Of a stretch of 64,000 nucleotides of DNA, positions 1 to 64,000 are shown piece by piece. A program made the translations under genes and the position numbers. The stretch covers positions 1 through 64,000 of the forward strand of contig JAFGIW010000013.1 in assembly GCA_016929415.1 (NCBI GenBank), written 5' to 3'. The notes beneath the pieces were generated by a model. It was not told where the DNA came from. It did no database searches and saw only the letters and a program-made list of their open reading frames with translations. Within the stretch, counting starts at the first letter, position 1. Every line of letters starts with the position of its first letter. Source of the stretch: Chitinispirillaceae bacterium (lineage in GTDB: Bacteria; Fibrobacterota; Chitinivibrionia; Chitinivibrionales; Chitinispirillaceae).

Positions 1-78
1 GCAATGACCATCGAAGACAGTGCAACGTCCATCGAAACTCGTGCAATGAGAAAAAAAATTGATGCAATGAACAAATAA
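1..78 (+). CDS. C-terminal tail of a truncated gene with seven-residue repeats
   Basis: Frame 1 is open from the window edge to TAA at 76-78. It reads as heptads AMTIEDS, ATSIETR, AMRKKID, then AMNK and stop. A seven-residue period with Ala first and hydrophobic residues recurring is what a short coiled coil or repeat tail looks like. The gene body lies upstream of the window, so no function can be given. The underlying 21-bp DNA repeat continues past the stop codon, so the tail may have been shortened by a stop mutation, or the frame may not be coding at all. Confidence 0.35.
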   Translation, partial: AMTIEDSATSIETRAMRKKIDAMNK

Positions 79-90
79 ATTTGTGCAATG
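1..90 (+). repeat. 21-bp tandem repeat marked by GCAATG
   Basis: GCAATG (GCAACG once) recurs at 1, 22, 43, 64 and 85, exactly 21 bp apart. The first two units also share CCATCGAA at the same offset, while later units have drifted to A/T-rich sequence. The array probably extends left of the window. Confidence 0.75.
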
Positions 91-649
91 CACCTTTTTT
101 CAATGAATTAAGGAAATTTGTGATTGCTGTAACGAATAATACGCGGAAATAATAATGATTTGTTTCGGGAGACGGAAAGGCAACCGACACCATGATCGAA
201 CTTGTAAAACCGAAAAACATCGAGTTCTACAAGCAATGTATCGAGGGTGATATGGGACCTCGGCGGAAGCCATGCGCCGAAAAACGGCACACCGGAAACA
301 GCGGCGCCGGAGCAGGAACAACCCGCTGCATAGGAGCTCTCTCCTCCGCCACCAAAGGCCGCAGCCGCCCCACCTTTTTTTCTTGCCTCATATCAGTTTT
401 ACATATATTTTGAATTTATCATTCACCGGCTTCCACACACACGAGGCAATAACACCTTGCAAAACCTGCGAATCAATTCCTCAATTCAAAATAAAGCGTT
501 TTTTCAAACACCGGATATTATGCCGGCTGAAACAACAAAAGGGAGCTTTCGGGATAGGCATGATGGATCAAGGTGGCGTAAATAAATTTGAATGAATAAG
601 ATTGATAGCCGCCGCGAAGATAAAAGTAAAAAGATAAAGTCGGGTATTA
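79..649. other. Gene-poor spacer
   Basis: No convincing gene was seen. Short frames here lack ribosome sites and recognisable domains. Positions 172-188 share a 17-bp string (ACGGAAAGGCAACCGAC) with the four-helix-bundle relic at 1365-1381, so a second shorter scrap of that gene may lie here. The composition switches between GC-rich and AT-rich patches. Confidence 0.5.
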
Positions 650-958
650 ATGGATACGGATTATTTATCAAAAGAGACTTATTCAGGAATAATTATTGCA
701 GCTGATAATTTTCATCATGATCTTACCTCAGAATTTGGACTATTAGCTGCAGAATGTAAGAATGAAGAAGAGTACCTTAATAATGCCATTGATTTAATCG
801 AAGAATTGAAAGAATTGGAAAAAGATGAATTAGAAGATGTGTTTTATGAGAAAATACCAACTGTAAAATCTTTTCATGAAGCTCTGGACGGCATATTATC
901 AAATATTCATTCTATAATGAAAATTCCGATGAAAAAAAGACACTTTGATAAATACTAG
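650..958 (+). CDS. Conserved hypothetical acidic protein (first of a two-gene pair)
   Basis: This is a 102-residue acidic protein, rich in Glu, Lys and Asn, that is predicted to be mostly helical and cytoplasmic, with no signal peptide or membrane segment. The middle carries a strongly charged helix around residues 45-65. The start at 650 has no clear Shine-Dalgarno. The gene is AT-rich compared with the core of the window. It is followed 29 bp later by another small AT-rich gene in the same direction, and the two look like a mobile pair. From memory, similar pairs occur in scattered environmental genomes without assigned function. A toxin-antitoxin role is possible, but nothing in the sequence shows it. 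Confidence 0.6.
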   Translation: MDTDYLSKETYSGIIIAADNFHHDLTSEFGLLAAECKNEEEYLNNAIDLIEELKELEKDELEDVFYEKIPTVKSFHEALDGILSNIHSIMKIPMKKRHFDKY

Positions 959-987
959 TTTTACCTACCCCTTAATGGAGATTAATA

Positions 988-1245
988 ATGGAAGAAAGTA
1001 ATCCAATTTTGGGTGAACAATTTAAAAAGATTGTTTGGAATCAAATTAATAGTAACAATCCACCCATGACAAAAGTTACGTATAATCGTTTGCTTTCAGA
1101 GGGAATAGAAAAAGAAGAAGTAATAAGGCTACTTGCCTGTGTGGTTTCAACTGAGACTTATAATGTCTTGAAATTCGAAAGACCTTTTGATTTAGATGCA
1201 TACGAGAAAATGTTGTTAAAACTCCCAAAAATGCCATGGGAATGA
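988..1245 (+). CDS. Conserved hypothetical protein (second of a two-gene pair)
   Basis: This is an 85-residue soluble protein with a good ribosome site (GGAG seven bases before ATG). It contains the phrase NNPPMTKVTYNRL near residue 24 and a C-terminal FDLDAYEKMLLKLP stretch. I recognise this pattern as a recurrent uncharacterised small family, but I cannot name a function. It is AT-rich like its partner at 650-958. Three bases after its stop the sequence changes abruptly to GC-rich four-helix-bundle remnants, which marks a recombination junction near 1246-1250. Confidence 0.6.
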   Translation: MEESNPILGEQFKKIVWNQINSNNPPMTKVTYNRLLSEGIEKEEVIRLLACVVSTETYNVLKFERPFDLDAYEKMLLKLPKMPWE

Positions 1246-1248
1246 TTT

Positions 1249-1675
1249 ATGCGTATATCCCTGGAGTATGTGGGGTGGGCATATCATTACTGCGAAGGTT
1301 TGAAAGGTCATCGAAATGCGAAGGATCAGCTTCTTCGGGCCTCACAGGCACTACCGCTGAATTAACGGAAAGGCAACCGACGGCGACCGTAGGCGTTACT
1401 TCGAGATCGCACGTGGATCGGCTCTGGAATGCGGTGCCGTGCAGGATGTCCTGCAAGTATGCGGAGCGATGTCCGCTGAGGAAAATGAGCGGGCGAAGAT
1501 TCCGCCGGACCGGATCGCGGCAATGCCGACAAGACTCGGACAGCGTGGATACTGCGTTCATGAAGAGGATGGATTACACGACGTAAATGAACGATACCGA
1601 TGCCGATTCCGGCGCCGACCCCGATGCCATGAAAAAAAGAGACCCGCACACCCGGAAAGATCGCGAGAATTATGA
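1249..1675 (+). pseudogene. Decayed four-helix-bundle protein (23S rRNA intervening-sequence type)
   Basis: Two reading frames together spell the family. The first, from ATG 1249, gives LEYVGWAYHY, then GLKGHRNAKDQLLRASQALPLN, and hits TAA at 1364-1366. The second, from 1364, continues NGKATDGDRRRYFEIARGS, ALECGAVQDVLQVCG and PTRLGQRGY. The normal protein has a short linker (IAEG) between the two parts, so roughly ten bases were deleted at about 1360-1364. The first helix is also missing because of the upstream junction. The family is known as four-helix-bundle proteins, often found beside or inside mobile DNA. The gene is broken and should make no product. Confidence 0.75.
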
Positions 1676-1740
1676 TCGTTTAAATAATTATTTATAGGTG
1701 GGATTCAACAGTAGCCACATGACGAATGGCTGCCTTACAA

Positions 1741-1890
1741 GTGCCTGAGCCGTATGAGTGGAAAGTGCAATAATTATATTGAAAGCAGTGCGAAGCACCG
1801 GATTCAAAACACTTACGGAACGATAGTGACAAACTATCATGTAGGGTTTTAAGGGGGGAAGGAGGCTGTAAAGCCTCTGACCTACCCGGC
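1741..1890 (+). mobile_element. Degenerate 3' end of a group II intron (domains V-VI)
   Basis: GTGCCTGAGCCGTATGAG at 1741-1758 matches the 5' strand of a bacterial group II domain V, including the AGC catalytic triad. The complementary strand appears at about 1838-1850 with one mismatch, but some 60 nt of extra sequence separates them. Downstream, 1851-1887 (GGGGGGAAGGAGGC, then GCCTCTGACCTACCC) forms a domain VI-like stem typical of intron 3' ends. No reverse transcriptase reading frame is present. I infer a dead intron fragment. A second hairpin, GATAGT/ACTATC at 1822-1838, is an alternative fold. Confidence 0.45.
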
Positions 1891-1939
1891 TGCAAAACAT
1901 ACCGCATTTCAACAGTAAACCAGTTGAAAGAATATAAAT

Positions 1940-2284
1940 ATGAAGAAAGTAATTCTCTGGCTATTTGCAGCAAGCAGTTTTTCTGTTGCGCAGCCATCCT
2001 TCTTTGACGTTGCTATCTGCCATGATTCTTTGAATCAAACGTCCTGCTTGGATTACCATCTCGTATTCATACGGAAGAATTATGCTATTCATCGCCAAGA
2101 TAGCAATATGGTTTGCACCGGTAATTAATGCCATTGGGAATATGATTCTATCCTTGATACTGCCATTACGGTCGCATACAACAGAATCTGGAAGATGCAA
2201 TGGTGCGTCAACTATTCTTTCTTTGAATCCAATAATGGGCTATGCAACATATCGGTTGATTCCGCTTTCTGTAATGCTGATTGA
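1940..2284 (+). pseudogene. Possible secreted small protein interrupted by an in-frame stop
   Basis: From ATG 1940 the frame begins MKKVILWLFAASSFSVAQP, which resembles a Sec signal peptide, and runs 62 codons to TAA at 2126-2128. The same frame then stays open for another 51 codons, with Cys, Trp and Tyr residues continuing the same character, to TGA at 2282-2284. That fits a Cys-rich secreted protein with a nonsense mutation. No homologue is recognised. A competing forward frame (2082-2402) is hydrophobic, but it has no ribosome site and runs into the next gene. Confidence is low. Confidence 0.3.
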
Positions 2285-2379
2285 ATTGTCTAAACCATTT
2301 CTGCGGTTTGCGGACCAGTTGCTCAATGCTAAACGACAGGATAATTATAGACCATGGATGAAAAGAATTTATAGCTATT

Positions 2380-3078
2380 ATGGACAAAAACAGATTTATT
2401 AAATGGACTGGAATTTTTGGATTAATCGGTGGATTATTACTTCTGCTTGAGATTCCATTGTGGATAATACCTGGTGATGCAGGACCTATTTACGATGCTG
2501 CTGTTCATGCTGAATATTTAAATAGAATCAGTTTAATTGCATTTACCAAAATATTATTAGATATCCTTATGTATATGTGTTGGATGGTTTTATTTGTTGG
2601 CCTCAGACAATTAATAATTATAAAAAATAATGAATTTGAATGGATAGCGACCTTATCTTTTGGAGCAGGAATAGTATGGTGGAGTGTAAGTCTTGTTGCA
2701 GATGGACTCGAAGGAGCAGCCGTTTTATTGTCCATGGAAAAGATAATCAATCCGGATTCTGTTAAAACATTGGTATATGGGACGTTACTAATTTATAATG
2801 GTTCTATTGCCTTTGCAGTAACCGGCCTATATATGGCTACAATTGGATATGCAATTCTTGTAACAAATGTTTTGCCTAAATGGATAGGATGGATAAGCTG
2901 GTTTAGTTTCATTACTTGTATATTAGCAATACCAGCGATGTATAATGGAAGGGCTGATACTTACGGGTTTTATAATGTAGCAGGCTGGGGGCCTACAATA
3001 GCGGCCAATATACCACCTTTAATCTGGATGTTTGCAGTCAGTATTAAAATGATCCAGATAAGTAAAACAAGATTGTAA
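2380..3078 (+). CDS. Multi-pass membrane protein, DUF4386-like
   Basis: This 232-residue protein has about six hydrophobic segments, near residues 9-30, 50-75, 87-108, 130-160, 165-188 and 205-225. The N-terminal layout (basic start, glycine-rich first helix GIFGLIGGLLLLLEIP, then a helix with WMVLFVGL) resembles the DUF4386 family of uncharacterised membrane proteins. I make that call by general likeness, not by a diagnostic motif. The gene is strongly AT-rich compared with the window core, consistent with recent transfer. It stands alone, and a hairpin follows 57 bp after the stop. Confidence 0.6.
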   Translation: MDKNRFIKWTGIFGLIGGLLLLLEIPLWIIPGDAGPIYDAAVHAEYLNRISLIAFTKILLDILMYMCWMVLFVGLRQLIIIKNNEFEWIATLSFGAGIVWWSVSLVADGLEGAAVLLSMEKIINPDSVKTLVYGTLLIYNGSIAFAVTGLYMATIGYAILVTNVLPKWIGWISWFSFITCILAIPAMYNGRADTYGFYNVAGWGPTIAANIPPLIWMFAVSIKMIQISKTRL

Positions 3079-3134
3079 AATATAAAGCACAGCGCAACAT
3101 GCACTATAAAAAATCGGGGCCGAAGTGGTTTTTC

Positions 3135-3159
3135 AAAGTTGGTGCCCTGCACCAACTTT
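3135..3159. other. Perfect 10-bp hairpin downstream of the membrane protein gene
   Basis: AAAGTTGGTG and CACCAACTTT flank the five-base loop CCCTG. No T-tract follows on either strand, so it is not a standard intrinsic terminator. It could be a weak terminator or an element end. Confidence 0.5.
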
Positions 3160-3454
3160 CTACAACGGTGGATACGAACGCAGCCCGCATTCCCCTACTT
3201 TTCATATCGCCGGGCCGTTGCGCGCCCAAGAGAAGAAGTTGTTTAGAGTGCCATGGTAATAGCCAGCTTTTAAATGGAAACCTTGATGATACATATTACC
3301 CGCCTATATTGTTAAAGCTTGTGTACGACTGGAAAATGTGTAACTTAAAATAGCTGTTTTATGCGGAGCGTAAACCTCAATTCACATAATAGCAACCGCA
3401 GCACGACGAGACAGAAACAAGCGGTTTCGCAGTATGAAAACAATAAAATTTATT

Positions 3455-3713
3455 CACTACCATCCCATAGGAACTTGAAAAATTGCTAATTTTTGCGTTT
3501 CCTGTGGGACAGCATATGGTCCAATATTTATGAAATTTACTGAAATTTCCCTTATTTATGTCTCTTTATAGCTTCGATACAAACATTTCTGGATTCCTAT
3601 GGGACAGCACATGGTCGTAAAAATAAGTCTGTACTGGGTATTGTTGAAAACGAGTAAAAAGCGGCTAAATTTATCAAAAAAGGCCATTTAACTTATTCTA
3701 TGGGATGGTAGTG
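3455..3713. mobile_element. 259-bp MITE-like element with 16-bp inverted ends and 9-bp target duplication
   Basis: The ends are CACTACCATCCCATAG (3455-3470) and its exact reverse complement (3698-3713). AAATTTATT is duplicated directly outside both ends (3446-3454 and 3714-3722). Inside are two direct copies of a 23-bp motif, at 3499-3521 and 3594-3616, matching at 21 of 23 positions and containing the terminal word TGGGA. No transposase reading frame is present, so movement would need an enzyme in trans. The family of the parent IS is unknown to me, though a 9-bp duplication fits several DDE transposase families. Confidence 0.88.
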
Positions 3714-3774
3714 AAATTTATTCTGAAGGTCTCTTCAATCCCAATTGGTATTCTCGTGATTTGGTTTATAATTA

Positions 3775-3894
3775 ATGTCTGTCCGGAAACTACCACTTTC
3801 GGACTCTGAGCGAAGTCGAAGCGCCCGTGATCTGATGAAATCGACACATTTCGACTCCGCTCAATGCGCATACCGGGGGTTTCCGGACAGACAC
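3775..3894. mobile_element. 120-bp palindromic MITE-like element with TAATTA duplication
   Basis: TGTCTGTCCGGAAAC (3776-3790) is matched by its reverse complement at 3879-3893. The outermost base pair is mismatched (A against C). TAATTA lies directly outside both ends (3769-3774 and 3895-3900). The interior arms also pair partly (TTCGACTTCGCTCA against TTCGACTCCGCTCA), so most of the element can fold as one hairpin. There is no coding capacity. TAATTA is itself a palindrome, so it could be a duplication of the target or part of longer inverted ends. The frame restoration of the host gene supports duplication. Confidence 0.82.
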
Positions 3895-4554
3895 TAATTA
3901 CTTTTTATATCTTTTTCTCAGGTCGATATCTAGGCAAATCAGGAACAATCGGCGATAAGATAGATCTTAGAAATAATCCTAACCGGGCGATGATAATAGT
4001 TGACCTTTATAACTACATGACTCGAACCGATGCCGGGCTGCTCAATTTTCCTTGCAATCAAAAACGAGCGGACGATGCAATTGCATACAATAATATTGCG
4101 ATAGATTTTTTGCGCAAAGAGCAAACTTCCATAATATTTATTTATCAAGCATTTGAGCGTAGGACATTTGAGTCGCTTTTTGCTCCGTTCATCCCTATCA
4201 AAGGTTCATTTAAAGTCTCAATTAATGCAAAGCTTCACAATAACAAAGACCCTGAATTTAATAAGCCTGTCGGTGACGCATTTTCAAATCCTGAACTTCA
4301 GTCCTATTTATCGGATAAGAAGGTAGGAACACTCTATATTACCGGTGCTGCGACTGAAGGATGCGTTTATATGACTGTTTGGGGCGCCAGAAACAGAGGT
4401 TACAACGTTTATGTTATTGATAAAAGCGACGTTTGGCTTTGCTCCAGAGAAAAAGAATGAAACATACTCAAAATACACGAATTTGGGTGCAAAGATAATC
4501 TCGATTAAAAACCTCAATGCAACTATCAAGGATAGTATTTTCAGGCCGGAATAA

Positions 4555-5182
4555 CCAGACGGGAAATATCTTTACCATCCCCGAGTGTTGGCATAAGATG
4601 CCGAGAGCTGTTGTTCGATGTGGACACCTCGCTTGCCGTCACACTGCTCGACTCGGCGGGCGGTCGACTAGGGAAGACGGTTTCGCTCCGCCGTGAAATT
4701 CGCGATGACGCCATAAGATAAAAAAGGAAAGGGAAAATGTAAAACTGCGCGAATGTAATACATTCCGGACCGACACTGAATAGTATACGGATCTGTCTCC
4801 GTCAACCGGCATCCGTTCCTACGGAACGATGAAAGGCAAAGCCGAGCCGCTCATATTTAAATCAGGCACGCTCGAGCAGTGTCCAGAAACCCGATCGCAC
4901 CTCTGCGTCGGTTATTGCAGAGCCGGCGACGATCAGGATGAGAAACGGTTTCAAAGGAAATAATTTCCATGCATTCATGTGAAGCGTCTCCTACGATGAA
5001 TTAAAGCATTCCGCTCTATTATAACAATTTACCCCAATTGGAGTAAAAAGTAAACGTCATTCCTAACTTTTCGTTGTCGGCAGACAACAGGAGTGCGATA
5101 GCGTAAAAAAGTCTGCAAAGCAGCGTTTTAATCGCTCAATTTAGGTAGTAAGTTGGCAAAGGGGAATCAGGGGGTGAGGCGA
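4555..5182. other. Mostly empty spacer
   Basis: Apart from the possible small minus-strand gene at 4862-4978, nothing is supported here. The stretch mixes GC-rich scraps with no open frame and an AT-rich part (4990-5050) that could hold the promoter for that small gene. Confidence 0.5.
4862..4978 (-). CDS. Possible 38-residue signal-peptide-like protein or gene remnant
   Basis: The ATG at 4978 is preceded by a good AGGAG at proper spacing. The product starts MNAWKLFPLKPFLILIVAG, a basic plus hydrophobic segment, and ends 19 residues later after SGFWTLLERA. It may be a small exported peptide, or the intact head of a gene whose body was lost, given the decay around it. No family is recognised. 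Confidence 0.35.
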   Translation of the reverse strand: MNAWKLFPLKPFLILIVAGSAITDAEVRSGFWTLLERA

Positions 5183-5854
5183 CTACCGCGTGATAAAACG
5201 TTCTCCCTTCATCATTTCCCCCAGCGACACCTCCTCGAGCGACCCAACCAGCCGGTCGGCGGCGCTCATATCCATATCGTACGTCATACTGCACGGGACG
5301 CCGATGCAGTAAAGCCCCGCAGCCTGCGCCGAAACGATCCCTGCGGGTGAGTCTTCGACGGCAACGGCGTGTTCGCCGGCAACTCCCAATCGACGCAGCG
5401 CCGCAAGGTACGGCTCAGGGTCGGGCTTATGGGTACCGGTATCTTCCCGGCAGACGATGACGTCGAGCAGGTCAAACAGGCCGCGGCGCTTGAGATGATC
5501 ATCGACCCACCGGTGTGAGGAACTCGATGCGATGCCGCGGGAGATGCCCAGTGCATGCGCTTCATGCAGCAGTGCCTCGAAACCGGGCTGCAGCGGCAGC
5601 GTATCGGCGATCTCGACCTCGGTGTTGCGGTGCAGGGCGTCAAGCGCTTCGCGGTCGAGTCTGCGGCCGGCGAGCTGTTCGAGAAGAACGAACGGATCCG
5701 AAACGTACGCCGCCTTTCCGATATTCTTGACCCACTCATCGCGGGGAAGTTGCAGGTTATACGATTCGTAAATACGCTGCCACGACATGAACCGCGCCGC
5801 TTCGGTGTCGATGCAGACGCCGTCGAAATCGAATATGATCGCTTTGATATGCAT
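5183..5854 (-). CDS. HAD-superfamily hydrolase, beta-phosphoglucomutase/sugar phosphatase-like
   Basis: This 223-residue cytoplasmic phosphatase or phosphomutase belongs to HAD subfamily IA. Motif I is DFDG (residues 9-12, nucleophile Asp9). Motif II is the serine run around 110-113, motif III is Lys143 in HKPDPEPY, and motif IV is Glu-Asp at 167-168 in VEDSPAG. A helical cap lies between residues 15 and 90. The second acidic residue of DxD is present, so phosphatase or mutase chemistry is intact. The substrate cannot be read from sequence; sugar phosphates are usual for the family. AAAGGA precedes the ATG. It is the last gene after the aminopeptidase gene, from which it is separated by a small hairpin. 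Confidence 0.85.
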   Translation of the reverse strand: MHIKAIIFDFDGVCIDTEAARFMSWQRIYESYNLQLPRDEWVKNIGKAAYVSDPFVLLEQLAGRRLDREALDALHRNTEVEIADTLPLQPGFEALLHEAHALGISRGIASSSSHRWVDDHLKRRGLFDLLDVIVCREDTGTHKPDPEPYLAALRRLGVAGEHAVAVEDSPAGIVSAQAAGLYCIGVPCSMTYDMDMSAADRLVGSLEEVSLGEMMKGERFITR

Positions 5855-5864
5855 AGGGTCCTTT

Positions 5865-5882
5865 CCGGGCGCTGTCGCCCGG
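5865..5882 (-). other. Intercistronic GC hairpin
   Basis: CCGGGCG and CGCCCGG pair around CTGT, between the aminopeptidase stop and the HAD gene's ribosome site. There is no T-tract. It could stabilise or attenuate the shared message. Confidence 0.45.
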
Positions 5883-5887
5883 CGTGG

Positions 5888-6922
5888 TTACGGGCCGATC
5901 TCCTTTTTCAGCAGCACCTTCGGGTTGTCTTTACGCTTTTTCAGGGAAACGGCGAACCGGACGACCTCCCGCAGATCGCCATTTTTCTTCTCGAGAAGCC
6001 GCGAAAACAGTTCCAGGTCGAGCGTATACGTTATTCTGATCGCGAGAAAGGCGTTGTTGTAGGATAATTTCTCGACGCCGCGGAACCATTCCGTCGTGAA
6101 GAGAGTGTCGTAGTTACGGGCGAGCCGCCGCCTGAAGCTTTTGACGATTGCGTTTTTCAGCCGGATCTTTTCGGCGCGTTCGATCGGCCGCTTGTACACT
6201 CCGTCCAGTTCGGCGATAAGTCCGCGGATGAATTCCTGATAGACTTTCTGGTCAACGATCAACTCCTGTGCCCGCCGGTACTCCGGCGACTGCGGACCGT
6301 AATAGGTCCTGAGATAGTTGAGTCCTCCTTCACGCCCGATAAAAGTGGCGAGTTCCTCGCTGAACTGGACGTCTTTCAGGTAGACGGTGGCGTGGGTCTG
6401 TTCGTGAAGGATGTAATTGGCGAGAGAATATACCGGATAGTCGGCCATGAAGCTGTACACCGGGTCGGAGAAGATGCCCAGAGTGCTGTAGCCGCCCGAC
6501 TTTTCGATATTGATCTCGTACCCCTTCCGGGCAAGGCGCGCTCCCGCCCGCCGTGCATCGCGCATGTCGAAATAACTCCGGAGCGGAAAACAGCCGAAAA
6601 ACGGGTAGCACCATTTTTTCACCGAAAAACTCGCCGAATCGGCGGCGCTGAGCATGGCGAGGAGATATGAACTGTCAATTTTGACGAGACGGGTATAATT
6701 GTCGTTGCGGACAAGGCCGATGCTGTCGGATGCGAACATACGTATCCGCTCGATTTCACGGAGAAACCGCCGTTGCTTGTCCGACAGCGTGGTGTCGCGC
6801 ATGAGATGCGTTATCCGCTGCGCCCCGGCTTGATGGGAGACCAGGCGGGCGCCCTGCTTTATCAGATAGCAGCCGTTAAAGAGTATGGGCGTCGCAAGCG
6901 CGGTCAGTATACGGATTGTCAT
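5888..6922 (-). CDS. Predicted aminopeptidase lipoprotein (PF10023/COG4324 type)
   Basis: From ATG 6922 the product begins MTIRILTALATPILFNGC, a lipoprotein signal with the lipidated Cys at residue 18. A GTG at 6961 would add 13 residues and spoil the short signal, so I prefer the ATG. HEQTH (residues 173-177) followed about a dozen residues later by SEELATFIG is the zinc-metallopeptidase pattern of the predicted aminopeptidase family, with two His and a Glu as metal ligands and a catalytic Glu. It is probably anchored in the periplasm or outer membrane. Activity is predicted for the family and has not been shown here. It runs in the same direction as the TPR gene upstream and the HAD gene downstream. 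Confidence 0.82.
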   Translation of the reverse strand: MTIRILTALATPILFNGCYLIKQGARLVSHQAGAQRITHLMRDTTLSDKQRRFLREIERIRMFASDSIGLVRNDNYTRLVKIDSSYLLAMLSAADSASFSVKKWCYPFFGCFPLRSYFDMRDARRAGARLARKGYEINIEKSGGYSTLGIFSDPVYSFMADYPVYSLANYILHEQTHATVYLKDVQFSEELATFIGREGGLNYLRTYYGPQSPEYRRAQELIVDQKVYQEFIRGLIAELDGVYKRPIERAEKIRLKNAIVKSFRRRLARNYDTLFTTEWFRGVEKLSYNNAFLAIRITYTLDLELFSRLLEKKNGDLREVVRFAVSLKKRKDNPKVLLKKEIGP

Positions 6923-7087
6923 GATACATCGACTGCGGCTTCGCATTGTTGTAACGGGCACCTTCCTTGCCTGTTCCGGATAAGGGCGGATATCGTATAA
7001 TAAAAATACTTTCCCGGTGCCGGAAAAACCATTGCCCGCTCCCGGTCGACGAATCGGCGGATGTCCGACGGCATTTCGAGGGCTAAT

Positions 7088-8137
7088 TTACTGAAGGTAA
7101 TCGCTCGCCGGATCGGTCCGGGGAAGCAGGAGAATTTTCTGGAGCGACGTCGAAGCCTTTTCGCCGAAAACAGCGCCGAATTCCCTCAATTTCGCCTCTA
7201 TCGCCTCGCGGTGTGCATGGTGTTGAAGCTTGAATTCGGTAAGTACCTGCCGGCGCCTGCTGAACTGGTGCATTTCACCGTACACGTAGGCTTTGATCAG
7301 CGACGCGACCATTCCGCCGTCGGCCTCCCGGCGCCTTTTTTCGAGGAAATCGATCACCTCGATGTACTTGCCTTCCCTGCATAAATAATAGCACCTGATG
7401 ACCGCTTCGGTGCGGTTGAACTGCTTGCTTACCCCCAGAAGGCGGCGTTTCATGAGCGTCGTATCGATCGACGGAGCGGTGAACTCGTAATGCCGGATAA
7501 TCCGGTGCAGTCCCTGGATGTTTTCCGGATCGCGCTCGAGGAGCCGTTGAAGGCACGTTTCGACGTCGGAATTTCGGCCATCGCTTTCGTAAAGGTCCGC
7601 CAGCAGCAGATACGAATAATAATTGCCCGGTGCCAGCACGATCTCCTGTTCGAGACTCTTTATCGCATTGTCCGATTCGTGGAGCTGGCTGTAGGAGTCC
7701 GCCATGCTGTGAAAGGGGGCCGGGTACCGGTCGTCAACCACCGCCGACCGGGTAAACCAGGAAATGCTCTCCGCGAAACCGCCGGCATACTGATATATCT
7801 GTCCGATCAGCAGATAAACGTCGGCGAGATCGCGGCACTGCTCCTCGTTTTTATTGACGAGATGCTCGAAAAAGTGGGCGACCCGGCCGAGTCGCTGCAC
7901 GACTTTGTCAAGATTCCCCGCCTCGCAGAGTTCGTACGCCCGGTCTTCAATCTGTTCGGCGACATCCTCATACGGCTGCTTGCTCCCGGCGACAAGATCA
8001 CAGAGCCGCGACAGTGTCTGGAAAGCGTCGTTCGACCCGGAGAGGGAAAGCTGTTGCGCGGAGGGCGTCCGTCCGGCCTGCGATGTTGATCCGTTTCCCA
8101 TTTGCCTTTTCCGCGATTGCACCGGTAGTGCGGTCAT
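7088..8137 (-). CDS. TPR-repeat protein
   Basis: This 349-residue protein lacks a signal peptide. Its first 40 residues are polar and likely disordered. Helical repeats follow from about 75 to 300 with TPR-like spacing of small and aromatic residues (for example ADVYLLIGQIYQYAGGFAES, then YPAPFHSMADSYSQL and YYSYLLLADLYESDG). It probably acts as a cytoplasmic protein-protein scaffold. AAGGAG sits at good distance from ATG 8137. It has no recognised partner; the neighbours are a secreted protein upstream and the aminopeptidase lipoprotein downstream, all on the minus strand. Confidence 0.75.
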   Translation of the reverse strand: MTALPVQSRKRQMGNGSTSQAGRTPSAQQLSLSGSNDAFQTLSRLCDLVAGSKQPYEDVAEQIEDRAYELCEAGNLDKVVQRLGRVAHFFEHLVNKNEEQCRDLADVYLLIGQIYQYAGGFAESISWFTRSAVVDDRYPAPFHSMADSYSQLHESDNAIKSLEQEIVLAPGNYYSYLLLADLYESDGRNSDVETCLQRLLERDPENIQGLHRIIRHYEFTAPSIDTTLMKRRLLGVSKQFNRTEAVIRCYYLCREGKYIEVIDFLEKRRREADGGMVASLIKAYVYGEMHQFSRRRQVLTEFKLQHHAHREAIEAKLREFGAVFGEKASTSLQKILLLPRTDPASDYLQ

Positions 8138-8197
8138 GCCGCCACTCCTTCATCATACATCTTACCGCCGCCGGGGTTCAAGGTTTTTATCACCGGT

Positions 8198-9538
8198 CTA
8201 TCGGGATTTTGATGATCCCGTTTTGGCGGCCGCTTCTTCAACGAGGCGGTTTCGCGCATGACCGGTAGTAGTACTCACCAGTGCAGGGTTCGTTATGCGC
8301 TGCAACGCCTGCCCGACTCCGCCTGCCGCACCGGAAGAAAAAACCACCCAGTTCGTGATATCGTAGCGCCCCCGCGGAACATCATGGATCATCAACCGGT
8401 AGCCGCAATCGGTGTTTCCCGTGCGCGAAGAGGGACGCCTGAAAACAAATCCGCTCCCGTTTTCCGACGTGGCGGGCAGATCGGTTGTAAGCAACCACCC
8501 GAAACCGTGCGTACCGTTAAGAAATGTAAACGGGGTGCCGTCGGGCGAACACTGAAGCAGCGTATCGAGAGGTGCGTTTCCCGCAACCCCTGCGGTGAAC
8601 GTGCACTGCGAGCCGTGTATCGAAAAAACAAAAGGCAGCCCGGCGCGGTCGATGACCGGGCTCATTTCGAGCCAGGCCTCACGAAAAAAATGTTTGAAAC
8701 GGACGGGAAGATGCACCTTCACCGGAACGCGGACCATCTGCGGGTAGCAGAGCTGATTAACAGCCGCACGGCTGCCCTTTATCCCGAACCCGAGGCGCAG
8801 GTGGAAATCACCGCGCCGTATGAGCCGTACGGGCCCGGCCTTGTACCTTTTTACAAAGCAGATGAGGTTGTCTTCGGTATAATGGATCGGCAGTATTCCC
8901 CACAGCGCGCTCAAAAAAATCTCGACCCGCAGTTCCTTTGTCAGGTCGATCCAGCCGGTATCGCCGCCCGACCGTATGCCCGCGCGTATGAAATGAAAAC
9001 GCTTTTCGCCGAACTGCGCAAAGTACGCCGGCGTCCGGAGCAGCCGGCGTGAATGGTCATAGGTAATATAGCTGACCGTTGACAGGGCGATTGATGTGTC
9101 GTCGGTCAGCCAGGCAGCCCGGCACTGCCAGCCGGTATCGATCATCAGGCGTTGGAACACGCGGCCGCCCTGCTTTCGAGCGGCAATTGCGGCCCGGGTT
9201 GTCTCTTCACACGGCGGACAATCCTCCCGGAGAACGACGATTTCGTCCTGCAGGTCAAGCAACCCGTTTCCGGAATCGCCGTTGGCGGCCTCACCCCGGT
9301 CGCATACGTACTCACCGTCGGCGGTGACTTCATCGATCTGGAAGGGGATTGCATTGCCCGCGTTGTCGCACATGCGCATGCGTTCGACCGGCCTGCCGAG
9401 CAGCTCCGGAAACTGTTCACCGAGGACGACGACCGGTTCGGCGGACAGGGAACTGCCCGCGGAACTGAAAAAAAGCAATGCCAGGAAGCTGCCCCTGGAA
9501 GGAAATGACGGCAAGTGAAACCGGCGTTCGATGATCAT
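8198..9538 (-). CDS. Secreted protein of unknown function
   Basis: The frame is open far upstream, but that part overlaps rarA on the same strand in another frame and is not coding. The sensible start is ATG 9538, giving MIIERRFHLPSF and a hydrophobic segment LALLFFSSAGSSLSAEP typical of a cleaved signal peptide. The mature N-terminus carries PFQIDEVTADGEYV and LDLQDEIVVL, a phrase I know from uncharacterised exported proteins of delta-proteobacteria and relatives that pair an FQIDE word with a DxxDE(L/I)V word. Eight or more cysteines suggest disulfides. It sits 49 bp downstream of rarA with the TPR gene next. Confidence 0.7.
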   Translation of the reverse strand: MIIERRFHLPSFPSRGSFLALLFFSSAGSSLSAEPVVVLGEQFPELLGRPVERMRMCDNAGNAIPFQIDEVTADGEYVCDRGEAANGDSGNGLLDLQDEIVVLREDCPPCEETTRAAIAARKQGGRVFQRLMIDTGWQCRAAWLTDDTSIALSTVSYITYDHSRRLLRTPAYFAQFGEKRFHFIRAGIRSGGDTGWIDLTKELRVEIFLSALWGILPIHYTEDNLICFVKRYKAGPVRLIRRGDFHLRLGFGIKGSRAAVNQLCYPQMVRVPVKVHLPVRFKHFFREAWLEMSPVIDRAGLPFVFSIHGSQCTFTAGVAGNAPLDTLLQCSPDGTPFTFLNGTHGFGWLLTTDLPATSENGSGFVFRRPSSRTGNTDCGYRLMIHDVPRGRYDITNWVVFSSGAAGGVGQALQRITNPALVSTTTGHARNRLVEEAAAKTGSSKSR

Positions 9539-9587
9539 GCTCCCAAACCGGCAGGAGGTTCGGTTATGCCGTTTGCAAAAAAGCATA

Positions 9588-11864
9588 TCACGTTTCTTCG
9601 GCACTCCTTGTGATGCGTATGAATACGATCTCGGTGTTCCACGGTACCTGTCGATTGTCCAGTTTCCGGTGAAAAAGCAGTCTCGCCTTCTCGACGGCTG
9701 ACGCTCCTGATTGTTTCGCGAACCGGTCGCCGAGTGACGGCCGGCCGGAACCGGCAGCACCGGTGCGGAACCAGAAATCGATATCCGCGGGCCTGATCCT
9801 CCGCGTTTCACGCAGCCGCTTTGATGAAAACTCGGCCGCGACGCCCATCGTTGCCGATAACCGTTCCTGCAGTGTCGCGGCGTTCCAGTTGACCATCGGA
9901 TCATCCGCGTCGCCGAAAAGATCCCGTTCAGCCTCGCGGACGGCTTCGCCGATCTCTTTTTCATCCGGAAGAAATACGACCAGTTCCGAAAGCCGCTGTC
10001 CAGAAGCGGGAACGGTCTCGGCCAGCACCGCCCATCCGCCGTCGGTGAGCAGTGCCGTAACGCGGCCGACAAGCGCGGCCTTGTCATTGACTTTCGTAAG
10101 TACGCCGCGCCCGAGTATTTTATCGAAACGGACCGCATTTCCGGCGGCCGCAAAAAGATCCCGTTCAATATTTTCCCAGGTTGTTTTGACAATGGCGGGC
10201 CGGGAGAGCGCTTCGAGCCTCTCCGCCATCTGCCGCGCCGTCGTCAATGACTCCTGTGAATGCGCAAGCGCCCACACGCCGCCCTCCATGATACGGCGCG
10301 CCGCTTCAAACGCTATCATCCCCGTGCGGGTGAAGAGATCGAGCACAAGGTCGGAAGGTTTGAGCTCCGCCATCTCGAAAAGCTGCTCCCTGATCCTGCC
10401 GAGCTGAGCCCCCCTGCCGCCGAGCGACCGTTCAAGCCACTGCTGACGGGCGGCATCAGTCGCGCCCTCCATCGGCGCGACGGTCAACGGCGACTGTTCG
10501 TCAACCTCCACCATTGCCTCGAGCAGCGCTTCCCGCCGTCGCGCCACCTGCCCGGCTATCCCCTTTTCGTACCCCTGCTCCGATGGTTGATAGAAGAGTT
10601 TCCCCCGGAGCGCCCCCGGAAGGTACTGCTGGGCGACCCAGTGATCACGGTAGGCATGCGGGTAAAGATACCCGGCCCCGTGACCGAACCCCTCTTTGTC
10701 CCTGCTCGCATCCCGCAGATGGTTCGGTACCTCATCCTGCCGCTCCTGCGTCACGGTGGTGAGCGCGTCGAAAAATGCCATGCTCGAATTGCTTTTCGGC
10801 GCGGTCGCCAGATAGAGGCAGGCATGGGCGAGATGGTACCGGCCCTCGGGCAGTCCCACGTAGTCAAATGCCCGCGCTGCATCCACCACCACCCCGATCG
10901 CCTTCGGATCGGCCATGCCGACATCTTCACCGGCAAGAATCAGCATCCGGCGGAAAATGAACCGCGGGTCCTCGCCGGCGTAAATCATTTTCGCCATCCA
11001 GTAAAGCGCCGCGTCGGGGTCGGAACCCCGCAGCGATTTGATGAATGCCGAAATCGTGTCGTAATGGGCGTCGCCGTCCTTGTCGTAAAGCACCGCCCGC
11101 CGCTGGATCGAGTCTTCGATGGTCGAACGGTCGATGTGAATGGCGTTGTCAACCCCCGGAAGAGTCGTCTCGACCGCCAGTTCGAGCGCGTTGAGCACCC
11201 CGCGCGCATCGCCGCCCGCGACATTTATAAGATGGTCGAGGGCATCTCCGTTGATCTCGATCCGGAGTTTGCCGTAACCGCGTTCGGGATCTCTGAGCGC
11301 CTGAAGTGCCACTGCTTTGAGGTCTTCGGCAGTGAGCGACTGGAGCTGAAAAATACGGGATCTGGAGACGAGCGCCTTGTTAACCTCGAAGTAGGGGTTC
11401 TCCGTCGTGGCACCGATAAGAATGAGAACGCCGTTTTCCACATGCGGAAGCAGGGCATCCTGCTGCGATTTGTTGAACCGGTGGACCTCATCGATAAAAA
11501 GTATCGTCCGCTTTTCGTACAGCGAGAGCGACTCCTGCGCCTTTTCAATCGCCTCCCGGATATCCTTTACGCCGGCAAGAACGGCGTTGATGGAGATAAA
11601 CTGCGCCCTGGTGGTATTGGCAATGATGCGGGCAAGCGTCGTCTTTCCGGTGCCGGGGGGACCGTAAAAAATAAGACTTGATAACTGGTCGATCTGGATT
11701 GCCCGCCGCAGGAGCCTCCCCTCGCCGATGATATGCTGCTGCCCGACAAACTCATCGAGCGTACGCGGCCGCATGCGGTCGGCAAGCGGCGCACTCCGTT
11801 TGAGCAGGTCGGCGCTGCGGGCGTTAAAGAGGTCGGGGCTGCGGAGCGGGTCTGGCCGGTTCAT
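9588..11864 (-). CDS. rarA: Replication-associated recombination ATPase RarA/MgsA with methyltransferase-like C-terminal domain
   Basis: This 758-residue protein has an AAA+ clamp-loader-like ATPase with Walker A GPPGTGKT (residues 68-75), Walker B ILFIDEVHRF (about 121-130) and sensor 1 GATTEN. The MgsA tetramerisation domain runs to about residue 430 (SMAFFDALTTV, then GYLYPHAY). Ordinary RarA ends near 440. Here a further 300 residues follow, including a Rossmann-like stretch LKPSDLVLDLFTRTGMIAFE, as in SAM-dependent methyltransferases, though without a clear catalytic motif. I recall RarA-methyltransferase-like fusions in cyanobacteria. It acts at stalled forks. It diverges from the histidine kinase gene across a short gap. 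Confidence 0.9.
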   Translation of the reverse strand: MNRPDPLRSPDLFNARSADLLKRSAPLADRMRPRTLDEFVGQQHIIGEGRLLRRAIQIDQLSSLIFYGPPGTGKTTLARIIANTTRAQFISINAVLAGVKDIREAIEKAQESLSLYEKRTILFIDEVHRFNKSQQDALLPHVENGVLILIGATTENPYFEVNKALVSRSRIFQLQSLTAEDLKAVALQALRDPERGYGKLRIEINGDALDHLINVAGGDARGVLNALELAVETTLPGVDNAIHIDRSTIEDSIQRRAVLYDKDGDAHYDTISAFIKSLRGSDPDAALYWMAKMIYAGEDPRFIFRRMLILAGEDVGMADPKAIGVVVDAARAFDYVGLPEGRYHLAHACLYLATAPKSNSSMAFFDALTTVTQERQDEVPNHLRDASRDKEGFGHGAGYLYPHAYRDHWVAQQYLPGALRGKLFYQPSEQGYEKGIAGQVARRREALLEAMVEVDEQSPLTVAPMEGATDAARQQWLERSLGGRGAQLGRIREQLFEMAELKPSDLVLDLFTRTGMIAFEAARRIMEGGVWALAHSQESLTTARQMAERLEALSRPAIVKTTWENIERDLFAAAGNAVRFDKILGRGVLTKVNDKAALVGRVTALLTDGGWAVLAETVPASGQRLSELVVFLPDEKEIGEAVREAERDLFGDADDPMVNWNAATLQERLSATMGVAAEFSSKRLRETRRIRPADIDFWFRTGAAGSGRPSLGDRFAKQSGASAVEKARLLFHRKLDNRQVPWNTEIVFIRITRSAEET

Positions 11865-12005
11865 GGTAGGAAAAATATATTCACGAGGGGGGCTTTAGCG
11901 TGAAGCGGGTTCCGGATGCGGCGACTCAACGATTTAACTCGATCGTCAAAGGCCTTGTTATCGGTTCTGTCATGGAAATATACTTCATACAAACCTGCGG
12001 CCGAT

Positions 12006-13376
12006 ATGTTCATGGACAATACCATTTTATTCTATTTCATCGTTGCGACCACCTCCCTGCTGACTGTCGCGGCCGGCGTGCTCGTCGTGCTTCTAAAAAG
12101 AAAAGTCCGTAAGGCGTTCGACGATCTCGCCCGTTCGTTCGATTCGCTTATAAAGAAAACGGCCGCGGCGGAACTCGAACGCAAGTTGACCGATGAAAAA
12201 AGGACGCAGGCCGAGCACCAGCTCGCCCACGCGCAGAAAATGGAAGCAATCGGGCATTTGGCGGGCGGCATCGCCCATGACTTCAACAACATCATCACCG
12301 CGATCGGGGGATATGCATCACTTTTAAAAAAGAGAATGGACGCGAAGGAACCTTCCGCGAACTATGTCGAACATATCATCGATGCCGGAAGGCACGCAAA
12401 GATGATGATCAATCAGCTATCCATGTTTGTGAAGAATGATCAGCCGCAGGTGGAGCTACTTGACGTTCATTCGGTCATCAGCGCTTCGATTTCCATGCTG
12501 CCGGCCGATGTCGGCGAGGGAATCACGCTCTCAGCCGACCTGAAAGCCCGTCCGTCGTTTACATCCGGCGATACGACGCTTCTTAAGAACGTTTTCCTCA
12601 ATCTTGTCATCAACGCGTGCGATGCCTGTGAAAAAGGCACCGGGAGCATTGCCTTCGGCACCGAGGCGGTCACCCTCGACAGCGGGAACATGCTCTGCCG
12701 TTCATTTTCCATTGATCCCGGTCCCTTTATCCGCATCACGGTAAGCGACAACGGCCGCGGGATGGGCGGGGAGGTCCTCGACCGTATTTTCGAACCATTC
12801 TTCACCACAAAGCCTAAAGGCAAGGGAATGGGGCTGGGACTGTCGAATGTCTGGCGGTATATCGAAACCTTCAAGGGTGCCATCGAAGTCCGGAGTAAAC
12901 CCGGTGAAGGAACCTCATTTTTTATCTATCTGCCGCTTATTGAAATACCTACCTCCTCTTCCCCATCTGCACCGGCAGTTACATCCCCGCAGCCATCCCG
13001 GAGGACGATCCTGATCGTTGACGACGAACCTTCCGTACGGGAGATCTACTCCGAAATTCTCATTGAAAACGGCTATGTTGTCCATACCGCAGGCGACGGC
13101 CGTGAAGCGATCGACATATTAGATAAGAACGCCGGTGCGATTGATCTGGTCCTTCTCGATATGATAATGCCGCGGATGAACGGCACCGATACCTTCCATG
13201 CCATCCGCACACGTTTCCCGCAGATGAGGATACTGCTGATGAGCGGATCTTTGGATCAGGAAAAAGTTGCATCACTGCTTCAGGAACCCGCTACCGCTTT
13301 TTTTCAGAAACCATGCGACGACGAGCAGCTTATTCAACATGTCCGTTCGATAGTCGTGTCACCCCCGGCTCCCTGA
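12006..13376 (+). CDS. Hybrid sensor histidine kinase with C-terminal receiver
   Basis: The frame is open from 11916, but ATG 12006 (or 12012) puts a membrane helix FYFIVATTSLLTVAAGVLVVLL right at the start, so I use it. A short coiled coil follows, then the phospho-acceptor H-box GHLAGGIAHDFNN, the N-box NLVINACDA, the G1 box DNGRGMGG and a GKGMGLGLS G2 box. A receiver domain occupies the last 120 residues (LIVDDEPSVRE, acceptor Asp in VLLDMIMP). There is no periplasmic sensor domain of any size, so the input is probably cytoplasmic or through the membrane helix. No partner regulator gene is adjacent. Confidence 0.88.
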   Translation: MFMDNTILFYFIVATTSLLTVAAGVLVVLLKRKVRKAFDDLARSFDSLIKKTAAAELERKLTDEKRTQAEHQLAHAQKMEAIGHLAGGIAHDFNNIITAIGGYASLLKKRMDAKEPSANYVEHIIDAGRHAKMMINQLSMFVKNDQPQVELLDVHSVISASISMLPADVGEGITLSADLKARPSFTSGDTTLLKNVFLNLVINACDACEKGTGSIAFGTEAVTLDSGNMLCRSFSIDPGPFIRITVSDNGRGMGGEVLDRIFEPFFTTKPKGKGMGLGLSNVWRYIETFKGAIEVRSKPGEGTSFFIYLPLIEIPTSSSPSAPAVTSPQPSRRTILIVDDEPSVREIYSEILIENGYVVHTAGDGREAIDILDKNAGAIDLVLLDMIMPRMNGTDTFHAIRTRFPQMRILLMSGSLDQEKVASLLQEPATAFFQKPCDDEQLIQHVRSIVVSPPAP

Positions 13377-13550
13377 TAATTCAGATTGTTATGCAGCGTC
13401 TTTAGATGCTGCATCAGTCAAGCGTAAAAATATGTTTTAAAAAAAATTATCATTTTAAAAAAAATCGTTTATATTAATTAAAATAAATCGACAACCACAA
13501 GCGAAATCGAGTTATATGTTTTTCCAATCGTAATTTAATCGGTTAAGTCA

Positions 13551-13793
13551 ATGGAACCACACACTCTCTCAAAAAGTTCGTCGCAGGATCTCACCAGAAC
13601 GATTGCATTTTTGATTGATGTTCATGATGCGTTGCAGGAAAATTCCTTTATTGAAGAAGCACGGCTCGTTTCTCATCATCTGCATCAGCTTTCATCACCC
13701 CAATTTGAAACACGCATCGAGGAATGTGGAATCGAGCCGGTGCTCGAAGAACTGGCCCGGGGATTTTCCGTTGAGAACACTGCGGTTTCCTGA
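13551..13793 (+). CDS. Small hypothetical protein
   Basis: This 80-residue acidic, helical, soluble protein carries a His-rich segment (SHHLHQL) near residue 45. It starts after an unusually AT-rich 110-bp leader (13430-13540) that would suit a promoter. It converges with the lipoprotein gene at 13833; between them TGCTGCCG/CGGCAGCA can pair over the end of that gene. No family is recognised. The frame, the clean start and the AT-rich leader argue for a real gene, but weakly. Confidence 0.45.
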   Translation: MEPHTLSKSSSQDLTRTIAFLIDVHDALQENSFIEEARLVSHHLHQLSSPQFETRIEECGIEPVLEELARGFSVENTAVS

Positions 13794-13832
13794 AACAGTG
13801 CGCGCATTGAATTAAGGAATTCCCTGCTGCCG

Positions 13833-15251
13833 TTATTGAAGCGGCAGCAATTCCGGCATAGTACCGTTTCGATGGTAGGTCAGGTGATACTCGACACCTG
13901 CTTCGGCATAGATACCGTCGATCGTTTCCGCCCCGTAGTCGATTGAAGCCTCGACCATGCCGGTCAATCCTTTTCCATAATCAACCAATGCCCGCAACGT
14001 CGCCGTAGCGGGTGATTGCCCCGCGGAAAGAGGCACGGCGGGGACGACGACAATTTCCATTTTTATGATGCCGCCGCTGCGGAAATCGATTCTGCTGGAG
14101 GATACTCTGCAACGATTTTTTCTATGGTCAAGGGAGTCGATGCCGGCGACGCAGGCGTACCTGCTTGACCGATGCGCAATGGAATCATGGCCCGGCAGCG
14201 ACTCATCGCGCTGGAGGATGATCGTATCTCCCGTCCGACCGAAGTACGAAGCCCCGTACCGAACACGGTCGGAACCCCCTGCGGCGGTAGTCTGCAGCCG
14301 TTGCAACGCATGAATCCGGTTATCGGCCGTCGTGGTGAAACGATTATCCGCCCCTGCGTCAAAATCCACCTGCAGTATTGTTTCCATTGTTTCCCGGCGG
14401 TAGGTGATGGTTCCGCCGGCGGATGCGACCGTTCCGGATGCCGATGTCGCGAGGAACCCGTCGCCGTCGCCGTCGTAATACACTTCGGAAATAAACAATC
14501 CACCTATCGTCAGCTGCCGTTCCACCATGGTGGAGGCGCTGTCGGAACGTACGAACGCATTGGACGCCTTTCTATACGTATCGAAGCTCACCGAATCAAT
14601 CATCGGTACCTCAAACAGGGTAACCGTACCGATTAGTGAATCCCTGACAACTATGTAATCGAGGACCGTGCTTTCCTTAATGGTATCGACCCGATAATTT
14701 GACTTTTGCGAAGAACCCGATGTGACGGGTGCCATTGAATCGGTCTGAATGAGAAAAAACGTATCGCATTTCAGGAGCGTATCGATCAGAAAAATGGAAT
14801 CGTATCTGATATGCCGTGAAACAAGAACTGAAACCGCCGAATCCTCATCGATGTTTTCCACGGCCGTATCCTGCACGGCGGTATCCATGACGATCGTGTC
14901 ATTAATAAAAACCGTATCGCAGATCACGATGGTATCGGCTATGACACTGATACCCGTATCCGCCGGGGCGGAAGAATCCGCCGCCGCGGCTGCGGCCCGT
15001 TTCGCCAGTATGACTTCCGAAGGCGCGGCATACACTTTCTCCGGATTGAGCTGTCGTTCGCCTTCGACAAGATATGCTGACGGCAGCCACGCGTCGGCTG
15101 AATCGAACATCGTCAGCGCGGCGTCGAGACATGCCGTGATATCGGGATTTCCCGTTTCGGTGCCCGCAGTCGGCCCGGTTGTGCAGCGCATGACACCGGT
15201 AAGCAGCGCAACGGCCATGGCGGAAACCGGGAAGAGAAGATTTTTCTTCAT
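13833..15251 (-). CDS. Lipoprotein with GTETGNP motif and Asp-Thr-rich segment
   Basis: This 472-residue protein has a lipoprotein-like signal with Cys23 in LTGVMRC, then GTETGNP at about residues 30-36. I have seen that motif right after the lipid Cys in Fibrobacterota lipoproteins. Residues 100-150 repeat D-T-(I/V/A) units every five to seven residues, which suggests an extended beta strand array or spacer. The C-terminal half looks beta-rich (YYDGDGDGF, then repeated threonines and aromatics). Its ATG overlaps the stop of the TIGR02147 gene by four bases, so the two are translationally coupled. The function is unknown; the setting suggests a surface partner or sensor for the regulator-like protein. 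Confidence 0.72.
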   Translation of the reverse strand: MKKNLLFPVSAMAVALLTGVMRCTTGPTAGTETGNPDITACLDAALTMFDSADAWLPSAYLVEGERQLNPEKVYAAPSEVILAKRAAAAAADSSAPADTGISVIADTIVICDTVFINDTIVMDTAVQDTAVENIDEDSAVSVLVSRHIRYDSIFLIDTLLKCDTFFLIQTDSMAPVTSGSSQKSNYRVDTIKESTVLDYIVVRDSLIGTVTLFEVPMIDSVSFDTYRKASNAFVRSDSASTMVERQLTIGGLFISEVYYDGDGDGFLATSASGTVASAGGTITYRRETMETILQVDFDAGADNRFTTTADNRIHALQRLQTTAAGGSDRVRYGASYFGRTGDTIILQRDESLPGHDSIAHRSSRYACVAGIDSLDHRKNRCRVSSSRIDFRSGGIIKMEIVVVPAVPLSAGQSPATATLRALVDYGKGLTGMVEASIDYGAETIDGIYAEAGVEYHLTYHRNGTMPELLPLQ

Positions 15252-16090
15252 TGCTCCCCCTCCCCGCGCGGCAATCTGATCGATAATGGAAAGAGCTGAA
15301 GGTTCAGCTGGACGACCCGCTGAGCGTCCCGGTCAGCTTCGGCAAGTTCGAGCAGCTCGCGTCGGACTCGCTGCAGTTTTTCACGGATCATCCGGCAGGT
15401 TTCATCCGACACCGTCACGGTAACGCTGGTAATGTCGCGCTCGCCGGCTGAAAACCGATCGATCGATTCCGACGCAAGCCGCATCATCGCCTTGTGATAG
15501 TTCGCCACCGCCACCGAACGCACCTGCGGACCGGTGGTAAACGACGCGGAGGTCCGGGAGTACGATTTCCCCTCCCTGCGCATAATGAATCCGAGTTTGA
15601 GGAGCAGGGCGACCGATTTCTCCGCCTCCGCGGCGGTGATAGCCGGAATGACCGTGGCGCCCAGTTTACGGTAATCCTCCCTGAAGTCGATGGCCGTCAC
15701 CAGTTCACAGATCACCGGATGATACCACTGGGAATAGTACTCGTACTCCGACGATTCAAGCAGCTTCGGGTCACATTTGATACGGTAACGCAGGATGCGC
15801 GAAAGGTAGAGGTTTTTCTCGTCGAGCGTCCTGCTCTGGTTGAGAAACACCAGGTTTTCCAGGTAATCGCTTTCGCTCTTGTTGAGGCCGAACGCCTTCG
15901 CGACGCGGTAAACACTCTCTTTTGTCAGGTTCCGCTTGCCGTCGACCACCAGCTTGAGGAAGTTGGGGGACTTGAATCCCGCCTTCTGGGAAAAAAGGCG
16001 GTAGGAATAAAACGGATGGTCCGCCTTGCGCTGCTCGAAAAGACTGCGCAGGTAGTCGCGGTAATCCATGTATTCGAAGATGGTTCCCAT
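15248..16090 (-). CDS. TIGR02147-family protein (DUF4423-like, putative regulator)
   Basis: This 280-residue soluble protein has the hallmark opening FEYMDYRDYLRSLFEQRK, followed by a helix-turn-helix-like segment at about residues 28-75 (FSQKAGFKSPNFLKLV, GKRNLTKESVYRVAKAFGL, then ESDYLENLV). The C-terminal part (residues 110-270) carries a winged-helix-like region with LLLKLGFI and ends in ELAEADRDAQRVVQLNLQLFPL. This is the TIGR02147 paralogous family expanded in Fibrobacter, for which no function is established to my knowledge. DNA binding is my inference. A GAGGG site precedes ATG. It follows the vWA gene across a 78-bp gap with a strong hairpin and overlaps the lipoprotein gene. Confidence 0.85.
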   Translation of the reverse strand: MGTIFEYMDYRDYLRSLFEQRKADHPFYSYRLFSQKAGFKSPNFLKLVVDGKRNLTKESVYRVAKAFGLNKSESDYLENLVFLNQSRTLDEKNLYLSRILRYRIKCDPKLLESSEYEYYSQWYHPVICELVTAIDFREDYRKLGATVIPAITAAEAEKSVALLLKLGFIMRREGKSYSRTSASFTTGPQVRSVAVANYHKAMMRLASESIDRFSAGERDITSVTVTVSDETCRMIREKLQRVRRELLELAEADRDAQRVVQLNLQLFPLSIRLPRGEGEQ

Positions 16091-16110
16091 TGTGTCCCTC
16101 TGTTATAATA

Positions 16111-16141
16111 GTGAGACCCCGCAGGTCGTGCGGGGCCTCAC
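16111..16141 (-). other. Strong intercistronic stem-loop upstream of the TIGR02147 gene
   Basis: GTGAG-A-CCCCGCA pairs with TGCGGGG-C-CTCAC (12 pairs, one A/C mismatch) around the loop GGTCG. No T-tract follows on the minus strand. It lies between the vWA stop and the GAGGG ribosome site, where it could lower read-through or protect the upstream message. Confidence 0.7.
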
Positions 16142-16168
16142 CACTGACGCATAACCCAGCAATTCCCG

Positions 16169-18739
16169 TCACCTGCCCAACAGGGTGATACGGAAAATCT
16201 TTTTAAGCCCGCCGCCGGTTGAAACATGGACTGTATATAATCCCCTGCTCAACCGTTGTGCGTTGTTGGCGAAATTCCACTTCACGGTCGTCCCGTTCAT
16301 CTCATAGGGCATAACACTCTTACATGCGACCAGCCGCCCCTTGAGGTCATAAAGACGAAGGTTGATGACGCTCTTCGACGGCAATCCCGCCGCAGTAATC
16401 CATATCACATTACCTTTCGATGTTACAGAGAACAGCCGCTTCGGCGTGTTCTTTTCCACAACCGCCATACCTTTATTCAATAAAATATCCTCAAGGGAGA
16501 TGCCGTCGAAATCGACGCCGGAACCGAGTGCGGAGGTGGGTGCACTGTCCGCCGTGGATCTATACGATGCATCCATCGCTTCGCTGGCGGCGCCGATTTT
16601 CGCGGCGGTAACCGTCGGTTCCTCCTGCTGCCATGAGGTATCTTCCCAAAGCTTCATATCGGGCTCGAGCGCGAGCAGGCTTGTCTGACGGGTGACAATA
16701 TGATACTCCCTGCCGAGCGTCTTCACCGCCGCGGCATTGCCGATATAGTCGTCGAACACCAACTGTTCGCTTGTGCGGAACGCCCACTGCGGATCGATAA
16801 AGGGCTGATAGCTGGAAACCGTCGGTGAATAATTGCCGGTCGTCGTCATTGCACAGGAGAACCAGAGCCCGCCGGTTTTGCCGCGGACGGTCACCGCAAC
16901 CGGTTTGCCGCTGTTTTCAATGCTCAGTTTACCGGCAACGCGCACAAGGGCGTTATTGCTGTTATACGTTGACGGAAGCGCCATTTTGCCGAGCGACTTC
17001 TTCGCCATAATGGCTTCATCGATCATTATCGCCCCGCCCCGCACAGTATAATAGTAAGAATAGCCGTTGTAATACCCGTCAATGGTAGAGGCAATATCGG
17101 TGAGCAGATCGGAGGTAATCGAGAGGTCGCGTATGCCGCTGTAGTTGGAACTTCCGAAGAGAGCCGGGAGCTGGGGAACGGAGATTCTCCTTCCGTCGAT
17201 AATTTCATAGCGGTAGGCGATATTGTACCGGTTGAGAATGCCCGACAACCTGAATCCGCCCGATTCAAGCGCGATCGGCAGCAGCTGGTAGTTGTCATCG
17301 ATAGTGAACAGCGTCAAACTGGACTTCTTAACCATGGCCACAAGCCGCGTCATCAGATCGGTATAGGCGGTGCCGTCGTCACTGACTACAAGCTTGTTGT
17401 CAACCTTGGTATAATAGGTCGGCGGTTGAATGAGGTCGCTGATGAGCACCGCGATCCCTTCGGGCGCCTGTTCAACGGCTTTATTAAGGAGTTCTTCCGT
17501 TGAAGCGTCGGAAGATGCGGTCGCGGCGATGATCGCCTTTATCGCCAGGTCAATGTTCGCGGCCGTCACCTCGGCCGGTGCATCGAACACCTGCTGCACC
17601 GTTTTGCCGCCGAAAAGAACATTGAACTTCTGCCCCTCTTTGAGATACTGCTGCAGCGCCAGTACGGCGTATTTCTGCGCGCGTTCCCAAATGTTAACTT
17701 TTACGTATCCGGCAGAGGAGGTATACGTGTAACCGTATACTTCAGCCCGTTTACGATAGTATTCGTTCCAGTCCCATACGCTGTTGCGTAAATCAATGAT
17801 AATGATGCGCGTATCGGGTTCATCCTCGAACCGCATGGTCGCATCGGAGAGCTCAGCCGTGATGCCGGCGGTCATACTCTGGCTCTTGGCATCCCTGCCG
17901 ACCCAGAGAAATTCGTTGCCCCCCGACGGGTCCCGGCTTGCAACCGTACCCGGTTGAAGCCTGAATATTTTATTCCCCGATAACGTCAGCGTTTTACTAG
18001 ATGAAAAGGTCCCGGCTCCCAGACCGGGGATGTCCACCGTATACTCGCCGCGATCGTCGGCAGTGAAGGTGGCCTGCATGAAGCCGATCCGCTTTTCAAA
18101 CACGGGATTCGTTGAATAATAGGAGTAGACATAGGTGCTGTCAAAAGTCACCGGCAGGCAGGCGGTGATCAGCGGTGTGGTACCGGCAACGGAATCATCG
18201 TTAAAGGTATGATGGAACTCAATAGTGATCTTGCGTGATTTCATCGAGGAAGCGGGGAATATACGCAAATTATAATATCCGCGGCCCCATGTCTCAAGAA
18301 GTGCCGGGTCTTTGCGCACTCCCACGATCTGCTGATACTGCTGCGATGCCAGGGCGCGGTCCTGAATCTGGGCCGCTACGGGTTCGCCCTCGATCCAAAG
18401 CCACATGCTGTCGGCAACGAAATCGCTGGGAAGCTGAAAACTCATGGTCATTTCGATGCTGTCGGAACCCTGACGCGTGCTCTGGGTTTCCACCAGAGTA
18501 TCAACTTTTTCTAAAATAAAGTAATTATTGGAGGTTCCCGGAGTAAGCACCAGCGTGTATTTACTGATGGCGATACCGGAGTTGACCCGCATATCGACCA
18601 GCAGCGAATCAACCGAGGTCTGAACGCTGAAGCCCTCACGAACAGCGCGTGAGGAGATGCGATTCAACTGCATCTGACCGAAAGCGATCGATCCGAGCAA
18701 CAAGGTGAAGAAAGGGAAACCGGCAATACTTCGTTTCAT
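16169..18739 (-). CDS. Secreted VIT/von Willebrand factor A protein with C-terminal sorting domain
   Basis: ATG 18739 is chosen because GAGGAGG lies five bases upstream and a Sec signal (FPFFTLLLGSIAFGQ) follows at once. The resulting 856-residue protein has a VIT domain at about residues 30-170 (FQLPSDFVADSMWLWIEG, QDRALASQQYQQIVG, ETWGRGYYNLRIFP). A vWA-like domain begins near residue 310 (RIIIIDLRNS, with GIAVLISDL further on). The usual DxSxS metal site reads D-L-R-N-S, so metal binding may be altered. The last 85 residues form a beta sandwich (INLRLYDLKGRLV, then LSRGLYTVHVS) as in type IX secretion sorting domains. It is first in the module with TIGR02147 and the lipoprotein, so it is probably surface-bound. 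Confidence 0.82.
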   Translation of the reverse strand: MKRSIAGFPFFTLLLGSIAFGQMQLNRISSRAVREGFSVQTSVDSLLVDMRVNSGIAISKYTLVLTPGTSNNYFILEKVDTLVETQSTRQGSDSIEMTMSFQLPSDFVADSMWLWIEGEPVAAQIQDRALASQQYQQIVGVRKDPALLETWGRGYYNLRIFPASSMKSRKITIEFHHTFNDDSVAGTTPLITACLPVTFDSTYVYSYYSTNPVFEKRIGFMQATFTADDRGEYTVDIPGLGAGTFSSSKTLTLSGNKIFRLQPGTVASRDPSGGNEFLWVGRDAKSQSMTAGITAELSDATMRFEDEPDTRIIIIDLRNSVWDWNEYYRKRAEVYGYTYTSSAGYVKVNIWERAQKYAVLALQQYLKEGQKFNVLFGGKTVQQVFDAPAEVTAANIDLAIKAIIAATASSDASTEELLNKAVEQAPEGIAVLISDLIQPPTYYTKVDNKLVVSDDGTAYTDLMTRLVAMVKKSSLTLFTIDDNYQLLPIALESGGFRLSGILNRYNIAYRYEIIDGRRISVPQLPALFGSSNYSGIRDLSITSDLLTDIASTIDGYYNGYSYYYTVRGGAIMIDEAIMAKKSLGKMALPSTYNSNNALVRVAGKLSIENSGKPVAVTVRGKTGGLWFSCAMTTTGNYSPTVSSYQPFIDPQWAFRTSEQLVFDDYIGNAAAVKTLGREYHIVTRQTSLLALEPDMKLWEDTSWQQEEPTVTAAKIGAASEAMDASYRSTADSAPTSALGSGVDFDGISLEDILLNKGMAVVEKNTPKRLFSVTSKGNVIWITAAGLPSKSVINLRLYDLKGRLVACKSVMPYEMNGTTVKWNFANNAQRLSRGLYTVHVSTGGGLKKIFRITLLGR

Positions 18740-18805
18740 GGGGCCTCCTCGTGGGGGTGATGGCTGGTTAATTGGATATGTATTCAAGTCAATGATACTG
18801 CATTT

Positions 18806-18836
18806 AATATAGCTCCGTATACTGTTGACGTCAACA
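18806..18836 (-). promoter_or_regulatory. Sigma70-like promoter with embedded 14-bp palindrome
   Basis: On the minus strand TTGACG (18834-18829), a 17-bp spacer, and TATATT (18811-18806) face the vWA gene, with a leader of about 55-60 nt. The -35 hexamer is inside the perfect palindrome TGTTGACGTCAACA (18823-18836), which would make a natural operator for a dimeric repressor or activator. Confidence 0.65.
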
Positions 18837-18839
18837 CTT

Positions 18840-19362
18840 TTAAAAAGAAAGCGTATTCTGTTGTTATCACTATCAATTATATATTTATCACAACTCTTTG
18901 ATTTAATTAATCATCATTAATTCTTATAATTTCTATTAGTATTATAAATGGGATATTTCTTTGGTTCATACGGCCACATCAGGCAACGTTCAAGGAGGCG
19001 CCGATGAGATAAAGGACAGTATGACTGTTACACTACCGATCTTTGAGCTGAAGGCTTCTGTTCCGCCCGCCTTCGCCGAAGCGGCTTCGCGCAGGCAGAC
19101 GTGACCCCCGGGCACCCCCAGTGCCGGGCATGATGCATTTACAGGGGGCACGCCCGGGACGGGTTGCAGCGCAAGACCGGGAGATAAAATTACGGTATAA
19201 GCTGGAAGAGGCCTCTTTCCTTCCTTTCTCCTGACTTCTGAATTCCGACTTCTGCTTCTCTGCCAGCACGAAGCCGGGTTGCCTGCCCGGCAGAACGAGA
19301 GTTGTTGTTTTTCACACTTCCATTTAACAGTTTTCGTATACTCCGGTTTAATTGGGAACAAT
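18840..19362. other. AT-rich leader plus degenerate repeat-like spacer
   Basis: 18840-18960 is very AT-rich. 18990-19290 is GC-rich and not convincingly coding. It carries self-complementary GC blocks (CGCCTTCGCCGAAGCGGCTTCGCG region, paired CCCGGGC/GCCCGGG words) and a CTGACTTCTGAATTCCGACTTCTG-type simple repeat that often gives spurious reading frames in genomes. No gene is called. Confidence 0.55.
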
Positions 19363-20331
19363 ATGGCACACCAACTACTCTCCTGTTACGACCTCCACAT
19401 CTCTTTTACCCTGTCCGACGGTCAGGTCGATGAAGCGGTGAGGGGTATCGCTTTTTCACTTGATGAGACTGAAACGCTCGGTATTGTCGGCGAATCGGGC
19501 TGCGGGAAGACGATGACTGCACTCGCGGTCATGCGGCTTGTTCCACTGCCGGGAAAGATCACTGCGGGAAGCGTCTTCTTTAAGGAAAATAACCTCCTCA
19601 CCCTTTCAGAGCAGCAAATGCGCACCATACGCGGCAGGCATATTTCGATGATTTTTCAGGATCCGATGACCTCGCTCAATCCGGTCTATACCTGCCGCAG
19701 CCAGATAAAAGAGGCGATCGTTCATCACGGCATTGCACGAACATCCGATGCCGACGCTCTTATCGAATCGATCCTCCACGAAGTCGGCATTCCCGATCCG
19801 AAGCGCACTGCCGACAGCTACCCTCACCAGTTGAGCGGCGGAATGCGTCAACGGGTCATGATCGCCATGGCGCTGGTCTGCAACCCGCGCCTGCTCATTG
19901 CCGATGAACCGACTACCGCGCTCGATGTCACCGTTCAAGCCAGGATTCTCGATCTGCTTCACGGTCTGCAGAGCAAAAAAAGCATGGGCATGATACTGAT
20001 CACCCATAACCTCGGTATCGTGGGAGATATCGCGGATAAGGTTATCGTCATGTATGCCGGTGAAGTTATGGAGTACGCACCGGTCAGGGAGCTCTTCGAC
20101 CGCCCGATGCACCCGTACACCGTCAACCTGCTCGAAACGATCCCCGCCATCGCTGCGCGCAAAGAGCGGCTGACCGTGATTCCCGGGGAAGTACCGACGC
20201 TGCGGAACATTCCCCCGGGCTGTCCGTTTCATCCCCGCTGCAACCGGTCGATGCCGCGCTGTTCCACTGAACACCCGGCACTTTCAACTCCCGGTACAAA
20301 CCATCAGGTGAGGTGCCTTCTCTATGCCTGA
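19363..20331 (+). CDS. oppD: Oligopeptide/dipeptide ABC transporter ATP-binding protein
   Basis: This 322-residue protein begins MAHQLLSCYD; an upstream open stretch from 19279 is within spacer repeats and is excluded. Walker A is GESGCGKT (residues 43-50), the signature is LSGGMRQR, Walker B is LLIADEPTTALD, and the H-loop is in ILITHNLG. The C-terminal extension has PPGCPFHPRCNRSMPRC, the cysteine pattern of OppD/DppD that can hold an iron-sulfur cluster. It energises peptide (or nickel) uptake. The reading frame overlaps oppF by eight bases. No permease or binding protein gene is nearby, so the partners must be encoded elsewhere. Confidence 0.9.
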   Translation: MAHQLLSCYDLHISFTLSDGQVDEAVRGIAFSLDETETLGIVGESGCGKTMTALAVMRLVPLPGKITAGSVFFKENNLLTLSEQQMRTIRGRHISMIFQDPMTSLNPVYTCRSQIKEAIVHHGIARTSDADALIESILHEVGIPDPKRTADSYPHQLSGGMRQRVMIAMALVCNPRLLIADEPTTALDVTVQARILDLLHGLQSKKSMGMILITHNLGIVGDIADKVIVMYAGEVMEYAPVRELFDRPMHPYTVNLLETIPAIAARKERLTVIPGEVPTLRNIPPGCPFHPRCNRSMPRCSTEHPALSTPGTNHQVRCLLYA

Positions 20332-21352
20332 AACAGCCGCGCTGCAATCGAACGACATTGTCGTCAACGTCAACGACCTGTGCGTCCACTTCCCGATCAG
20401 AAAGGGGCTCTTCGGCGCGGTAGCCGGTTTCGTTAAAGCGGTTGACGGCATCTCGTTTGCCGTCAGACACGGCGAGATTTTCGCGCTCGTCGGCGAATCG
20501 GGGTGTGGAAAGACCACGACCGCCCAGGCGATCGCCGGGCTGCTCCCCGCCACCTCCGGATCGATCGATCTTTCGTTTGATAATATGCCGCAACGGACGA
20601 TCGACTGGAAAAGCGCGGATGCCGCCGCTGCAAAAGCCGTCCGCCGACGGATGCAGATGATCTTTCAGGACCCTTACAGTTCGCTCAATCCCCGCATGAC
20701 GGTGAAGGCCATTCTTGAAGAACCGCTGATTATCCATCACCTCGGCTCACGCGACGAGCGCGATCGGCGCATCCGTGCACTGCTCGACCGGGTCGGCCTG
20801 TCGCACGAGTACCTCAACCGCTATCCCCATGAATTTTCCGGCGGACAGCGCCAGCGCATCGGCATCGCCCGGGCGCTCGCCACCGACCCACGGCTCATCA
20901 TCGCCGACGAACCGGTAAGTGCGCTCGACGTCTCCATTCAGGCGCAGATCATCAACCTTATGCAGGACCTTCGTACCGGTTGCCGGCAGACCCAGCTCTT
21001 CATCTCGCACGACCTCGCCGTCGTGCGCCACATGGCCGACCGTATCGCCGTCATGTACCGGGGGAAGTTCGCCGAGTACGGAAGCGAGTCGGACCTCTTT
21101 CTCCACCCCTGCCATCCCTATACGATTCTGCTTCTCGACAGCATACCGGTCCCCGGAAAGGGACGAAAACAGCGCGGCGGCAATGCCGCCGAAGAAATCG
21201 ACCGCCAACCGGAGGTCGCGGGATGCGCCTTTTACCCCCGCTGCCCGCGACGACTTGACAAGTGCCGGGCCACCGTGCCCGAACTGCGGGAAGTGAAGAA
21301 GGGACACGGGGTGGCATGCTTCAATCCGGCGGGTGAATACGAAACGACGTAA
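20324..21352 (+). CDS. oppF: Oligopeptide/dipeptide ABC transporter ATP-binding protein
   Basis: This is the 342-residue partner of OppD. Walker A is GESGCGKT (about residues 60-67), the signature is FSGGQRQRIGIARAL, Walker B is LIIADEPVSALD, and the switch His is in LFISHDLAVV. The tail ends with GCAFYPRCPRRLDKC and a later Cys, as in OppF/DppF. An N-terminal insertion after Walker A (LSFDNMPQRTIDWKSADAAA) is slightly longer than usual. Its ATG lies inside the last codons of oppD, so translation is coupled. Together they form the ATPase heterodimer of a peptide importer. Confidence 0.9.
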   Translation: MPETAALQSNDIVVNVNDLCVHFPIRKGLFGAVAGFVKAVDGISFAVRHGEIFALVGESGCGKTTTAQAIAGLLPATSGSIDLSFDNMPQRTIDWKSADAAAAKAVRRRMQMIFQDPYSSLNPRMTVKAILEEPLIIHHLGSRDERDRRIRALLDRVGLSHEYLNRYPHEFSGGQRQRIGIARALATDPRLIIADEPVSALDVSIQAQIINLMQDLRTGCRQTQLFISHDLAVVRHMADRIAVMYRGKFAEYGSESDLFLHPCHPYTILLLDSIPVPGKGRKQRGGNAAEEIDRQPEVAGCAFYPRCPRRLDKCRATVPELREVKKGHGVACFNPAGEYETT

Positions 21353-21476
21353 AGAGCATATGGTGCGGCCCATCTTCACGACCTAGCGCTTGAAACATTT
21401 GCATTGCCTCAATAATTCTCTGCCATTTATATTCTTCATTTCAATCCGACCACCCTCAACCGAAAGAGTGAACATC

Positions 21477-22760
21477 ATGGAACCGACGTTCCCGCCCCAC
21501 GGAAAAAACGACTCCCCGCTGACGAAGATCAGCCGATGCATAATTTCAAACGGAAGAGTCGCACTCTTCTTCCTATTTCCGGCTGTTGCCTGCCCGCTGG
21601 ATTCCGCCGATACCGCTTCCACGATCATATATCGATTTACCGGTGTGAATCTGTCTGGTCCGGACGCTCAGCTGCTCACGACGAAGCTTAAAAATATGCT
21701 TGAACAAGTAAACGGGGGATCATACCTCAATGCCGCTGAATGGGAAGACAGTGCAAAGGCACTGCCGGCTGAATGCGCCACCCGGGCAACAGCCGATTCG
21801 GTCACGAAGATTGCCGGCGCGCAAAAAGTGGTATGGGGTACTATCGGAAAAATAAACGATACGTATATGTGTTCCGTCTACCGGCTTACTGCCGCCCCCC
21901 CCGGTAACCGCTACGAAGTCTTTCAGGAAGAAATCACCGGCGATTTATCGGATGTGCTGAAATACTCCATACACAATATCGCGATGAAAATGACCGGACA
22001 ACCTGATAAAGTAATCATGAAGCCCCTGCCCCAGCCCGTACCCCAACCAAGCGAATTAAAGATCCCGCCGCCTGCGGCGGCAGCGGCCGGAAAGGGCAGG
22101 GGACGACTCTCCATTCAAATAGACGATGATGACGCCAAGCTCTATCTGGACGGCAAGCCGATCAGTTCCGGCGACATCGAACTGCGCGTGCCTGCGGGGA
22201 TGCACCGGATAACCGCAAAAAACGACGATAATACAAAAACCGAATTCGTCGAGGTTTTCAACAATGAGCAATCCATGATATCATTGAGTCTTGATGAGAA
22301 CAAACGGAATGTCCGTTTTTTCATGGGCTTCGACGCAAGCTGGATGGTGGGTTCAGGGATCGAGTTCGGTCCAAGTCACACCGTCGGTCTCGAAATTAAA
22401 AAAAAGCACCTCATTGCGCTCGATTACTACTGGGGATTTCATTTTTTCGACAGCGAAATCTTCGGCGGCGGCATCAACTATATGTTTACCTTTAACGTAA
22501 AAGATATTTTCCTTGCGCGCCTCGGAGGCGGTATGGGCTTCTGGTATGAACAGGGCTGGGATTATAACGATTATTATGAAGATTATTACGGGTCGTATTA
22601 TAACGAATACTTTTGGGACGCTTTCTACTTCGGCGGGCCGAAAGTGCGGCTCGAGGTCGGTTACAAGTATGTGTTCTTCACCGTACTCGATGCACAGTGC
22701 CTGATAGGTCCCGAGGATGTGAAAGTCATGTTGAACTCGGGCATTTCCTTCAGGCTTTGA
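21477..22760 (+). CDS. Exported protein: CsgG/FlgO-like domain, PEGA domain, outer-membrane barrel
   Basis: This protein of about 427 residues starts at ATG 21477, which gives a hydrophobic export segment (GRVALFFLFPAVACP) after an unusually polar leader. Residues 50-160 resemble the CsgG/FlgO/TolB-N fold (GPDAQLLTTKLKNML, then AQKVVWGTIGKI). A PEGA-type beta domain follows (KLYLDGKPI, VPAGMHRITAKN). The last 150 residues are rich in alternating aromatics and Gly and end in GISFRL, as in beta-barrels that finish with an aromatic residue near the C-terminus. A Tyr/Asp-rich loop (YNDYYEDYYGSYYNEY) is striking. It is probably an outer-membrane protein. It stands alone after oppF. Confidence 0.65.
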   Translation: MEPTFPPHGKNDSPLTKISRCIISNGRVALFFLFPAVACPLDSADTASTIIYRFTGVNLSGPDAQLLTTKLKNMLEQVNGGSYLNAAEWEDSAKALPAECATRATADSVTKIAGAQKVVWGTIGKINDTYMCSVYRLTAAPPGNRYEVFQEEITGDLSDVLKYSIHNIAMKMTGQPDKVIMKPLPQPVPQPSELKIPPPAAAAAGKGRGRLSIQIDDDDAKLYLDGKPISSGDIELRVPAGMHRITAKNDDNTKTEFVEVFNNEQSMISLSLDENKRNVRFFMGFDASWMVGSGIEFGPSHTVGLEIKKKHLIALDYYWGFHFFDSEIFGGGINYMFTFNVKDIFLARLGGGMGFWYEQGWDYNDYYEDYYGSYYNEYFWDAFYFGGPKVRLEVGYKYVFFTVLDAQCLIGPEDVKVMLNSGISFRL

Positions 22761-22828
22761 GGGATAGTCGGCAACCACCACCAAACCCGGCTATCTTATG
22801 AATATATTTTTCTACGCTTATTCCTCCC

Positions 22829-24205
22829 CTACTCGTACACAGACACGATATTGTACGTCTTCATCTTCAGGTAAAGCGTCTTCGGGTTGATCTCCAGCAT
22901 CTCCGACGCTTTCCCCTTGTGTCCGTTGGCGATGCCGAGCACCTTGATGATATGACGCCGTTCCATCTCTTTGAGCGAGAGCGCCTCTTTATCATCCTGC
23001 TTTTCTTTCTGCAGATTCGTATACTGTTTATCCGCCGTTTTCTCCTTCGGCGCATGCAGAAAGGAGAGATCGTCGGCGGTGACGGTGCGCCCGGTTGTCA
23101 ATATGCAGGTCCGCTCGACGACGTTCTTGAGTTCACGGACGTTACCGCGCCAGTCATACGATTTGAGCATTTGAAGCGCACCGCGGTCGAATTCCTTCTG
23201 GAAGCCCTGCTGCGTGATGAAATAATTGATCAGCATTACGATGTCGTCGATACGGTCTTTGAGCTGAGGAACGGTCACCGACAGCACGTTGAGCCGGTAG
23301 AACAGATCGGCGCGGAACCGGTTCTCGGCCACCAGTTTTTCGAGCGGCTGGTTGGTTGCACAGATTATGCGGACATTGAGCACTATGTCCCGCGTCCCTC
23401 CCACGCGGCGGATTTCACCCGTTTCAAGAAACCGCAACAGTTTCGCCTGAAAATGGATCGGAATTTCGCCGATTTCATCGAGGAAAAGCGTCCCCCCGTC
23501 GGCGATTTCGGCGAGTCCGCGTTTCTGGGCTTTTGCATCGGTAAATGCTCCCTTCTCGTAGCCGAACAGCTCGCTTTCGAGGAGTGTTTCGGAGAACGAG
23601 GCGCAACTGATCGCGATAAACGGCTTATCCTTGCATAAACTGTTATCGTGGATCGAACGGGCGACAAGTTCCTTTCCCGTCCCGCTCTCGCCCAGGACCA
23701 GTACCGTCGACTGGGTCGGCGCGATGCGTGAAATGATGTGCTGCAACTCGACCATGACCTTACTTTTGCCGACAAGCTGGCCGCCGCGCCCCGTTTTGGC
23801 GAGTTCCTCGCGCAGTATTTTCAGATCAACCTGGGAACGCTGGTGTTCGATCGCGCGCTCGATCTGGATAAGCAACTCGTTAAGTTCATACGGCTTGCGG
23901 ATGTATTCGAAGGCACCGAGTTTCATGCTCTCGATGACGTTTTCAAACGTGGCGTTACCGGTAAGAATAATCACCTCGGAAGGAATTGCATCCTGTTTCA
24001 TGGTACGCAATACCTCCATACCGTCGGTATTCGGCATCAGAATATCAAGAAGCACGACATGGAAAAAGTCTTCCCGCAGCCTCGTCAGCGCGGCGTCACC
24101 GTTTGCCACCGTCTCGACGTTGTATCCCACCCGCCCGAGCTCCTTGCCGAGTAACAGACGAAGCGACGCCTCATCGTCAACAACGAGTATCTTTCCTTTG
24201 CTCAT
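22829..24205 (-). CDS. NtrC-family sigma54-dependent response regulator
   Basis: This 458-residue regulator has a receiver with phospho-acceptor Asp54 (VVLLDILMP) and Lys104. The AAA+ domain has Walker A GESGTGKE (172-179), the sigma54 contact loop GAFTDA (219-224, in place of the commoner GAFTGA) and Walker B GGTLFLDEIGE. A Fis-type helix-turn-helix closes the protein (MERRHIIKVLGIANGHKGKAS). It sits 82 bp downstream of the hybrid kinase at 24288 on the same strand, and the two very likely form one signalling pair. Targets are unknown; I see no convincing -24/-12 promoter in the window. Confidence 0.92.
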   Translation of the reverse strand: MSKGKILVVDDEASLRLLLGKELGRVGYNVETVANGDAALTRLREDFFHVVLLDILMPNTDGMEVLRTMKQDAIPSEVIILTGNATFENVIESMKLGAFEYIRKPYELNELLIQIERAIEHQRSQVDLKILREELAKTGRGGQLVGKSKVMVELQHIISRIAPTQSTVLVLGESGTGKELVARSIHDNSLCKDKPFIAISCASFSETLLESELFGYEKGAFTDAKAQKRGLAEIADGGTLFLDEIGEIPIHFQAKLLRFLETGEIRRVGGTRDIVLNVRIICATNQPLEKLVAENRFRADLFYRLNVLSVTVPQLKDRIDDIVMLINYFITQQGFQKEFDRGALQMLKSYDWRGNVRELKNVVERTCILTTGRTVTADDLSFLHAPKEKTADKQYTNLQKEKQDDKEALSLKEMERRHIIKVLGIANGHKGKASEMLEINPKTLYLKMKTYNIVSVYE

Positions 24206-24287
24206 CGGACCTCCCCGGCGTAAGCCGTCATCTATTCGCTGGTATGCAGTTCCTGCCTTTTTCGTTCCACAGGTTCAACCGCAAACG

Positions 24288-25799
24288 TCAGGCGAGGGGA
24301 ATTTCAAGGAAAACCGTTGTTCCCGCACCCTGTTCGCTTGAAATATCGATATGCCCGTTGCATTCTTCTATAATATTGTAACAGATAGCCAATCCCATAC
24401 CGGTTCCCTTCCCCACCTCCTTCGTCGTGAAGAAAGGATCAAAAACTTTCGGAAGGATATCGGCGCTGATTCCCGGACCGTTATCGCTGATCTGTACCCT
24501 GCAGTAGCGGCCGGGGTCCTTCGCCGGTACCTTGCCGATGGACACCGTCGATCCGCCGGGACAGAAATCGATGCTGTTGGCGATAATATTAACAAACACC
24601 TGCTCAAGCTGGTTCGCATTGCCGCGTATCGTAATGCCGGGGTGGATGGTATCGACCACATTGAGATTGGCGTGCTTCGTACGCGTATGAGTTAACTTAA
24701 CGGCATCTTCCACGCACTGGCGCAGGTCAACGTCCGCCTTCGAAACGTCGCCTTCACGCGCGAATTTCGAAAGGTTTTCCACGATGCCCCTGCACCGCAA
24801 CGTTTCCATATTGATTATTCCGAGATACTCTTTCAGATCGTTCTCTTCGATCGGTTCGTTGTTCTGGATTCTCCCGAGCAGCGCGCTCGAAAATCCGAGG
24901 ATCGCCGTTAGCGGATTATTGAGCTCGTGGGCGACCCCTGAAGCGAGTGTTCCAATCGACGCGAGCCGGGCGGATCGGTAGAGCTGCTGCCGGGCGATTC
25001 GCTGTTCCTCCTGTAAATTTATCTGTTCGGTGACGTCCTCCATGGCGATAACGATGCTCAGGTCGTCATCCACCGCACCGGTATAGACCGCCTTCAGACT
25101 CAACTGCAGAGGGGGGGCGGGGACTTCCCGCAGTATGGAAAAGGTCCGCTGCCCGACTGACGGCAGGTCCGACAGGGTAAACGAGTTGAGGAAGTTCTCC
25201 ACCAGCGGCCTGTCCTGTTCGCGGAAAAGCGAGTAAAAGCTTTTCCCCACAATGTCCTCACGTTTTGCATTGAAGGTATCCCTGAAGAAACGGTTGCAAT
25301 CGGATATCATTCTGTTGGAATCGATCGATAGATAAAGGTGTGGAAAATTCTCATAAAGACTTTCATAACGTGTTTTGGAAAGGGTGAGTTCCTTGTGAAG
25401 GTTCCGTATCCGCAGCAGCGAATTGATGCGCGCCCGCAATTCCTCGGCGGAAAAAGGTTTGGTCAGATAGTCGTCGGCATGGTTCAGCCCTTTGACCTTG
25501 TCTGCATTGGAGCATAATGCCGATATCATGATGATAGGTAAAAAATCCTTTCCGGCCGCCTTTTTAATCTGCTCGGCGACGTCGATGCCGCTAATGTCGG
25601 GCATGATGACGTCAAGAAGCACCAGATCGACCTTCTCATTTTGTACCATTGCGAGCGCTTCCCTGCCGCAACGCGCTTCGAGGGAATTGAAACCTGCTTC
25701 GTCCATCAGGGCCTTGATAAACGACACAGCATCCGCACTGTCATCGACGATCAGCACCGTTTCCGGCGCTCCCGTATATTTATCAGGCAAAGTAGTCAT
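24288..25799 (-). CDS. Receiver-PAS-histidine kinase (NtrB-like output)
   Basis: This 503-residue soluble kinase has an N-terminal receiver (VLIVDDSAD, acceptor Asp63 in VLLDVIMP). A PAS domain spans about residues 140-265 ([20 protein letters not shown], then AMEDVTEQ). The H-box is [20 protein letters not shown] and the ATPase has N-box [16 protein letters not shown] and [10 protein letters not shown]. No membrane segment is seen, so it reads a cytoplasmic signal or another kinase through the receiver. Its first 17 bases overlap the end of rdgB, so it is cotranscribed with leuS-rdgB. The NtrC regulator follows. Confidence 0.9.
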
Positions 25800-26385
25800 A
25801 AATCTGCTCCTTCAGCGCCTTCAGCGCTTTTCCCCGGTGGCTGATACGGTGTTTTTCTTCACCGGTCAGTTCGGCGAACGTCCGGTTGAATCCGTCGGGA
25901 ACGAACAGCGGGTCATACCCGAACCCCCCGCTGCCGCGTGGCCTCTCGATGATCCGTCCTTCACAATACCCGTCGGCATGCAGCAAGGTCGCCTCGTCGA
26001 TACGAAGCACGACCGAACAGGCGAAACGTGCCGTCCGCAGCCGCTGAGCGACGCCCTCAAGCGCCTTCAGCAATTTGGCATTGTTTGCTTCAGCGTTCCC
26101 CTGCTCGCCAGCAAACCGTGCGCTTGTCACTCCCGGCCCGCCGCCGAGCGCATCGACCATCAAACCGCTGTCATCGGCCAGCGACCATTCCGACGACTCC
26201 CGGAACACCCAGTCCGCCTTGATACATGCATTTTCAAAAAAGGTCGATCCGTTCTCCTCAATCGATGGAAGGGGTTTCCTCCAGTCACGCATCGATATCA
26301 GTTGACACGGCATATCAGCAAACAGATCGCTGATCTCCCGGAGTTTCCCGCTGTTGCCCGTTGCCATGATGATCCGTCTAATCAT
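25783..26385 (-). CDS. rdgB: XTP/dITP diphosphatase (Ham1/RdgB)
   Basis: This house-cleaning pyrophosphatase hydrolyses (d)ITP and XTP to monophosphates, keeping deaminated purines out of DNA and RNA. The family opening is intact (RRIIMATGNSGKLREI), as are the ENACIKA segment, SLADDSGLMVDALGG with the catalytic Asp, and GSGGFGYDPLFVPDG near the end, followed by ISHRGKALKAL. ATG 26385 matches the family's usual N-terminus; four more residues are possible from 26397. It lies 33 bp after leuS and overlaps the histidine kinase gene. An HAM1 gene next to leuS with a kinase pair is an operon-like arrangement specific to this locus. Confidence 0.95.
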   Translation of the reverse strand: MIRRIIMATGNSGKLREISDLFADMPCQLISMRDWRKPLPSIEENGSTFFENACIKADWVFRESSEWSLADDSGLMVDALGGGPGVTSARFAGEQGNAEANNAKLLKALEGVAQRLRTARFACSVVLRIDEATLLHADGYCEGRIIERPRGSGGFGYDPLFVPDGFNRTFAELTGEEKHRISHRGKALKALKEQIYDYFA

Positions 26386-26418
26386 GCCCAATTCCATAAC
26401 ACCGTCACCGCCTGCACG

Positions 26419-28992
26419 TCATGAAACCACGACGTTTACCAGTTTTCCCGGCACGACGATGACTTTGCGTATTGTTTTTCCCTGAAGGTGGGGCTGTATT
26501 CTTTCCAGCTCCAGCGCCTTGCGTTCCAGCTCGGTACGCGTCGCTTCGGGAGATGCGGTGAACCTGCCGCGCAGTTTACCGTTGACCTGCACGACGATCG
26601 GCAGTTCATCCAGGGTAAGGGCATGTTCATCGGCCTCGGGCAACGCATGCCGGAAAATCGAAACGGTGTTCCCCATGCGCTCCCACAGCTCTTCCGCGAT
26701 ATGAGGGGCGATCGGCGCGATCAGCAGCAGGATCGATTCACACGCCTCGCGGATGACGAAGGGCGAAGCCGTGGTGTTCAATCGACGCACCGTGCTGGTA
26801 AGCTCGATGGTCCGCGCGATCGCGGTATTGAACTGCCAGTTGGTCTCAATGCCCTGATTCGCCCGCTGGATCGCCGAATGGGTTGCATAACGCAATTCCC
26901 GGTCCTCTTTTGAGAGGTCGGCTCCTGCTGCAGGCATTCCGGCCTTGGCCATCCGTGGAAGCACCTCATGGATGGTGTCCCATAACCGTCGCAAAAACCG
27001 GAAAGATCCCAGAACACCCTCCTCGCTCCAGAGCTGGTCACGGTCGGGCGGATTGTCGGCGAGCACGCAGAAACGCAGCGTATCGGCACCGTACTTGTCG
27101 ATGATCTCCTCGGGACTGACGACATTGAGTTTCGTTTTACTCATCTTGGCGACTTCACTGACCACCGGACCACCGCAGAGCAGGCACCTTCCTTCCCTCA
27201 CCTGCGTCTCCTTGAGCCATTTATCTTTTTCGCAATAATGCGCCGTCTTGCAGATCATCCCCTGACAAAACAGATTTTTTACCGGCTCTTCAAAGGAGAG
27301 CAGACCGAGGTCTTTAAGCACCATGGTAAAAAACCGTACGTAAATGAGATGCATGGTCGCATGTTCGATACCGCCGATATAGCTGTCCACCGGACACCAG
27401 TAATCGATGTCGCCCCGGTTGAACGGTTCCGCCGTGTCGCGTGCGGAGGCATAGCGCAGGTAGTACCACGACGAATCAACGAAAGTGTCCATGGTGTCGG
27501 GATCACGCACGGCGCTTCCGCCGCACTTCGGACATGTTGTGTTCATGAAGGATGCACACTCCTTGAGGGGGCTGTCGCCGGTGGGTTTGAACGATACATC
27601 GTGCGGAAGCACGACTGGAAGCTGATTTTCAGGAACCGGGACCTCGCCGCATTTGTCGCAATAGACGATCGGGATCGGCGCCCCCCAGTACCGCTGGCGC
27701 GACAGCAGCCAGTCGCGCAGACGGTAGGTCACCGTCCGTTTTCCGTACCCGTGTTCGTCTAGAAAAACGATGATATCGTTCATCGCCTCGCGATTGTTCC
27801 GCCCTGAAAACGATCCGCTCGCGACCATCGTCCCGTCATCAACATAGGCAACCTGCATTGCCGTCGGATCGGTATGACTGCCGTCGGGCGGTTCGATGAC
27901 CACTTTTATCGATATGTTGTATTTGCGGGCGAATTCAAAATCGCGCTGATCGTGCGCCGGGACCGCCATAACAACACCGGTGCCGTAACTCATCACTACA
28001 AAATTGGCTATGTAAAGGGGCACGCGGTCGCCGTTGACCGGATTGATGACATAATGACCGCTGAAAACGCCTTCCTTTTCCCGGTTGAGCACTTCAAGGT
28101 CCGATGTGCCCAGCGTACGCATCTTCCTGATTGTTGCCATTTTTTCATCGGCATCGGCCTGACCCTTGATCAACGAATCGACAAGAGGATGCTGGGGCGC
28201 CATCGAGACGAAGGTCACCCCCCAGAGGGTATCGGGCCGCGTGGTAAAAACCTCAACCGTCCGGTCGCTGTTTTCCAGCTTGAAGGCGACCGTCGCACCC
28301 TCCGAATGCCCGATCCACTCTTTCTGCATTTTCAACACACGGTCGGGCCAGCCGTCAAGCTGTGCATGGTTGTCAAGAAGCCGTCCGGCGTATTTGCTCA
28401 TCAGGAAGAACCACTGCTTGAGGTCGCGCTGCTCAACCGGTGTTCCACACCGTTCACAGCGTCCGTCATGCACCTGTTCGTTGGCGAGCACCGTTTTGTC
28501 GTTCGGGCACCAGTTGACAGGAGCATGTTTTCTCTGCGCGAGCCCTGCGTTATACAACTGCAGGAACAGCCACTGGGTCCAGCGGTAATAGGCTTCATGG
28601 GAGGTTGCTATTTCACGGTCCCAGTCGAACCCCCAACCGGCCCCTTTCATCTGCAGTCGCATTTTGTCGATATTGATCCTGATATTCTCCGCCGGATGTA
28701 TTCCCTCCCGTATCGCCGCATTCTCCGCCGGCAAACCGAAGGAATCCCAGCCGATCGGCGAGAGTACGTGATATCCCTGCATGATCGACCGCCGGACAAT
28801 GACGTCGCCGATGGTATAATTCATCACATGCCCCATGTGGAGCGTTCCCGACGGATAGGGGAACATCGTCAGCACATATTTCTTGGGACGCGCGGCGCCG
28901 GTCTTTACTGAAAAAAGGCCTTCCGCCTCCCAGCGTGCCTGCCACTTCGACTCAATCTCCGAAGGCTTATACTCTGTCACATCCGACTCCAT
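26419..28992 (-). CDS. leuS: Leucyl-tRNA synthetase
   Basis: This 857-residue class I enzyme charges tRNA-Leu. The HIGH motif reads HMGH (after MFPYPSGTL), and the KMSKS motif reads KMSKT. The CP1 editing domain follows (TTRPDTLWGVTFVSMAP, with the conserved Asp region GTGVVMAVPAHDQRD). Zinc-type Cys pairs are present at CDKCGEVPVP, TCPKCGG, and CLLCGG just before KMSKT. The anticodon-binding domain and a short C-terminal domain (IRKVIVVPGKLVNVVV) complete it. ATG 28992 gives the usual bacterial N-terminus with EIESKWQARWE. It heads the operon leuS-rdgB-kinase-regulator. Confidence 0.97.
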   Translation of the reverse strand: MESDVTEYKPSEIESKWQARWEAEGLFSVKTGAARPKKYVLTMFPYPSGTLHMGHVMNYTIGDVIVRRSIMQGYHVLSPIGWDSFGLPAENAAIREGIHPAENIRINIDKMRLQMKGAGWGFDWDREIATSHEAYYRWTQWLFLQLYNAGLAQRKHAPVNWCPNDKTVLANEQVHDGRCERCGTPVEQRDLKQWFFLMSKYAGRLLDNHAQLDGWPDRVLKMQKEWIGHSEGATVAFKLENSDRTVEVFTTRPDTLWGVTFVSMAPQHPLVDSLIKGQADADEKMATIRKMRTLGTSDLEVLNREKEGVFSGHYVINPVNGDRVPLYIANFVVMSYGTGVVMAVPAHDQRDFEFARKYNISIKVVIEPPDGSHTDPTAMQVAYVDDGTMVASGSFSGRNNREAMNDIIVFLDEHGYGKRTVTYRLRDWLLSRQRYWGAPIPIVYCDKCGEVPVPENQLPVVLPHDVSFKPTGDSPLKECASFMNTTCPKCGGSAVRDPDTMDTFVDSSWYYLRYASARDTAEPFNRGDIDYWCPVDSYIGGIEHATMHLIYVRFFTMVLKDLGLLSFEEPVKNLFCQGMICKTAHYCEKDKWLKETQVREGRCLLCGGPVVSEVAKMSKTKLNVVSPEEIIDKYGADTLRFCVLADNPPDRDQLWSEEGVLGSFRFLRRLWDTIHEVLPRMAKAGMPAAGADLSKEDRELRYATHSAIQRANQGIETNWQFNTAIARTIELTSTVRRLNTTASPFVIREACESILLLIAPIAPHIAEELWERMGNTVSIFRHALPEADEHALTLDELPIVVQVNGKLRGRFTASPEATRTELERKALELERIQPHLQGKTIRKVIVVPGKLVNVVVS

Positions 28993-29139
28993 TATGTTAA
29001 ATTGTTCCGCTTGCCGCCCAACCATGGAAACAGCGCTGTGGCGTCAATTGCATCGTGAATATCTTCAACGAACGGCACCCTTCCGTCCGCAGCAAAATTC
29101 GCTTGGGCGCTTGTTGACAAAGAAGCTCTCAAAATCATT

Positions 29140-30069
29140 TTATACCGCTGTAACACTTATCTCTTCCATGAGCTGCCATACTGTTGTGCCGTCGATGACG
29201 CCGGGGCCGTTCTGCATTGCCTTTGCTGAACCGCACGCCACCGCCATCCTGCAAGTCTCGGAAAAGGAGAACCGTCGTCTGAAAGCGACGAGTACTCCCG
29301 CCACCATCGCATCACCGCAGCCGACCGTATCCCGCACCGGCACGCCGGGAGCGCTGCACAGCAGGCAATCGTTTTTGTGAAGTGCGATCATTCCATCGGC
29401 ACCGAGTGAAATAAAGACGTAGGCGACTCCCATATCGAGGAACCGCTTCCCCTTCAGCGCAATATGATGAACGCCTTGAACCGGTTCGCCGAAAAACTCT
29501 TCGAGCTCACTCATATTCGGTTTGATCATCAATGGACGCGCACGGACCCCCCGTTTGAAGGCCGGGCCGCGCGAATCGAGCATTGTTGTAATGCCGGCAT
29601 CGGCTCCTCTTTCGATCAACGCCGCATAGGTATCATCCGCAAAGCCCTTCGGCAGGCTTCCCGAAAAGCACCAGTAATCGCCCTGCTGCATATGTTGAAA
29701 GGCAAATGCCGTATAATCGTACTGCATTCGTGAGGGAAACGGGGTCGAGGCGGCGGAAATATGTGTACTGTTTCCGTTGCTTTCTTCAAGAATGGTCGTA
29801 TTGATCCTCATACCGCCGGGAATGGAGAGAAAATGGTGCTGAATACCGCTTCCATCCAGTACCGCAGTGATCCGCCTGCCGTCATATTCCGGTAAAAGGC
29901 CGTGAACACCCACCTCCTCTCCCAAAGCCCGAATGGCCCTTGCGACATTCAGACCTTTGCCGGCAGGCGTCTGAAGGCATTCGCTGTCCAGATAGGTCTT
30001 CCCGCCATGCAATTCATTAACTTTACAGATCACGTCCAGCGCCGGATTGAGCAAGGTGCACCAGATCAA
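29140..30069 (-). CDS. PfkB-family sugar kinase (1-phosphofructokinase/tagatose-6-phosphate kinase type)
   Basis: This 309-residue ribokinase-fold enzyme begins IWCTLLNPALDVICKV, exactly at the family N-terminus, so the TTG at 30069 must be the start. Glycine-rich AGKGLNVARAIRALG and the C-terminal catalytic GCGDAMVAG (Asp base) are present, as is KPNMSELEEFFG. Subfamily features (the LNPALD start) match 1-phosphofructokinase/LacC enzymes, which phosphorylate a sugar phosphate with ATP. The substrate is not certain and no PTS genes are near. The TTG overlaps the TGA of the preceding 42-codon gene (TTGA), with a GGGGG-containing site upstream. Confidence 0.88.
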   Translation of the reverse strand: MIWCTLLNPALDVICKVNELHGGKTYLDSECLQTPAGKGLNVARAIRALGEEVGVHGLLPEYDGRRITAVLDGSGIQHHFLSIPGGMRINTTILEESNGNSTHISAASTPFPSRMQYDYTAFAFQHMQQGDYWCFSGSLPKGFADDTYAALIERGADAGITTMLDSRGPAFKRGVRARPLMIKPNMSELEEFFGEPVQGVHHIALKGKRFLDMGVAYVFISLGADGMIALHKNDCLLCSAPGVPVRDTVGCGDAMVAGVLVAFRRRFSFSETCRMAVACGSAKAMQNGPGVIDGTTVWQLMEEISVTAV

Positions 30070-30194
30070 GAAACCGGCCCCCTGTTTAACAACAGATAGA
30101 GTAACTTCAGCGCGCGGATCATCATCGCGCTTAAAAAAATAACAGCAATGAACTGTGCAACCCGCAGGATTTTTTCAACGATTTTATACTGCAT
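30066..30194 (-). CDS. 42-residue single-pass membrane protein coupled to the sugar kinase
   Basis: ATG 30194 to TGA 30066-30068. The product is MQYKIVEKILRVAQFIAVIF, then LSAMMIRALKLLYLLLNRG. It has a basic N-terminus, one hydrophobic helix and a second amphipathic or hydrophobic stretch near the end. Its stop codon overlaps the TTG start of the PfkB kinase, so ribosomes finishing it can restart on the kinase. It may be a regulatory leader peptide, a membrane tether or assembly partner for the kinase, or simply an unannotated small protein. The precise overlap with a rare start codon is the main reason to believe it. Confidence 0.6.
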   Translation of the reverse strand: MQYKIVEKILRVAQFIAVIFLSAMMIRALKLLYLLLNRGPVS

Positions 30195-30378
30195 GGACAA
30201 TGGGAACCTTTTTATTCGACCCCAAACGCAGAAACAGACTGTGGTTTGCTGCCTGAAATCGGTAAAGAGTACTGAACGTCAGGATTAAAATACAATAAAT
30301 CCCATAGCCATGAAACAGAAAACACTCTGTTTCCCCCGGGGATGGTTCATGTAAAATATCTGGTAGTAGTCTCAGGCG
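30195..30378. other. Intergenic region with an 8-bp hairpin at 30312-30333
   Basis: GAAACAGA and TCTGTTTC pair around AAACAC, in the gap after the anti-sigma gene and before the small membrane protein gene. No T-run follows on either strand, so it may be a weak terminator or a processing site. Nothing else was seen. Confidence 0.45.
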
Positions 30379-30927
30379 TCACTTGTTCTGCAGATCGACC
30401 GGATAAACCCCTTTAAGATCGATGTTTCCCCGTCGGTTTGCAAAATTTACGCTGTCGTGTTGAATGGAATCGGCCAAGATATCATGTTGTTTATTCATTG
30501 CCGCTTCCGTAACAGGTGTTGCTGGTTGTGCAGGAGTTTCTGTCTCTTTCCCGGTGCCGGCGGCAGTTTTCGGCTCTTCCGAGAGATCAGCCCTGAAAAC
30601 AAGATAACCGACCACGGTAAAACCTATTAAAAAGAGAGCAAGCGAAATGGCCGATTTCTTGAGAAAAAGAGAGATAATACTCAGGTGGGTCACCCGTTGA
30701 CGTCCTTCGGAACAGACCCGGAGGATTTCCGCATCGCACGTCGCTGAAGGGGTATCGCCAAGAATATCAATTGAAAAAAGATGTTCCCTTTCATGCTGAT
30801 ACGTTTCCCACTCATAAGTACATTCAGAACATTGTCTGATATGTGCGGCAAAAGTTTCCCCCTCCTGCTCGTTCAATTCACCGGAACTGTAAAGTAATCC
30901 CATCTCTTCCCATAAATTACACGCCAT
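30379..30927 (-). CDS. Anti-sigma factor with zinc-binding (ZAS/zf-HC2) domain
   Basis: This 182-residue membrane protein's cytoplasmic N-terminus has Cys3 and the H-I-R-Q-C-S-E-C pattern (HxxxCxxC), the zinc anti-sigma signature. One membrane helix lies around residues 90-112 (SAISLALFLIGFTVVGYLVF). About 70 periplasmic residues follow, low-complexity and rich in Thr, Pro and Ala. Its start overlaps the sigma factor gene by 11 bases. It should hold the ECF sigma inactive until an envelope signal triggers release, probably by proteolysis. The periplasmic part has no recognisable sensor fold. Confidence 0.88.
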   Translation of the reverse strand: MACNLWEEMGLLYSSGELNEQEGETFAAHIRQCSECTYEWETYQHEREHLFSIDILGDTPSATCDAEILRVCSEGRQRVTHLSIISLFLKKSAISLALFLIGFTVVGYLVFRADLSEEPKTAAGTGKETETPAQPATPVTEAAMNKQHDILADSIQHDSVNFANRRGNIDLKGVYPVDLQNK

Positions 30928-31492
30928 CGATCCCCCTCTTTTTCAGTTCTTTCCGGATGTTTTTCAAAGCCAACCTCATCCTTCCAAGGGCAGTATTTAT
31001 CGGACAATTCATTATTACCGCAATCTCTTTAAATGGGACACCTGCCATTTCACGCAGTAAAAAGACCTCTCTTTGTAATGGATCGAGTTCAGCGACCGCA
31101 TCCCGGACTATCGCCTGAATATTTTTGTTCGATAGTTCCTTATCCGGCCGGTCGATCCTGCTCCCTACTGCATTTTCGGCATCCTCTTTATGTTCGCTTT
31201 CAACCTTCACGTGACGAAAATAGTCGATCGTCCTTTTATGGGCGATACCGAATAGCCAGCTTAAAAAACTCCGTCCTCGATCAAACTGATCAGCGTTACG
31301 CAACGCTGCAAAGAAAGTTTCTTGCAGCAAATCTTCAGCTATCTCACGGTTTCCGGTCATTCGAATAAGAAAACCAAACACCCGGTTCTTATATTTCTCA
31401 TAAAGGGTCGAAAAACCTTTTGTGTCTCCTTTTAACCAGAGATCAAATGCTCCCTGGTCATCTTCGTTGTTGTTCTGCATCAATTCTTGCAT
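30917..31492 (-). CDS. ECF-type RNA polymerase sigma factor
   Basis: This 191-residue sigma70-family protein of ECF type has region 2 (LYEKYKNRVFGFLIRMTGNREIAEDL, then DRGRSFLSWLFGIAHKRTIDYFR) and region 4 (LDPLQREVFLLREMAGVPFKEIAVIMN), with the linker deleted as in ECFs. It pairs with the zinc anti-sigma factor that overlaps its end. It lies 61 bp downstream of the giant TPR gene on the same strand, so the two may be one transcription unit or the sigma may have its own promoter in that gap. Target promoters are not identifiable here. Confidence 0.93.
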   Translation of the reverse strand: MQELMQNNNEDDQGAFDLWLKGDTKGFSTLYEKYKNRVFGFLIRMTGNREIAEDLLQETFFAALRNADQFDRGRSFLSWLFGIAHKRTIDYFRHVKVESEHKEDAENAVGSRIDRPDKELSNKNIQAIVRDAVAELDPLQREVFLLREMAGVPFKEIAVIMNCPINTALGRMRLALKNIRKELKKRGIDGV

Positions 31493-31553
31493 AAATTACG
31501 TCTCTATCAGATGAATATTGTATCGTATTGCCATTAAAATAATGATGTACTAC

Positions 31554-34500
31554 TTACCTTTCAGATTTCCCTAATTCTTCACGTATTGCTTCATCGTCAG
31601 GGCTCAACCGGCGTGCGTTTTCAAGATGTTCCTGATAACCGGCAATGTCTTTTCGAAGTTTGGCTATCTTTGCCAACCCCAATTCCGCCCTTCCAAGCGA
31701 GGGATCGGCCCTTAACGCGCGCTTATAGAACGATTCCGCCCACTGCGGTTTCGATTGTTCCATATGTGTTTCTGCCCGTTCCAATATAGAAGGTGCATGA
31801 TCGGGTTTTATGAAACTGATTTCTTTATAGGTTTCAATTGCCTCATCATATTGTTTGAGCGACCTTTGTATTTTTGCCTTTAACATCAAAACAGGAATAT
31901 TTTCGGGATCGGTCGCCAGTATCTCTTCAACGACACCTGCGGCATCCTTCTCTTTCCCCTGCATCGTAAGTGCTTCCGCATAGAGAAGCATATACCGGTT
32001 ATCCCGTTTAATGGAGATCAACGCCTCAATTTCCTTCTGCGCCTTCTCTCTCTGTCCGCTTTTCTGGTAGAGTTCAAAAAGCTGAAACCTGATTTCCGGA
32101 TCGTCGTTTTTCTTCTCTTTTGCCTTATTCAGCAGAGCGACCGCCTCCTCGGTACGCCCGGTTTTGACATATCCCTTCGCGAGGACAGGCATCACCTCCG
32201 GATCGTTCGGTTGAAGGGTATTGGCTATTTCGAGAAAAACGATTCCCTCATTGTACTGGTCTTTTCTCATAAGAATTGTACCCATGCGCCGGTTTGCTTC
32301 TATATTCTGAGGGTCGATTTCCGCATACCGCCGGTACGCTTTGAGTTCCTCGTCATCATTACCCATTTTCCCGTATATTTTTCCGAGTTCAAGCCACACC
32401 GAGGGAATCGAATCGGCAAGTTCGGTCACCCGTCTGAAAAGCGGCACCGCCTTTGGAAGCAGCTCTTTCCGTTCGGAATACATTAAACCAAGACGAAGAA
32501 AGTTACGGTAATCCGACGGATACCTGACGATATTTTTCTCATATATTTTCTGCGCATTCATTGGGTCTTTCTTCTCCAGAAGCGATGCCTGTTTAAAAGC
32601 GGCATCGGGATCATACACGCCGGGAAGGTTAAGGTAATCACGATACGCCTGCGCCGCGGCTGCCATGTTCGAATCGTTCTCGAATGCCTGGGCGATCAAT
32701 TTGAAAATGTTGCGCCGCATGGTTCCTTTGATCGTTTTATTGGATTTCAGCGGCAGCAGAACAGCGAGGATATTGCTGTTGTTTCCGGTCCTGTTGCAGG
32801 CATCGGCATAGTTAACCGCATCCTCGGGCGATAAAAGCTTAACCGCAATTTTGTAATACCTGACCGCACCGGCATAATCACTCTTCCCGTAAAGATATGC
32901 ACCTACTTTCGCGGCGAGCACCTGGTCGCTCGAATCTTTTGCAAGAAACTGACGGTAGAGATTATATGCTTCATCAGTACGCATCCCTCTAAGATATAAA
33001 TTTCCAAGTTCCTTCAACTCATCAACCGTTTTGGCGTTCATCATTATTGCCTGTTCGTACGACACAATCGCATTGCCGACCTCACCGTTCGCCGCCTGAC
33101 ATGATGCGAGTGCCGTCAGCGCATCGAAATTTGACGGCTCCAGTTCCAGCGCCTTCTGGTACATTTCAATCGCTTCGATGTACTCTTTCTTCTTCTGATA
33201 CATCAAGCCGAGGGTCATATAGGTACTCAAGTCCGCACTCCCTGCAGCAACCACCCCGGTAAGCGCCTTGATTACCTCGTTCTGCTCCCCTTTGGCAATC
33301 ACTATTTCGGCATATCGTTTATAGAACCCCTTAATGGCAGGGTCAAGCTTGAGTGCCAGACGGTATTCGGCGAGCGCACCATCAATATTTTTCTGTTCAT
33401 AGTAAAGGTCCCCCAGATCGCGATGCGCCTCCGCGTCATCACCCTTGAGGGTGAGATACTGACGAGTGTATGAAACCGCGTCGGCCACATCACCTTTTTT
33501 CCTCGCCAGTAGCGATAGATGTTTCAGTACTTCGGTCGATTTCGGCGTAAGCGCCAGCAGTTCACGATAGTACCGCATCGCTTCGCCGCTGAAATCATTC
33601 GATTCAAAGTACCTCGCGAGCCGCAGGCGCGATTCGGTGTTCGAACCGTTCATTTGCGCGATCTTTTTATCGACAAACGACAATTTGTCCTTAAGGCCGT
33701 TTTTTTCGTAACAATTTGCCAGATTGGTCAGCAGATCGATATTGTCAGGGTCCTGCTGCAATAACTTTTCGAATTGCTCCTGTGCTGCGGCATATTTCTT
33801 CTCCTGTAAATTCACCAACGCAAGGACCAGCCGCGCTTCATGCAATTTCCCGTCCATTTTGAGGGCGGCTTCGGCGGCGCTTCGAGACCTGTCGTACCGT
33901 TTCAATTCAAAGGCGGCTTGTGCAATCCCCTCCTGCGCTGCGGCGCTTTTTTTCAATTTGCCGCTCTTCTCGAATTGCTGCAGTGCCTCGCTAAAACGTT
34001 TACTCTTCAGATTGTAGCGCCCTAAAGCAAGATAGATATGAGGATCATCAGGGCTCAATCCCATCAACACTTCAAAGGTTTTCCGGGCTTTTTCGCTATT
34101 TCCGCCGCCTTGATAGAGATCCGCCAGCCGGGCATACGCCTCGACGTTTCTGCTGTTGACCTCAATCGCTTTTTCCAAGCTTGAAATTGCGTTCTTCGTA
34201 TCCTTGAGTCCCTGATACGCTTCCGCCAGAAGGAAATACCCCTCCGGAACCGTCATTCCTTTCGGGTCGGCCGCGACAATCGGTTGCAACTGTCCGAGAG
34301 CCTCCCGGTAAGCTTTTTGTAAAAGGTTCGCACGCACGACCTTTTCCCTGGCCAATAAAGCTTCCGGGACCACGGACGACTGGCCGAAACGATCGACCGC
34401 TCTCATATAATAGCTTGCCGCCGCAGAGATGCCCTGAGTCTTTTCAAGGGCAAAACCGTACTGGTACAAATCTTTGGCGGTCAGGCTGTCAGCCGGCACG

Positions 34501-35249
34501 ACGCGATAAGCCCCGGCACTCTCACTGTAGTTTTTCCTGGTGAAAAACGCCCGGGCAAGCATCATGTTTACCGGGAGGACTGATCCTCCCTGTGCCTGAG
34601 CCTTTTTAAGGTAGGCAATTGCCGAATCGGGAACCCCGAGTTCGGTATATGCTTTACCGATTTGAAATGCAAGTTCTCCCGATGCGTTTTTCAGAAAGCT
34701 TCGCTTCAGCAGTGGTACGGCTGCCGACCAGGCGCCTTCGTTGAAATAAATATTTGATAATTCGCGTGCCGCAATCACATTGGAAGAATCAGACTGAAGT
34801 ACCTTCTCCATCGCCTTTTTTGCCTCGGCCGGGCGGCCAAGCGCGATGCATGCCTGAGCGTATTCCCAACTCGCCTCCGCGGTAAAATTGAGTGCAAGCG
34901 CCTTTTGCGCCATAGTTATGGTATTATCGTATTGCGCCATCCTGTTGTAGGCGCGTGCGGCACCCAGCAGCGCATTGTAGTCGTTCGGGTTCATCCGCCA
35001 TGAAACAAGAAAACAGGCCAACGCTTTTTCGTGCATCCCCAGTGCGTTATTCGCCTCACCGATCTTTATCCAGGTCATGGCATCACGATCGGTCGGTGCG
35101 ATCTTTTCATCCGCATACTCGATCGCCTCGCGGAATTTCTTTTCTGAAAAGAGCTTATTGAACGTATCATCGGCATGAGCGGGTCTCGTCGGTAACATGA
35201 TCAAAAACCACATCACCGCCGTTGCTGAACGGATATCCGGAAGTCGCAT
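31554..35249 (-). CDS. Giant exported TPR protein (1231 residues)
   Basis: GGGGAGGAGA precedes ATG 35249, and a signal peptide follows (TAVMWFLIMLPTRPAHAD), so a longer open frame to 35357 is discarded. Nearly the whole protein is tandem 34-residue helical repeats with TPR consensus spacing (for example AYNRMAQYDNTITMAQKALAL, then MYQKKKEYIEAIEMYQKALELEP, and YEKNGLKDKLSF). There are roughly 30 copies. It is probably a periplasmic superhelical scaffold for outer-membrane or secretion complexes. It lies directly upstream of the ECF sigma/anti-sigma genes, which suggests a role in envelope assembly or stress. No enzymatic domain is seen. Confidence 0.85.
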   Translation of the reverse strand: MRLPDIRSATAVMWFLIMLPTRPAHADDTFNKLFSEKKFREAIEYADEKIAPTDRDAMTWIKIGEANNALGMHEKALACFLVSWRMNPNDYNALLGAARAYNRMAQYDNTITMAQKALALNFTAEASWEYAQACIALGRPAEAKKAMEKVLQSDSSNVIAARELSNIYFNEGAWSAAVPLLKRSFLKNASGELAFQIGKAYTELGVPDSAIAYLKKAQAQGGSVLPVNMMLARAFFTRKNYSESAGAYRVVPADSLTAKDLYQYGFALEKTQGISAAASYYMRAVDRFGQSSVVPEALLAREKVVRANLLQKAYREALGQLQPIVAADPKGMTVPEGYFLLAEAYQGLKDTKNAISSLEKAIEVNSRNVEAYARLADLYQGGGNSEKARKTFEVLMGLSPDDPHIYLALGRYNLKSKRFSEALQQFEKSGKLKKSAAAQEGIAQAAFELKRYDRSRSAAEAALKMDGKLHEARLVLALVNLQEKKYAAAQEQFEKLLQQDPDNIDLLTNLANCYEKNGLKDKLSFVDKKIAQMNGSNTESRLRLARYFESNDFSGEAMRYYRELLALTPKSTEVLKHLSLLARKKGDVADAVSYTRQYLTLKGDDAEAHRDLGDLYYEQKNIDGALAEYRLALKLDPAIKGFYKRYAEIVIAKGEQNEVIKALTGVVAAGSADLSTYMTLGLMYQKKKEYIEAIEMYQKALELEPSNFDALTALASCQAANGEVGNAIVSYEQAIMMNAKTVDELKELGNLYLRGMRTDEAYNLYRQFLAKDSSDQVLAAKVGAYLYGKSDYAGAVRYYKIAVKLLSPEDAVNYADACNRTGNNSNILAVLLPLKSNKTIKGTMRRNIFKLIAQAFENDSNMAAAAQAYRDYLNLPGVYDPDAAFKQASLLEKKDPMNAQKIYEKNIVRYPSDYRNFLRLGLMYSERKELLPKAVPLFRRVTELADSIPSVWLELGKIYGKMGNDDEELKAYRRYAEIDPQNIEANRRMGTILMRKDQYNEGIVFLEIANTLQPNDPEVMPVLAKGYVKTGRTEEAVALLNKAKEKKNDDPEIRFQLFELYQKSGQREKAQKEIEALISIKRDNRYMLLYAEALTMQGKEKDAAGVVEEILATDPENIPVLMLKAKIQRSLKQYDEAIETYKEISFIKPDHAPSILERAETHMEQSKPQWAESFYKRALRADPSLGRAELGLAKIAKLRKDIAGYQEHLENARRLSPDDEAIREELGKSER

Positions 35250-35458
35250 ACGGTGTTCTCCTCCCCTTTTAACCTTTTCTACGTCAGCGGATTGACAACG
35301 ATCACAATGAAGTCTGATTTGGTGCAAAGCCGGCACGCCATCGAAACAAACCCGCATTCATGATAAGAACTCTCCGGTAAGTAACATGGCGAAAAATATT
35401 CTTGTTCTCCATCGATCGGAAATCGACGATCGAACTTATTAAAAATGGTAATTCGCAG

Positions 35459-36085
35459 TCATTTTTGCAACTTATCAGCCGCGTTACGCCGGTAGCGACC
35501 GAGGTCCCGGAAAAACCTCTTCCAGTCGAAGAGCAAACCCGGATCGACCTTGCAGTCACTTCGCAATCCCATTTCAACCGCCCCTGTGCCAGCCACCTGT
35601 TCATGTCCGACGTAGGTCATCAACACTCCTCTTGACTGTTCAATCGTATGACAGAGCATACCGAGCAGACGGTATTGCGTCGGCGTAAACCCGCTTGTGT
35701 CGGTGGCCAACAGTTCGATGCCGATGGAAAACTCGTTCACGTTCCGTCGTCCGTCGGGTTGCGGCATGATACTCCCCCCGCAATGCCACGCTTTGAATTG
35801 ATCAGGAACCAGACGGTAAACCGCACCTCTGCGGGTGATGAGGTAATGACTGCTTGCCCCGTATTCGGCGAAAAGGGGAATGACATGATCGAGACAAAAG
35901 GGATCATCGGGAAAACGCTCGACGGCGCTTATATAATGGATGACAATGACATCAACCACGTCACCGGCACGATCAGACCAGAGCCGCTTCTTTCCCGTTG
36001 CGGCAACCAGATCGCCGATGGTGTCGTTTCCACAACGTTTGGAGTTGGAACTTTGAAGCAGCAAATCGTGGATTTTCCTACCCAT
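35459..36085 (-). CDS. N-acetylmuramoyl-L-alanine amidase (Amidase_2/AmpD fold)
   Basis: ATG 36085 has CGGAGG nine bases upstream, giving 208 residues. The zinc amidase signature is present: VIVIHYISA (first His), the middle GASSHYLITRRGAVYRLV and AWHCGG, and VGHEQVAGTG plus SDCKVDPGLLFDW near the end (second His and the metal-binding Asp). No signal peptide is apparent, so it may act in the cytoplasm on recycled anhydro-muropeptides as AmpD does, or be exported by other means. The spacing resembles AmpD/AmiD proteins. It is divergent from the SDR gene. Confidence 0.85.
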   Translation of the reverse strand: MGRKIHDLLLQSSNSKRCGNDTIGDLVAATGKKRLWSDRAGDVVDVIVIHYISAVERFPDDPFCLDHVIPLFAEYGASSHYLITRRGAVYRLVPDQFKAWHCGGSIMPQPDGRRNVNEFSIGIELLATDTSGFTPTQYRLLGMLCHTIEQSRGVLMTYVGHEQVAGTGAVEMGLRSDCKVDPGLLFDWKRFFRDLGRYRRNAADKLQK

Positions 36086-36248
36086 CTTTTTCCTCCGACG
36101 GAGTTTATATGTACCGAAGGGTCGGTGCCGTCTTCGCCAGTAAAATAGCATCCGACCAGTCGGCCGGCATCATTATCTAAATTGAGCCGGGTCGCTTGTA
36201 GGGCAGGTAATAGCCCTTCCTCTCCGTCACTGAAATTATTTTACCGGT

Positions 36249-36962
36249 ATGCGGAAAATTCCCGAAGCGGTCCTGATCACCGCAGGAACAAAACGTCTCG
36301 GTTTTCACCTGGCGAGGGCGACTCTTTCGATGGGCTTCAGCGTCATTCTGCACTTTCGCTCCTCCGACCGTCACGCCCGCAATTGGCTGCAGCGCAACCC
36401 CCGTTTCAACGGTAAAGTCTTTTTTATACGCCACGATCTCGCCGATGCACCCGAAACGGTTATCAAGAAATCGCTCGAACTGCCCTGTACCCTGACCGGT
36501 CTGGTCAATAATGCATCCTCCTTCTCACCGGGCAATCTCACCGATCCCGGACACCTGCGGCACATGTTCGATATTCATCTGTTCGTTCCCGCACACCTGG
36601 GGGCCTTTTTCCATAAGCATGTCAAGAGCGGCTGGATCATCAATATCACCGACGCGGCGATTGGAAGTCTCAATACCACCTGGCAGAATTACCGCATGTC
36701 AAAGCTCTTTCTCGAGGAACTGACCCGCCAGCAGGCGGTACTATTCGCGCCCGGCTGCCGCGTCAACGCCCTAGCCCCCGGCGCCATTCTTCCCGCCGCA
36801 GGAAGCAGCAGGGCGGCATTCAACGCGCTTGCCGATAAGATTCCGCTTCGAAAAACCGGTTCACCGGCTTCACTTGCCGACGCCTATTGCTTTCTCGTAA
36901 AGAATACCTGCTGTACCGGCCAGACCATCGCGGTCGATGGTGGATGGCATCTAGTTACCTAA
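36249..36962 (+). CDS. Short-chain dehydrogenase/reductase, FolM/pteridine-reductase-like
   Basis: This 237-residue Rossmann enzyme uses NAD(P)H. The cofactor loop is TAGTKRLGFHLA, which replaces the classical TGxxxGIG with TxGxKRLG as in pteridine reductases and FolM. NNASSF and the active-site YRMSK (Tyr and Lys) follow, then PGAILPA and the C-terminal IAVDGGWHL. The family reduces dihydropteridines, but the true substrate here is unknown. It overlaps the LMW phosphatase gene tail to tail by four bases and is divergent from the amidase. Confidence 0.82.
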   Translation: MRKIPEAVLITAGTKRLGFHLARATLSMGFSVILHFRSSDRHARNWLQRNPRFNGKVFFIRHDLADAPETVIKKSLELPCTLTGLVNNASSFSPGNLTDPGHLRHMFDIHLFVPAHLGAFFHKHVKSGWIINITDAAIGSLNTTWQNYRMSKLFLEELTRQQAVLFAPGCRVNALAPGAILPAAGSSRAAFNALADKIPLRKTGSPASLADAYCFLVKNTCCTGQTIAVDGGWHLVT

Positions 36963-37432
36963 TGATCACGATAGCGCTGTATCAGTTCAGGCAACAGGTT
37001 GTCGATATGTTGCTGCAGAAGCTGGAAGGTTTTCCGGTAGGCATTGATCGGTCTGCCGACAGGATCGGGGATTGTCGCTTTTTTCCCTTTGCGATCGGGC
37101 CATGCCCCAAGCATGAAAAGACGATCTGAAACCTGCGGAAAAAAGAGATCAATAAAATTGATCTGCACCGGTTCCATAACAAAAATCAGATGGCTCATCT
37201 TCAATTCATCGGGAATAAGAGGCCGGGAGCTGTGTTGTTCAATATCAATCGACTGTTCACGGCATACGGCTATGGCAAACTCCGTGGCACAGTTTCCCTC
37301 CTCGGCGTGGATTCCCATTGAAGCAACGTGCAGGCAGGATAAACCGTTTTCGACACATTTTTTTTTCATAATGCCTTCAGCTATCGGGCTTCGGCACATA
37401 TTGGCATTGCAGATAAAAACAATTCCGGCCAT
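36959..37432 (-). CDS. Low-molecular-weight protein-tyrosine phosphatase
   Basis: This 157-residue protein has the CX5R signature C-N-A-N-M-C-R (Cys8, Arg14) followed by SPIAEG, plus the general acid Asp in IPDPVGR near residue 124. The usual CxGN loop has Ala at the third position, a mild variant. The enzyme dephosphorylates tyrosine, often as part of bacterial polysaccharide or arsenate-reductase-like systems. No tyrosine kinase or capsule gene lies near. It is transcribed against the SDR and away from the small four-cysteine protein. Confidence 0.87.
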   Translation of the reverse strand: MAGIVFICNANMCRSPIAEGIMKKKCVENGLSCLHVASMGIHAEEGNCATEFAIAVCREQSIDIEQHSSRPLIPDELKMSHLIFVMEPVQINFIDLFFPQVSDRLFMLGAWPDRKGKKATIPDPVGRPINAYRKTFQLLQQHIDNLLPELIQRYRDH

Positions 37433-37542
37433 CGCGACCCCGTCTGTCGAAACGTGGAGAGTGCCTGCGCCTGCACGGTACCCTTGGAAAATTCATTGAA
37501 GAATATAGTATTTTACGTGAACAACCTCACAGGAGTTTTCTC

Positions 37543-37872
37543 ATGGCTTTAAGTAATGAAGAAAAGGGCGTTATTGAGGAGGCACTATCGGTCTATCTGC
37601 AGATCATTGCCCGCCAGGTTCCGCCCGCGCAGGTACAGCAGCTCGCCCAGGTAGCTCAGAATATCGTCAAAAAACTTGACAGTGTCGGAAGCGGCGGAGG
37701 AAAACAGGGGAATAAACCGGCCGGTATCACCGATGAATGGTACAAGAATGTCTGCCTTAAATGCGACAAACTCTCTCCGGGCGGCTGTACCGATAAAGTT
37801 ACCGAAAAATACCCGGGAAAGTGCGACCCGATTCTGCACTACGAGCGGAGCAGGGCTTTAGGTAAAAAATAG
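37543..37872 (+). CDS. Four-cysteine small protein of unknown function
   Basis: This 109-residue protein starts MALSNEEKGVIEEAL and has a first half with an amphipathic helix and a Gly-Ser-Gly linker. The second half carries CLKCDKLSPGGC and GKCDPILHYERSR (Cys spacing 2, 6 and 11), like a small metal-binding knuckle or disulfide unit. It has a strong SD region (AGGAGTTTTCTC before ATG). I believe it is an uncharacterised lineage protein; no family is recognised. It converges with the giant surface protein gene. Confidence 0.55.
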   Translation: MALSNEEKGVIEEALSVYLQIIARQVPPAQVQQLAQVAQNIVKKLDSVGSGGGKQGNKPAGITDEWYKNVCLKCDKLSPGGCTDKVTEKYPGKCDPILHYERSRALGKK

Positions 37873-37956
37873 CTGCCGTCTCAGGAACTGCCCCTCCCGG
37901 CAGGTGTCGGCCGAGATCACTATTTTTAGAAGATAATCGCCCGCGTTTCTACGAGA

Positions 37957-40900
37957 CTAAGGCATGTACAAAATCCGCTGCTGCCGCATACCGATGGAGT
38001 GGCCTTTACTGTTGATGACCGAAAGACGGATGATATAGGTTCCCGCCCCGAGTGCTCCCGACGTTCCCGGCTGCAGCAGGAGGTTGTTCAATCCCGGCCG
38101 GAGAGCCTGCCGGGTGAGATTTTTATTCCAGACACGGCGGCCCAGTTGATCGAAAAGGACAACCTGCAGTCGCTGTACATCGTCATACGGAACAGTGAAT
38201 TTAATGCGCATTTCTCCCCTGCAGGGATTGGGTGACACACGCAGCAATGTAAAATCCGCCGTCAACCTGCCGCTCCACGACGCCAGGTATGATGAGTCGC
38301 CGACAAGCAGCCAGCGGTACGCTTTCGCGTGGGCGTCAACCGACAGGCTCTGCGCTGAAGGCGCATCGACGATCTTTTTTACGGCGGGGTCGTAGATGCC
38401 GGTCCGGAAATTGGACGGAAGCGATGGCGGAACGACAATATCGTAGGTGAATTGTGCCGGTTGCGCATCATCATTACTGAAAAGTAAAGGAAAGATAAAA
38501 CCTCCATTCTCCGCCTCATGAAACACCAGGTTGCCGTGAACGGTATTGCGCCGCGCATCGATCACCAGAACCCGCTGTTTACTGAATGAAGGCGACACCG
38601 GAAAGCGGCTCACTCCCTTGCCGGCCCTGAACCCGCAAAAAACCGGCGTCATTTTTCCTTTATCGGTGCGTGCTTCCACGACCACGCTCCATCCGGCCTG
38701 CGCCCGTTCTTTCCCCGCTGCCTGCTGCGAAACCGTATATTGTGAAAACGCCTCGGGAACCGGAGGTATCTTCAGATGGATGTCAGTCATTGATGCATTG
38801 AAAATGGAGTAGGTCCCGATACCGTCTTCCCCCGGTTCACAGGCAAGGAAAGACATGCTGGAATCCCTATCCGGGATCGTCGGAATGTGTTTCGGTTGCG
38901 TCAATGTTCCGGCGTCGCCGACCTCCCACCGGTAAATCTGTATCTTGTTGGTGACGGCGGTATCGCCCGACGTTTCCCTGATAATGTCGCCGATTCTGAT
39001 ATTAAATTTGTACGGCAGGGCGATATCGGTCCAGTCATTGGCATTGAGGGTGATGGCATAGGGTTGTTTAACGCTTACCGTTACTCCTTCACCGAGGCTG
39101 GTAATCCGTTTATCCCCCCTCGATTTGACCCAGATAACCCTGCCGGGAACAAGGTCGAAAAGATCGCTGTCGGTCGGGCGGTACTCCACCCAGTTGGTGT
39201 CGTTCTTCGCATCGGAGGCCACCCGTGACGAAGCGGTATCAACCCACCGGTAAATCCTGAAATGTGTCGAATCGTATTCCCATTTGTCCGAAGTACGCAG
39301 GTCCTTCAGCGCCGTTTCGATCGAACGATCGTTTAAAAGCGCAGTAGTACCGACAGGAATCCATTGTTTTGCCGGCAGTACGCCCACCTCATCCGACTTC
39401 AAACGGGTGACCTTGCGGGAAATATCGGCAGTAGTAACGAAGCGCCCGTCGGAAATAACGAGGAGGGCGCGGATACTCCGGTCATCCGAAATGGAATCAT
39501 CGGGAACCGTCACAAATACCGTATCATTCGCCGCGTTGCAGCGTCCCGTCGGAACGGAGACGTCCCCGGTATCATTGATTCTCCAGTAGAACAACCGTGC
39601 CGTGCTGTTGACCACATTATCGGAAATCGCTATGGTATCGATAATATCCTGATTCGGCAAAACAGGCTCTCCCGTGTCACTGATAATGGAAATCAACGGC
39701 CGCAGCGTATCAATCATCAGAATAAAAGGATCCGGATTATCGCTGGCCCGTTTTGCCACCGAAACAATTTTTTGCGCCGAGTTGAGCGTACTGTGCTCAT
39801 TGACCCTCCAGCCGGTGTCCGGATCGTACTGGTACATCCGGATGTCTTCAGGCGTCAGGCCGCTGCCGATGAGTAATGGGTCGTAGCGCAGGCCGATGTT
39901 GATGGAATCGGACCTGCTATCCTTGACAAAATCGAATCCGATCCGGCTGACGACGACGAATCCCCGGGGCGCGGCAGGGAGCTTGAATACGCGGAGGGTA
40001 TCGGTGACGCTTACCGTTCCGCTGCCCCTTTTCCAGAGTTTCACTATTTGATTGAATGCCGTGACGACCGTATCATCACCGGGAAAATAGACCACCCGCT
40101 GCCATGAAGGTGAGGGAACGGCAACGGTACCGCGTGAAGCGCTGGTGGCAGCCGCCCAGCCATCTCCCTGCCGGCGCAGCAGTAACGCCAAATGATACGT
40201 CGTGTCGAAGAGCAGATCCTCCCCCAGATCAATCGACGCGGTGTTCCCCTGCATCTTCAGATTCGTGACGATTCTGCCATAGGTGCCGTTGGGTATTGTG
40301 GTACCCTCCGGAGGTGAGCCGACCGCTAGTTCGATTCCCGCCGCCATAGTATTCAACGAACCGATACCGGCCGTATCGACATCCCAGGTTACCTTGATGA
40401 GGTTCGTCGCGGTGTCGAAGACCGACGAAACGTTTTCAACTGTATTGGGTATCGTCGTAAAGAGGGACTTTGTCGTGGCGGTGTCACGGGAATCTGCCGT
40501 AACGAACGACCAGTCGCCCCCTTTTACCACCTGCAAACCAACCCCATAGCGGGTCCCCGACAGAAGACCGATGATCACCGTAGTGGTCATATTTTTCTGC
40601 AGCGGGACCGGAGTATAGGTTCCCGTGGCAAAATCAGCTGCAAGCGGAATGGAATCTCTCCCCCACCAGATCCGGATGGTATCACAATCAACGGTCCCGG
40701 TAAATTGCCAGTGCACATAGAGTGAGGTTGTCGTCGCGGAATCGATGGACAATTTGGCATTGTTAACGGGACGCAGGCGACCCACGCCGATTTTTTTCTC
40801 TATTGCAGGGCTTCTGTTACCTCCAACCCCGCGCCACGATACCCGAACGGTTACCGAATCCTCCAGGCCGGCAAAAACGGAATCATGGTACGTTCTGGAG

Positions 40901-43257
40901 AACAGTTTTTCCCCCGCCGCCGGCAGATCCGCCGGGTAAATCTTTCCAATTGAATCCGCCTCGAAAACGCCGGTACCGATCCCGTATTCAATGACAAGAT
41001 ACATAAGGGAATCACGAGCGATCGACGTCAGATTGTTGATTTTAACTATCATTGAATCGGATACACGTTGATGGACAAGTTCAAGGACAAGCCTGTTTTT
41101 CAGCGAATCCGAAGAACACATGGACACGGTATCGCGCTGGTCCGTCGACACGGCGGCAATCACGGTCTCCGGATTTTTCCAGAAAGGAGCGACGACCATA
41201 TACAGAAACTTGCATTCATCCGGTACAGCGGTAAAGATTTGGACTGAGGTATCGTAGGTATCGGCGGCGCCGGCACGCATTTGTTGCAGGGAAATTTTAA
41301 CAAGGTTCGTATCCGCCGGTGAGAGCATCCCCGACGGAAAGGTCAGGGTGCTGAACCATAACCCGACCGTATCGACGTAGGCCGGCGCGGCATCGGAATA
41401 CGGGAGAACCATGAAATTGCTGATAGTCAATTTGATTCGTGTCGGATCGATAAAGGCGGTTTTGAGCTTCAGCGGATTATCGAGAGCAGTAGTGCTCACC
41501 CTCAGCCGGATATCGACGGAATCTTTCCCCGCGTCATTCGAGACGATACAGCGATACGCGACACTGCTTATCTGCGTCAGGTCGGTCAATCTCAGGGAAT
41601 CGGCTGTCGCAAGGGTCGTTGTATCCCCCACTTTGATCCATGTGTAATCTAACGGCGACTTCCCTTGTGCAACCACTTTCAAGGTGATCGAGGCGCCTTC
41701 CGTCAGAATGGTATCGCTGCTTCTGGAGATTATCTTCGGCGCTGCCGGCAGAACACGGAGGAGTGCGGGTTTGCTTGAATCGGTTCCGGCGATATTGGTG
41801 ACGAAACAAACAAAAAGTCCGGAATCGCCAAGCGCTACGTTCGGGCGTTTATAGGTTGCGGATGTCGCGCCTGTAATGGTGTCACCGTTTCGTTTCCACA
41901 GGTAGTCGATATTCTCACCTGTGGCGGTGATTGAAAATGTAGCCGTATCACCGCTGTAGACAGTAATCGTATCGGGATGTTTGGTAATGACCGGAAGGGC
42001 GACAACATGCAATGTCATTGTATCGCTGAATACGCTGTCGCGGCTGTTTTTTACCACGCATATGTATTTTGCGCCGTCGTCGGTGAGAGCTGTTGGCGCA
42101 TTCATTGAATCATACGTTGAAACCGGGGTTTCTGAACCGATTTTTCTCCAACTGTAGGTGAGCGGCCCCGTTCCGGTGGCGACAATCCTAACTACAAGCG
42201 GTTTGTCGACCCCGACCGACGTATCAGCCGGCGGTTGTTTGGTGATAACCGGCGGCTGAACAGTGTCGCGGATATCCCAGCAGCCGGCATCGCGTCTTCC
42301 GGTGGAGTCCTGAATGCGGACCGTATCGGAAAGATCTAGGCCCGGCGCCCCTGTTAAAGTCCCGATATTGCGTGCAGGTGAAGCCGGCGTCGGCCGCCAG
42401 TCGGCAGGTTTTATTTTTCCCGATGGAACGGTAAACTTCGGGTCGGTACTGCTGACACAACCGGTTCCATAGTTGGTAATCGTATCTTGGGTCAATGAAT
42501 AGGTTATCTTGGAAAGCAGGTCCGGTGTTCCGGTGTAAACCTTGTCGTTTGCATTGAAAATACAGTTGAAAATGGTGGTTTGCGATACAGGACATGCATC
42601 GTTTGAAACCTTAAATACAACAGAAGATTTATAAAAAGTACAGTTAACGATTTTTATGGCGGGAGGCCCCCCCCAAGCTGCAAAATTTATTGCTCCGTTC
42701 GAAAAATCATTATTAATAAATAGACAGTTTTCGAAAATGGTAGTTGAAGCCACATTGCCTTGAAGGTAAAAAAATTCTGTTGCATCAAAATCGCGAATAA
42801 CGCAATTCCGAAATCGACGTGATAAAGCGCTTAAACCGGAATTAAACGCCTGATTTCCCGTAAATACCACACGTTCAAAAGTGACATTGACTTTATCAAA
42901 ATAGTTATACCATTCACCCGCCGTATGGTTGAGTTTTGGAAATTTATCAGGATTTTTCTGTTCCCCGACAAATAGAATGCTCCCTGAAAAAGTTGTTTTA
43001 TCAAGGTTTTGCGATAACGGAAACGTCACCTGTTCCGTATCGGTAAAAATAACACTATCGGTTACCAGCGGCGATGAACTGAGATTTATTGCGGCAAGTA
43101 CCTCATCAAACGTCTGATAATTTCCACTGCCGGTGGCTTTCGTCGAATTTACCGTAACCTTAGATGCCGAAATATCCACTGTTATGGCAAGCACAGGCAA
43201 GAGCCCGAAGAACCAACAAAGCCCTCTTTTTCTGCAATACTTCAAATGAAACACCAT
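37957..43257 (-). CDS. Very large secreted adhesin-like protein with Ig-like repeats and sorting domain
   Basis: This 1766-residue protein has a signal peptide (GLCWFFGLLPVLAITVD). Residues 40-320 resemble a parallel beta-helix surface domain (NCVIRDF, FENCLFINND, IVNCTFYKS repeats). Three tandem Ig-like domains follow at about 335-600 (PPVITKQPPADTSVGVDKPL, LPVITKHPDTITVYSGDTA, APKIISRSSDTILTEGASI). Fibronectin III-like units fill 700-1050. A large middle region of unknown beta structure precedes the last 85 residues, which form a type IX-like sorting domain (LRVSPNPCRGEMRIKF, then LGAGTYIIRLSVINSKG). It is probably displayed on the cell surface for adhesion or polysaccharide binding. Confidence 0.85.
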   Translation of the reverse strand: MVFHLKYCRKRGLCWFFGLLPVLAITVDISASKVTVNSTKATGSGNYQTFDEVLAAINLSSSPLVTDSVIFTDTEQVTFPLSQNLDKTTFSGSILFVGEQKNPDKFPKLNHTAGEWYNYFDKVNVTFERVVFTGNQAFNSGLSALSRRFRNCVIRDFDATEFFYLQGNVASTTIFENCLFINNDFSNGAINFAAWGGPPAIKIVNCTFYKSSVVFKVSNDACPVSQTTIFNCIFNANDKVYTGTPDLLSKITYSLTQDTITNYGTGCVSSTDPKFTVPSGKIKPADWRPTPASPARNIGTLTGAPGLDLSDTVRIQDSTGRRDAGCWDIRDTVQPPVITKQPPADTSVGVDKPLVVRIVATGTGPLTYSWRKIGSETPVSTYDSMNAPTALTDDGAKYICVVKNSRDSVFSDTMTLHVVALPVITKHPDTITVYSGDTATFSITATGENIDYLWKRNGDTITGATSATYKRPNVALGDSGLFVCFVTNIAGTDSSKPALLRVLPAAPKIISRSSDTILTEGASITLKVVAQGKSPLDYTWIKVGDTTTLATADSLRLTDLTQISSVAYRCIVSNDAGKDSVDIRLRVSTTALDNPLKLKTAFIDPTRIKLTISNFMVLPYSDAAPAYVDTVGLWFSTLTFPSGMLSPADTNLVKISLQQMRAGAADTYDTSVQIFTAVPDECKFLYMVVAPFWKNPETVIAAVSTDQRDTVSMCSSDSLKNRLVLELVHQRVSDSMIVKINNLTSIARDSLMYLVIEYGIGTGVFEADSIGKIYPADLPAAGEKLFSRTYHDSVFAGLEDSVTVRVSWRGVGGNRSPAIEKKIGVGRLRPVNNAKLSIDSATTTSLYVHWQFTGTVDCDTIRIWWGRDSIPLAADFATGTYTPVPLQKNMTTTVIIGLLSGTRYGVGLQVVKGGDWSFVTADSRDTATTKSLFTTIPNTVENVSSVFDTATNLIKVTWDVDTAGIGSLNTMAAGIELAVGSPPEGTTIPNGTYGRIVTNLKMQGNTASIDLGEDLLFDTTYHLALLLRRQGDGWAAATSASRGTVAVPSPSWQRVVYFPGDDTVVTAFNQIVKLWKRGSGTVSVTDTLRVFKLPAAPRGFVVVSRIGFDFVKDSRSDSINIGLRYDPLLIGSGLTPEDIRMYQYDPDTGWRVNEHSTLNSAQKIVSVAKRASDNPDPFILMIDTLRPLISIISDTGEPVLPNQDIIDTIAISDNVVNSTARLFYWRINDTGDVSVPTGRCNAANDTVFVTVPDDSISDDRSIRALLVISDGRFVTTADISRKVTRLKSDEVGVLPAKQWIPVGTTALLNDRSIETALKDLRTSDKWEYDSTHFRIYRWVDTASSRVASDAKNDTNWVEYRPTDSDLFDLVPGRVIWVKSRGDKRITSLGEGVTVSVKQPYAITLNANDWTDIALPYKFNIRIGDIIRETSGDTAVTNKIQIYRWEVGDAGTLTQPKHIPTIPDRDSSMSFLACEPGEDGIGTYSIFNASMTDIHLKIPPVPEAFSQYTVSQQAAGKERAQAGWSVVVEARTDKGKMTPVFCGFRAGKGVSRFPVSPSFSKQRVLVIDARRNTVHGNLVFHEAENGGFIFPLLFSNDDAQPAQFTYDIVVPPSLPSNFRTGIYDPAVKKIVDAPSAQSLSVDAHAKAYRWLLVGDSSYLASWSGRLTADFTLLRVSPNPCRGEMRIKFTVPYDDVQRLQVVLFDQLGRRVWNKNLTRQALRPGLNNLLLQPGTSGALGAGTYIIRLSVINSKGHSIGMRQQRILYMP

Positions 43258-43385
43258 ATCAAGCCTGTCCTCCCCTCACATTTCTATCTAATTGAAATGG
43301 AGAAGCCCTCCCTACTAACCCTGTATATTATAATATAATAAATTATCTATATATAGAGAATTCCGGCACTGAATCAATTCTGTTT

Positions 43386-44369
43386 TTACTTACAAGATAA
43401 TACCTTCGGATCACCTAATTGAAGTAATGCATTGCGAAAATCATCAGGTACCGGCGCGGTAATAGCAGTTTGAACACCGGTTTGAGGGTGGTTGAAAGTG
43501 ATACGGTACGCATGCAGTGCCTGCCTGTCGAAGCATTTATAAATTTTATACGCAAAAGGACGTTCAACCGGATCGATCCTTAAAATCCGCTCCTTTCCCC
43601 CGCCATAAAGCTTATCCCCAAGCACAGGAAAACCGGCAGAGCTGCAATGGACCCGTATCTGATGTGTTCTTCCGGTGCGGGGGAAAAACCTGAGGATCGA
43701 AATACCGCATCGGTGCACTACTGTCTCATACATTGTTGCCGCAGGTTTTCCCTGTGCCGAAACCGCCCTCTTTATTGGTTCGCGACGGCTGCGGTCGAGT
43801 GGGAGTTCAATAGTACCCCTTTCCGGCAATGGCCTGCCGATACAAACGCCGAGATACTGCTTGGAAACCGTACGTTCGGCGAAATCCGCCGCAAGCCGTG
43901 TATGCACACGATTGTTTTTCGCCACAAGAAGCACCCCGGAGGTCTCTTTGTCGAGACGGTGAACGATACCCGGTCGCTCCTTTGAGAATCCGTCGGAGAG
44001 ACCGCGCCCATAAAAGAGGAGTGCATTGACCAGTGTCCCGTCATGAACCCCGTTTCCCGGATGCACGACAAGTCCGGCCGGTTTATTGACCGCGAGCAGG
44101 AATTCGTCTTCATAGAGGATTTCCAGGGGGATATCCTGCGCAGCGGGCCGCACCAACGGTGATTGAACACCCACATGGTGAATGGCCACGACATCCCCTT
44201 CGGTAATACGCTGTTTTTTCACCGCGGTCTGGCCATTGAGCAAGACAGCACCCTCGCCGATCAGCCGCTGCAGCTGCGACCGGGAAACGCCGTCAAGCCG
44301 ACGTGAAAGAAACAGGTCGAGCCGCATCCCGGCCTCCTCCCGGCTGACGGTTATCTGTGGGGTGGCCAC
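43386..44369 (-). CDS. rluD: Pseudouridine synthase RluD
   Basis: This 327-residue protein converts uridines to pseudouridine in 23S rRNA helix 69. An S4 RNA-binding domain occupies residues 10-65 (MRLDLFLSRRL). The catalytic motif is HRLDKETSG with the nucleophile Asp140. HQIRVHCSSAGFPVLGD closes the active-site fold. The spacing and length match RluD. It is divergent from the UbiA gene across 58 bp and lies downstream of no operon partner. Confidence 0.93.
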   Translation of the reverse strand: MATPQITVSREEAGMRLDLFLSRRLDGVSRSQLQRLIGEGAVLLNGQTAVKKQRITEGDVVAIHHVGVQSPLVRPAAQDIPLEILYEDEFLLAVNKPAGLVVHPGNGVHDGTLVNALLFYGRGLSDGFSKERPGIVHRLDKETSGVLLVAKNNRVHTRLAADFAERTVSKQYLGVCIGRPLPERGTIELPLDRSRREPIKRAVSAQGKPAATMYETVVHRCGISILRFFPRTGRTHQIRVHCSSAGFPVLGDKLYGGGKERILRIDPVERPFAYKIYKCFDRQALHAYRITFNHPQTGVQTAITAPVPDDFRNALLQLGDPKVLSCK

Positions 44370-44427
44370 TTGCAGAGACCGTTTCTTTTTATCATTTTAA
44401 AGTGCCGTAACTCGTTAAGGAACACTC

Positions 44428-45276
44428 ATGCATCCGCTATCGTATCTAAAAATAATACGCCCCCCCAATGCCGCAATGGCTGCAGGGGCGGTCTGCCTCG
44501 GTGCCTGGATCAGTTCGGCGCGTCTCCCGCTGTGGAGCATCTCGATACTTGCCGCTGTCGCAGTATGTGCTGCCGGTTTCGGCAATGTCATCAATGATAT
44601 TCTCGACGTGGGAACCGACCGTATCAGCCACCCCGACCGACCGCTTCCTTCCGGTACCATGGGACGAACCGGCGCCATTACCTATGGCGCACTGCTGGCA
44701 CTTTTTGCACTGGCCGGTGCATTCTTGGTAGGGCCCCGGTTCGGTATTGCCACGCTGCTGCCGCTTATGCTCCTGATAATCTATGCGATCAGGCTCAAAG
44801 CCACTCCGCTTGCCGGTAATGTCATTGTGTCGCTGCTGGTTGCCTATGCATTGATCTTCGGGAGTCTCGGCGCTCCGCAGTTCCATCACCTCTTCGTTCC
44901 CGCACTGCTGGCGATGCTGCTCAATTTCTCCCGTGAGATCATCAAAGACCTACAGGATGACCCGGGAGACCGGACGGCGGGGATCATCACTTCCGCGGCG
45001 CTTCCGTTTGCGCTTCTGAAAAGAGTACTGTTCATCTGCAGCGGCATCTATGCGCTGCTTCTGTTTCTGCCCTGCCTGCTCGGCCACTTCGGCACCATGT
45101 ATGCAGTCATCGTTTTCACGGCAGTGATCCCGCTGCATATCCGCCGTCTTCTGCTGCTTCTGCGGCCTGACTGGCGCGACCGTGTCTCGACGATCTCTCT
45201 TCTGTTGAAAATCGAAATGATATCCGGCCTCCTGGCGCTTGCAATCGACCGCTGCTTCACCGGAACCTGCCCATAA
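44428..45276 (+). CDS. UbiA-family prenyltransferase, digeranylgeranylglyceryl-phosphate synthase-like
   Basis: This 282-residue integral membrane protein has about eight to nine helices. The first Asp-rich site is NDILDVGTDR followed by ISHPDRPLPSG, and a second acidic stretch is REIIKDLQDDPGDR. The pattern fits the branch that joins geranylgeranyl groups to a glycerol-phosphate ether in archaea and that is also common in FCB bacteria, where its physiological role is unclear. It could instead make a quinone. No GGGP synthase or quinone gene is adjacent. It ends inside the rpsA terminator. Confidence 0.75.
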   Translation: MHPLSYLKIIRPPNAAMAAGAVCLGAWISSARLPLWSISILAAVAVCAAGFGNVINDILDVGTDRISHPDRPLPSGTMGRTGAITYGALLALFALAGAFLVGPRFGIATLLPLMLLIIYAIRLKATPLAGNVIVSLLVAYALIFGSLGAPQFHHLFVPALLAMLLNFSREIIKDLQDDPGDRTAGIITSAALPFALLKRVLFICSGIYALLLFLPCLLGHFGTMYAVIVFTAVIPLHIRRLLLLLRPDWRDRVSTISLLLKIEMISGLLALAIDRCFTGTCP

Positions 45277-45306
45277 AAAAAGCGGCGGTGAATGATTCAC
45301 CGCCGC
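45275..45306 (-). terminator. Rho-independent terminator of rpsA
   Basis: GCGGCGGTGAA (45282-45292) and its complement (45296-45306) pair around TGA. On the minus strand the stem is followed by seven T's (45281-45275), right after the rpsA stop at 45331. Confidence 0.9.
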
Positions 45307-45330
45307 CCCGGTTAAAATTTTTCCGCCGAT

Positions 45331-47205
45331 TTATTCTTCGGATTTTACTTCAGCACTACCCTCGGCGACAGGCGCTTCCACCGGGGTTTCCGCCACTGGA
45401 GCCGCTTCCACAACCTCCGCCGGTGCCCCACTAGCTTTTTCGGCGTCGGCTTTTTTCGATCTTCCCTTGCCGGACTTCGCCTCCGCGGCAGGCTTCACCG
45501 GGTACTTTGTACTGTAATCGGTCCAGAGCGCCGCGTCCTTATCTTTGAAATATTCCGTCACGCTCAGAACGATTTTCCGCCCTTCAAGATCGAATTCGAT
45601 CACTTTCGCCGGTGTTGTATCACCGACTTTGTAAATCCGCGAAGGATGGCTGGTCTCCTGCCCGAGCTGATTGAGCGGAATGAATCCTTCAACATCGGCC
45701 GAACAGTTGACGACAATACCCCGGTCGAGAAGGCGGGCCACTTCACATTCGGCGACATCCGTGCCCACGAGATACTCTTTCGCGAGGTGTTCCCACGGAT
45801 CCTCGGAAAGCTGCTTGATTCCCAGGGAGATCCTGCGCTTATCAGGATCGATATCGAGTACTTTGACCTCGATGGTATCCCCCTTTTTCAAGATCTCGCC
45901 GGGATGATTTATTTTCTTTGTCCATGACATGTCGGAAATATGGATGAGCCCGTCCACGCCCTCCTTGAGTTCGACGAATGCCCCGAACGCGGCGATATTC
46001 CTGACTTTGCCTTTGACAACCGTACCGATCGGGAATTCACCGGGCACCCGTTCCCACGGATCAGGTTCGAGCTGTTTAAACCCAAGCGAAATTTTTTGAT
46101 TATCCTTGTCGATTTTGAGTACCACCGCCTCGACGATATCACCGATCCCGACGATTTTCGAAGGGTGTTTTATATGCTGGGTCCATGACATTTCAGAAAT
46201 ATGAATAAGCCCTTCGATCCCCTTTTCGAGTTCCATGAATGCACCGTAATCGGTAATCGAGACGATTTTTCCACGGACACGGGACCCTTCGGGAAATTTG
46301 TCCTCAATGCCTTTCCACGGATGCTCGGAGAGCTGCTTAAGCCCCAGGGAGATCCGTTCTTTATTGTCGTTGAAATCGAGCACTTTAATCTTCAGCTTAT
46401 CGCCGATGGCGACGATCTCCGAGGGATGGTTGACCCGCCCCCACGACATATCGGTAATATGCAGCAGGCCGTCGACGCCTCCCAAGTCGATGAATGCGCC
46501 GAAATCGGTGATATTCTTGACGGTTCCTTCACGTACCTGCCCCTTCTCCAGTTCGGCGAGGATTTTTTCACGCAAGGCACTGCGGTCTTCCTCGAGAATG
46601 ACCCTGCGGGAAACGACGATGTTGCGCCGTGCCTTGTTGACCTTGATTACCCGGAAACGAAAGGTCTGGCCGATAATCGCATCCATGTCGGGTATTTGCC
46701 TCAAATCAATCTGCGAACCGGGCAGAAACGCATCGACGCCGAACAGATCGACCACGACGCCGCCCTTGATCCGGCGCACGAGGCGGCCCTCGACCGTCTC
46801 CTGGTTTTCGAATGACTTGTAAATTCTATCCCACACCCTGAGAAAATCGGCCCGTGATTTCGAAAGGATGATCTGGCCCTCGCTGTCCTCAACCTGCTCG
46901 AGAAAAACGTCGATCTCATCACCCGGTTTGAACTCGTGGACGTTCTTGAATTCAGAGATGGGGATGATCCCTTCGGATTTGAAATTGACGTCAACGATTA
47001 CCTCTTTTTCAGTGATACGCAATATTCTTCCGCGTACGACCTGCCCCTCCTCGATGCCTTCGAGCGATTTATCGTACTCCTTGAGAATTTCCTGGACCTG
47101 GCCCGGCCGGTAAAAGCTCTCTTCAAAATCGGTAAGATCGATTTCATTACCCGACGCATCAAGGCCCTTCGGTGTTGACTGTTCGTCTACCATTGCTTCT
47201 GACAT
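45331..47205 (-). CDS. rpsA: 30S ribosomal protein S1
   Basis: This 624-residue protein has six S1 (OB-fold) motifs starting near residue 55 (GQVVRGRILRITEKEVIVDV), with the most regular copies between about 220 and 480 (for example GAFIDLGGVDGLLHITDMSW and GAFMELEKGIEGLIHISEMSW). The first 45 residues and the last 60 are extra; the tail is rich in Glu, Ala and Lys. It binds mRNA at the ribosome platform. AGGAG sits ten bases before ATG. It follows cmk by 83 bp in the classical cmk-rpsA arrangement, and a terminator ends it. Confidence 0.96.
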   Translation of the reverse strand: MSEAMVDEQSTPKGLDASGNEIDLTDFEESFYRPGQVQEILKEYDKSLEGIEEGQVVRGRILRITEKEVIVDVNFKSEGIIPISEFKNVHEFKPGDEIDVFLEQVEDSEGQIILSKSRADFLRVWDRIYKSFENQETVEGRLVRRIKGGVVVDLFGVDAFLPGSQIDLRQIPDMDAIIGQTFRFRVIKVNKARRNIVVSRRVILEEDRSALREKILAELEKGQVREGTVKNITDFGAFIDLGGVDGLLHITDMSWGRVNHPSEIVAIGDKLKIKVLDFNDNKERISLGLKQLSEHPWKGIEDKFPEGSRVRGKIVSITDYGAFMELEKGIEGLIHISEMSWTQHIKHPSKIVGIGDIVEAVVLKIDKDNQKISLGFKQLEPDPWERVPGEFPIGTVVKGKVRNIAAFGAFVELKEGVDGLIHISDMSWTKKINHPGEILKKGDTIEVKVLDIDPDKRRISLGIKQLSEDPWEHLAKEYLVGTDVAECEVARLLDRGIVVNCSADVEGFIPLNQLGQETSHPSRIYKVGDTTPAKVIEFDLEGRKIVLSVTEYFKDKDAALWTDYSTKYPVKPAAEAKSGKGRSKKADAEKASGAPAEVVEAAPVAETPVEAPVAEGSAEVKSEE

Positions 47206-47288
47206 AACTACGTACTCCTGAAAAACTGGTTAAAGGTTTATAAATGTTCCGGCATACGGTTTATAACTGCCGCCGCCCCCTGTTGGTA

Positions 47289-47951
47289 TCATTTCATTAC
47301 TTTCCGCGCCCGCTCCACTATCCAATCGACCTGTTCGTCAAGCGTCATACCGGTGGTATCGAGATCGACCGCATCATCCGCTTTCGAAAACGGACTGACC
47401 GCGCGGCTTGAATCTTTACGGTCGCGATCGGCGAGTTCCGCGGCAAGTTCATCGATCGATTTTTCGATCCCCATCCGCGCGAAATCTTTCTGACGCCTCG
47501 CCGCCCGCTCGGCCACCGATGCCGTCATGAAAATTTTAAGGTCGGCACCCGGAAAAACCGTCGTACCGATGTCGCGACCTTCACATACAAGAGAGCATCC
47601 GCCGCCCATGCGCCGCTGCTCATCGACCAGCGCCCTCCGGACGACTGCAGGAGCGCAGTAATCGGACACCTTTCCCGTGACCGCTTCGCCCCGGATCTCT
47701 TCCGAGACATCCTCACCGTTCATCCATACCCTGGTATCGGGCGGCACACCGGTAAAAGAGATCGAGGTACCTGCCACAAGTTCGGCAAGCGCCTCATTAT
47801 CCGACGGGGCAATCACCCGTCGCAACGCCGCAAGCGTGATAACACGATACATCGCACCGGTATCGAGATAGGTGATATTCAAGTGACGTGCAACGGCCTT
47901 GGCCGTTGAGCTTTTACCCGATCCTGCCGGACCGTCGATGGCGATGATCAT
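47289..47951 (-). CDS. cmk: Cytidylate kinase
   Basis: This 220-residue P-loop enzyme phosphorylates CMP/dCMP with ATP. Walker A is GPAGSGKS (residues 7-14). LDTGAMYRVITLAAL, the CMP-binding region with VCEGRDIGTTVFP, and the lid arginines RAARRQKDF and ADRDRKDSSR complete the fold. It is the first gene of the cmk-rpsA pair, so nucleotide supply and ribosomal protein expression are linked. A spacer of about 250 bp separates it from purC on the other strand, with no recognised element. Confidence 0.96.
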   Translation of the reverse strand: MIIAIDGPAGSGKSSTAKAVARHLNITYLDTGAMYRVITLAALRRVIAPSDNEALAELVAGTSISFTGVPPDTRVWMNGEDVSEEIRGEAVTGKVSDYCAPAVVRRALVDEQRRMGGGCSLVCEGRDIGTTVFPGADLKIFMTASVAERAARRQKDFARMGIEKSIDELAAELADRDRKDSSRAVSPFSKADDAVDLDTTGMTLDEQVDWIVERARKVMK

Positions 47952-48203
47952 GAGCTTCCAATAAAATACAATGACAGAATATTCTTTTAAAAATAGAACC
48001 GGGGAAGAAAGTAAATCAAGAAACGGAGGGAAGATAAGGGTGAAGTTGGAAGTGAGGAGAATGAAATTGTAATGAAAGAGGCGATTGATCGATTTTAATC
48101 CAGCCTTTTCATTTCACCCGTCACCCCCCTATTGGAATCCTCCCCCACATATTATTTTATTTATTTTATGTTATTCTCATCTTTTAAAGTCCGTGGAGTC
48201 TCA

Positions 48204-49178
48204 ATGCTTGACCGCCAAATCATCGTTCAAAATCTCAATAACTGCCTCGACGACACCTCCTTCCTCCCCCTTCCCGGTAAAAGGAAAGGCAAGGTCCGCG
48301 ATACCTATGACCTTGGCGATCGGCTGCTGCTCGTCACCACCGACCGTCAGAGCGCTTTCGACCGGATTCTGGCGGCGATACCCTTCAAAGGACAGGTGCT
48401 CAATCAGGTCAGCGGTTTCTGGTTCGAGTCGACACGCGACATTGTCGCGAACCATCTGATATCCCTACCCGATCCGAATGTCACCCTCGCGAAAAAATGT
48501 TCGGTTCTGCCGATTGAGTTTGTCGTTCGCGGATATCTCACCGGTTCAACCGATACGTCGGCATGGACCCTCTACAACAAGGGCATCAGGACGATCTGCG
48601 GTAACGTCCTTCCCGATGGAATGGTTAAAAATCAGAAGTTCGACCACCCCATTCTTACGCCGACCACCAAATCGGATGAGCATGACGAAGTCATTTCCGC
48701 GGAAGAAATCATTGAACGGGGCATCATCGACGCGGCTATGTGGAAGGAACTCGAAACGATCGTCTTTGCACTTTTCAATCGGGGAACCGACATCGCCGCG
48801 AAAAACGGCCTTATTCTCGTTGATACCAAATACGAACTCGGTATCGACGACCATGGAGAGATCACGCTTATCGACGAGATCCACACACCCGATTCGTCCC
48901 GCTACTTGATTGAGGCGACCTATGCCGAACGTTTCGCCGCGGGGAGGGAGCCGGAGAATATCGACAAGGAATTCCTGCGGCTCTGGTTCAGGGACCATTG
49001 CGATCCGTATAATGACCCGGTATTGCCGATGGCTCCCGACGAGCTGATCGTAGAACTCTCGTCGCGTTATATCCGGCTCTATGAAATGATAACCGGCCGA
49101 CGGTTTGAGGTAGACACATCAGAACCGGTCGCGGAGCGCATGCTGCGGAATCTCAAGGCGGCGGGTATTGCGGGGTAG
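48204..49178 (+). CDS. purC: Phosphoribosylaminoimidazole-succinocarboxamide synthase
   Basis: This 324-residue ATP-dependent ligase joins aspartate to CAIR to make SAICAR in purine synthesis. ATG 48204 is chosen because GGAG precedes it and the long-form SAICAR synthetase opening (LPGKRKGKVRDTYDLGDRLL) follows. Other signatures are TDRQSAFDR, VVRGYLTGS, LILVDTKYELG and IDEIHTPDSSRY. It lacks purK/E fusions. It stands alone, with no other pur gene in the window. Confidence 0.96.
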   Translation: MLDRQIIVQNLNNCLDDTSFLPLPGKRKGKVRDTYDLGDRLLLVTTDRQSAFDRILAAIPFKGQVLNQVSGFWFESTRDIVANHLISLPDPNVTLAKKCSVLPIEFVVRGYLTGSTDTSAWTLYNKGIRTICGNVLPDGMVKNQKFDHPILTPTTKSDEHDEVISAEEIIERGIIDAAMWKELETIVFALFNRGTDIAAKNGLILVDTKYELGIDDHGEITLIDEIHTPDSSRYLIEATYAERFAAGREPENIDKEFLRLWFRDHCDPYNDPVLPMAPDELIVELSSRYIRLYEMITGRRFEVDTSEPVAERMLRNLKAAGIAG

Positions 49179-49279
49179 CATCCGCCGCCTTATCCGAAGC
49201 GATGTCCGCCTTGATGTGACGTGACAATTGACTATTTCGATACTTTTAATTTCACCTTTCCCGTAAACGGAGGAATTGA

Positions 49280-50605
49280 ATGGCTGCAACGGCCCCCGAT
49301 CTCATGAGTACCATCGTCAGTCTTTGCAAACGCAGGGGCTTTATTTTTCAGTCGAGCGAAATTTACGGCGGACTGAACAGCTGCTGGGATTACGGGCCGC
49401 TGGGCGTCGAACTTAAACGCAACGTCAAGGAAGCGTGGTGGCGTGCGATGGTCACCAACCGCCGCGACATCGTCGGCATCGACGCTTCGATCCTGATGCA
49501 CCCGAAAGTCTGGGAGGCGTCGGGACATCTCTCGGGGTTCACCGATCCGCTGGTTGATTGCAAACAGTGCAAAATGCGTTTCCGCGCCGACCATCTCGAG
49601 AACCTCAAACAATGCCCGTCATGCGGCGGAGAACTCACCGACGTGCGCAAGTTCAATCTCATGTTCAAGACCTTCATCGGACCGGTCGAAGACGACTCGG
49701 CGACCGTGTTCATGCGCCCCGAAACGGCGCAGGGTATCTTCGTCAATTTCCTGAACGTCCAGCAGGCCTCACGCCTCAAACCGCCGTTCGGCATCGCCCA
49801 GATCGGTAAAAGCTTCAGAAACGAGATCACTCCCGGAAACTTTACCTATCGGACACGCGAATTCGAACAAATGGAAATGGAATTCTTCATCCCGCCCGCC
49901 GACGACCAGTACTGGTACGATTATTGGAAAGAAACGCGCCGCTCGTGGTATATCGAGTACGGCATTAAGCCGGAAAACCTCCGCCTGCGCGAACACGCCC
50001 CCGAGGAGCTTGCCCACTACGCCAAGGGGTGTGCCGATGTCGAATACCTGTTTCCCTTCGGCTGGAACGAACTCGAAGGAATCGCCAACCGGACCGATTT
50101 CGACCTCAGGTGTCACAGCGAGGCAAGCGGCAAGAGCCTCGCCTATTTCGACAACGATTCGAACAGCCACTATTTCCCCTTCGTCATCGAACCGGCGGCG
50201 GGCGCCGACCGTGCCGCGCTTGCCTTTCTCATTGATGCCTATGCCGTGGAGGGCGAGGGCAACGAGGCGCGCACCGTGCTTCGTTTCCATCCGTCACTCG
50301 CGCCTATCAAGGTCGCCGTCCTTCCTCTTGTTAAAAAAGACGGCATGCCGGAAAAGGCGGAGAATATTTACCACGACCTGCTCCGCCACTCCATAAAATC
50401 GTTCTACGACCAGACGTCGTCGATCGGACGGCGGTACGCGCGGCAGGACGAGGCCGGTACCCCGTTCTGCGTCACCGTCGACACGCAGACGCTGCAGGAC
50501 GATACGGTCACCCTCCGCGAACGTGACAGCAGGGAACAATACCGGGTCGCCGCGACGCAGGTCGTCGAAGTAGTCCAAAAAAAACTGTCGGGGAAACCGC
50601 GATGA
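49280..50605 (+). CDS. glyQS: Glycyl-tRNA synthetase (class II, homodimer type)
   Basis: This 441-residue class II enzyme is of the single-chain dimeric type. Motif 1 is near [23 protein letters not shown] four-Cys zinc knuckle follows ([16 protein letters not shown]). Motif 2 is [25 protein letters not shown], and motif 3 is in [23 protein letters not shown]. The C-terminal anticodon-binding domain starts near residue 330 ([11 protein letters not shown]). GGAGG-like sequence precedes ATG. It leads the ATGA-overlap chain glyQS-ddl-tsaB-phosphatase. Confidence 0.97.
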
Positions 50606-51648
50606 AAAAAAAAATAAATGTCATCATGGGCGGTCCGTCGGCAGAGCACGATGTGTCGCTGCAAACGGGCATCGAGGTTTTAAAACATATCGACCAAGAG
50701 CGTTGGGCGATCCGCGCGGTGGTGATCGGCAGAAAGAGGGATTTTTTCTTTTGTGACGTTACACCCGACACACTTCCCTCCCCTGACGAGCTGGCTGAGC
50801 CGAACATTGTTCCGCGAATGCAGGGGCCATTTTCCCCTGAAGCCGCCGCGGCCGTTTGGGAAAACTGTGACGCGGCCTTCCTCGCACTGCACGGCTCGTT
50901 CGGCGAAGACGGGGTGATTCAGGGGTATCTTGAAAGCATCGGTATTCCCTACACCGGCTCGGGTGTCTTTGCCAGCGCCGTCGCGATGAATAAAATTACC
51001 TCCAAATTTCTTTTCATACAAAATAATATCACCGTCCCACCCTACTCGATTTATGGTCCGCACTACCCGCAGAATACGGTCGAGCAGATCGCCCGGCAGC
51101 ACGGCTTTCCCTGCTTTGTCAAGTGCCCGCAGTCGGGATCGAGCAAACTGATGGGGTGTGCATCGACCATGGCGGACCTCGCGTCGCTTCTCGCCGAACT
51201 CTCCCGATTTTCCCCGGAAATCCTCGTCGAAGCGTCAATCAAAGGAACCGAATTTTCCTGCGGTGTTCTCGACGATCCCGACGGAAAGCCGTTTGCCCTT
51301 CCGCCGATAGAAATCCGTCCGAAAACCTCCTTTTTCGACTATACTGCAAAGTACACATCCGGTGCATCGGAGGAAATCGTTCCGGCACCTCGACCGGTCG
51401 AACTGCTGCGACGCATACAGCAGGTCGCTCTCTCCGTCCACCGAATAATCGGCTGTTCAGGCATTTCCCGGACCGACATGATCCTCGGCAACGATACGCT
51501 GTATGTGCTTGAAACCAATACGCTCCCCGGGCTGACTGCCAATTCGCTCCTGCCGAAATCGTTCGCAGCGGAGGGCGGCACCTATTCGGAGCTTATTGAC
51601 CTTCTTATCAATCAGGCACTCAAGCGAAAAATAATGGATTACCAATGA
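50602..51648 (+). CDS. ddl: D-alanine-D-alanine ligase
   Basis: This 348-residue ATP-grasp ligase makes D-Ala-D-Ala for peptidoglycan precursors. The N-terminal [12 protein letters not shown], the substrate region [31 protein letters not shown], and the C-terminal EINP-region replacement [18 protein letters not shown] are all present. The start codon is followed by ten A's, a slippery run that could vary in length. ATG overlaps the glyQS stop by four bases. It is the only cell-wall gene here apart from the amidase. Confidence 0.93.
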
Positions 51649-52349
51649 GTCTTGTTTTAGGAATCGACACATCATCAACCGACCTCAGCGTCGGCCTCTA
51701 CCGTGAGGGCCGGCCGCTCGCCTCATTCTGCCGGTTCATCGGCAATTCACACGCGGAACAGATCGCCGCTGCCATTGGAAGCCTCCTCAGCATCAACGAC
51801 ATCGATCCCGCGACGCTCAACCGTGCGGCCATTGCCGTCGGTCCGGGCTCTTTTACCGGCTTGCGTATCGGCATTGCATTTTTAAAAGGATTCTGCATGG
51901 GGAGGGACGTGCGGGTATTGCCGGTGTCGTCGCTGCTGATACTTGCTTACGCCGCCCGTTGTCACCACGGCCGCGTCATCGCTGCCATTGACGCACGCAA
52001 CGACAGCGTCTACTGGGCGTCATTCAACGCATCCGGCGGCCGGATCGAGCGCCTGTGCGACGATACCGTCGCCCCTCAGGAGCTATTTACCGCCACACTC
52101 ACCTCTGATGATATGGTCGTCACCGACACCATCGGTTACAAAAAAAGTTCGGTGTTTTCACTGCTGAACGGCCGTTGCCCGGTCCTTCCTATCGAGAACC
52201 ACCCGCTGCATCGCGGTCTGCTCTGCGCTGCTGCAGGCGCCGCGGCGCTTGACGACCATTCCCGGTGGAGCGACGCCGTCGCAATCCACCCCAACTATCT
52301 TCGGCGATCGATGCCCGAAGAGCGCCTGCGGAAGAAGGCGGTTTCATGA
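51645..52349 (+). CDS. tsaB: tRNA threonylcarbamoyladenosine biosynthesis protein TsaB
   Basis: This 234-residue ASKHA-fold protein is the partner of TsaD in making t6A37 of ANN-decoding tRNAs. It opens VLGIDTSSTDLSVGLY, has the conserved HAEQI (in NSHAEQIAAAIGSLL) and GPGSFTGLRIG, and YWASFN later. It lacks the TsaD metal-binding His pair, as expected for TsaB. Its ATG overlaps ddl and its stop overlaps the phosphatase gene, both by ATGA. tsaD itself is not in the window. Confidence 0.93.
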   Translation: MSLVLGIDTSSTDLSVGLYREGRPLASFCRFIGNSHAEQIAAAIGSLLSINDIDPATLNRAAIAVGPGSFTGLRIGIAFLKGFCMGRDVRVLPVSSLLILAYAARCHHGRVIAAIDARNDSVYWASFNASGGRIERLCDDTVAPQELFTATLTSDDMVVTDTIGYKKSSVFSLLNGRCPVLPIENHPLHRGLLCAAAGAAALDDHSRWSDAVAIHPNYLRRSMPEERLRKKAVS

Positions 52350-53608
52350 ACGGGTTCGACGGTTTCTTCCTTCTCATCATATCCGCTGTTCTCCTCCTTC
52401 TCGCACTGTTCATCATGCTCTATCGCCGGTTTCCGATGCACTTGATCTATAAAAGCAAGATCGGCTTACAGGACATGCTCGACGGCATCAGCGATCCGCT
52501 GGCGGTGATTACCGAGGACTATCTGGTCGGCAGGGCGAACCGGGCCTATACTGATCTTGTCAATAAATCCTTTTCCGAAACCATCGGATCGAAATGCTAC
52601 GAACTTTTGCGCGGACGGACATCTCCCTGTAAGGATTGCCGTCTCAAACGCTCGCTCGCGGAGAGCAGTCCGATCACCCTCGCCAGGACCGACCATCCGG
52701 GCGAAAGCGGCGCGCTGTCGATCACGTTCACCCCCTTCACGCTCAGTCTTGACAAAAGTGAACAATGCGTCATCGAGCATATCCGCGATATCACACTCCT
52801 CGAAAAGCTCAAACACGATCTTGAAATCAAAAACCGGTCGCTCGCACATACCATGAAGAACCTCAAAGAGGCACAACAGAACATCCGCGACGAACTGCAG
52901 CTCGCGCGCAACCTGCAGCAGGGGCTCCTCCCCACAGCCGCACCGGCAACTCCGGGGCTCAAAATCGACCACATGTACCATCCGGTGACCGACGTCGGCG
53001 GGGACATCTACGACTTCATCCGTTACCCTTCAAAGCACCTCGGCATTTTCATCGGCGATGCATCGGGCCACGGTCTTTCCGCCGCCTTTGTCGGCACCAT
53101 CTCCAAAATGTCGCTTTACAACCACGGCCACAGGGAGATCCCTGTCGCCACGCTTGTCTCACGAATCAACGAAGACCTCATCAGCAACGTCCACACCGGC
53201 CATTACCTTACCTGCTTCTGGGGCATTTTTAATTTCGACGATGCCACCTTTACATTCTGCAGGGCGGGTCATCCGATGCCCGTACAGATCAAGAAGGACG
53301 GCACGATCAGGGAATTGACGACCCCCGGCACCTTCATCGGCATCCTCGCCAATACCACCTTCGAACAGGCAACGGTCACCTTCGAACGGGGCGACCGCTT
53401 CTTCATTTTTACCGACGGAATTTACGAAGTGGAGGGTACGGCTGCCGACGGAGAGGACCGGATGCTCGGTTACGACGGGTTCGTTTCGCTCCTTGCGTCG
53501 TGCAAAAATGTCCCTTTCAGTAAGGTCTTGACAGCCATCCGCAGCAAGCTGAGCGCGTATACCTACGAAGACGACTACACGCTCATCGCCGTCGAGGCGA
53601 CGGTATGA
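52346..53608 (+). CDS. Membrane-anchored PAS/PP2C (SpoIIE-type) phosphatase
   Basis: This 420-residue protein starts at ATG 52346, inside the tsaB stop. A membrane helix at residues 6-30 is followed by a PAS domain (ITEDYLVGRANRAYTDLVN) that carries Cys pairs in CYELLRGRTSPCKDCR, a possible metal or redox site. A helical linker follows (about 150-195), then the SpoIIE/RsbU phosphatase: LQQGLLPTAAP, DVGGDIYDFIRY with metal Asp, GDASGHGLSAAF, and FTDGIYEVEG with the last Asp. It probably dephosphorylates a STAS-type anti-anti-sigma protein; one is encoded at 61554-61898. The substrate is inferred. Confidence 0.88.
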   Translation: MNGFDGFFLLIISAVLLLLALFIMLYRRFPMHLIYKSKIGLQDMLDGISDPLAVITEDYLVGRANRAYTDLVNKSFSETIGSKCYELLRGRTSPCKDCRLKRSLAESSPITLARTDHPGESGALSITFTPFTLSLDKSEQCVIEHIRDITLLEKLKHDLEIKNRSLAHTMKNLKEAQQNIRDELQLARNLQQGLLPTAAPATPGLKIDHMYHPVTDVGGDIYDFIRYPSKHLGIFIGDASGHGLSAAFVGTISKMSLYNHGHREIPVATLVSRINEDLISNVHTGHYLTCFWGIFNFDDATFTFCRAGHPMPVQIKKDGTIRELTTPGTFIGILANTTFEQATVTFERGDRFFIFTDGIYEVEGTAADGEDRMLGYDGFVSLLASCKNVPFSKVLTAIRSKLSAYTYEDDYTLIAVEATV

Positions 53609-53681
53609 CGATACCCGTAACGCATCGGTTCATCCTCTACACCGCAATTACGACAACCGATACAACCCGGCCGGGGGCGAC

Positions 53682-54872
53682 ATGAAACCGACCATCATTC
53701 TGCTCATCACGCTTCGGTTCTTTACCGTTGCCGCTCCTGTCGATACGGTCGCAACGGGTGATACGATTCCCGTTTCCGATACCGCAACTCTCTCCCCCGA
53801 TTCGGCGGCTCTCCATTCCGACACATCGGCGCCGTTTACATCGACCGACACGTCGTCGATTGCCGCTCCCGATACCGTGAACAACTCCGGCATCACACCC
53901 GCTCACGCCGTACCTCGCTCTTCGCCGGGCACAACCGATTCGCCGAGCACATCGGCATTGCTGCCGAAAGCTTCCGATGTAAAGTTACGGCATTCATCCG
54001 CGCGCCCTGATACAACTGTCATCGATACGATAGCCGCGCGAAACGGTTCTTACTTTTCAGCGGGAATCGGCTGGTCGCTTGGTGGCTTTACCCTGCTCTC
54101 ACTCTGGGAAAATGCCCTCCCCGATTCACTCGGCAGCTTCAGGCTGACCTCAACATCCTTCAGTATTCCCTTTGATTCCACCGCTGATTCGGCTCGGCTG
54201 CAATCGGTCGATACTGCGCTCCTTACCTTCTCGGTCAAGGAAAAACCGGCGGTGTACACCATGTGTTTTCCCCTTTCGCTGTCACTCGTCCGTCTCAGGG
54301 AAAACGACCGTTTTTCTTTCTCACTTTACGGATCATGGATGCGGAAAATTTTCGCGGCAACCATCGCCGCCACCGGCGACTCCCTTGCCCGTAAAGTCGA
54401 TTACCGGGAACGGATGAATGTCTTTGCCGCTTTCCTCTCCATTGCCTACGGCCGCCGGATCCCTGCAGAATACTTCTCTATCCAGGAGGTGCGGAACAGT
54501 TTCTTCACTGCCGCCGTTGAAATCGCTCCGCTTATCGCCTGCACCGTACGCCGTACGGTTTCGGCACCCGCCTCCGATGTACGTTTCGGGAATCTTCACA
54601 ACAGCATCTCCTCTCCTTCACGGCGGTTTCTTCACGGCAGCGCCGCAGCACTGCGTCTCGGACTGAACCTGGTGAAACGATTGAACCGCAACAGCGCCAC
54701 TGATTTCGGCATATGGTATTGCGTTCAGGGGTACGGCTATTTCCGGGAGGATGGCAACCGCGTAAGATTCAACAACATCGATCCAGCCAACTCGAAAAAA
54801 GGACGCCCGCTCTACTGGATCTCCAACCGCTTTGAGATCTCGTTTGCGATCATGCGACTTCATGAAAAATAG
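53682..54872 (+). CDS. Exported protein with Asp-Thr-Ser-rich N-terminus
   Basis: This 396-residue protein has a hydrophobic start (IILLITLRFFTVAAPVD) consistent with a signal peptide. Residues 20-95 are a low-complexity spacer with repeated DT, SD and ST words, much like the segment in the lipoprotein at 13833. The remaining 270 residues look like a beta-barrel or beta-sandwich (FSAGIGWSLGGFTLLSLWEN, FSFSLYGSWMRKIFA) and end FEISFAIMRLHEK. It may be an outer-membrane protein. Its end overlaps nth by 11 bases. Confidence 0.55.
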   Translation: MKPTIILLITLRFFTVAAPVDTVATGDTIPVSDTATLSPDSAALHSDTSAPFTSTDTSSIAAPDTVNNSGITPAHAVPRSSPGTTDSPSTSALLPKASDVKLRHSSARPDTTVIDTIAARNGSYFSAGIGWSLGGFTLLSLWENALPDSLGSFRLTSTSFSIPFDSTADSARLQSVDTALLTFSVKEKPAVYTMCFPLSLSLVRLRENDRFSFSLYGSWMRKIFAATIAATGDSLARKVDYRERMNVFAAFLSIAYGRRIPAEYFSIQEVRNSFFTAAVEIAPLIACTVRRTVSAPASDVRFGNLHNSISSPSRRFLHGSAAALRLGLNLVKRLNRNSATDFGIWYCVQGYGYFREDGNRVRFNNIDPANSKKGRPLYWISNRFEISFAIMRLHEK

Positions 54873-55542
54873 CGTTATGGAACATTACAGCAGTACCATC
54901 AATAATGTCTATCGTCTGCTCCGGAAAGAGTTTGAAAAGCACCGTATGCCGGTGGTCGATCTTATCGACCTTCAAACCAACGATCCGTTCAAGGTGCTTG
55001 TCGCCACAATTCTGAGCGCGCGCACCAAAGACCAGACCACCGCTGCGGCGGCGCAGAGGCTCTTCGCGCATGCCCCGTCCCCCGAAGCACTCGAACGGCT
55101 GTCGATCGGCGCACTTGAAAAGCTCATTTTCCCCGTCGGCTTCTACCATGATAAGGCACGGCACCTCAGAGAGCTGCCGGCGGTCCTGCGCGAACGGTTC
55201 GGCGGCGTCATCCCCCGGACGGTCGGGGAACTGATCGAACTTCCCGGGGTCGGAAGAAAAACGGCGAACCTTGTCGTGGCGGTGGCGTTTAATAAACCGG
55301 CGGTGTGCGTCGATATTCACGTCCGCCGGATATTCAACCGGCTCGGGTATTTGACAACCGCCACCCCCCTCGCTACAGAGATGGAACTGCGGAAGCACCT
55401 ACCGGTAAAGTACTGGACAACCTTCAATTCGTATTTCGTCTCGTTCGGACAGAACAGGTGCAAGCCGGTGCGGCCGCAGTGCGAAGGGTGCCCGGTGAGG
55501 AGATATTGCGCGAGGGTGGGGGTGGAAAAATCACCCCTCTGA
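54862..55542 (+). CDS. nth: Endonuclease III (DNA glycosylase/AP lyase)
   Basis: This 226-residue helix-hairpin-helix enzyme excises oxidised pyrimidines and cleaves at abasic sites. ATG 54862 lies inside the preceding gene. The HhH is LPGVGRKTANLVVAVAF with catalytic Lys133, and Asp151 lies in CVDIHVRRI. The 4Fe-4S cluster ligands are Cys in C-K-P-V-R-P-Q-C-E-G-C-P-V-R-R-Y-C (spacing 6-2-5), fully conserved. LVATILSARTKDQTT fits the family N-terminal half. Confidence 0.96.
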   Translation: MKNSVMEHYSSTINNVYRLLRKEFEKHRMPVVDLIDLQTNDPFKVLVATILSARTKDQTTAAAAQRLFAHAPSPEALERLSIGALEKLIFPVGFYHDKARHLRELPAVLRERFGGVIPRTVGELIELPGVGRKTANLVVAVAFNKPAVCVDIHVRRIFNRLGYLTTATPLATEMELRKHLPVKYWTTFNSYFVSFGQNRCKPVRPQCEGCPVRRYCARVGVEKSPL

Positions 55543-55606
55543 ACCGGTACTGTTTATGGCGTGGGTTTGTCGTGGTTCCATGCCGCAATAGTATAATTAC
55601 GTCGGT

Positions 55607-57841
55607 ATGCGGCTTTTTCTCCACTCCAACGAAATTGTTTGTATGCACCGACATAACTTTACGTGGCGAATGACACTTCCTTTTTTTACTATAGTAACGT
55701 CCACCCTCTCCCTCCGCGCCGGCATTATCCCCCCTGATCGCCGCATCGACTGGTCTGACCCCGGCGTTCCCGGCGGCATCCCCCACCGTACCGTTATTTT
55801 CCGGACCATCGACGACGACGCCTACGGCAACGGCTCAACTGATGCCGCTGCGGTCATCCAGACCGCACTTGACGAATGCCCCGACGGGCAGGTCGTTTTT
55901 CTTCCATCCGGAACGTATACCATCAACGGCAGGCTTCATGTCGGCTCGAATGTAACGATGCGGGGAGATGGGCCGGGTCGCTCCATCCTTGCATTTGTCG
56001 GCAGCGGTCGAAGCGCTCTGTACATGGATGCGAATGCCGTTCCTCGCGATACCGTCTCAATCACCGGCGGCATGCAGAAAGGCTCAACGGTAATTACGGT
56101 GAACTCGACATCGGCCATGAGTGTCGGCGATCTTCTTTTTATCGATCAGCTCAACGACGGCATACTGGTTGATGCGAACGGTGTTGAGGGATTCTGCACC
56201 TACTGCGGCAGAGAGGAGGGGAAACGGACACTCGGGCAGATTGTCAGGATCACCGCGATTGATAAGGCCTCGGACAAGCTCACCACCCACCTGCCGCTTA
56301 ATTTTACCTATACCGACACGCTCCTGCCTCAGGCCGAACTCGTCTACGCGCGTAATTTCGTCGATAAAGCCGGCGTGGAGGACCTCACCGTCACCCAGCC
56401 CTCTCCTTTGTATACGTACCTTGTCGAAATGCAGGGCACGCAGAACTGCTGGCTGCGCAATGTGGAAATCGAAAAGGTCGACTGGCGCGCGGTCTGGCTG
56501 CTCCATGGAGTGAACAACGAAATACGCGATTGCTATTTTCACCACAGCGTCAACGGCTACGGCAGATCCCACGGCTACGGAGTCCTCGTGGACCTCATCT
56601 CCACCGCCAACCTCGTTGAAAACAACGTCTTCGTAACCATCGACGGCGGCGGCGCCATGACCGGCGGCGGGGCGACCGGAAATGTCATCGCCTACAATAT
56701 CATCGCAGATCCACGCTTCGACGATCCATGGTGGGCCACTGCAAGCCCCTCCACCAACCATAATCCCCACCCGATGATGAACCTCTGGGAGGGAAATCGG
56801 GGCGACAAGCTCGAAGGCGATTTCATTCACGGTTCGTCAAGCCACAACACCGTTTTCCGGTCGTACTCGCGCGGCTGGACCCGTGACTCCGCCACCGCCG
56901 CGAACGCTGCCGTGGCATTGGCCAAAAAGAACACCTACTACAACATCGTCGGGTGTATTCTCGGAACCCCGGGAAAATCAAATGTCTATGAAGTGGTTGC
57001 GGGGCAGGCCTGGAACAACGCCGACAGGGTGATCTGGCTGCTCGGCGTCACCTGCGAGGTCGAGGGACCGGAGGTGCTTCACACCCTCTATCGGCACGGA
57101 AATTTCGATTACGTCACGAACAGCGTCAAATGGGATTCAACGGTTTCCGACCATACGCTGCCCGCGTCTCTTTATCTTATGGAAAGGCCGTTTTTCTTCG
57201 AAAAAGTCCCCTGGCCCCCCATCGGTCCGGATGTCGAAGGGTATTACAACAAGATACCGGCTGAACGGTGGCTTGATCAACTGATGTCCGCCGCAGCAAA
57301 TACGGCGCCGATTGCCGCAGCCTGCGAAGTCTCCACTGCCGTCAACACTCCGGTCGCGGTAAAGCCCTCGGCAACCGACGCGGAGGATGACCAGCTGCGG
57401 TTTTTTATTGTAAACGATGGCGCGCCGTCGCATGGAACGCTCTTCTGGGATGATGAGGGGCTTGTCTACCGCCCCGCCGATGGATATACCGGTGCCGACA
57501 GTTTCGCGTTCGTCGCCGACGACGGCAGGGCCGTTTCGAACAGCGCCAAGGTGAGAATCGCCGTCGGGGGTGCCGCGGTTACCGGGAAAACGGCGGCCGC
57601 GGGCTTTGCAGCATCGATGTGCATTGTCGCTGGTCAATCAGTCATTATCAATCTCCCGGCCGGGCTGAAAAATGCAACACTTACAATTTATTCGCTCTCC
57701 GGGGAACGGGTCGCATTTTACCGCCATGCCGCCGGAAAACAGATTTCCTGGCGGCCGGGACATCGTCCCGGCGGTCTGTACATCGCAACGGTACGTTCGG
57801 GAAACGAAACGATAACCGCGCGATTTCTCCTGGCGCGGTAG
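55607..57841 (+). CDS. Secreted parallel beta-helix protein (pectate-lyase-like) with sorting domain
   Basis: This protein is up to 744 residues; the start could also be 55643 or 55670, which give cleaner signal peptides (MTLPFFTIVTSTLSLRAG). The N-terminal third has the pectate-lyase superfamily opening (IDWSDPGVPGGIPHRTVI, YGNGSTDAAAVIQTALDE, VVFLPSGTYTING). Beta-helix repeats run to about residue 560. A cadherin-like/Big domain follows (NTPVAVKPSATDAEDDQ, VYRPADGYTGADSFAFVADD). The last 75 residues are a type IX-like sorting domain (ATLTIYSLSGERV, then GGLYIATVRSG). A role in polysaccharide breakdown or binding is likely, but the catalytic residues were not placed. Confidence 0.82.
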   Translation: MRLFLHSNEIVCMHRHNFTWRMTLPFFTIVTSTLSLRAGIIPPDRRIDWSDPGVPGGIPHRTVIFRTIDDDAYGNGSTDAAAVIQTALDECPDGQVVFLPSGTYTINGRLHVGSNVTMRGDGPGRSILAFVGSGRSALYMDANAVPRDTVSITGGMQKGSTVITVNSTSAMSVGDLLFIDQLNDGILVDANGVEGFCTYCGREEGKRTLGQIVRITAIDKASDKLTTHLPLNFTYTDTLLPQAELVYARNFVDKAGVEDLTVTQPSPLYTYLVEMQGTQNCWLRNVEIEKVDWRAVWLLHGVNNEIRDCYFHHSVNGYGRSHGYGVLVDLISTANLVENNVFVTIDGGGAMTGGGATGNVIAYNIIADPRFDDPWWATASPSTNHNPHPMMNLWEGNRGDKLEGDFIHGSSSHNTVFRSYSRGWTRDSATAANAAVALAKKNTYYNIVGCILGTPGKSNVYEVVAGQAWNNADRVIWLLGVTCEVEGPEVLHTLYRHGNFDYVTNSVKWDSTVSDHTLPASLYLMERPFFFEKVPWPPIGPDVEGYYNKIPAERWLDQLMSAAANTAPIAAACEVSTAVNTPVAVKPSATDAEDDQLRFFIVNDGAPSHGTLFWDDEGLVYRPADGYTGADSFAFVADDGRAVSNSAKVRIAVGGAAVTGKTAAAGFAASMCIVAGQSVIINLPAGLKNATLTIYSLSGERVAFYRHAAGKQISWRPGHRPGGLYIATVRSGNETITARFLLAR

Positions 57842-57978
57842 CCTTATTCATTCGGACAACTTGAAGCCGCGGCCATCTCCCGTTACCCTTGTCTCCCCGC
57901 CGGCCATCCTCATCTTTAATTCCCTCACCCACAATCCCCCTTGCCCATGTACAATCGTATGACCTATCTTTTATTGCT

Positions 57979-58869
57979 ATGAATGATCGCATTTTAGGGT
58001 ATATCGTTATCGGTGTGGTGATTATCTTCCTGTTTATTCCAATCGGCTACTTAAAGTGGAAATCGTCCGAGCCGGTAGCGACCAGGACTATTGCCTTCAA
58101 AGGAGTCAAAGGTCTCACCTTCATTTCAGTTCAGGACCCGGTGCTTCTCAAGGGCGTCGAGGTGGGAACCGTGCGTGACGTATCCATTGATGGAACAACG
58201 GCTTTGGTAAAAATCAAGACCGGGAAATCAGTCGAGCTTCATGAAAATTATTCTGTTACCGTCGCTGCTAAAGGCGTAATGGGTGACCGTTTTCTTATCA
58301 TAATGCCCGGCGACGACCGCAAACCTGTTGTTCCGCCGGAAACCCTTCTGCATGGCAGAGTCAACATCGGTCCGGATGATGCATTGTCATACATGGGACA
58401 ACTTCAATCTGCAGTGCATAAATTAACGACGATTTCCGAAGAACTTAAAAATGGAACAGCGCAGCGCAAATCGCTGATCACTGAAATATGGCAATTCACT
58501 GCCGACATGGATTCCATCGTCAGGTCGATGCTGTCCCTCTTCTCGGAAATTGATGCATCTTTAAAACAGGGTATTGATTCGACGGTGATCATTCTGGACC
58601 GAACGATTACTCTTTCCCGCAAAATCCGCGATGCAACACCATCAAGCATTACAACACTCAAAAGTATGATGCTCTCAATGGATAACGTAATGACACAGGT
58701 AGACTCGCTGATAATTAAAGCTGATGCGGTTATCGAAAGGGTTGAAGATCCGAATATTATTATATGGAAAAAGCACACCGGATCGATAAGTAAAAACCTC
58801 ACCAACCTTCACCGGCTTCTCCGGGAAATTGAAAGCGATTCACTTACACTTCCGGTAAGGCTCTGGTAA
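57979..58869 (+). CDS. MlaD/MCE-domain protein
   Basis: This 296-residue protein has a signal-anchor helix at 5-26 (GYIVIGVVIIFLFIPIGYL) and an MCE domain at about 40-115 (FKGVKGLTFISVQDPVLLKGVEVGTV, then VTVAAKGVMGDRFLIIMPG). The remaining 180 residues are long helices with heptad-like Leu/Ile/Met spacing, as in MCE proteins that build tunnels for lipid transport. It is predicted to be periplasmic and inner-membrane anchored. No mlaE or mlaF ABC genes are adjacent, so its partners are elsewhere. A strong bidirectional-looking hairpin follows. Confidence 0.82.
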   Translation: MNDRILGYIVIGVVIIFLFIPIGYLKWKSSEPVATRTIAFKGVKGLTFISVQDPVLLKGVEVGTVRDVSIDGTTALVKIKTGKSVELHENYSVTVAAKGVMGDRFLIIMPGDDRKPVVPPETLLHGRVNIGPDDALSYMGQLQSAVHKLTTISEELKNGTAQRKSLITEIWQFTADMDSIVRSMLSLFSEIDASLKQGIDSTVIILDRTITLSRKIRDATPSSITTLKSMMLSMDNVMTQVDSLIIKADAVIERVEDPNIIIWKKHTGSISKNLTNLHRLLREIESDSLTLPVRLW

Positions 58870-58901
58870 AAAAACACCCCGCTCTCTTGAGCGGGGTGTT
58901 T
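58870..58901 (-). terminator. Terminator hairpin shared by converging genes
   Basis: AACACCCCGCTC (58873-58884) and GAGCGGGGTGTT (58889-58900) pair perfectly around TCTT. On the minus strand a run of T's follows, so it mainly terminates the gene at 58963-59652. The plus strand has only a short T stretch. Confidence 0.85.
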
Positions 58902-58962
58902 AAAAGACAGCCTTTTTATTAATAACCGCAGGTATCTGCGGTGTGTCTCACTGGCACCGACT

Positions 58963-59652
58963 CTATGCCACGACTTCATCGGTGGTTTCGGAAACGGTTA
59001 TTCCATGATCTTGCGCCCATTTATTTAATTTTTCCATCGTCAGGGTATAAGTAGTATCGATCAGTCCCGAAATTTCATCAGGAAGTTCACCGAGAAGCTC
59101 GCGTGCCTGTTTGAATCCCTCTTCGATTGCAGATTTGATAGTGCTTGAAAATTCTTCTCCGCTTCCTTCCGCTATTTCGTAAAACGAAACGGCAAAATCG
59201 ACGATCCGCTGCGAAGTGTTTTCGGCATTCCAGTATTCGGGTATTTCAAGAGTACCGGATTTCTTCACATCCTCTGCTTTTTCATCTTCCGGAACATCGA
59301 CTCCGACACTTTTCAGGAAACTGTTCAGAAGCTCCTTTTTCATCTGCTCATAACTATCTTCTATATAGTGGATTACCTTCTTCATGTCGTCCTTATCACC
59401 TTCGGCGGCAACTTCAAGGATCGATTTGCTGTATTCAACGCTTTCCATACTGAAGCTGACGGTATCACCATCTTTGGAGGTATAATCAAACGATATTGAC
59501 TTTGATGAATAATATTCCGACATCAGACGAGCATCGACCGCATATAATTTTTGCGGTAATCGTGCGCCGGTGTCGCGTTTCTGCAGTTGATTTTGATGGA
59601 TATTTTCCGTTAAAGGGGATACCCATGATGAACCGACAGCATTAAGTCCCAT
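58963..59652 (-). CDS. Conserved hypothetical protein, DUF5610-like
   Basis: This 229-residue acidic soluble protein begins MGLNAVGSSWVSPLTEN without a signal peptide. A beta-rich stretch at 50-70 (SISFDYTSKDGDTVSFSM) precedes long helices. The word EYWNAENTSQRIVDFAVSFY around residue 135 is what I associate with DUF5610; this is moderate, not firm. Good GGAGG precedes ATG 59652. It is the gene immediately upstream of the dnaA region and points away from it. The function is unknown; terminators bound it. Confidence 0.6.
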   Translation of the reverse strand: MGLNAVGSSWVSPLTENIHQNQLQKRDTGARLPQKLYAVDARLMSEYYSSKSISFDYTSKDGDTVSFSMESVEYSKSILEVAAEGDKDDMKKVIHYIEDSYEQMKKELLNSFLKSVGVDVPEDEKAEDVKKSGTLEIPEYWNAENTSQRIVDFAVSFYEIAEGSGEEFSSTIKSAIEEGFKQARELLGELPDEISGLIDTTYTLTMEKLNKWAQDHGITVSETTDEVVA

Positions 59653-60158
59653 ATTTCCTCCTTGAACGCCTTCTCCCTGATGCTTCCCTACTCTTCATCG
59701 GAATATTTTTAAAAAATCTTTATCTAATTTGATAAAAAAAATTCCTCTTTCATTGAAATGTCGACGACCCATCGAAACGGCACTTTTTTATACTGGTGAT
59801 GGGTTCATTAATTTCACTCGTTTCGCCATATTTCCCCCGGTTTCTCATTTGTCCTATTTTTTTTTATTTTTTTTCACTTTTCCCTTTGACATTTTTACCA
59901 AGAATAGTATATTGAAATCACACTGAGTATCGTAGTTCTTTGATGTTGATAACTCCATGTTGATAAGTAGTGGAAAGTGTGTGAACAACAAGTGGATTAA
60001 GCATGAATTCAGTTTAATCGTAAAAGTATACTTGCCTGTTACTCATTACATAGCAATATTTTACATTGTTTTTCACTCATCAACCTGTCAGTACGATTAT
60101 TAACAAGTCATTATCAGTATCATCATGCAATCTGTCAACAAAAGCCGGTGTTGATAAC
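59653..60158 (+). promoter_or_regulatory. dnaA upstream region, oriC-like, with DnaA-box-like sites
   Basis: The stretch is AT-rich with a pyrimidine tract at 59833-59890, a plausible unwinding element. TGTTGATAA (reverse of TTATCAACA, a DnaA-box variant) occurs at 59944-59952, 59958-59966 and 60149-60157. TTATTAACA (60097-60105) and TTATCAGTA (60111-60119) are looser matches on the opposite strand. The cluster next to dnaA suggests an origin and/or autoregulation. Skew analysis would settle it. Confidence 0.6.
59886..59913 (+). promoter_or_regulatory. Sigma70-like dnaA promoter
   Basis: TTGACA (59886-59891), a 16-bp spacer, then TATATT (59908-59913). The predicted start near 59920 gives a leader of about 240 nt that contains the DnaA-box-like sites. 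Confidence 0.6.
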
Positions 60159-61541
60159 ATGTTAGCTAATAATTTGTCTCAAAGTCTCGCCACCATCTCA
60201 CCATGGCAATCGTGCCTTCAGAAAATCCTTGAAAAAGTGGGTCCTCACAGCTACGAAACCTGGTTTCGTACAACCGACCTTTTACTGGATAACGACGGCA
60301 GAGCTCAGATCCAGGTTCCGAACCAGTTTTTTGCAGATTTTATTGAAGAACATTTCACTACATTGATACACGAAACGCTCTGCAGTGCCGGGATATCTTT
60401 TAAAACGCTGAAATTTGTCCCTGTACAGAAAGATTGGAAAATAGTTCAACCGATCACCGAAGAGATCACCGAAGCACGTGCAAAGGCTATTTCGCCAGCA
60501 GCCGAAAAACGAGGACAATTTCATCCAAATTACACCTATACTACTTTCGTCGTTGGTGAGAGTAACCGCATGGCGCATGCGGCGTCTCTGGCGGTAGCGG
60601 AGGCTCCGGGAAAAACTTCATTTAATCCACTTGTGATTTACGGCGGGACCGGTCTGGGAAAAACACATATTTTGCAGGCAATCGGTCAATTCGCCCAAAC
60701 CGAGGGCACTGCAGACCATGTTATCTATCTCACGAGCGAAGAGTTTACCAATCAATATATCAATTATGTCGTGCATAAAAAAGATTCAACCTCATTCTAT
60801 AAAAAATTCCGTACCGTAGATCTGCTGCTCATTGATGACATCCAGTTTTTCAGTGGCAAAGTGGGTACACAAAAGGAATTTTTCCGCATTTTCAACCGTC
60901 TTCTTCTGGAAAACAAACAGATCGTTCTTTCATCCGACCGCCAACCGGAAAAAATTCCCGATATGATGGAACATATCATCAACCGGTTCATGGGTGGCTT
61001 GATAACAGATATTCAACCTCCCAACCTTGAAACACGCATGGCAATCCTGCGGAAAAAGGCTGAAATTGACGGTCTTGCGCTGCCTGATGAGGTCGTACAG
61101 TTTATTGCGAATAACATTACTTCCAATGTCCGGGAACTTGAGGGCTCACTGATAAAACTTATCGCCTCATCCTCCTTTACCGGCAGAGATATAACGCTCG
61201 AAGTAGCACAGGAGCTTTGTGGAGATGTGATCTCACGCAAGGAGGAGCGCATTTCACTTAAATATCTTCAGCAGATAACCGCTGATGCTTTTAATCTCAG
61301 CCCCAACCAGCTCTCCGCGCATACCCGCCGCCGTGACGTGACGCTGCCCCGTTCGGTGGCGATGTACCTGTGCAAAAAATGGACCAAACAATCGTTGCGT
61401 TCGATCGGTCTTGAATTCGGAGGCCGCGACTACTCGACCGTGCTGCATTCATTCAGAAAAATCGAAACGGAAATGACCGAAAATAAGGAACTGCGGCGCA
61501 AGGTGGAATCACTCGAAAAGCTCATCGCTTCAATAGCCTGA
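60159..61541 (+). CDS. dnaA: Chromosomal replication initiator DnaA
   Basis: This 460-residue AAA+ initiator opens origins. ATG 60159 is preferred over the open frame to 60066, since domain I (SPWQSCLQKILEKVGPHSYETW) then begins at about residue 14. Domain III has Walker A GGTGLGKT (162-169), Walker B LLIDDIQFF and FSGKVGTQKEFF. Domain IV has the DnaA signature (LSAHTRRRDVTLPRSVAMYL, then GRDYSTVLHSFRKI). Unusually, dnaN does not follow; instead a STAS gene points back toward dnaA from 61898. Confidence 0.97.
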   Translation: MLANNLSQSLATISPWQSCLQKILEKVGPHSYETWFRTTDLLLDNDGRAQIQVPNQFFADFIEEHFTTLIHETLCSAGISFKTLKFVPVQKDWKIVQPITEEITEARAKAISPAAEKRGQFHPNYTYTTFVVGESNRMAHAASLAVAEAPGKTSFNPLVIYGGTGLGKTHILQAIGQFAQTEGTADHVIYLTSEEFTNQYINYVVHKKDSTSFYKKFRTVDLLLIDDIQFFSGKVGTQKEFFRIFNRLLLENKQIVLSSDRQPEKIPDMMEHIINRFMGGLITDIQPPNLETRMAILRKKAEIDGLALPDEVVQFIANNITSNVRELEGSLIKLIASSSFTGRDITLEVAQELCGDVISRKEERISLKYLQQITADAFNLSPNQLSAHTRRRDVTLPRSVAMYLCKKWTKQSLRSIGLEFGGRDYSTVLHSFRKIETEMTENKELRRKVESLEKLIASIA

Positions 61542-61553
61542 AGCGGGCATTAT

Positions 61554-61898
61554 TTACCGTTTTATCAGAAATGAGGCCACTGCTTCCTCAACGCTGTCAA
61601 AAAGCTCAATTTTTTTTACCAGATTGGTAATCTCCAGAAGATTGCGGATCAACCTGTTGACATTAGCTATTTTAAGATCGCCTTTTGATTGTACAAGACG
61701 GTTTTTCACATCCACGATCACCGCGAGGCACAAACTGCTCACATAATTGGACTGTGCCATATTCAATACGATCTGGACTTTTCCATTCTCGATGAGGTCA
61801 TTAAAACGCTCCTTCAGAACATCCACGCTTTCCTGAAGAATATTTCCCTCTATCGCCAGCTCGGCGACGCCGTTGTGCTCATGTACCGTGAAATTCAT
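61554..61898 (-). CDS. STAS-domain anti-anti-sigma factor-like protein
   Basis: This 114-residue single-domain STAS protein of the SpoIIAA/RsbV type has the beta-alpha core and conserved Ser in YVSSLCLAVIVD (around residue 55), the usual phosphorylation site. In that family the phosphorylation state governs partner binding. No RsbW-type kinase is near, but a PP2C phosphatase is encoded at 52346. It overlaps the diguanylate cyclase gene by four bases (ATGA), so both are co-translated. It is convergent with dnaA, 12 bp from its stop. Confidence 0.88.
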   Translation of the reverse strand: MNFTVHEHNGVAELAIEGNILQESVDVLKERFNDLIENGKVQIVLNMAQSNYVSSLCLAVIVDVKNRLVQSKGDLKIANVNRLIRNLLEITNLVKKIELFDSVEEAVASFLIKR

Positions 61899-63001
61899 GA
61901 TCCACCCCTTCTCTTCCTGCGTAACGCAGACGTATTTTTCGTTTGAACGGTCGGTACCGCGGTAACGGTTTCATCCGCCACCAGCTTTCTCCATACACGG
62001 ATACTATTTCTGCCGTCGTTTTTTGCCTGATACATCGCCCGGTCGGCATATTCAATGAGTTCCTGTTTTGTTGTAACTTCATGAGTGTACTCAGCGATGC
62101 CGATACTCACCGTTGCCCTGATCCTTTTTGTCGGATGCGTAAAAGCATGGCTTTCGATCGCCGAATGCAGTCTCGTTGCATAGCGCAAGGCATTGCGTTC
62201 ATCCACGTTCGAAATGACCATGAACTCCTCACCGCCGTACCTTCCGCAGATATCGACCTCACGGGAATGCGTTTTAATGATCGACGCGATTTCCCTGATG
62301 ATATAATCCCCGTATTGGTGTCCGCAGGTGTCATTGATCGCTTTAAAATGGTCAATATCGAATAAAAGACAGGTAAGCGCACCGCCGTAACGGCGTATCC
62401 GCTTGAATTCAAAATCGAATCGTTCCTGGAGATGCCGGTGGTTGAATAACCCGGTGAGACCGTCGGTAATGGAAAGTTCGAGCAGTTCCCGGTTTTTCCG
62501 GTCAAGCTCCTCCATAAGCACCTTTTCCGAAGCCAGTGCAAAACGCATCTCATCGAGTTGTGCCGCAAGCTGCAACTCGTGCCGTTTGTTTTCATCAATG
62601 TCGGCAAGTGTGCCGACGATCCTCTCAGGAGCCCCTTTACGGTTCCGGATCGCAGCCCCCCGCGCCAGGACCCACCGGTAGCCCCCGTCGGCATGCAGCA
62701 GACGATGTTCACTGCGGAAGCATTCCTCCTTCGCATCGCAATGGGCTTTCAAACGTTCCTTTACAATAGACACGTCATCGTCATGAATACGCGAAAACCA
62801 TTCTTCCGGATCGTGGCCGAGCGCAGCGGCATCATATCCGACCAGTGCGTTCCATTGCGCGTTGAGATGCATCCTCCCCCTTGCCAGGCTCCAGTCCCAC
62901 AAACCTTCATGCAGGAGCTTCATGACCAACGCCGCAAGATTGCCGTCCGAAGCATGTTCACGAAGGGGGACTGTTTTTCTCTTTTTCAAGGATAGGGTCA
63001 T
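61895..63001 (-). CDS. PAS-GGDEF diguanylate cyclase
   Basis: ATG 63001 is chosen; a TTG at 63028 would add nine residues. PAS with PAC motifs occupies about 25-140 (LHEGLWDWSLARGRMHL, then HRLLHADGGYRWVL). A coiled coil follows, then GGDEF: DGLTGLFNHRHL, LLFDIDHFKAINDTCGH, the active-site GGEEF, and YADRAMYQAKNDGRN. RxxD (REVD) lies five residues before GGEEF, so the product-inhibition site is present and the enzyme is predicted active. It makes c-di-GMP in response to a cytoplasmic PAS signal and is coupled to the STAS gene. Confidence 0.92.
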   Translation of the reverse strand: MTLSLKKRKTVPLREHASDGNLAALVMKLLHEGLWDWSLARGRMHLNAQWNALVGYDAAALGHDPEEWFSRIHDDDVSIVKERLKAHCDAKEECFRSEHRLLHADGGYRWVLARGAAIRNRKGAPERIVGTLADIDENKRHELQLAAQLDEMRFALASEKVLMEELDRKNRELLELSITDGLTGLFNHRHLQERFDFEFKRIRRYGGALTCLLFDIDHFKAINDTCGHQYGDYIIREIASIIKTHSREVDICGRYGGEEFMVISNVDERNALRYATRLHSAIESHAFTHPTKRIRATVSIGIAEYTHEVTTKQELIEYADRAMYQAKNDGRNSIRVWRKLVADETVTAVPTVQTKNTSALRRKRRGGS

Positions 63002-63245
63002 CGTCGGTAACGGCCTTTTCAAAAACAAGACAGTGCTACAGCAATTTTACATTCAATTGAAATGCGGGTCAACGGACAGGATGTATTTTACCATGCGATG
63101 ATACATTGCCTGGTGAAACTCCCGGAGCCTGTATCATTTCTTCAAGAATCAAAAATGAGGAGAAAAATCATCCGACTCGGCAACATCGATACGAATCGTT
63201 CTTAATAAATTCGATAAGCCTGTTTGTTTTCAAGGAGCTTTCCCG

Positions 63246-63806
63246 ATGAAGCGAAAAATCAAAACGGCCTCCATCACCGTTACCACCCTCACCTTGTTCC
63301 TGTTTCTTGCAGCCTCATGCGTCAAACCGAAAGAACTGACCGAGAAAAAGGATCCCATACGGCAGGAACCGGCCCCTTCCCCCCAGCCGCAACCCAAGGC
63401 GCCGGCTCCCCTAACTTCCGCACCTGTCAAGGGTTCGATCGAATCGATCGGCAATCTCGATGAATTGATCACGATCGTTGAAGGTACCCCGGGAAAGCTT
63501 CTGGTATTCTACCTCTATGCCGACTGGTGCACGCCGTGCAAGATGCTCGCGCCCACCTTCACCGCGCTTGCCGGCGCCCACTCGAAAAATGCCCGCTTCT
63601 TCCGCATCGACGTTCAGCGCAATCCCGACATCGCGTCGGCATTCCGGGTGAACAACATTCCCCTGGTGGTATTCATGAAAGATAAGGAGATGGTCCACGC
63701 GCTCACGGGGCTTAACCCGCGCAAAAACTACGAACGCGTGATCACCGTCTGTGGGCCGTCCGTCCCGGCGGCGGAGTGCAGAACGAAGCTCTCGGGGACG
63801 CTCTGA
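63246..63806 (+). CDS. Thioredoxin-fold lipoprotein
   Basis: This 186-residue protein has a lipoprotein signal with LAASC (Cys25), a Pro/Gln-rich linker (residues 40-60), then a thioredoxin domain. The catalytic motif is WCTPC at 94-98 and the cis-Pro loop is NNIPLVVF. It is probably anchored in the periplasmic face of a membrane, acting as a disulfide reductant or isomerase. AAGGAG precedes ATG 63246. It sits apart from other redox genes. Confidence 0.88.
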   Translation: MKRKIKTASITVTTLTLFLFLAASCVKPKELTEKKDPIRQEPAPSPQPQPKAPAPLTSAPVKGSIESIGNLDELITIVEGTPGKLLVFYLYADWCTPCKMLAPTFTALAGAHSKNARFFRIDVQRNPDIASAFRVNNIPLVVFMKDKEMVHALTGLNPRKNYERVITVCGPSVPAAECRTKLSGTL

Positions 63807-63969
63807 CCGCGCGTCGACGGTTCGGCATCTATTGACAAAATAGCGCCAAGCCATTGTCAAAGAACAGTCCGGTACGCCGCGCCCCCCCTTGTCTGCACCG
63901 CCAGTCGCGAATTATTTTCTGCAGCAAACGATTGCAAAACATATTCCACCGCTTTCGGAAAGGACCTCT

Positions 63970-64000
63970 ATGAACAGGATCATTGCATCGCTCCTTGCCA
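63970..64000 (+). CDS. Start of a signal-peptide-bearing gene, cut by the window
   Basis: ATG 63970 has GAAAGGA upstream and reads MNRIIASLLA before the window ends, the beginning of an export signal. Nothing more can be said. Confidence 0.6.
   Translation, partial: MNRIIASLLA

Follow-up and report, generated by a model that had tools for sequence, protein, structure and literature searches.

The window, a stretch of 64,000 nucleotides from a Chitinispirillaceae bacterium, carries three genes in a row on its minus strand: a gene for a secreted VIT/vWA protein (16169..18739), a gene for a TIGR02147/DUF4423 regulator (15248..16090), and a gene for the cognate lipoprotein (13833..15251). All three lie where the original prediction had placed them, and the ATGA overlap that it reported between the regulator and lipoprotein genes is present, with the start of the lipoprotein gene falling inside the stop of the regulator gene. 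For the VIT/vWA protein, the ATG at 18739, which stands behind a GGAGG, is a more likely start than the TTG at 18787 that opens the listed reading frame (16169-18787). Profile searches with this protein returned a VIT domain (E=3.6e-8), a weak vWA match (E=0.0085), and a weak T9SS-like C-terminal tail (Por_Secre_tail, E=0.01) that scored 16.5 bits, short of the cut-off of 27.

Ahead of the VIT/vWA gene, on the same minus strand, we found a -10 box TATATT (18806..18811), a -35 box TTGACG at 17 bp from it (18829..18834), and, 18 bp further upstream, the candidate operator GATAACAACAGAATAC (18853..18868). Because this operator-bearing promoter precedes the VIT/vWA gene, the three genes probably form a single operon in the window. 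The operator retains the half-site GAATAC, while its left half is degenerate in this genus (in the window and in the orthologue G021). GAATAC was located 41-42 bp ahead of the -10 box in the window and in G021, G019, G006, G017, G020, and G004, and the 18-bp gap between operator and -35 box recurs in G021, G017, and G019. A perfect palindromic partner is seen in the orthologue G017 (GTATTC-TTCA-GAATAC), and two orthologues that were fetched afterwards, L350 and L351, carry GTATTC-GTGA-GAATAC and GTATAC-TTTA-GAATAC, both 41 bp ahead of the -10 box. The consensus of the group is GTATWC-N4-GAATAC.

Between the VIT/vWA and regulator genes sits a strong, terminator- or attenuator-like hairpin with a 13-bp stem (16111..16141, minus strand), which could set the ratio of VIT/vWA protein to regulator. 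It had no match in Rfam; hairpins stand at the equivalent place in G021, G022, and G017 with stems of different sequence, i.e., the position is kept and the sequence is not. We rejected this hairpin as the operator because the conserved promoter precedes the VIT/vWA gene. A hairpin ahead of every regulator was likewise ruled out, as the feature is not general and is distinct from the operator.

The VIT/vWA gene varies in presence and place among the orthologous loci. It lies upstream of the regulator-lipoprotein pair in G021, G022, and G006, is reduced to a remnant in G017, and was absent at the orthologous pair in G004 and G020; in L351, it is found downstream of the lipoprotein gene, and in L350, a different secreted gene takes its place. 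In G017 and G019 (L217, L221), the upstream VIT gene is cut to a fragment or to the C-terminal tail only, next to an intact regulator-lipoprotein pair. Since the gene is replaced in L350, moved in L351, and missing in G004 and G020, the cargo is exchangeable: The module is not specific for VIT/vWA, and the VIT/vWA protein is an optional operon cargo among several secreted partners that can replace one another.

The regulator of the window is a full-length member of TIGR02147 (Fsuc_second)/DUF4423, matching the profile over residues 3-270 of 280 with 272.6 bits (cut-off 50); the NCBIfam and Pfam family entry carries no function. The original prediction had called this protein helix-turn-helix-like, and its predicted structure indeed includes a DNA-binding fold. 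An AF2 model (48 paralogues, pLDDT 91.5) places an XRE-type helix-turn-helix (HTH) at about residues 24-66, with the recognition helix at about 44-49, followed by a C-terminal winged-helix-like domain, and Foldseek matched the HTH to C.AhdI (probability 0.98, TMt 0.74, rmsd 2.2 Å). A structure search with the whole regulator gave no PDB match above noise, only separate matches for the HTH and winged-helix parts, and the model contains no transmembrane helix. Among the 48 family members, Pfam HTH_3 was detected in 11 and HTH_31 in 7. TIGR02147 is hence predicted to be an XRE-type HTH plus winged-helix protein.

The pairing of regulator and lipoprotein extends far beyond the window, with tens of such units per genome across nearly all of the phylum Fibrobacterota. 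The genome from which the window derives (5.08 Mb in 227 contigs) contains 49 TIGR02147 genes, 44 of which are directly followed by a lipoprotein-type gene (43 by an automatic rule, plus C22, whose “FLQ|C” was recognized by reading), with a 4-bp overlap in 33 of these 44 pairs. By the same kind of generous rule, a lipoprotein-like gene followed only 35 of 270 other genes (13%). Across the sampled genomes of Fibrobacterota, the pairing was present for 268 of 299 scored regulators. The earlier observation of the pairing was thus right, and the pairing is larger than had been stated; the proposed expansion of the family in Fibrobacter relatives is equally borne out by the 49 copies here and by the presence of the family in 157 of the 168 Fibrobacterota genomes searched, with up to 85 matches in one. 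All eight orthologues of the window’s pair retain both genes, with 60-89% identity for the regulator and 26-57% for the lipoprotein. The closest named relatives are Chitinispirillaceae and Chitinivibrionales bins. Ten small-genome relatives of the same family or order (genera g5 and g15; G007-G014, G028, and G029) have no TIGR02147 gene at all, in contrast to almost every other genome of the phylum. The TIGR02147 genes of the window’s genome without an adjoining lipoprotein gene are C220, C9, C96:38887, C224:155561, and C60:218, and C96:38887 has an imperfect operator, TGTTCGC-TTAA-GAGAACA, that resembles that of its paralogue. Apparent regulator-lipoprotein fusions in G164 and G040 were merely read-through of high-GC frames, with separate normal genes present, and 850-aa frames in G016, G017, and G022 arose from masked stretches read as N.

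Upstream of the regulators, a palindrome of 16-18 bp recurs as their likely operator, often of the form GTTnnn-N4-6-nnnAAC, with arms that vary among paralogues. Short palindromes of the type GTTnnn-N4-nnnAAC precede many regulators, and the pattern was fixed on the window’s own genome before being applied elsewhere. In this genome, GTTabc-N-a'b'c'AAC occurs upstream of 12 of 48 regulators, compared to 0.45 in shuffled sequences; in other genomes, the fixed pattern was found for 31 of 254 regulators (about 2.2 expected), and in 4 of 168 upstream regions of control genes, one of these regions also serving a divergent cassette. Within Fibrobacter, few regulators have a GTT operator (1 of 29).

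The palindromes concentrate at set distances from the promoter. When we scanned 302 upstream regions for perfect palindromes with no constraint on their sequence and measured the distance to TATATT-like -10 boxes, 89 fell at 40-43 bp and 32 at 50-51 bp before the -10 box, on a background of about 6 per 2-bp bin. After clustering at 50% identity, the best -10 box lay at 40-43 or 50-53 bp for 20 of 25 GTT operators, and, with relatives collapsed, palindromes at 40-43 bp remained in 30 of 127 clusters, compared to 4-11 in most distant bins. Strict palindromes occupy the expected place in only about a third of the regulators; under a looser rule, the excess is smaller, with 107 of 302 having one there versus 44-63 at shifted offsets. 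Counted from the -10 box, the center of a 16-bp site lies at -61.5 for a 41-bp gap and at -71.5 for a 51-bp gap, such that the operators stand upstream of the -35 box and in helical phase, as is characteristic of class I activation. Class I activators such as CRP have the same operator centers, and in Escherichia coli, activation by CRP peaks at -61.5 and -71.5 and dips at -66.5 (PMC6301791). The protein folds of CRP and TIGR02147 are unrelated, and the TIGR02147 operator sequence differs for each paralogue.

The arms of the operators appear to be matched to the regulators that they precede. Among orthologues, the spacer drifts but the arms stay fixed, as in GTTATC-AGAT/GCAT-GATAAC and GTTGCA-TAACAA/TAATAA-TGCAAC, and TGTTCTC-N4-GAGAACA is shared within one orthologue group. 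On the protein side, eleven regulators with the inner triples GAA, GAC, GAT, GCA, GCC, GGC, or GTA are all one residue short just before the recognition helix, a clear gap that among the remaining listed regulators occurs in L133 only (inner triple TTT). When columns of the protein alignment were associated with bases of the operator, four of the five strongest signals mapped to the region of the recognition helix, and a distance test on diverged pairs gave a modest correlation (r=0.137, where the highest value among 500 permutations was 0.147). This co-variation is confounded with shared descent, and it supports, rather than proves, a contact between regulator and operator.

Some operators also recur away from their own cassettes. 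GTATWC-N4-GAATAC has only three sites in the window’s genome, two of which precede a -10 box by exactly 41 bp and genes for secreted proteins by about 100 bp, one of these proteins being a 748-aa VIT+vWA protein (VIT, E=1.3e-24). These distant sites are not assignable with certainty to the window’s regulator because the genome has a second predicted reader of GTATTC, L041 (spacer 5). GTTCTC-N4-GAGAAC likewise has three sites, one at its own cassette, one 41 bp before the -10 box of a gene for a secreted DUF6588 protein, and one 50 bp before a -10 box, about 470 bp upstream of the start of a gene for an arylsulfotransferase-like secreted protein. The DUF6588 gene adjoins a gene of lipoprotein type (L359:4874-5173, plus strand) whose product has numerous DxDxDG repeats that resemble calcium-binding ones. 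TGGACA-N4-TGTCCA has a single site, at its own cassette. Downstream, the next gene lies on the same strand in 33 of 46 readable cassettes and, according to a simple hydropathy rule, encodes a signal peptide in 30 of these 33; about a third of the 30 are GH2, GH26, GH43, GH53, pectate lyase, or esterase proteins. No SusC/SusD pair was found among 20 next-door genes scanned singly.

The lipoprotein of the window has its candidate lipobox cysteine at Cys23, followed by GTETGNP, a D/T-rich stretch of low model confidence, and an all-beta C-terminal domain. It matched no Pfam or NCBIfam profile, and its model, all-beta in the C-terminal half (mean pLDDT 63), had no confident PDB match. Of the 43 paired lipoproteins in the genome, 31 contain a carboxypeptidase-regulatory-like domain, followed by heads that include Laminin_G_3 (11), DUF2341 (11), LRR (3), Kelch (1), and FGE-sulfatase (1). 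A looser family motif, G..[ST][ED][TVIAS], appears shortly past the cysteine in 162 of 268 paired lipoproteins versus 1 of 19 unpaired ones, while the exact GTETGNP, which we rejected as a universal motif, is limited to the window’s orthologues and relatives. Compared to the pattern [LVI][ASTVI][GAS]C, the cysteine after a hydrophobic stretch is invariant and the window’s VMR|C has a noncanonical -1 residue. In the window’s order (own genome, G020, G022, G019, and G033), the cysteine frequently follows R, H, Q, or L; in Fibrobacter and most other families, it follows A, S, or G. The signal peptidase II of this clade may accept unusual sites, or these proteins may be unprocessed membrane anchors. 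In F. succinogenes, four lipoproteins with a carboxypeptidase-regulatory-like domain were scarcer on cellulose than on glucose (PMC6851124).

Pairing, operators, spacing, co-variation, and distant sites, all read from the sequence, are in our view best described by a regulator-lipoprotein operon in which the TIGR02147 protein of Fibrobacterota is probably a class I–type self-activator of a surface lipoprotein and of secreted proteins. We infer that a TIGR02147 dimer would bind, through its XRE-type HTH, its own version of the palindromic family operator. From a site centered near -61.5, or a full turn of the helix farther upstream at -71.5, it would activate RNA polymerase in class I fashion, rather than repress, and thereby switch on its own gene in positive autoregulation. 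The same activation would extend to the translationally coupled surface lipoprotein and to any secreted cargo, whether encoded in the operon or served by one of a few distant promoters. The window’s cargo, the secreted VIT/vWA protein, is encoded between promoter and regulator. The lipoprotein, built from a mature N terminus (AGGxSETxNG/GTETGNP), usually a carboxypeptidase-regulatory-like beta-sandwich, and a variable head (LamG/ConA-like, DUF2341, LRR, or Kelch), would be the output and, on the cell surface, would presumably bind a substrate or a partner. Output is the simplest reading of the lipoprotein, and a receptor role is the less likely one. The surface-display control system envisaged in the original prediction thus gains support from the operators, the promoter geometry, and the neighboring genes, and loses its specificity for VIT/vWA proteins.

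The original prediction had also let the lipoprotein report to the regulator, and a scheme of this kind, in which a ligand-bound lipoprotein receptor signals via some inner-membrane partner to TIGR02147 and on to the operon, functionally akin to RsgI-SigI or FecA-FecR-FecI, strikes us as unlikely, if worth keeping in mind. It would fit the near one-to-one, translationally coupled pairing and the build of the lipoproteins, whose N-terminal part is constant and whose heads are variable and binding-like, as receptors should be. The much faster divergence of orthologous lipoproteins (26-57%) than of regulators (60-89%) would suit a receptor and fits a surface output equally well. Against it, the cassettes lack an anti-sigma-like middle gene or a transmembrane partner, the regulator model has no transmembrane helix, and 5 of 49 regulators have no lipoprotein; our search for a membrane-spanning link, fusion proteins, or evidence of contact between the two proteins found none. 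We take the lipoprotein gene to be a target rather than a reporter because of the operator geometry.

This geometry also bears on a scheme in which the regulator represses its own gene through the palindrome and the lipoprotein is made once repression lifts. Repression of their own genes is common among XRE-type regulators, which speaks for such an autorepressor; the sites, however, are at least 18 bp upstream of the -35 box and in phase at -61.5/-71.5 instead of lying over the promoter, and we regard autorepression as distinctly improbable. Least probable of all, and very doubtful in our judgment, is that the palindromes are sites of a different, global regulator and that the pairing reflects nothing more than linkage passed on as the two genes duplicate together. 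Duplication does yield paralogues, and linkage by itself could conceivably last, but within a single genome, neighboring paralogues have different arms, orthologues share theirs, and the arms vary along with the HTH of the regulator itself, and the solitary occurrence of TGGACA-N4-TGTCCA argues in the same direction.

The proposed self-activating regulator-lipoprotein units can be compared with two further known systems. SigI/RsgI of Clostridium thermocellum (PMC12203970, PMC4711584) similarly comprises multiplied pairs of a regulator and an envelope protein in a plant-fiber degrader, where the outer domains vary and look binding-like and where secreted enzymes are linked to the pairs; in contrast, the TIGR02147 cassettes have no sigma factor or transmembrane anti-sigma protein and instead combine a predicted HTH activator with a lipoprotein. 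The polysaccharide utilization loci of Bacteroidota (controlled by SusR, HTCS, or ECF/anti-sigma) likewise combine, within one operon, a local regulator and a surface lipoprotein with carbohydrate-active enzymes that are secreted, whereas the TIGR02147 cassettes examined have no adjoining SusC/SusD, a different regulator family, and usually one cargo gene. In the literature searched, we found no mention of TIGR02147 and a mention of DUF4423 in a single paper, and the operator, activator geometry, and lipoprotein pairing of TIGR02147 appear to be undescribed there.

Fibrobacterota are fiber- and chitin-degrading bacteria, and to our knowledge, the control of their cellulose- and chitin-degrading enzymes and surface proteins is poorly known. 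We tentatively entertain the possibility that the main layer of surface control in this phylum consists of arrays of 20-85 orthogonal one-component switches that activate themselves, each reading an operator of its own and paired with a separate surface lipoprotein. Positive feedback would then enable single cells to commit to different sets of surface proteins and enzymes with no need to rearrange their DNA, and ligand information may in addition be fed back to each regulator by its lipoprotein. An uncharacterized and heavily multiplied family is turned into predicted DNA-binding activators with readable operators, testable family-wide, whose regulons are predictable from sequence, as for the second VIT/vWA gene. 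Their paired lipoproteins are, in turn, candidates for the binding of substrates. Overall, these units, which often carry secreted enzymes or surface proteins as well, are good candidates for a part that has long been missing in Fibrobacterota, namely, the switches that govern surface proteins and the breakdown of polysaccharides.
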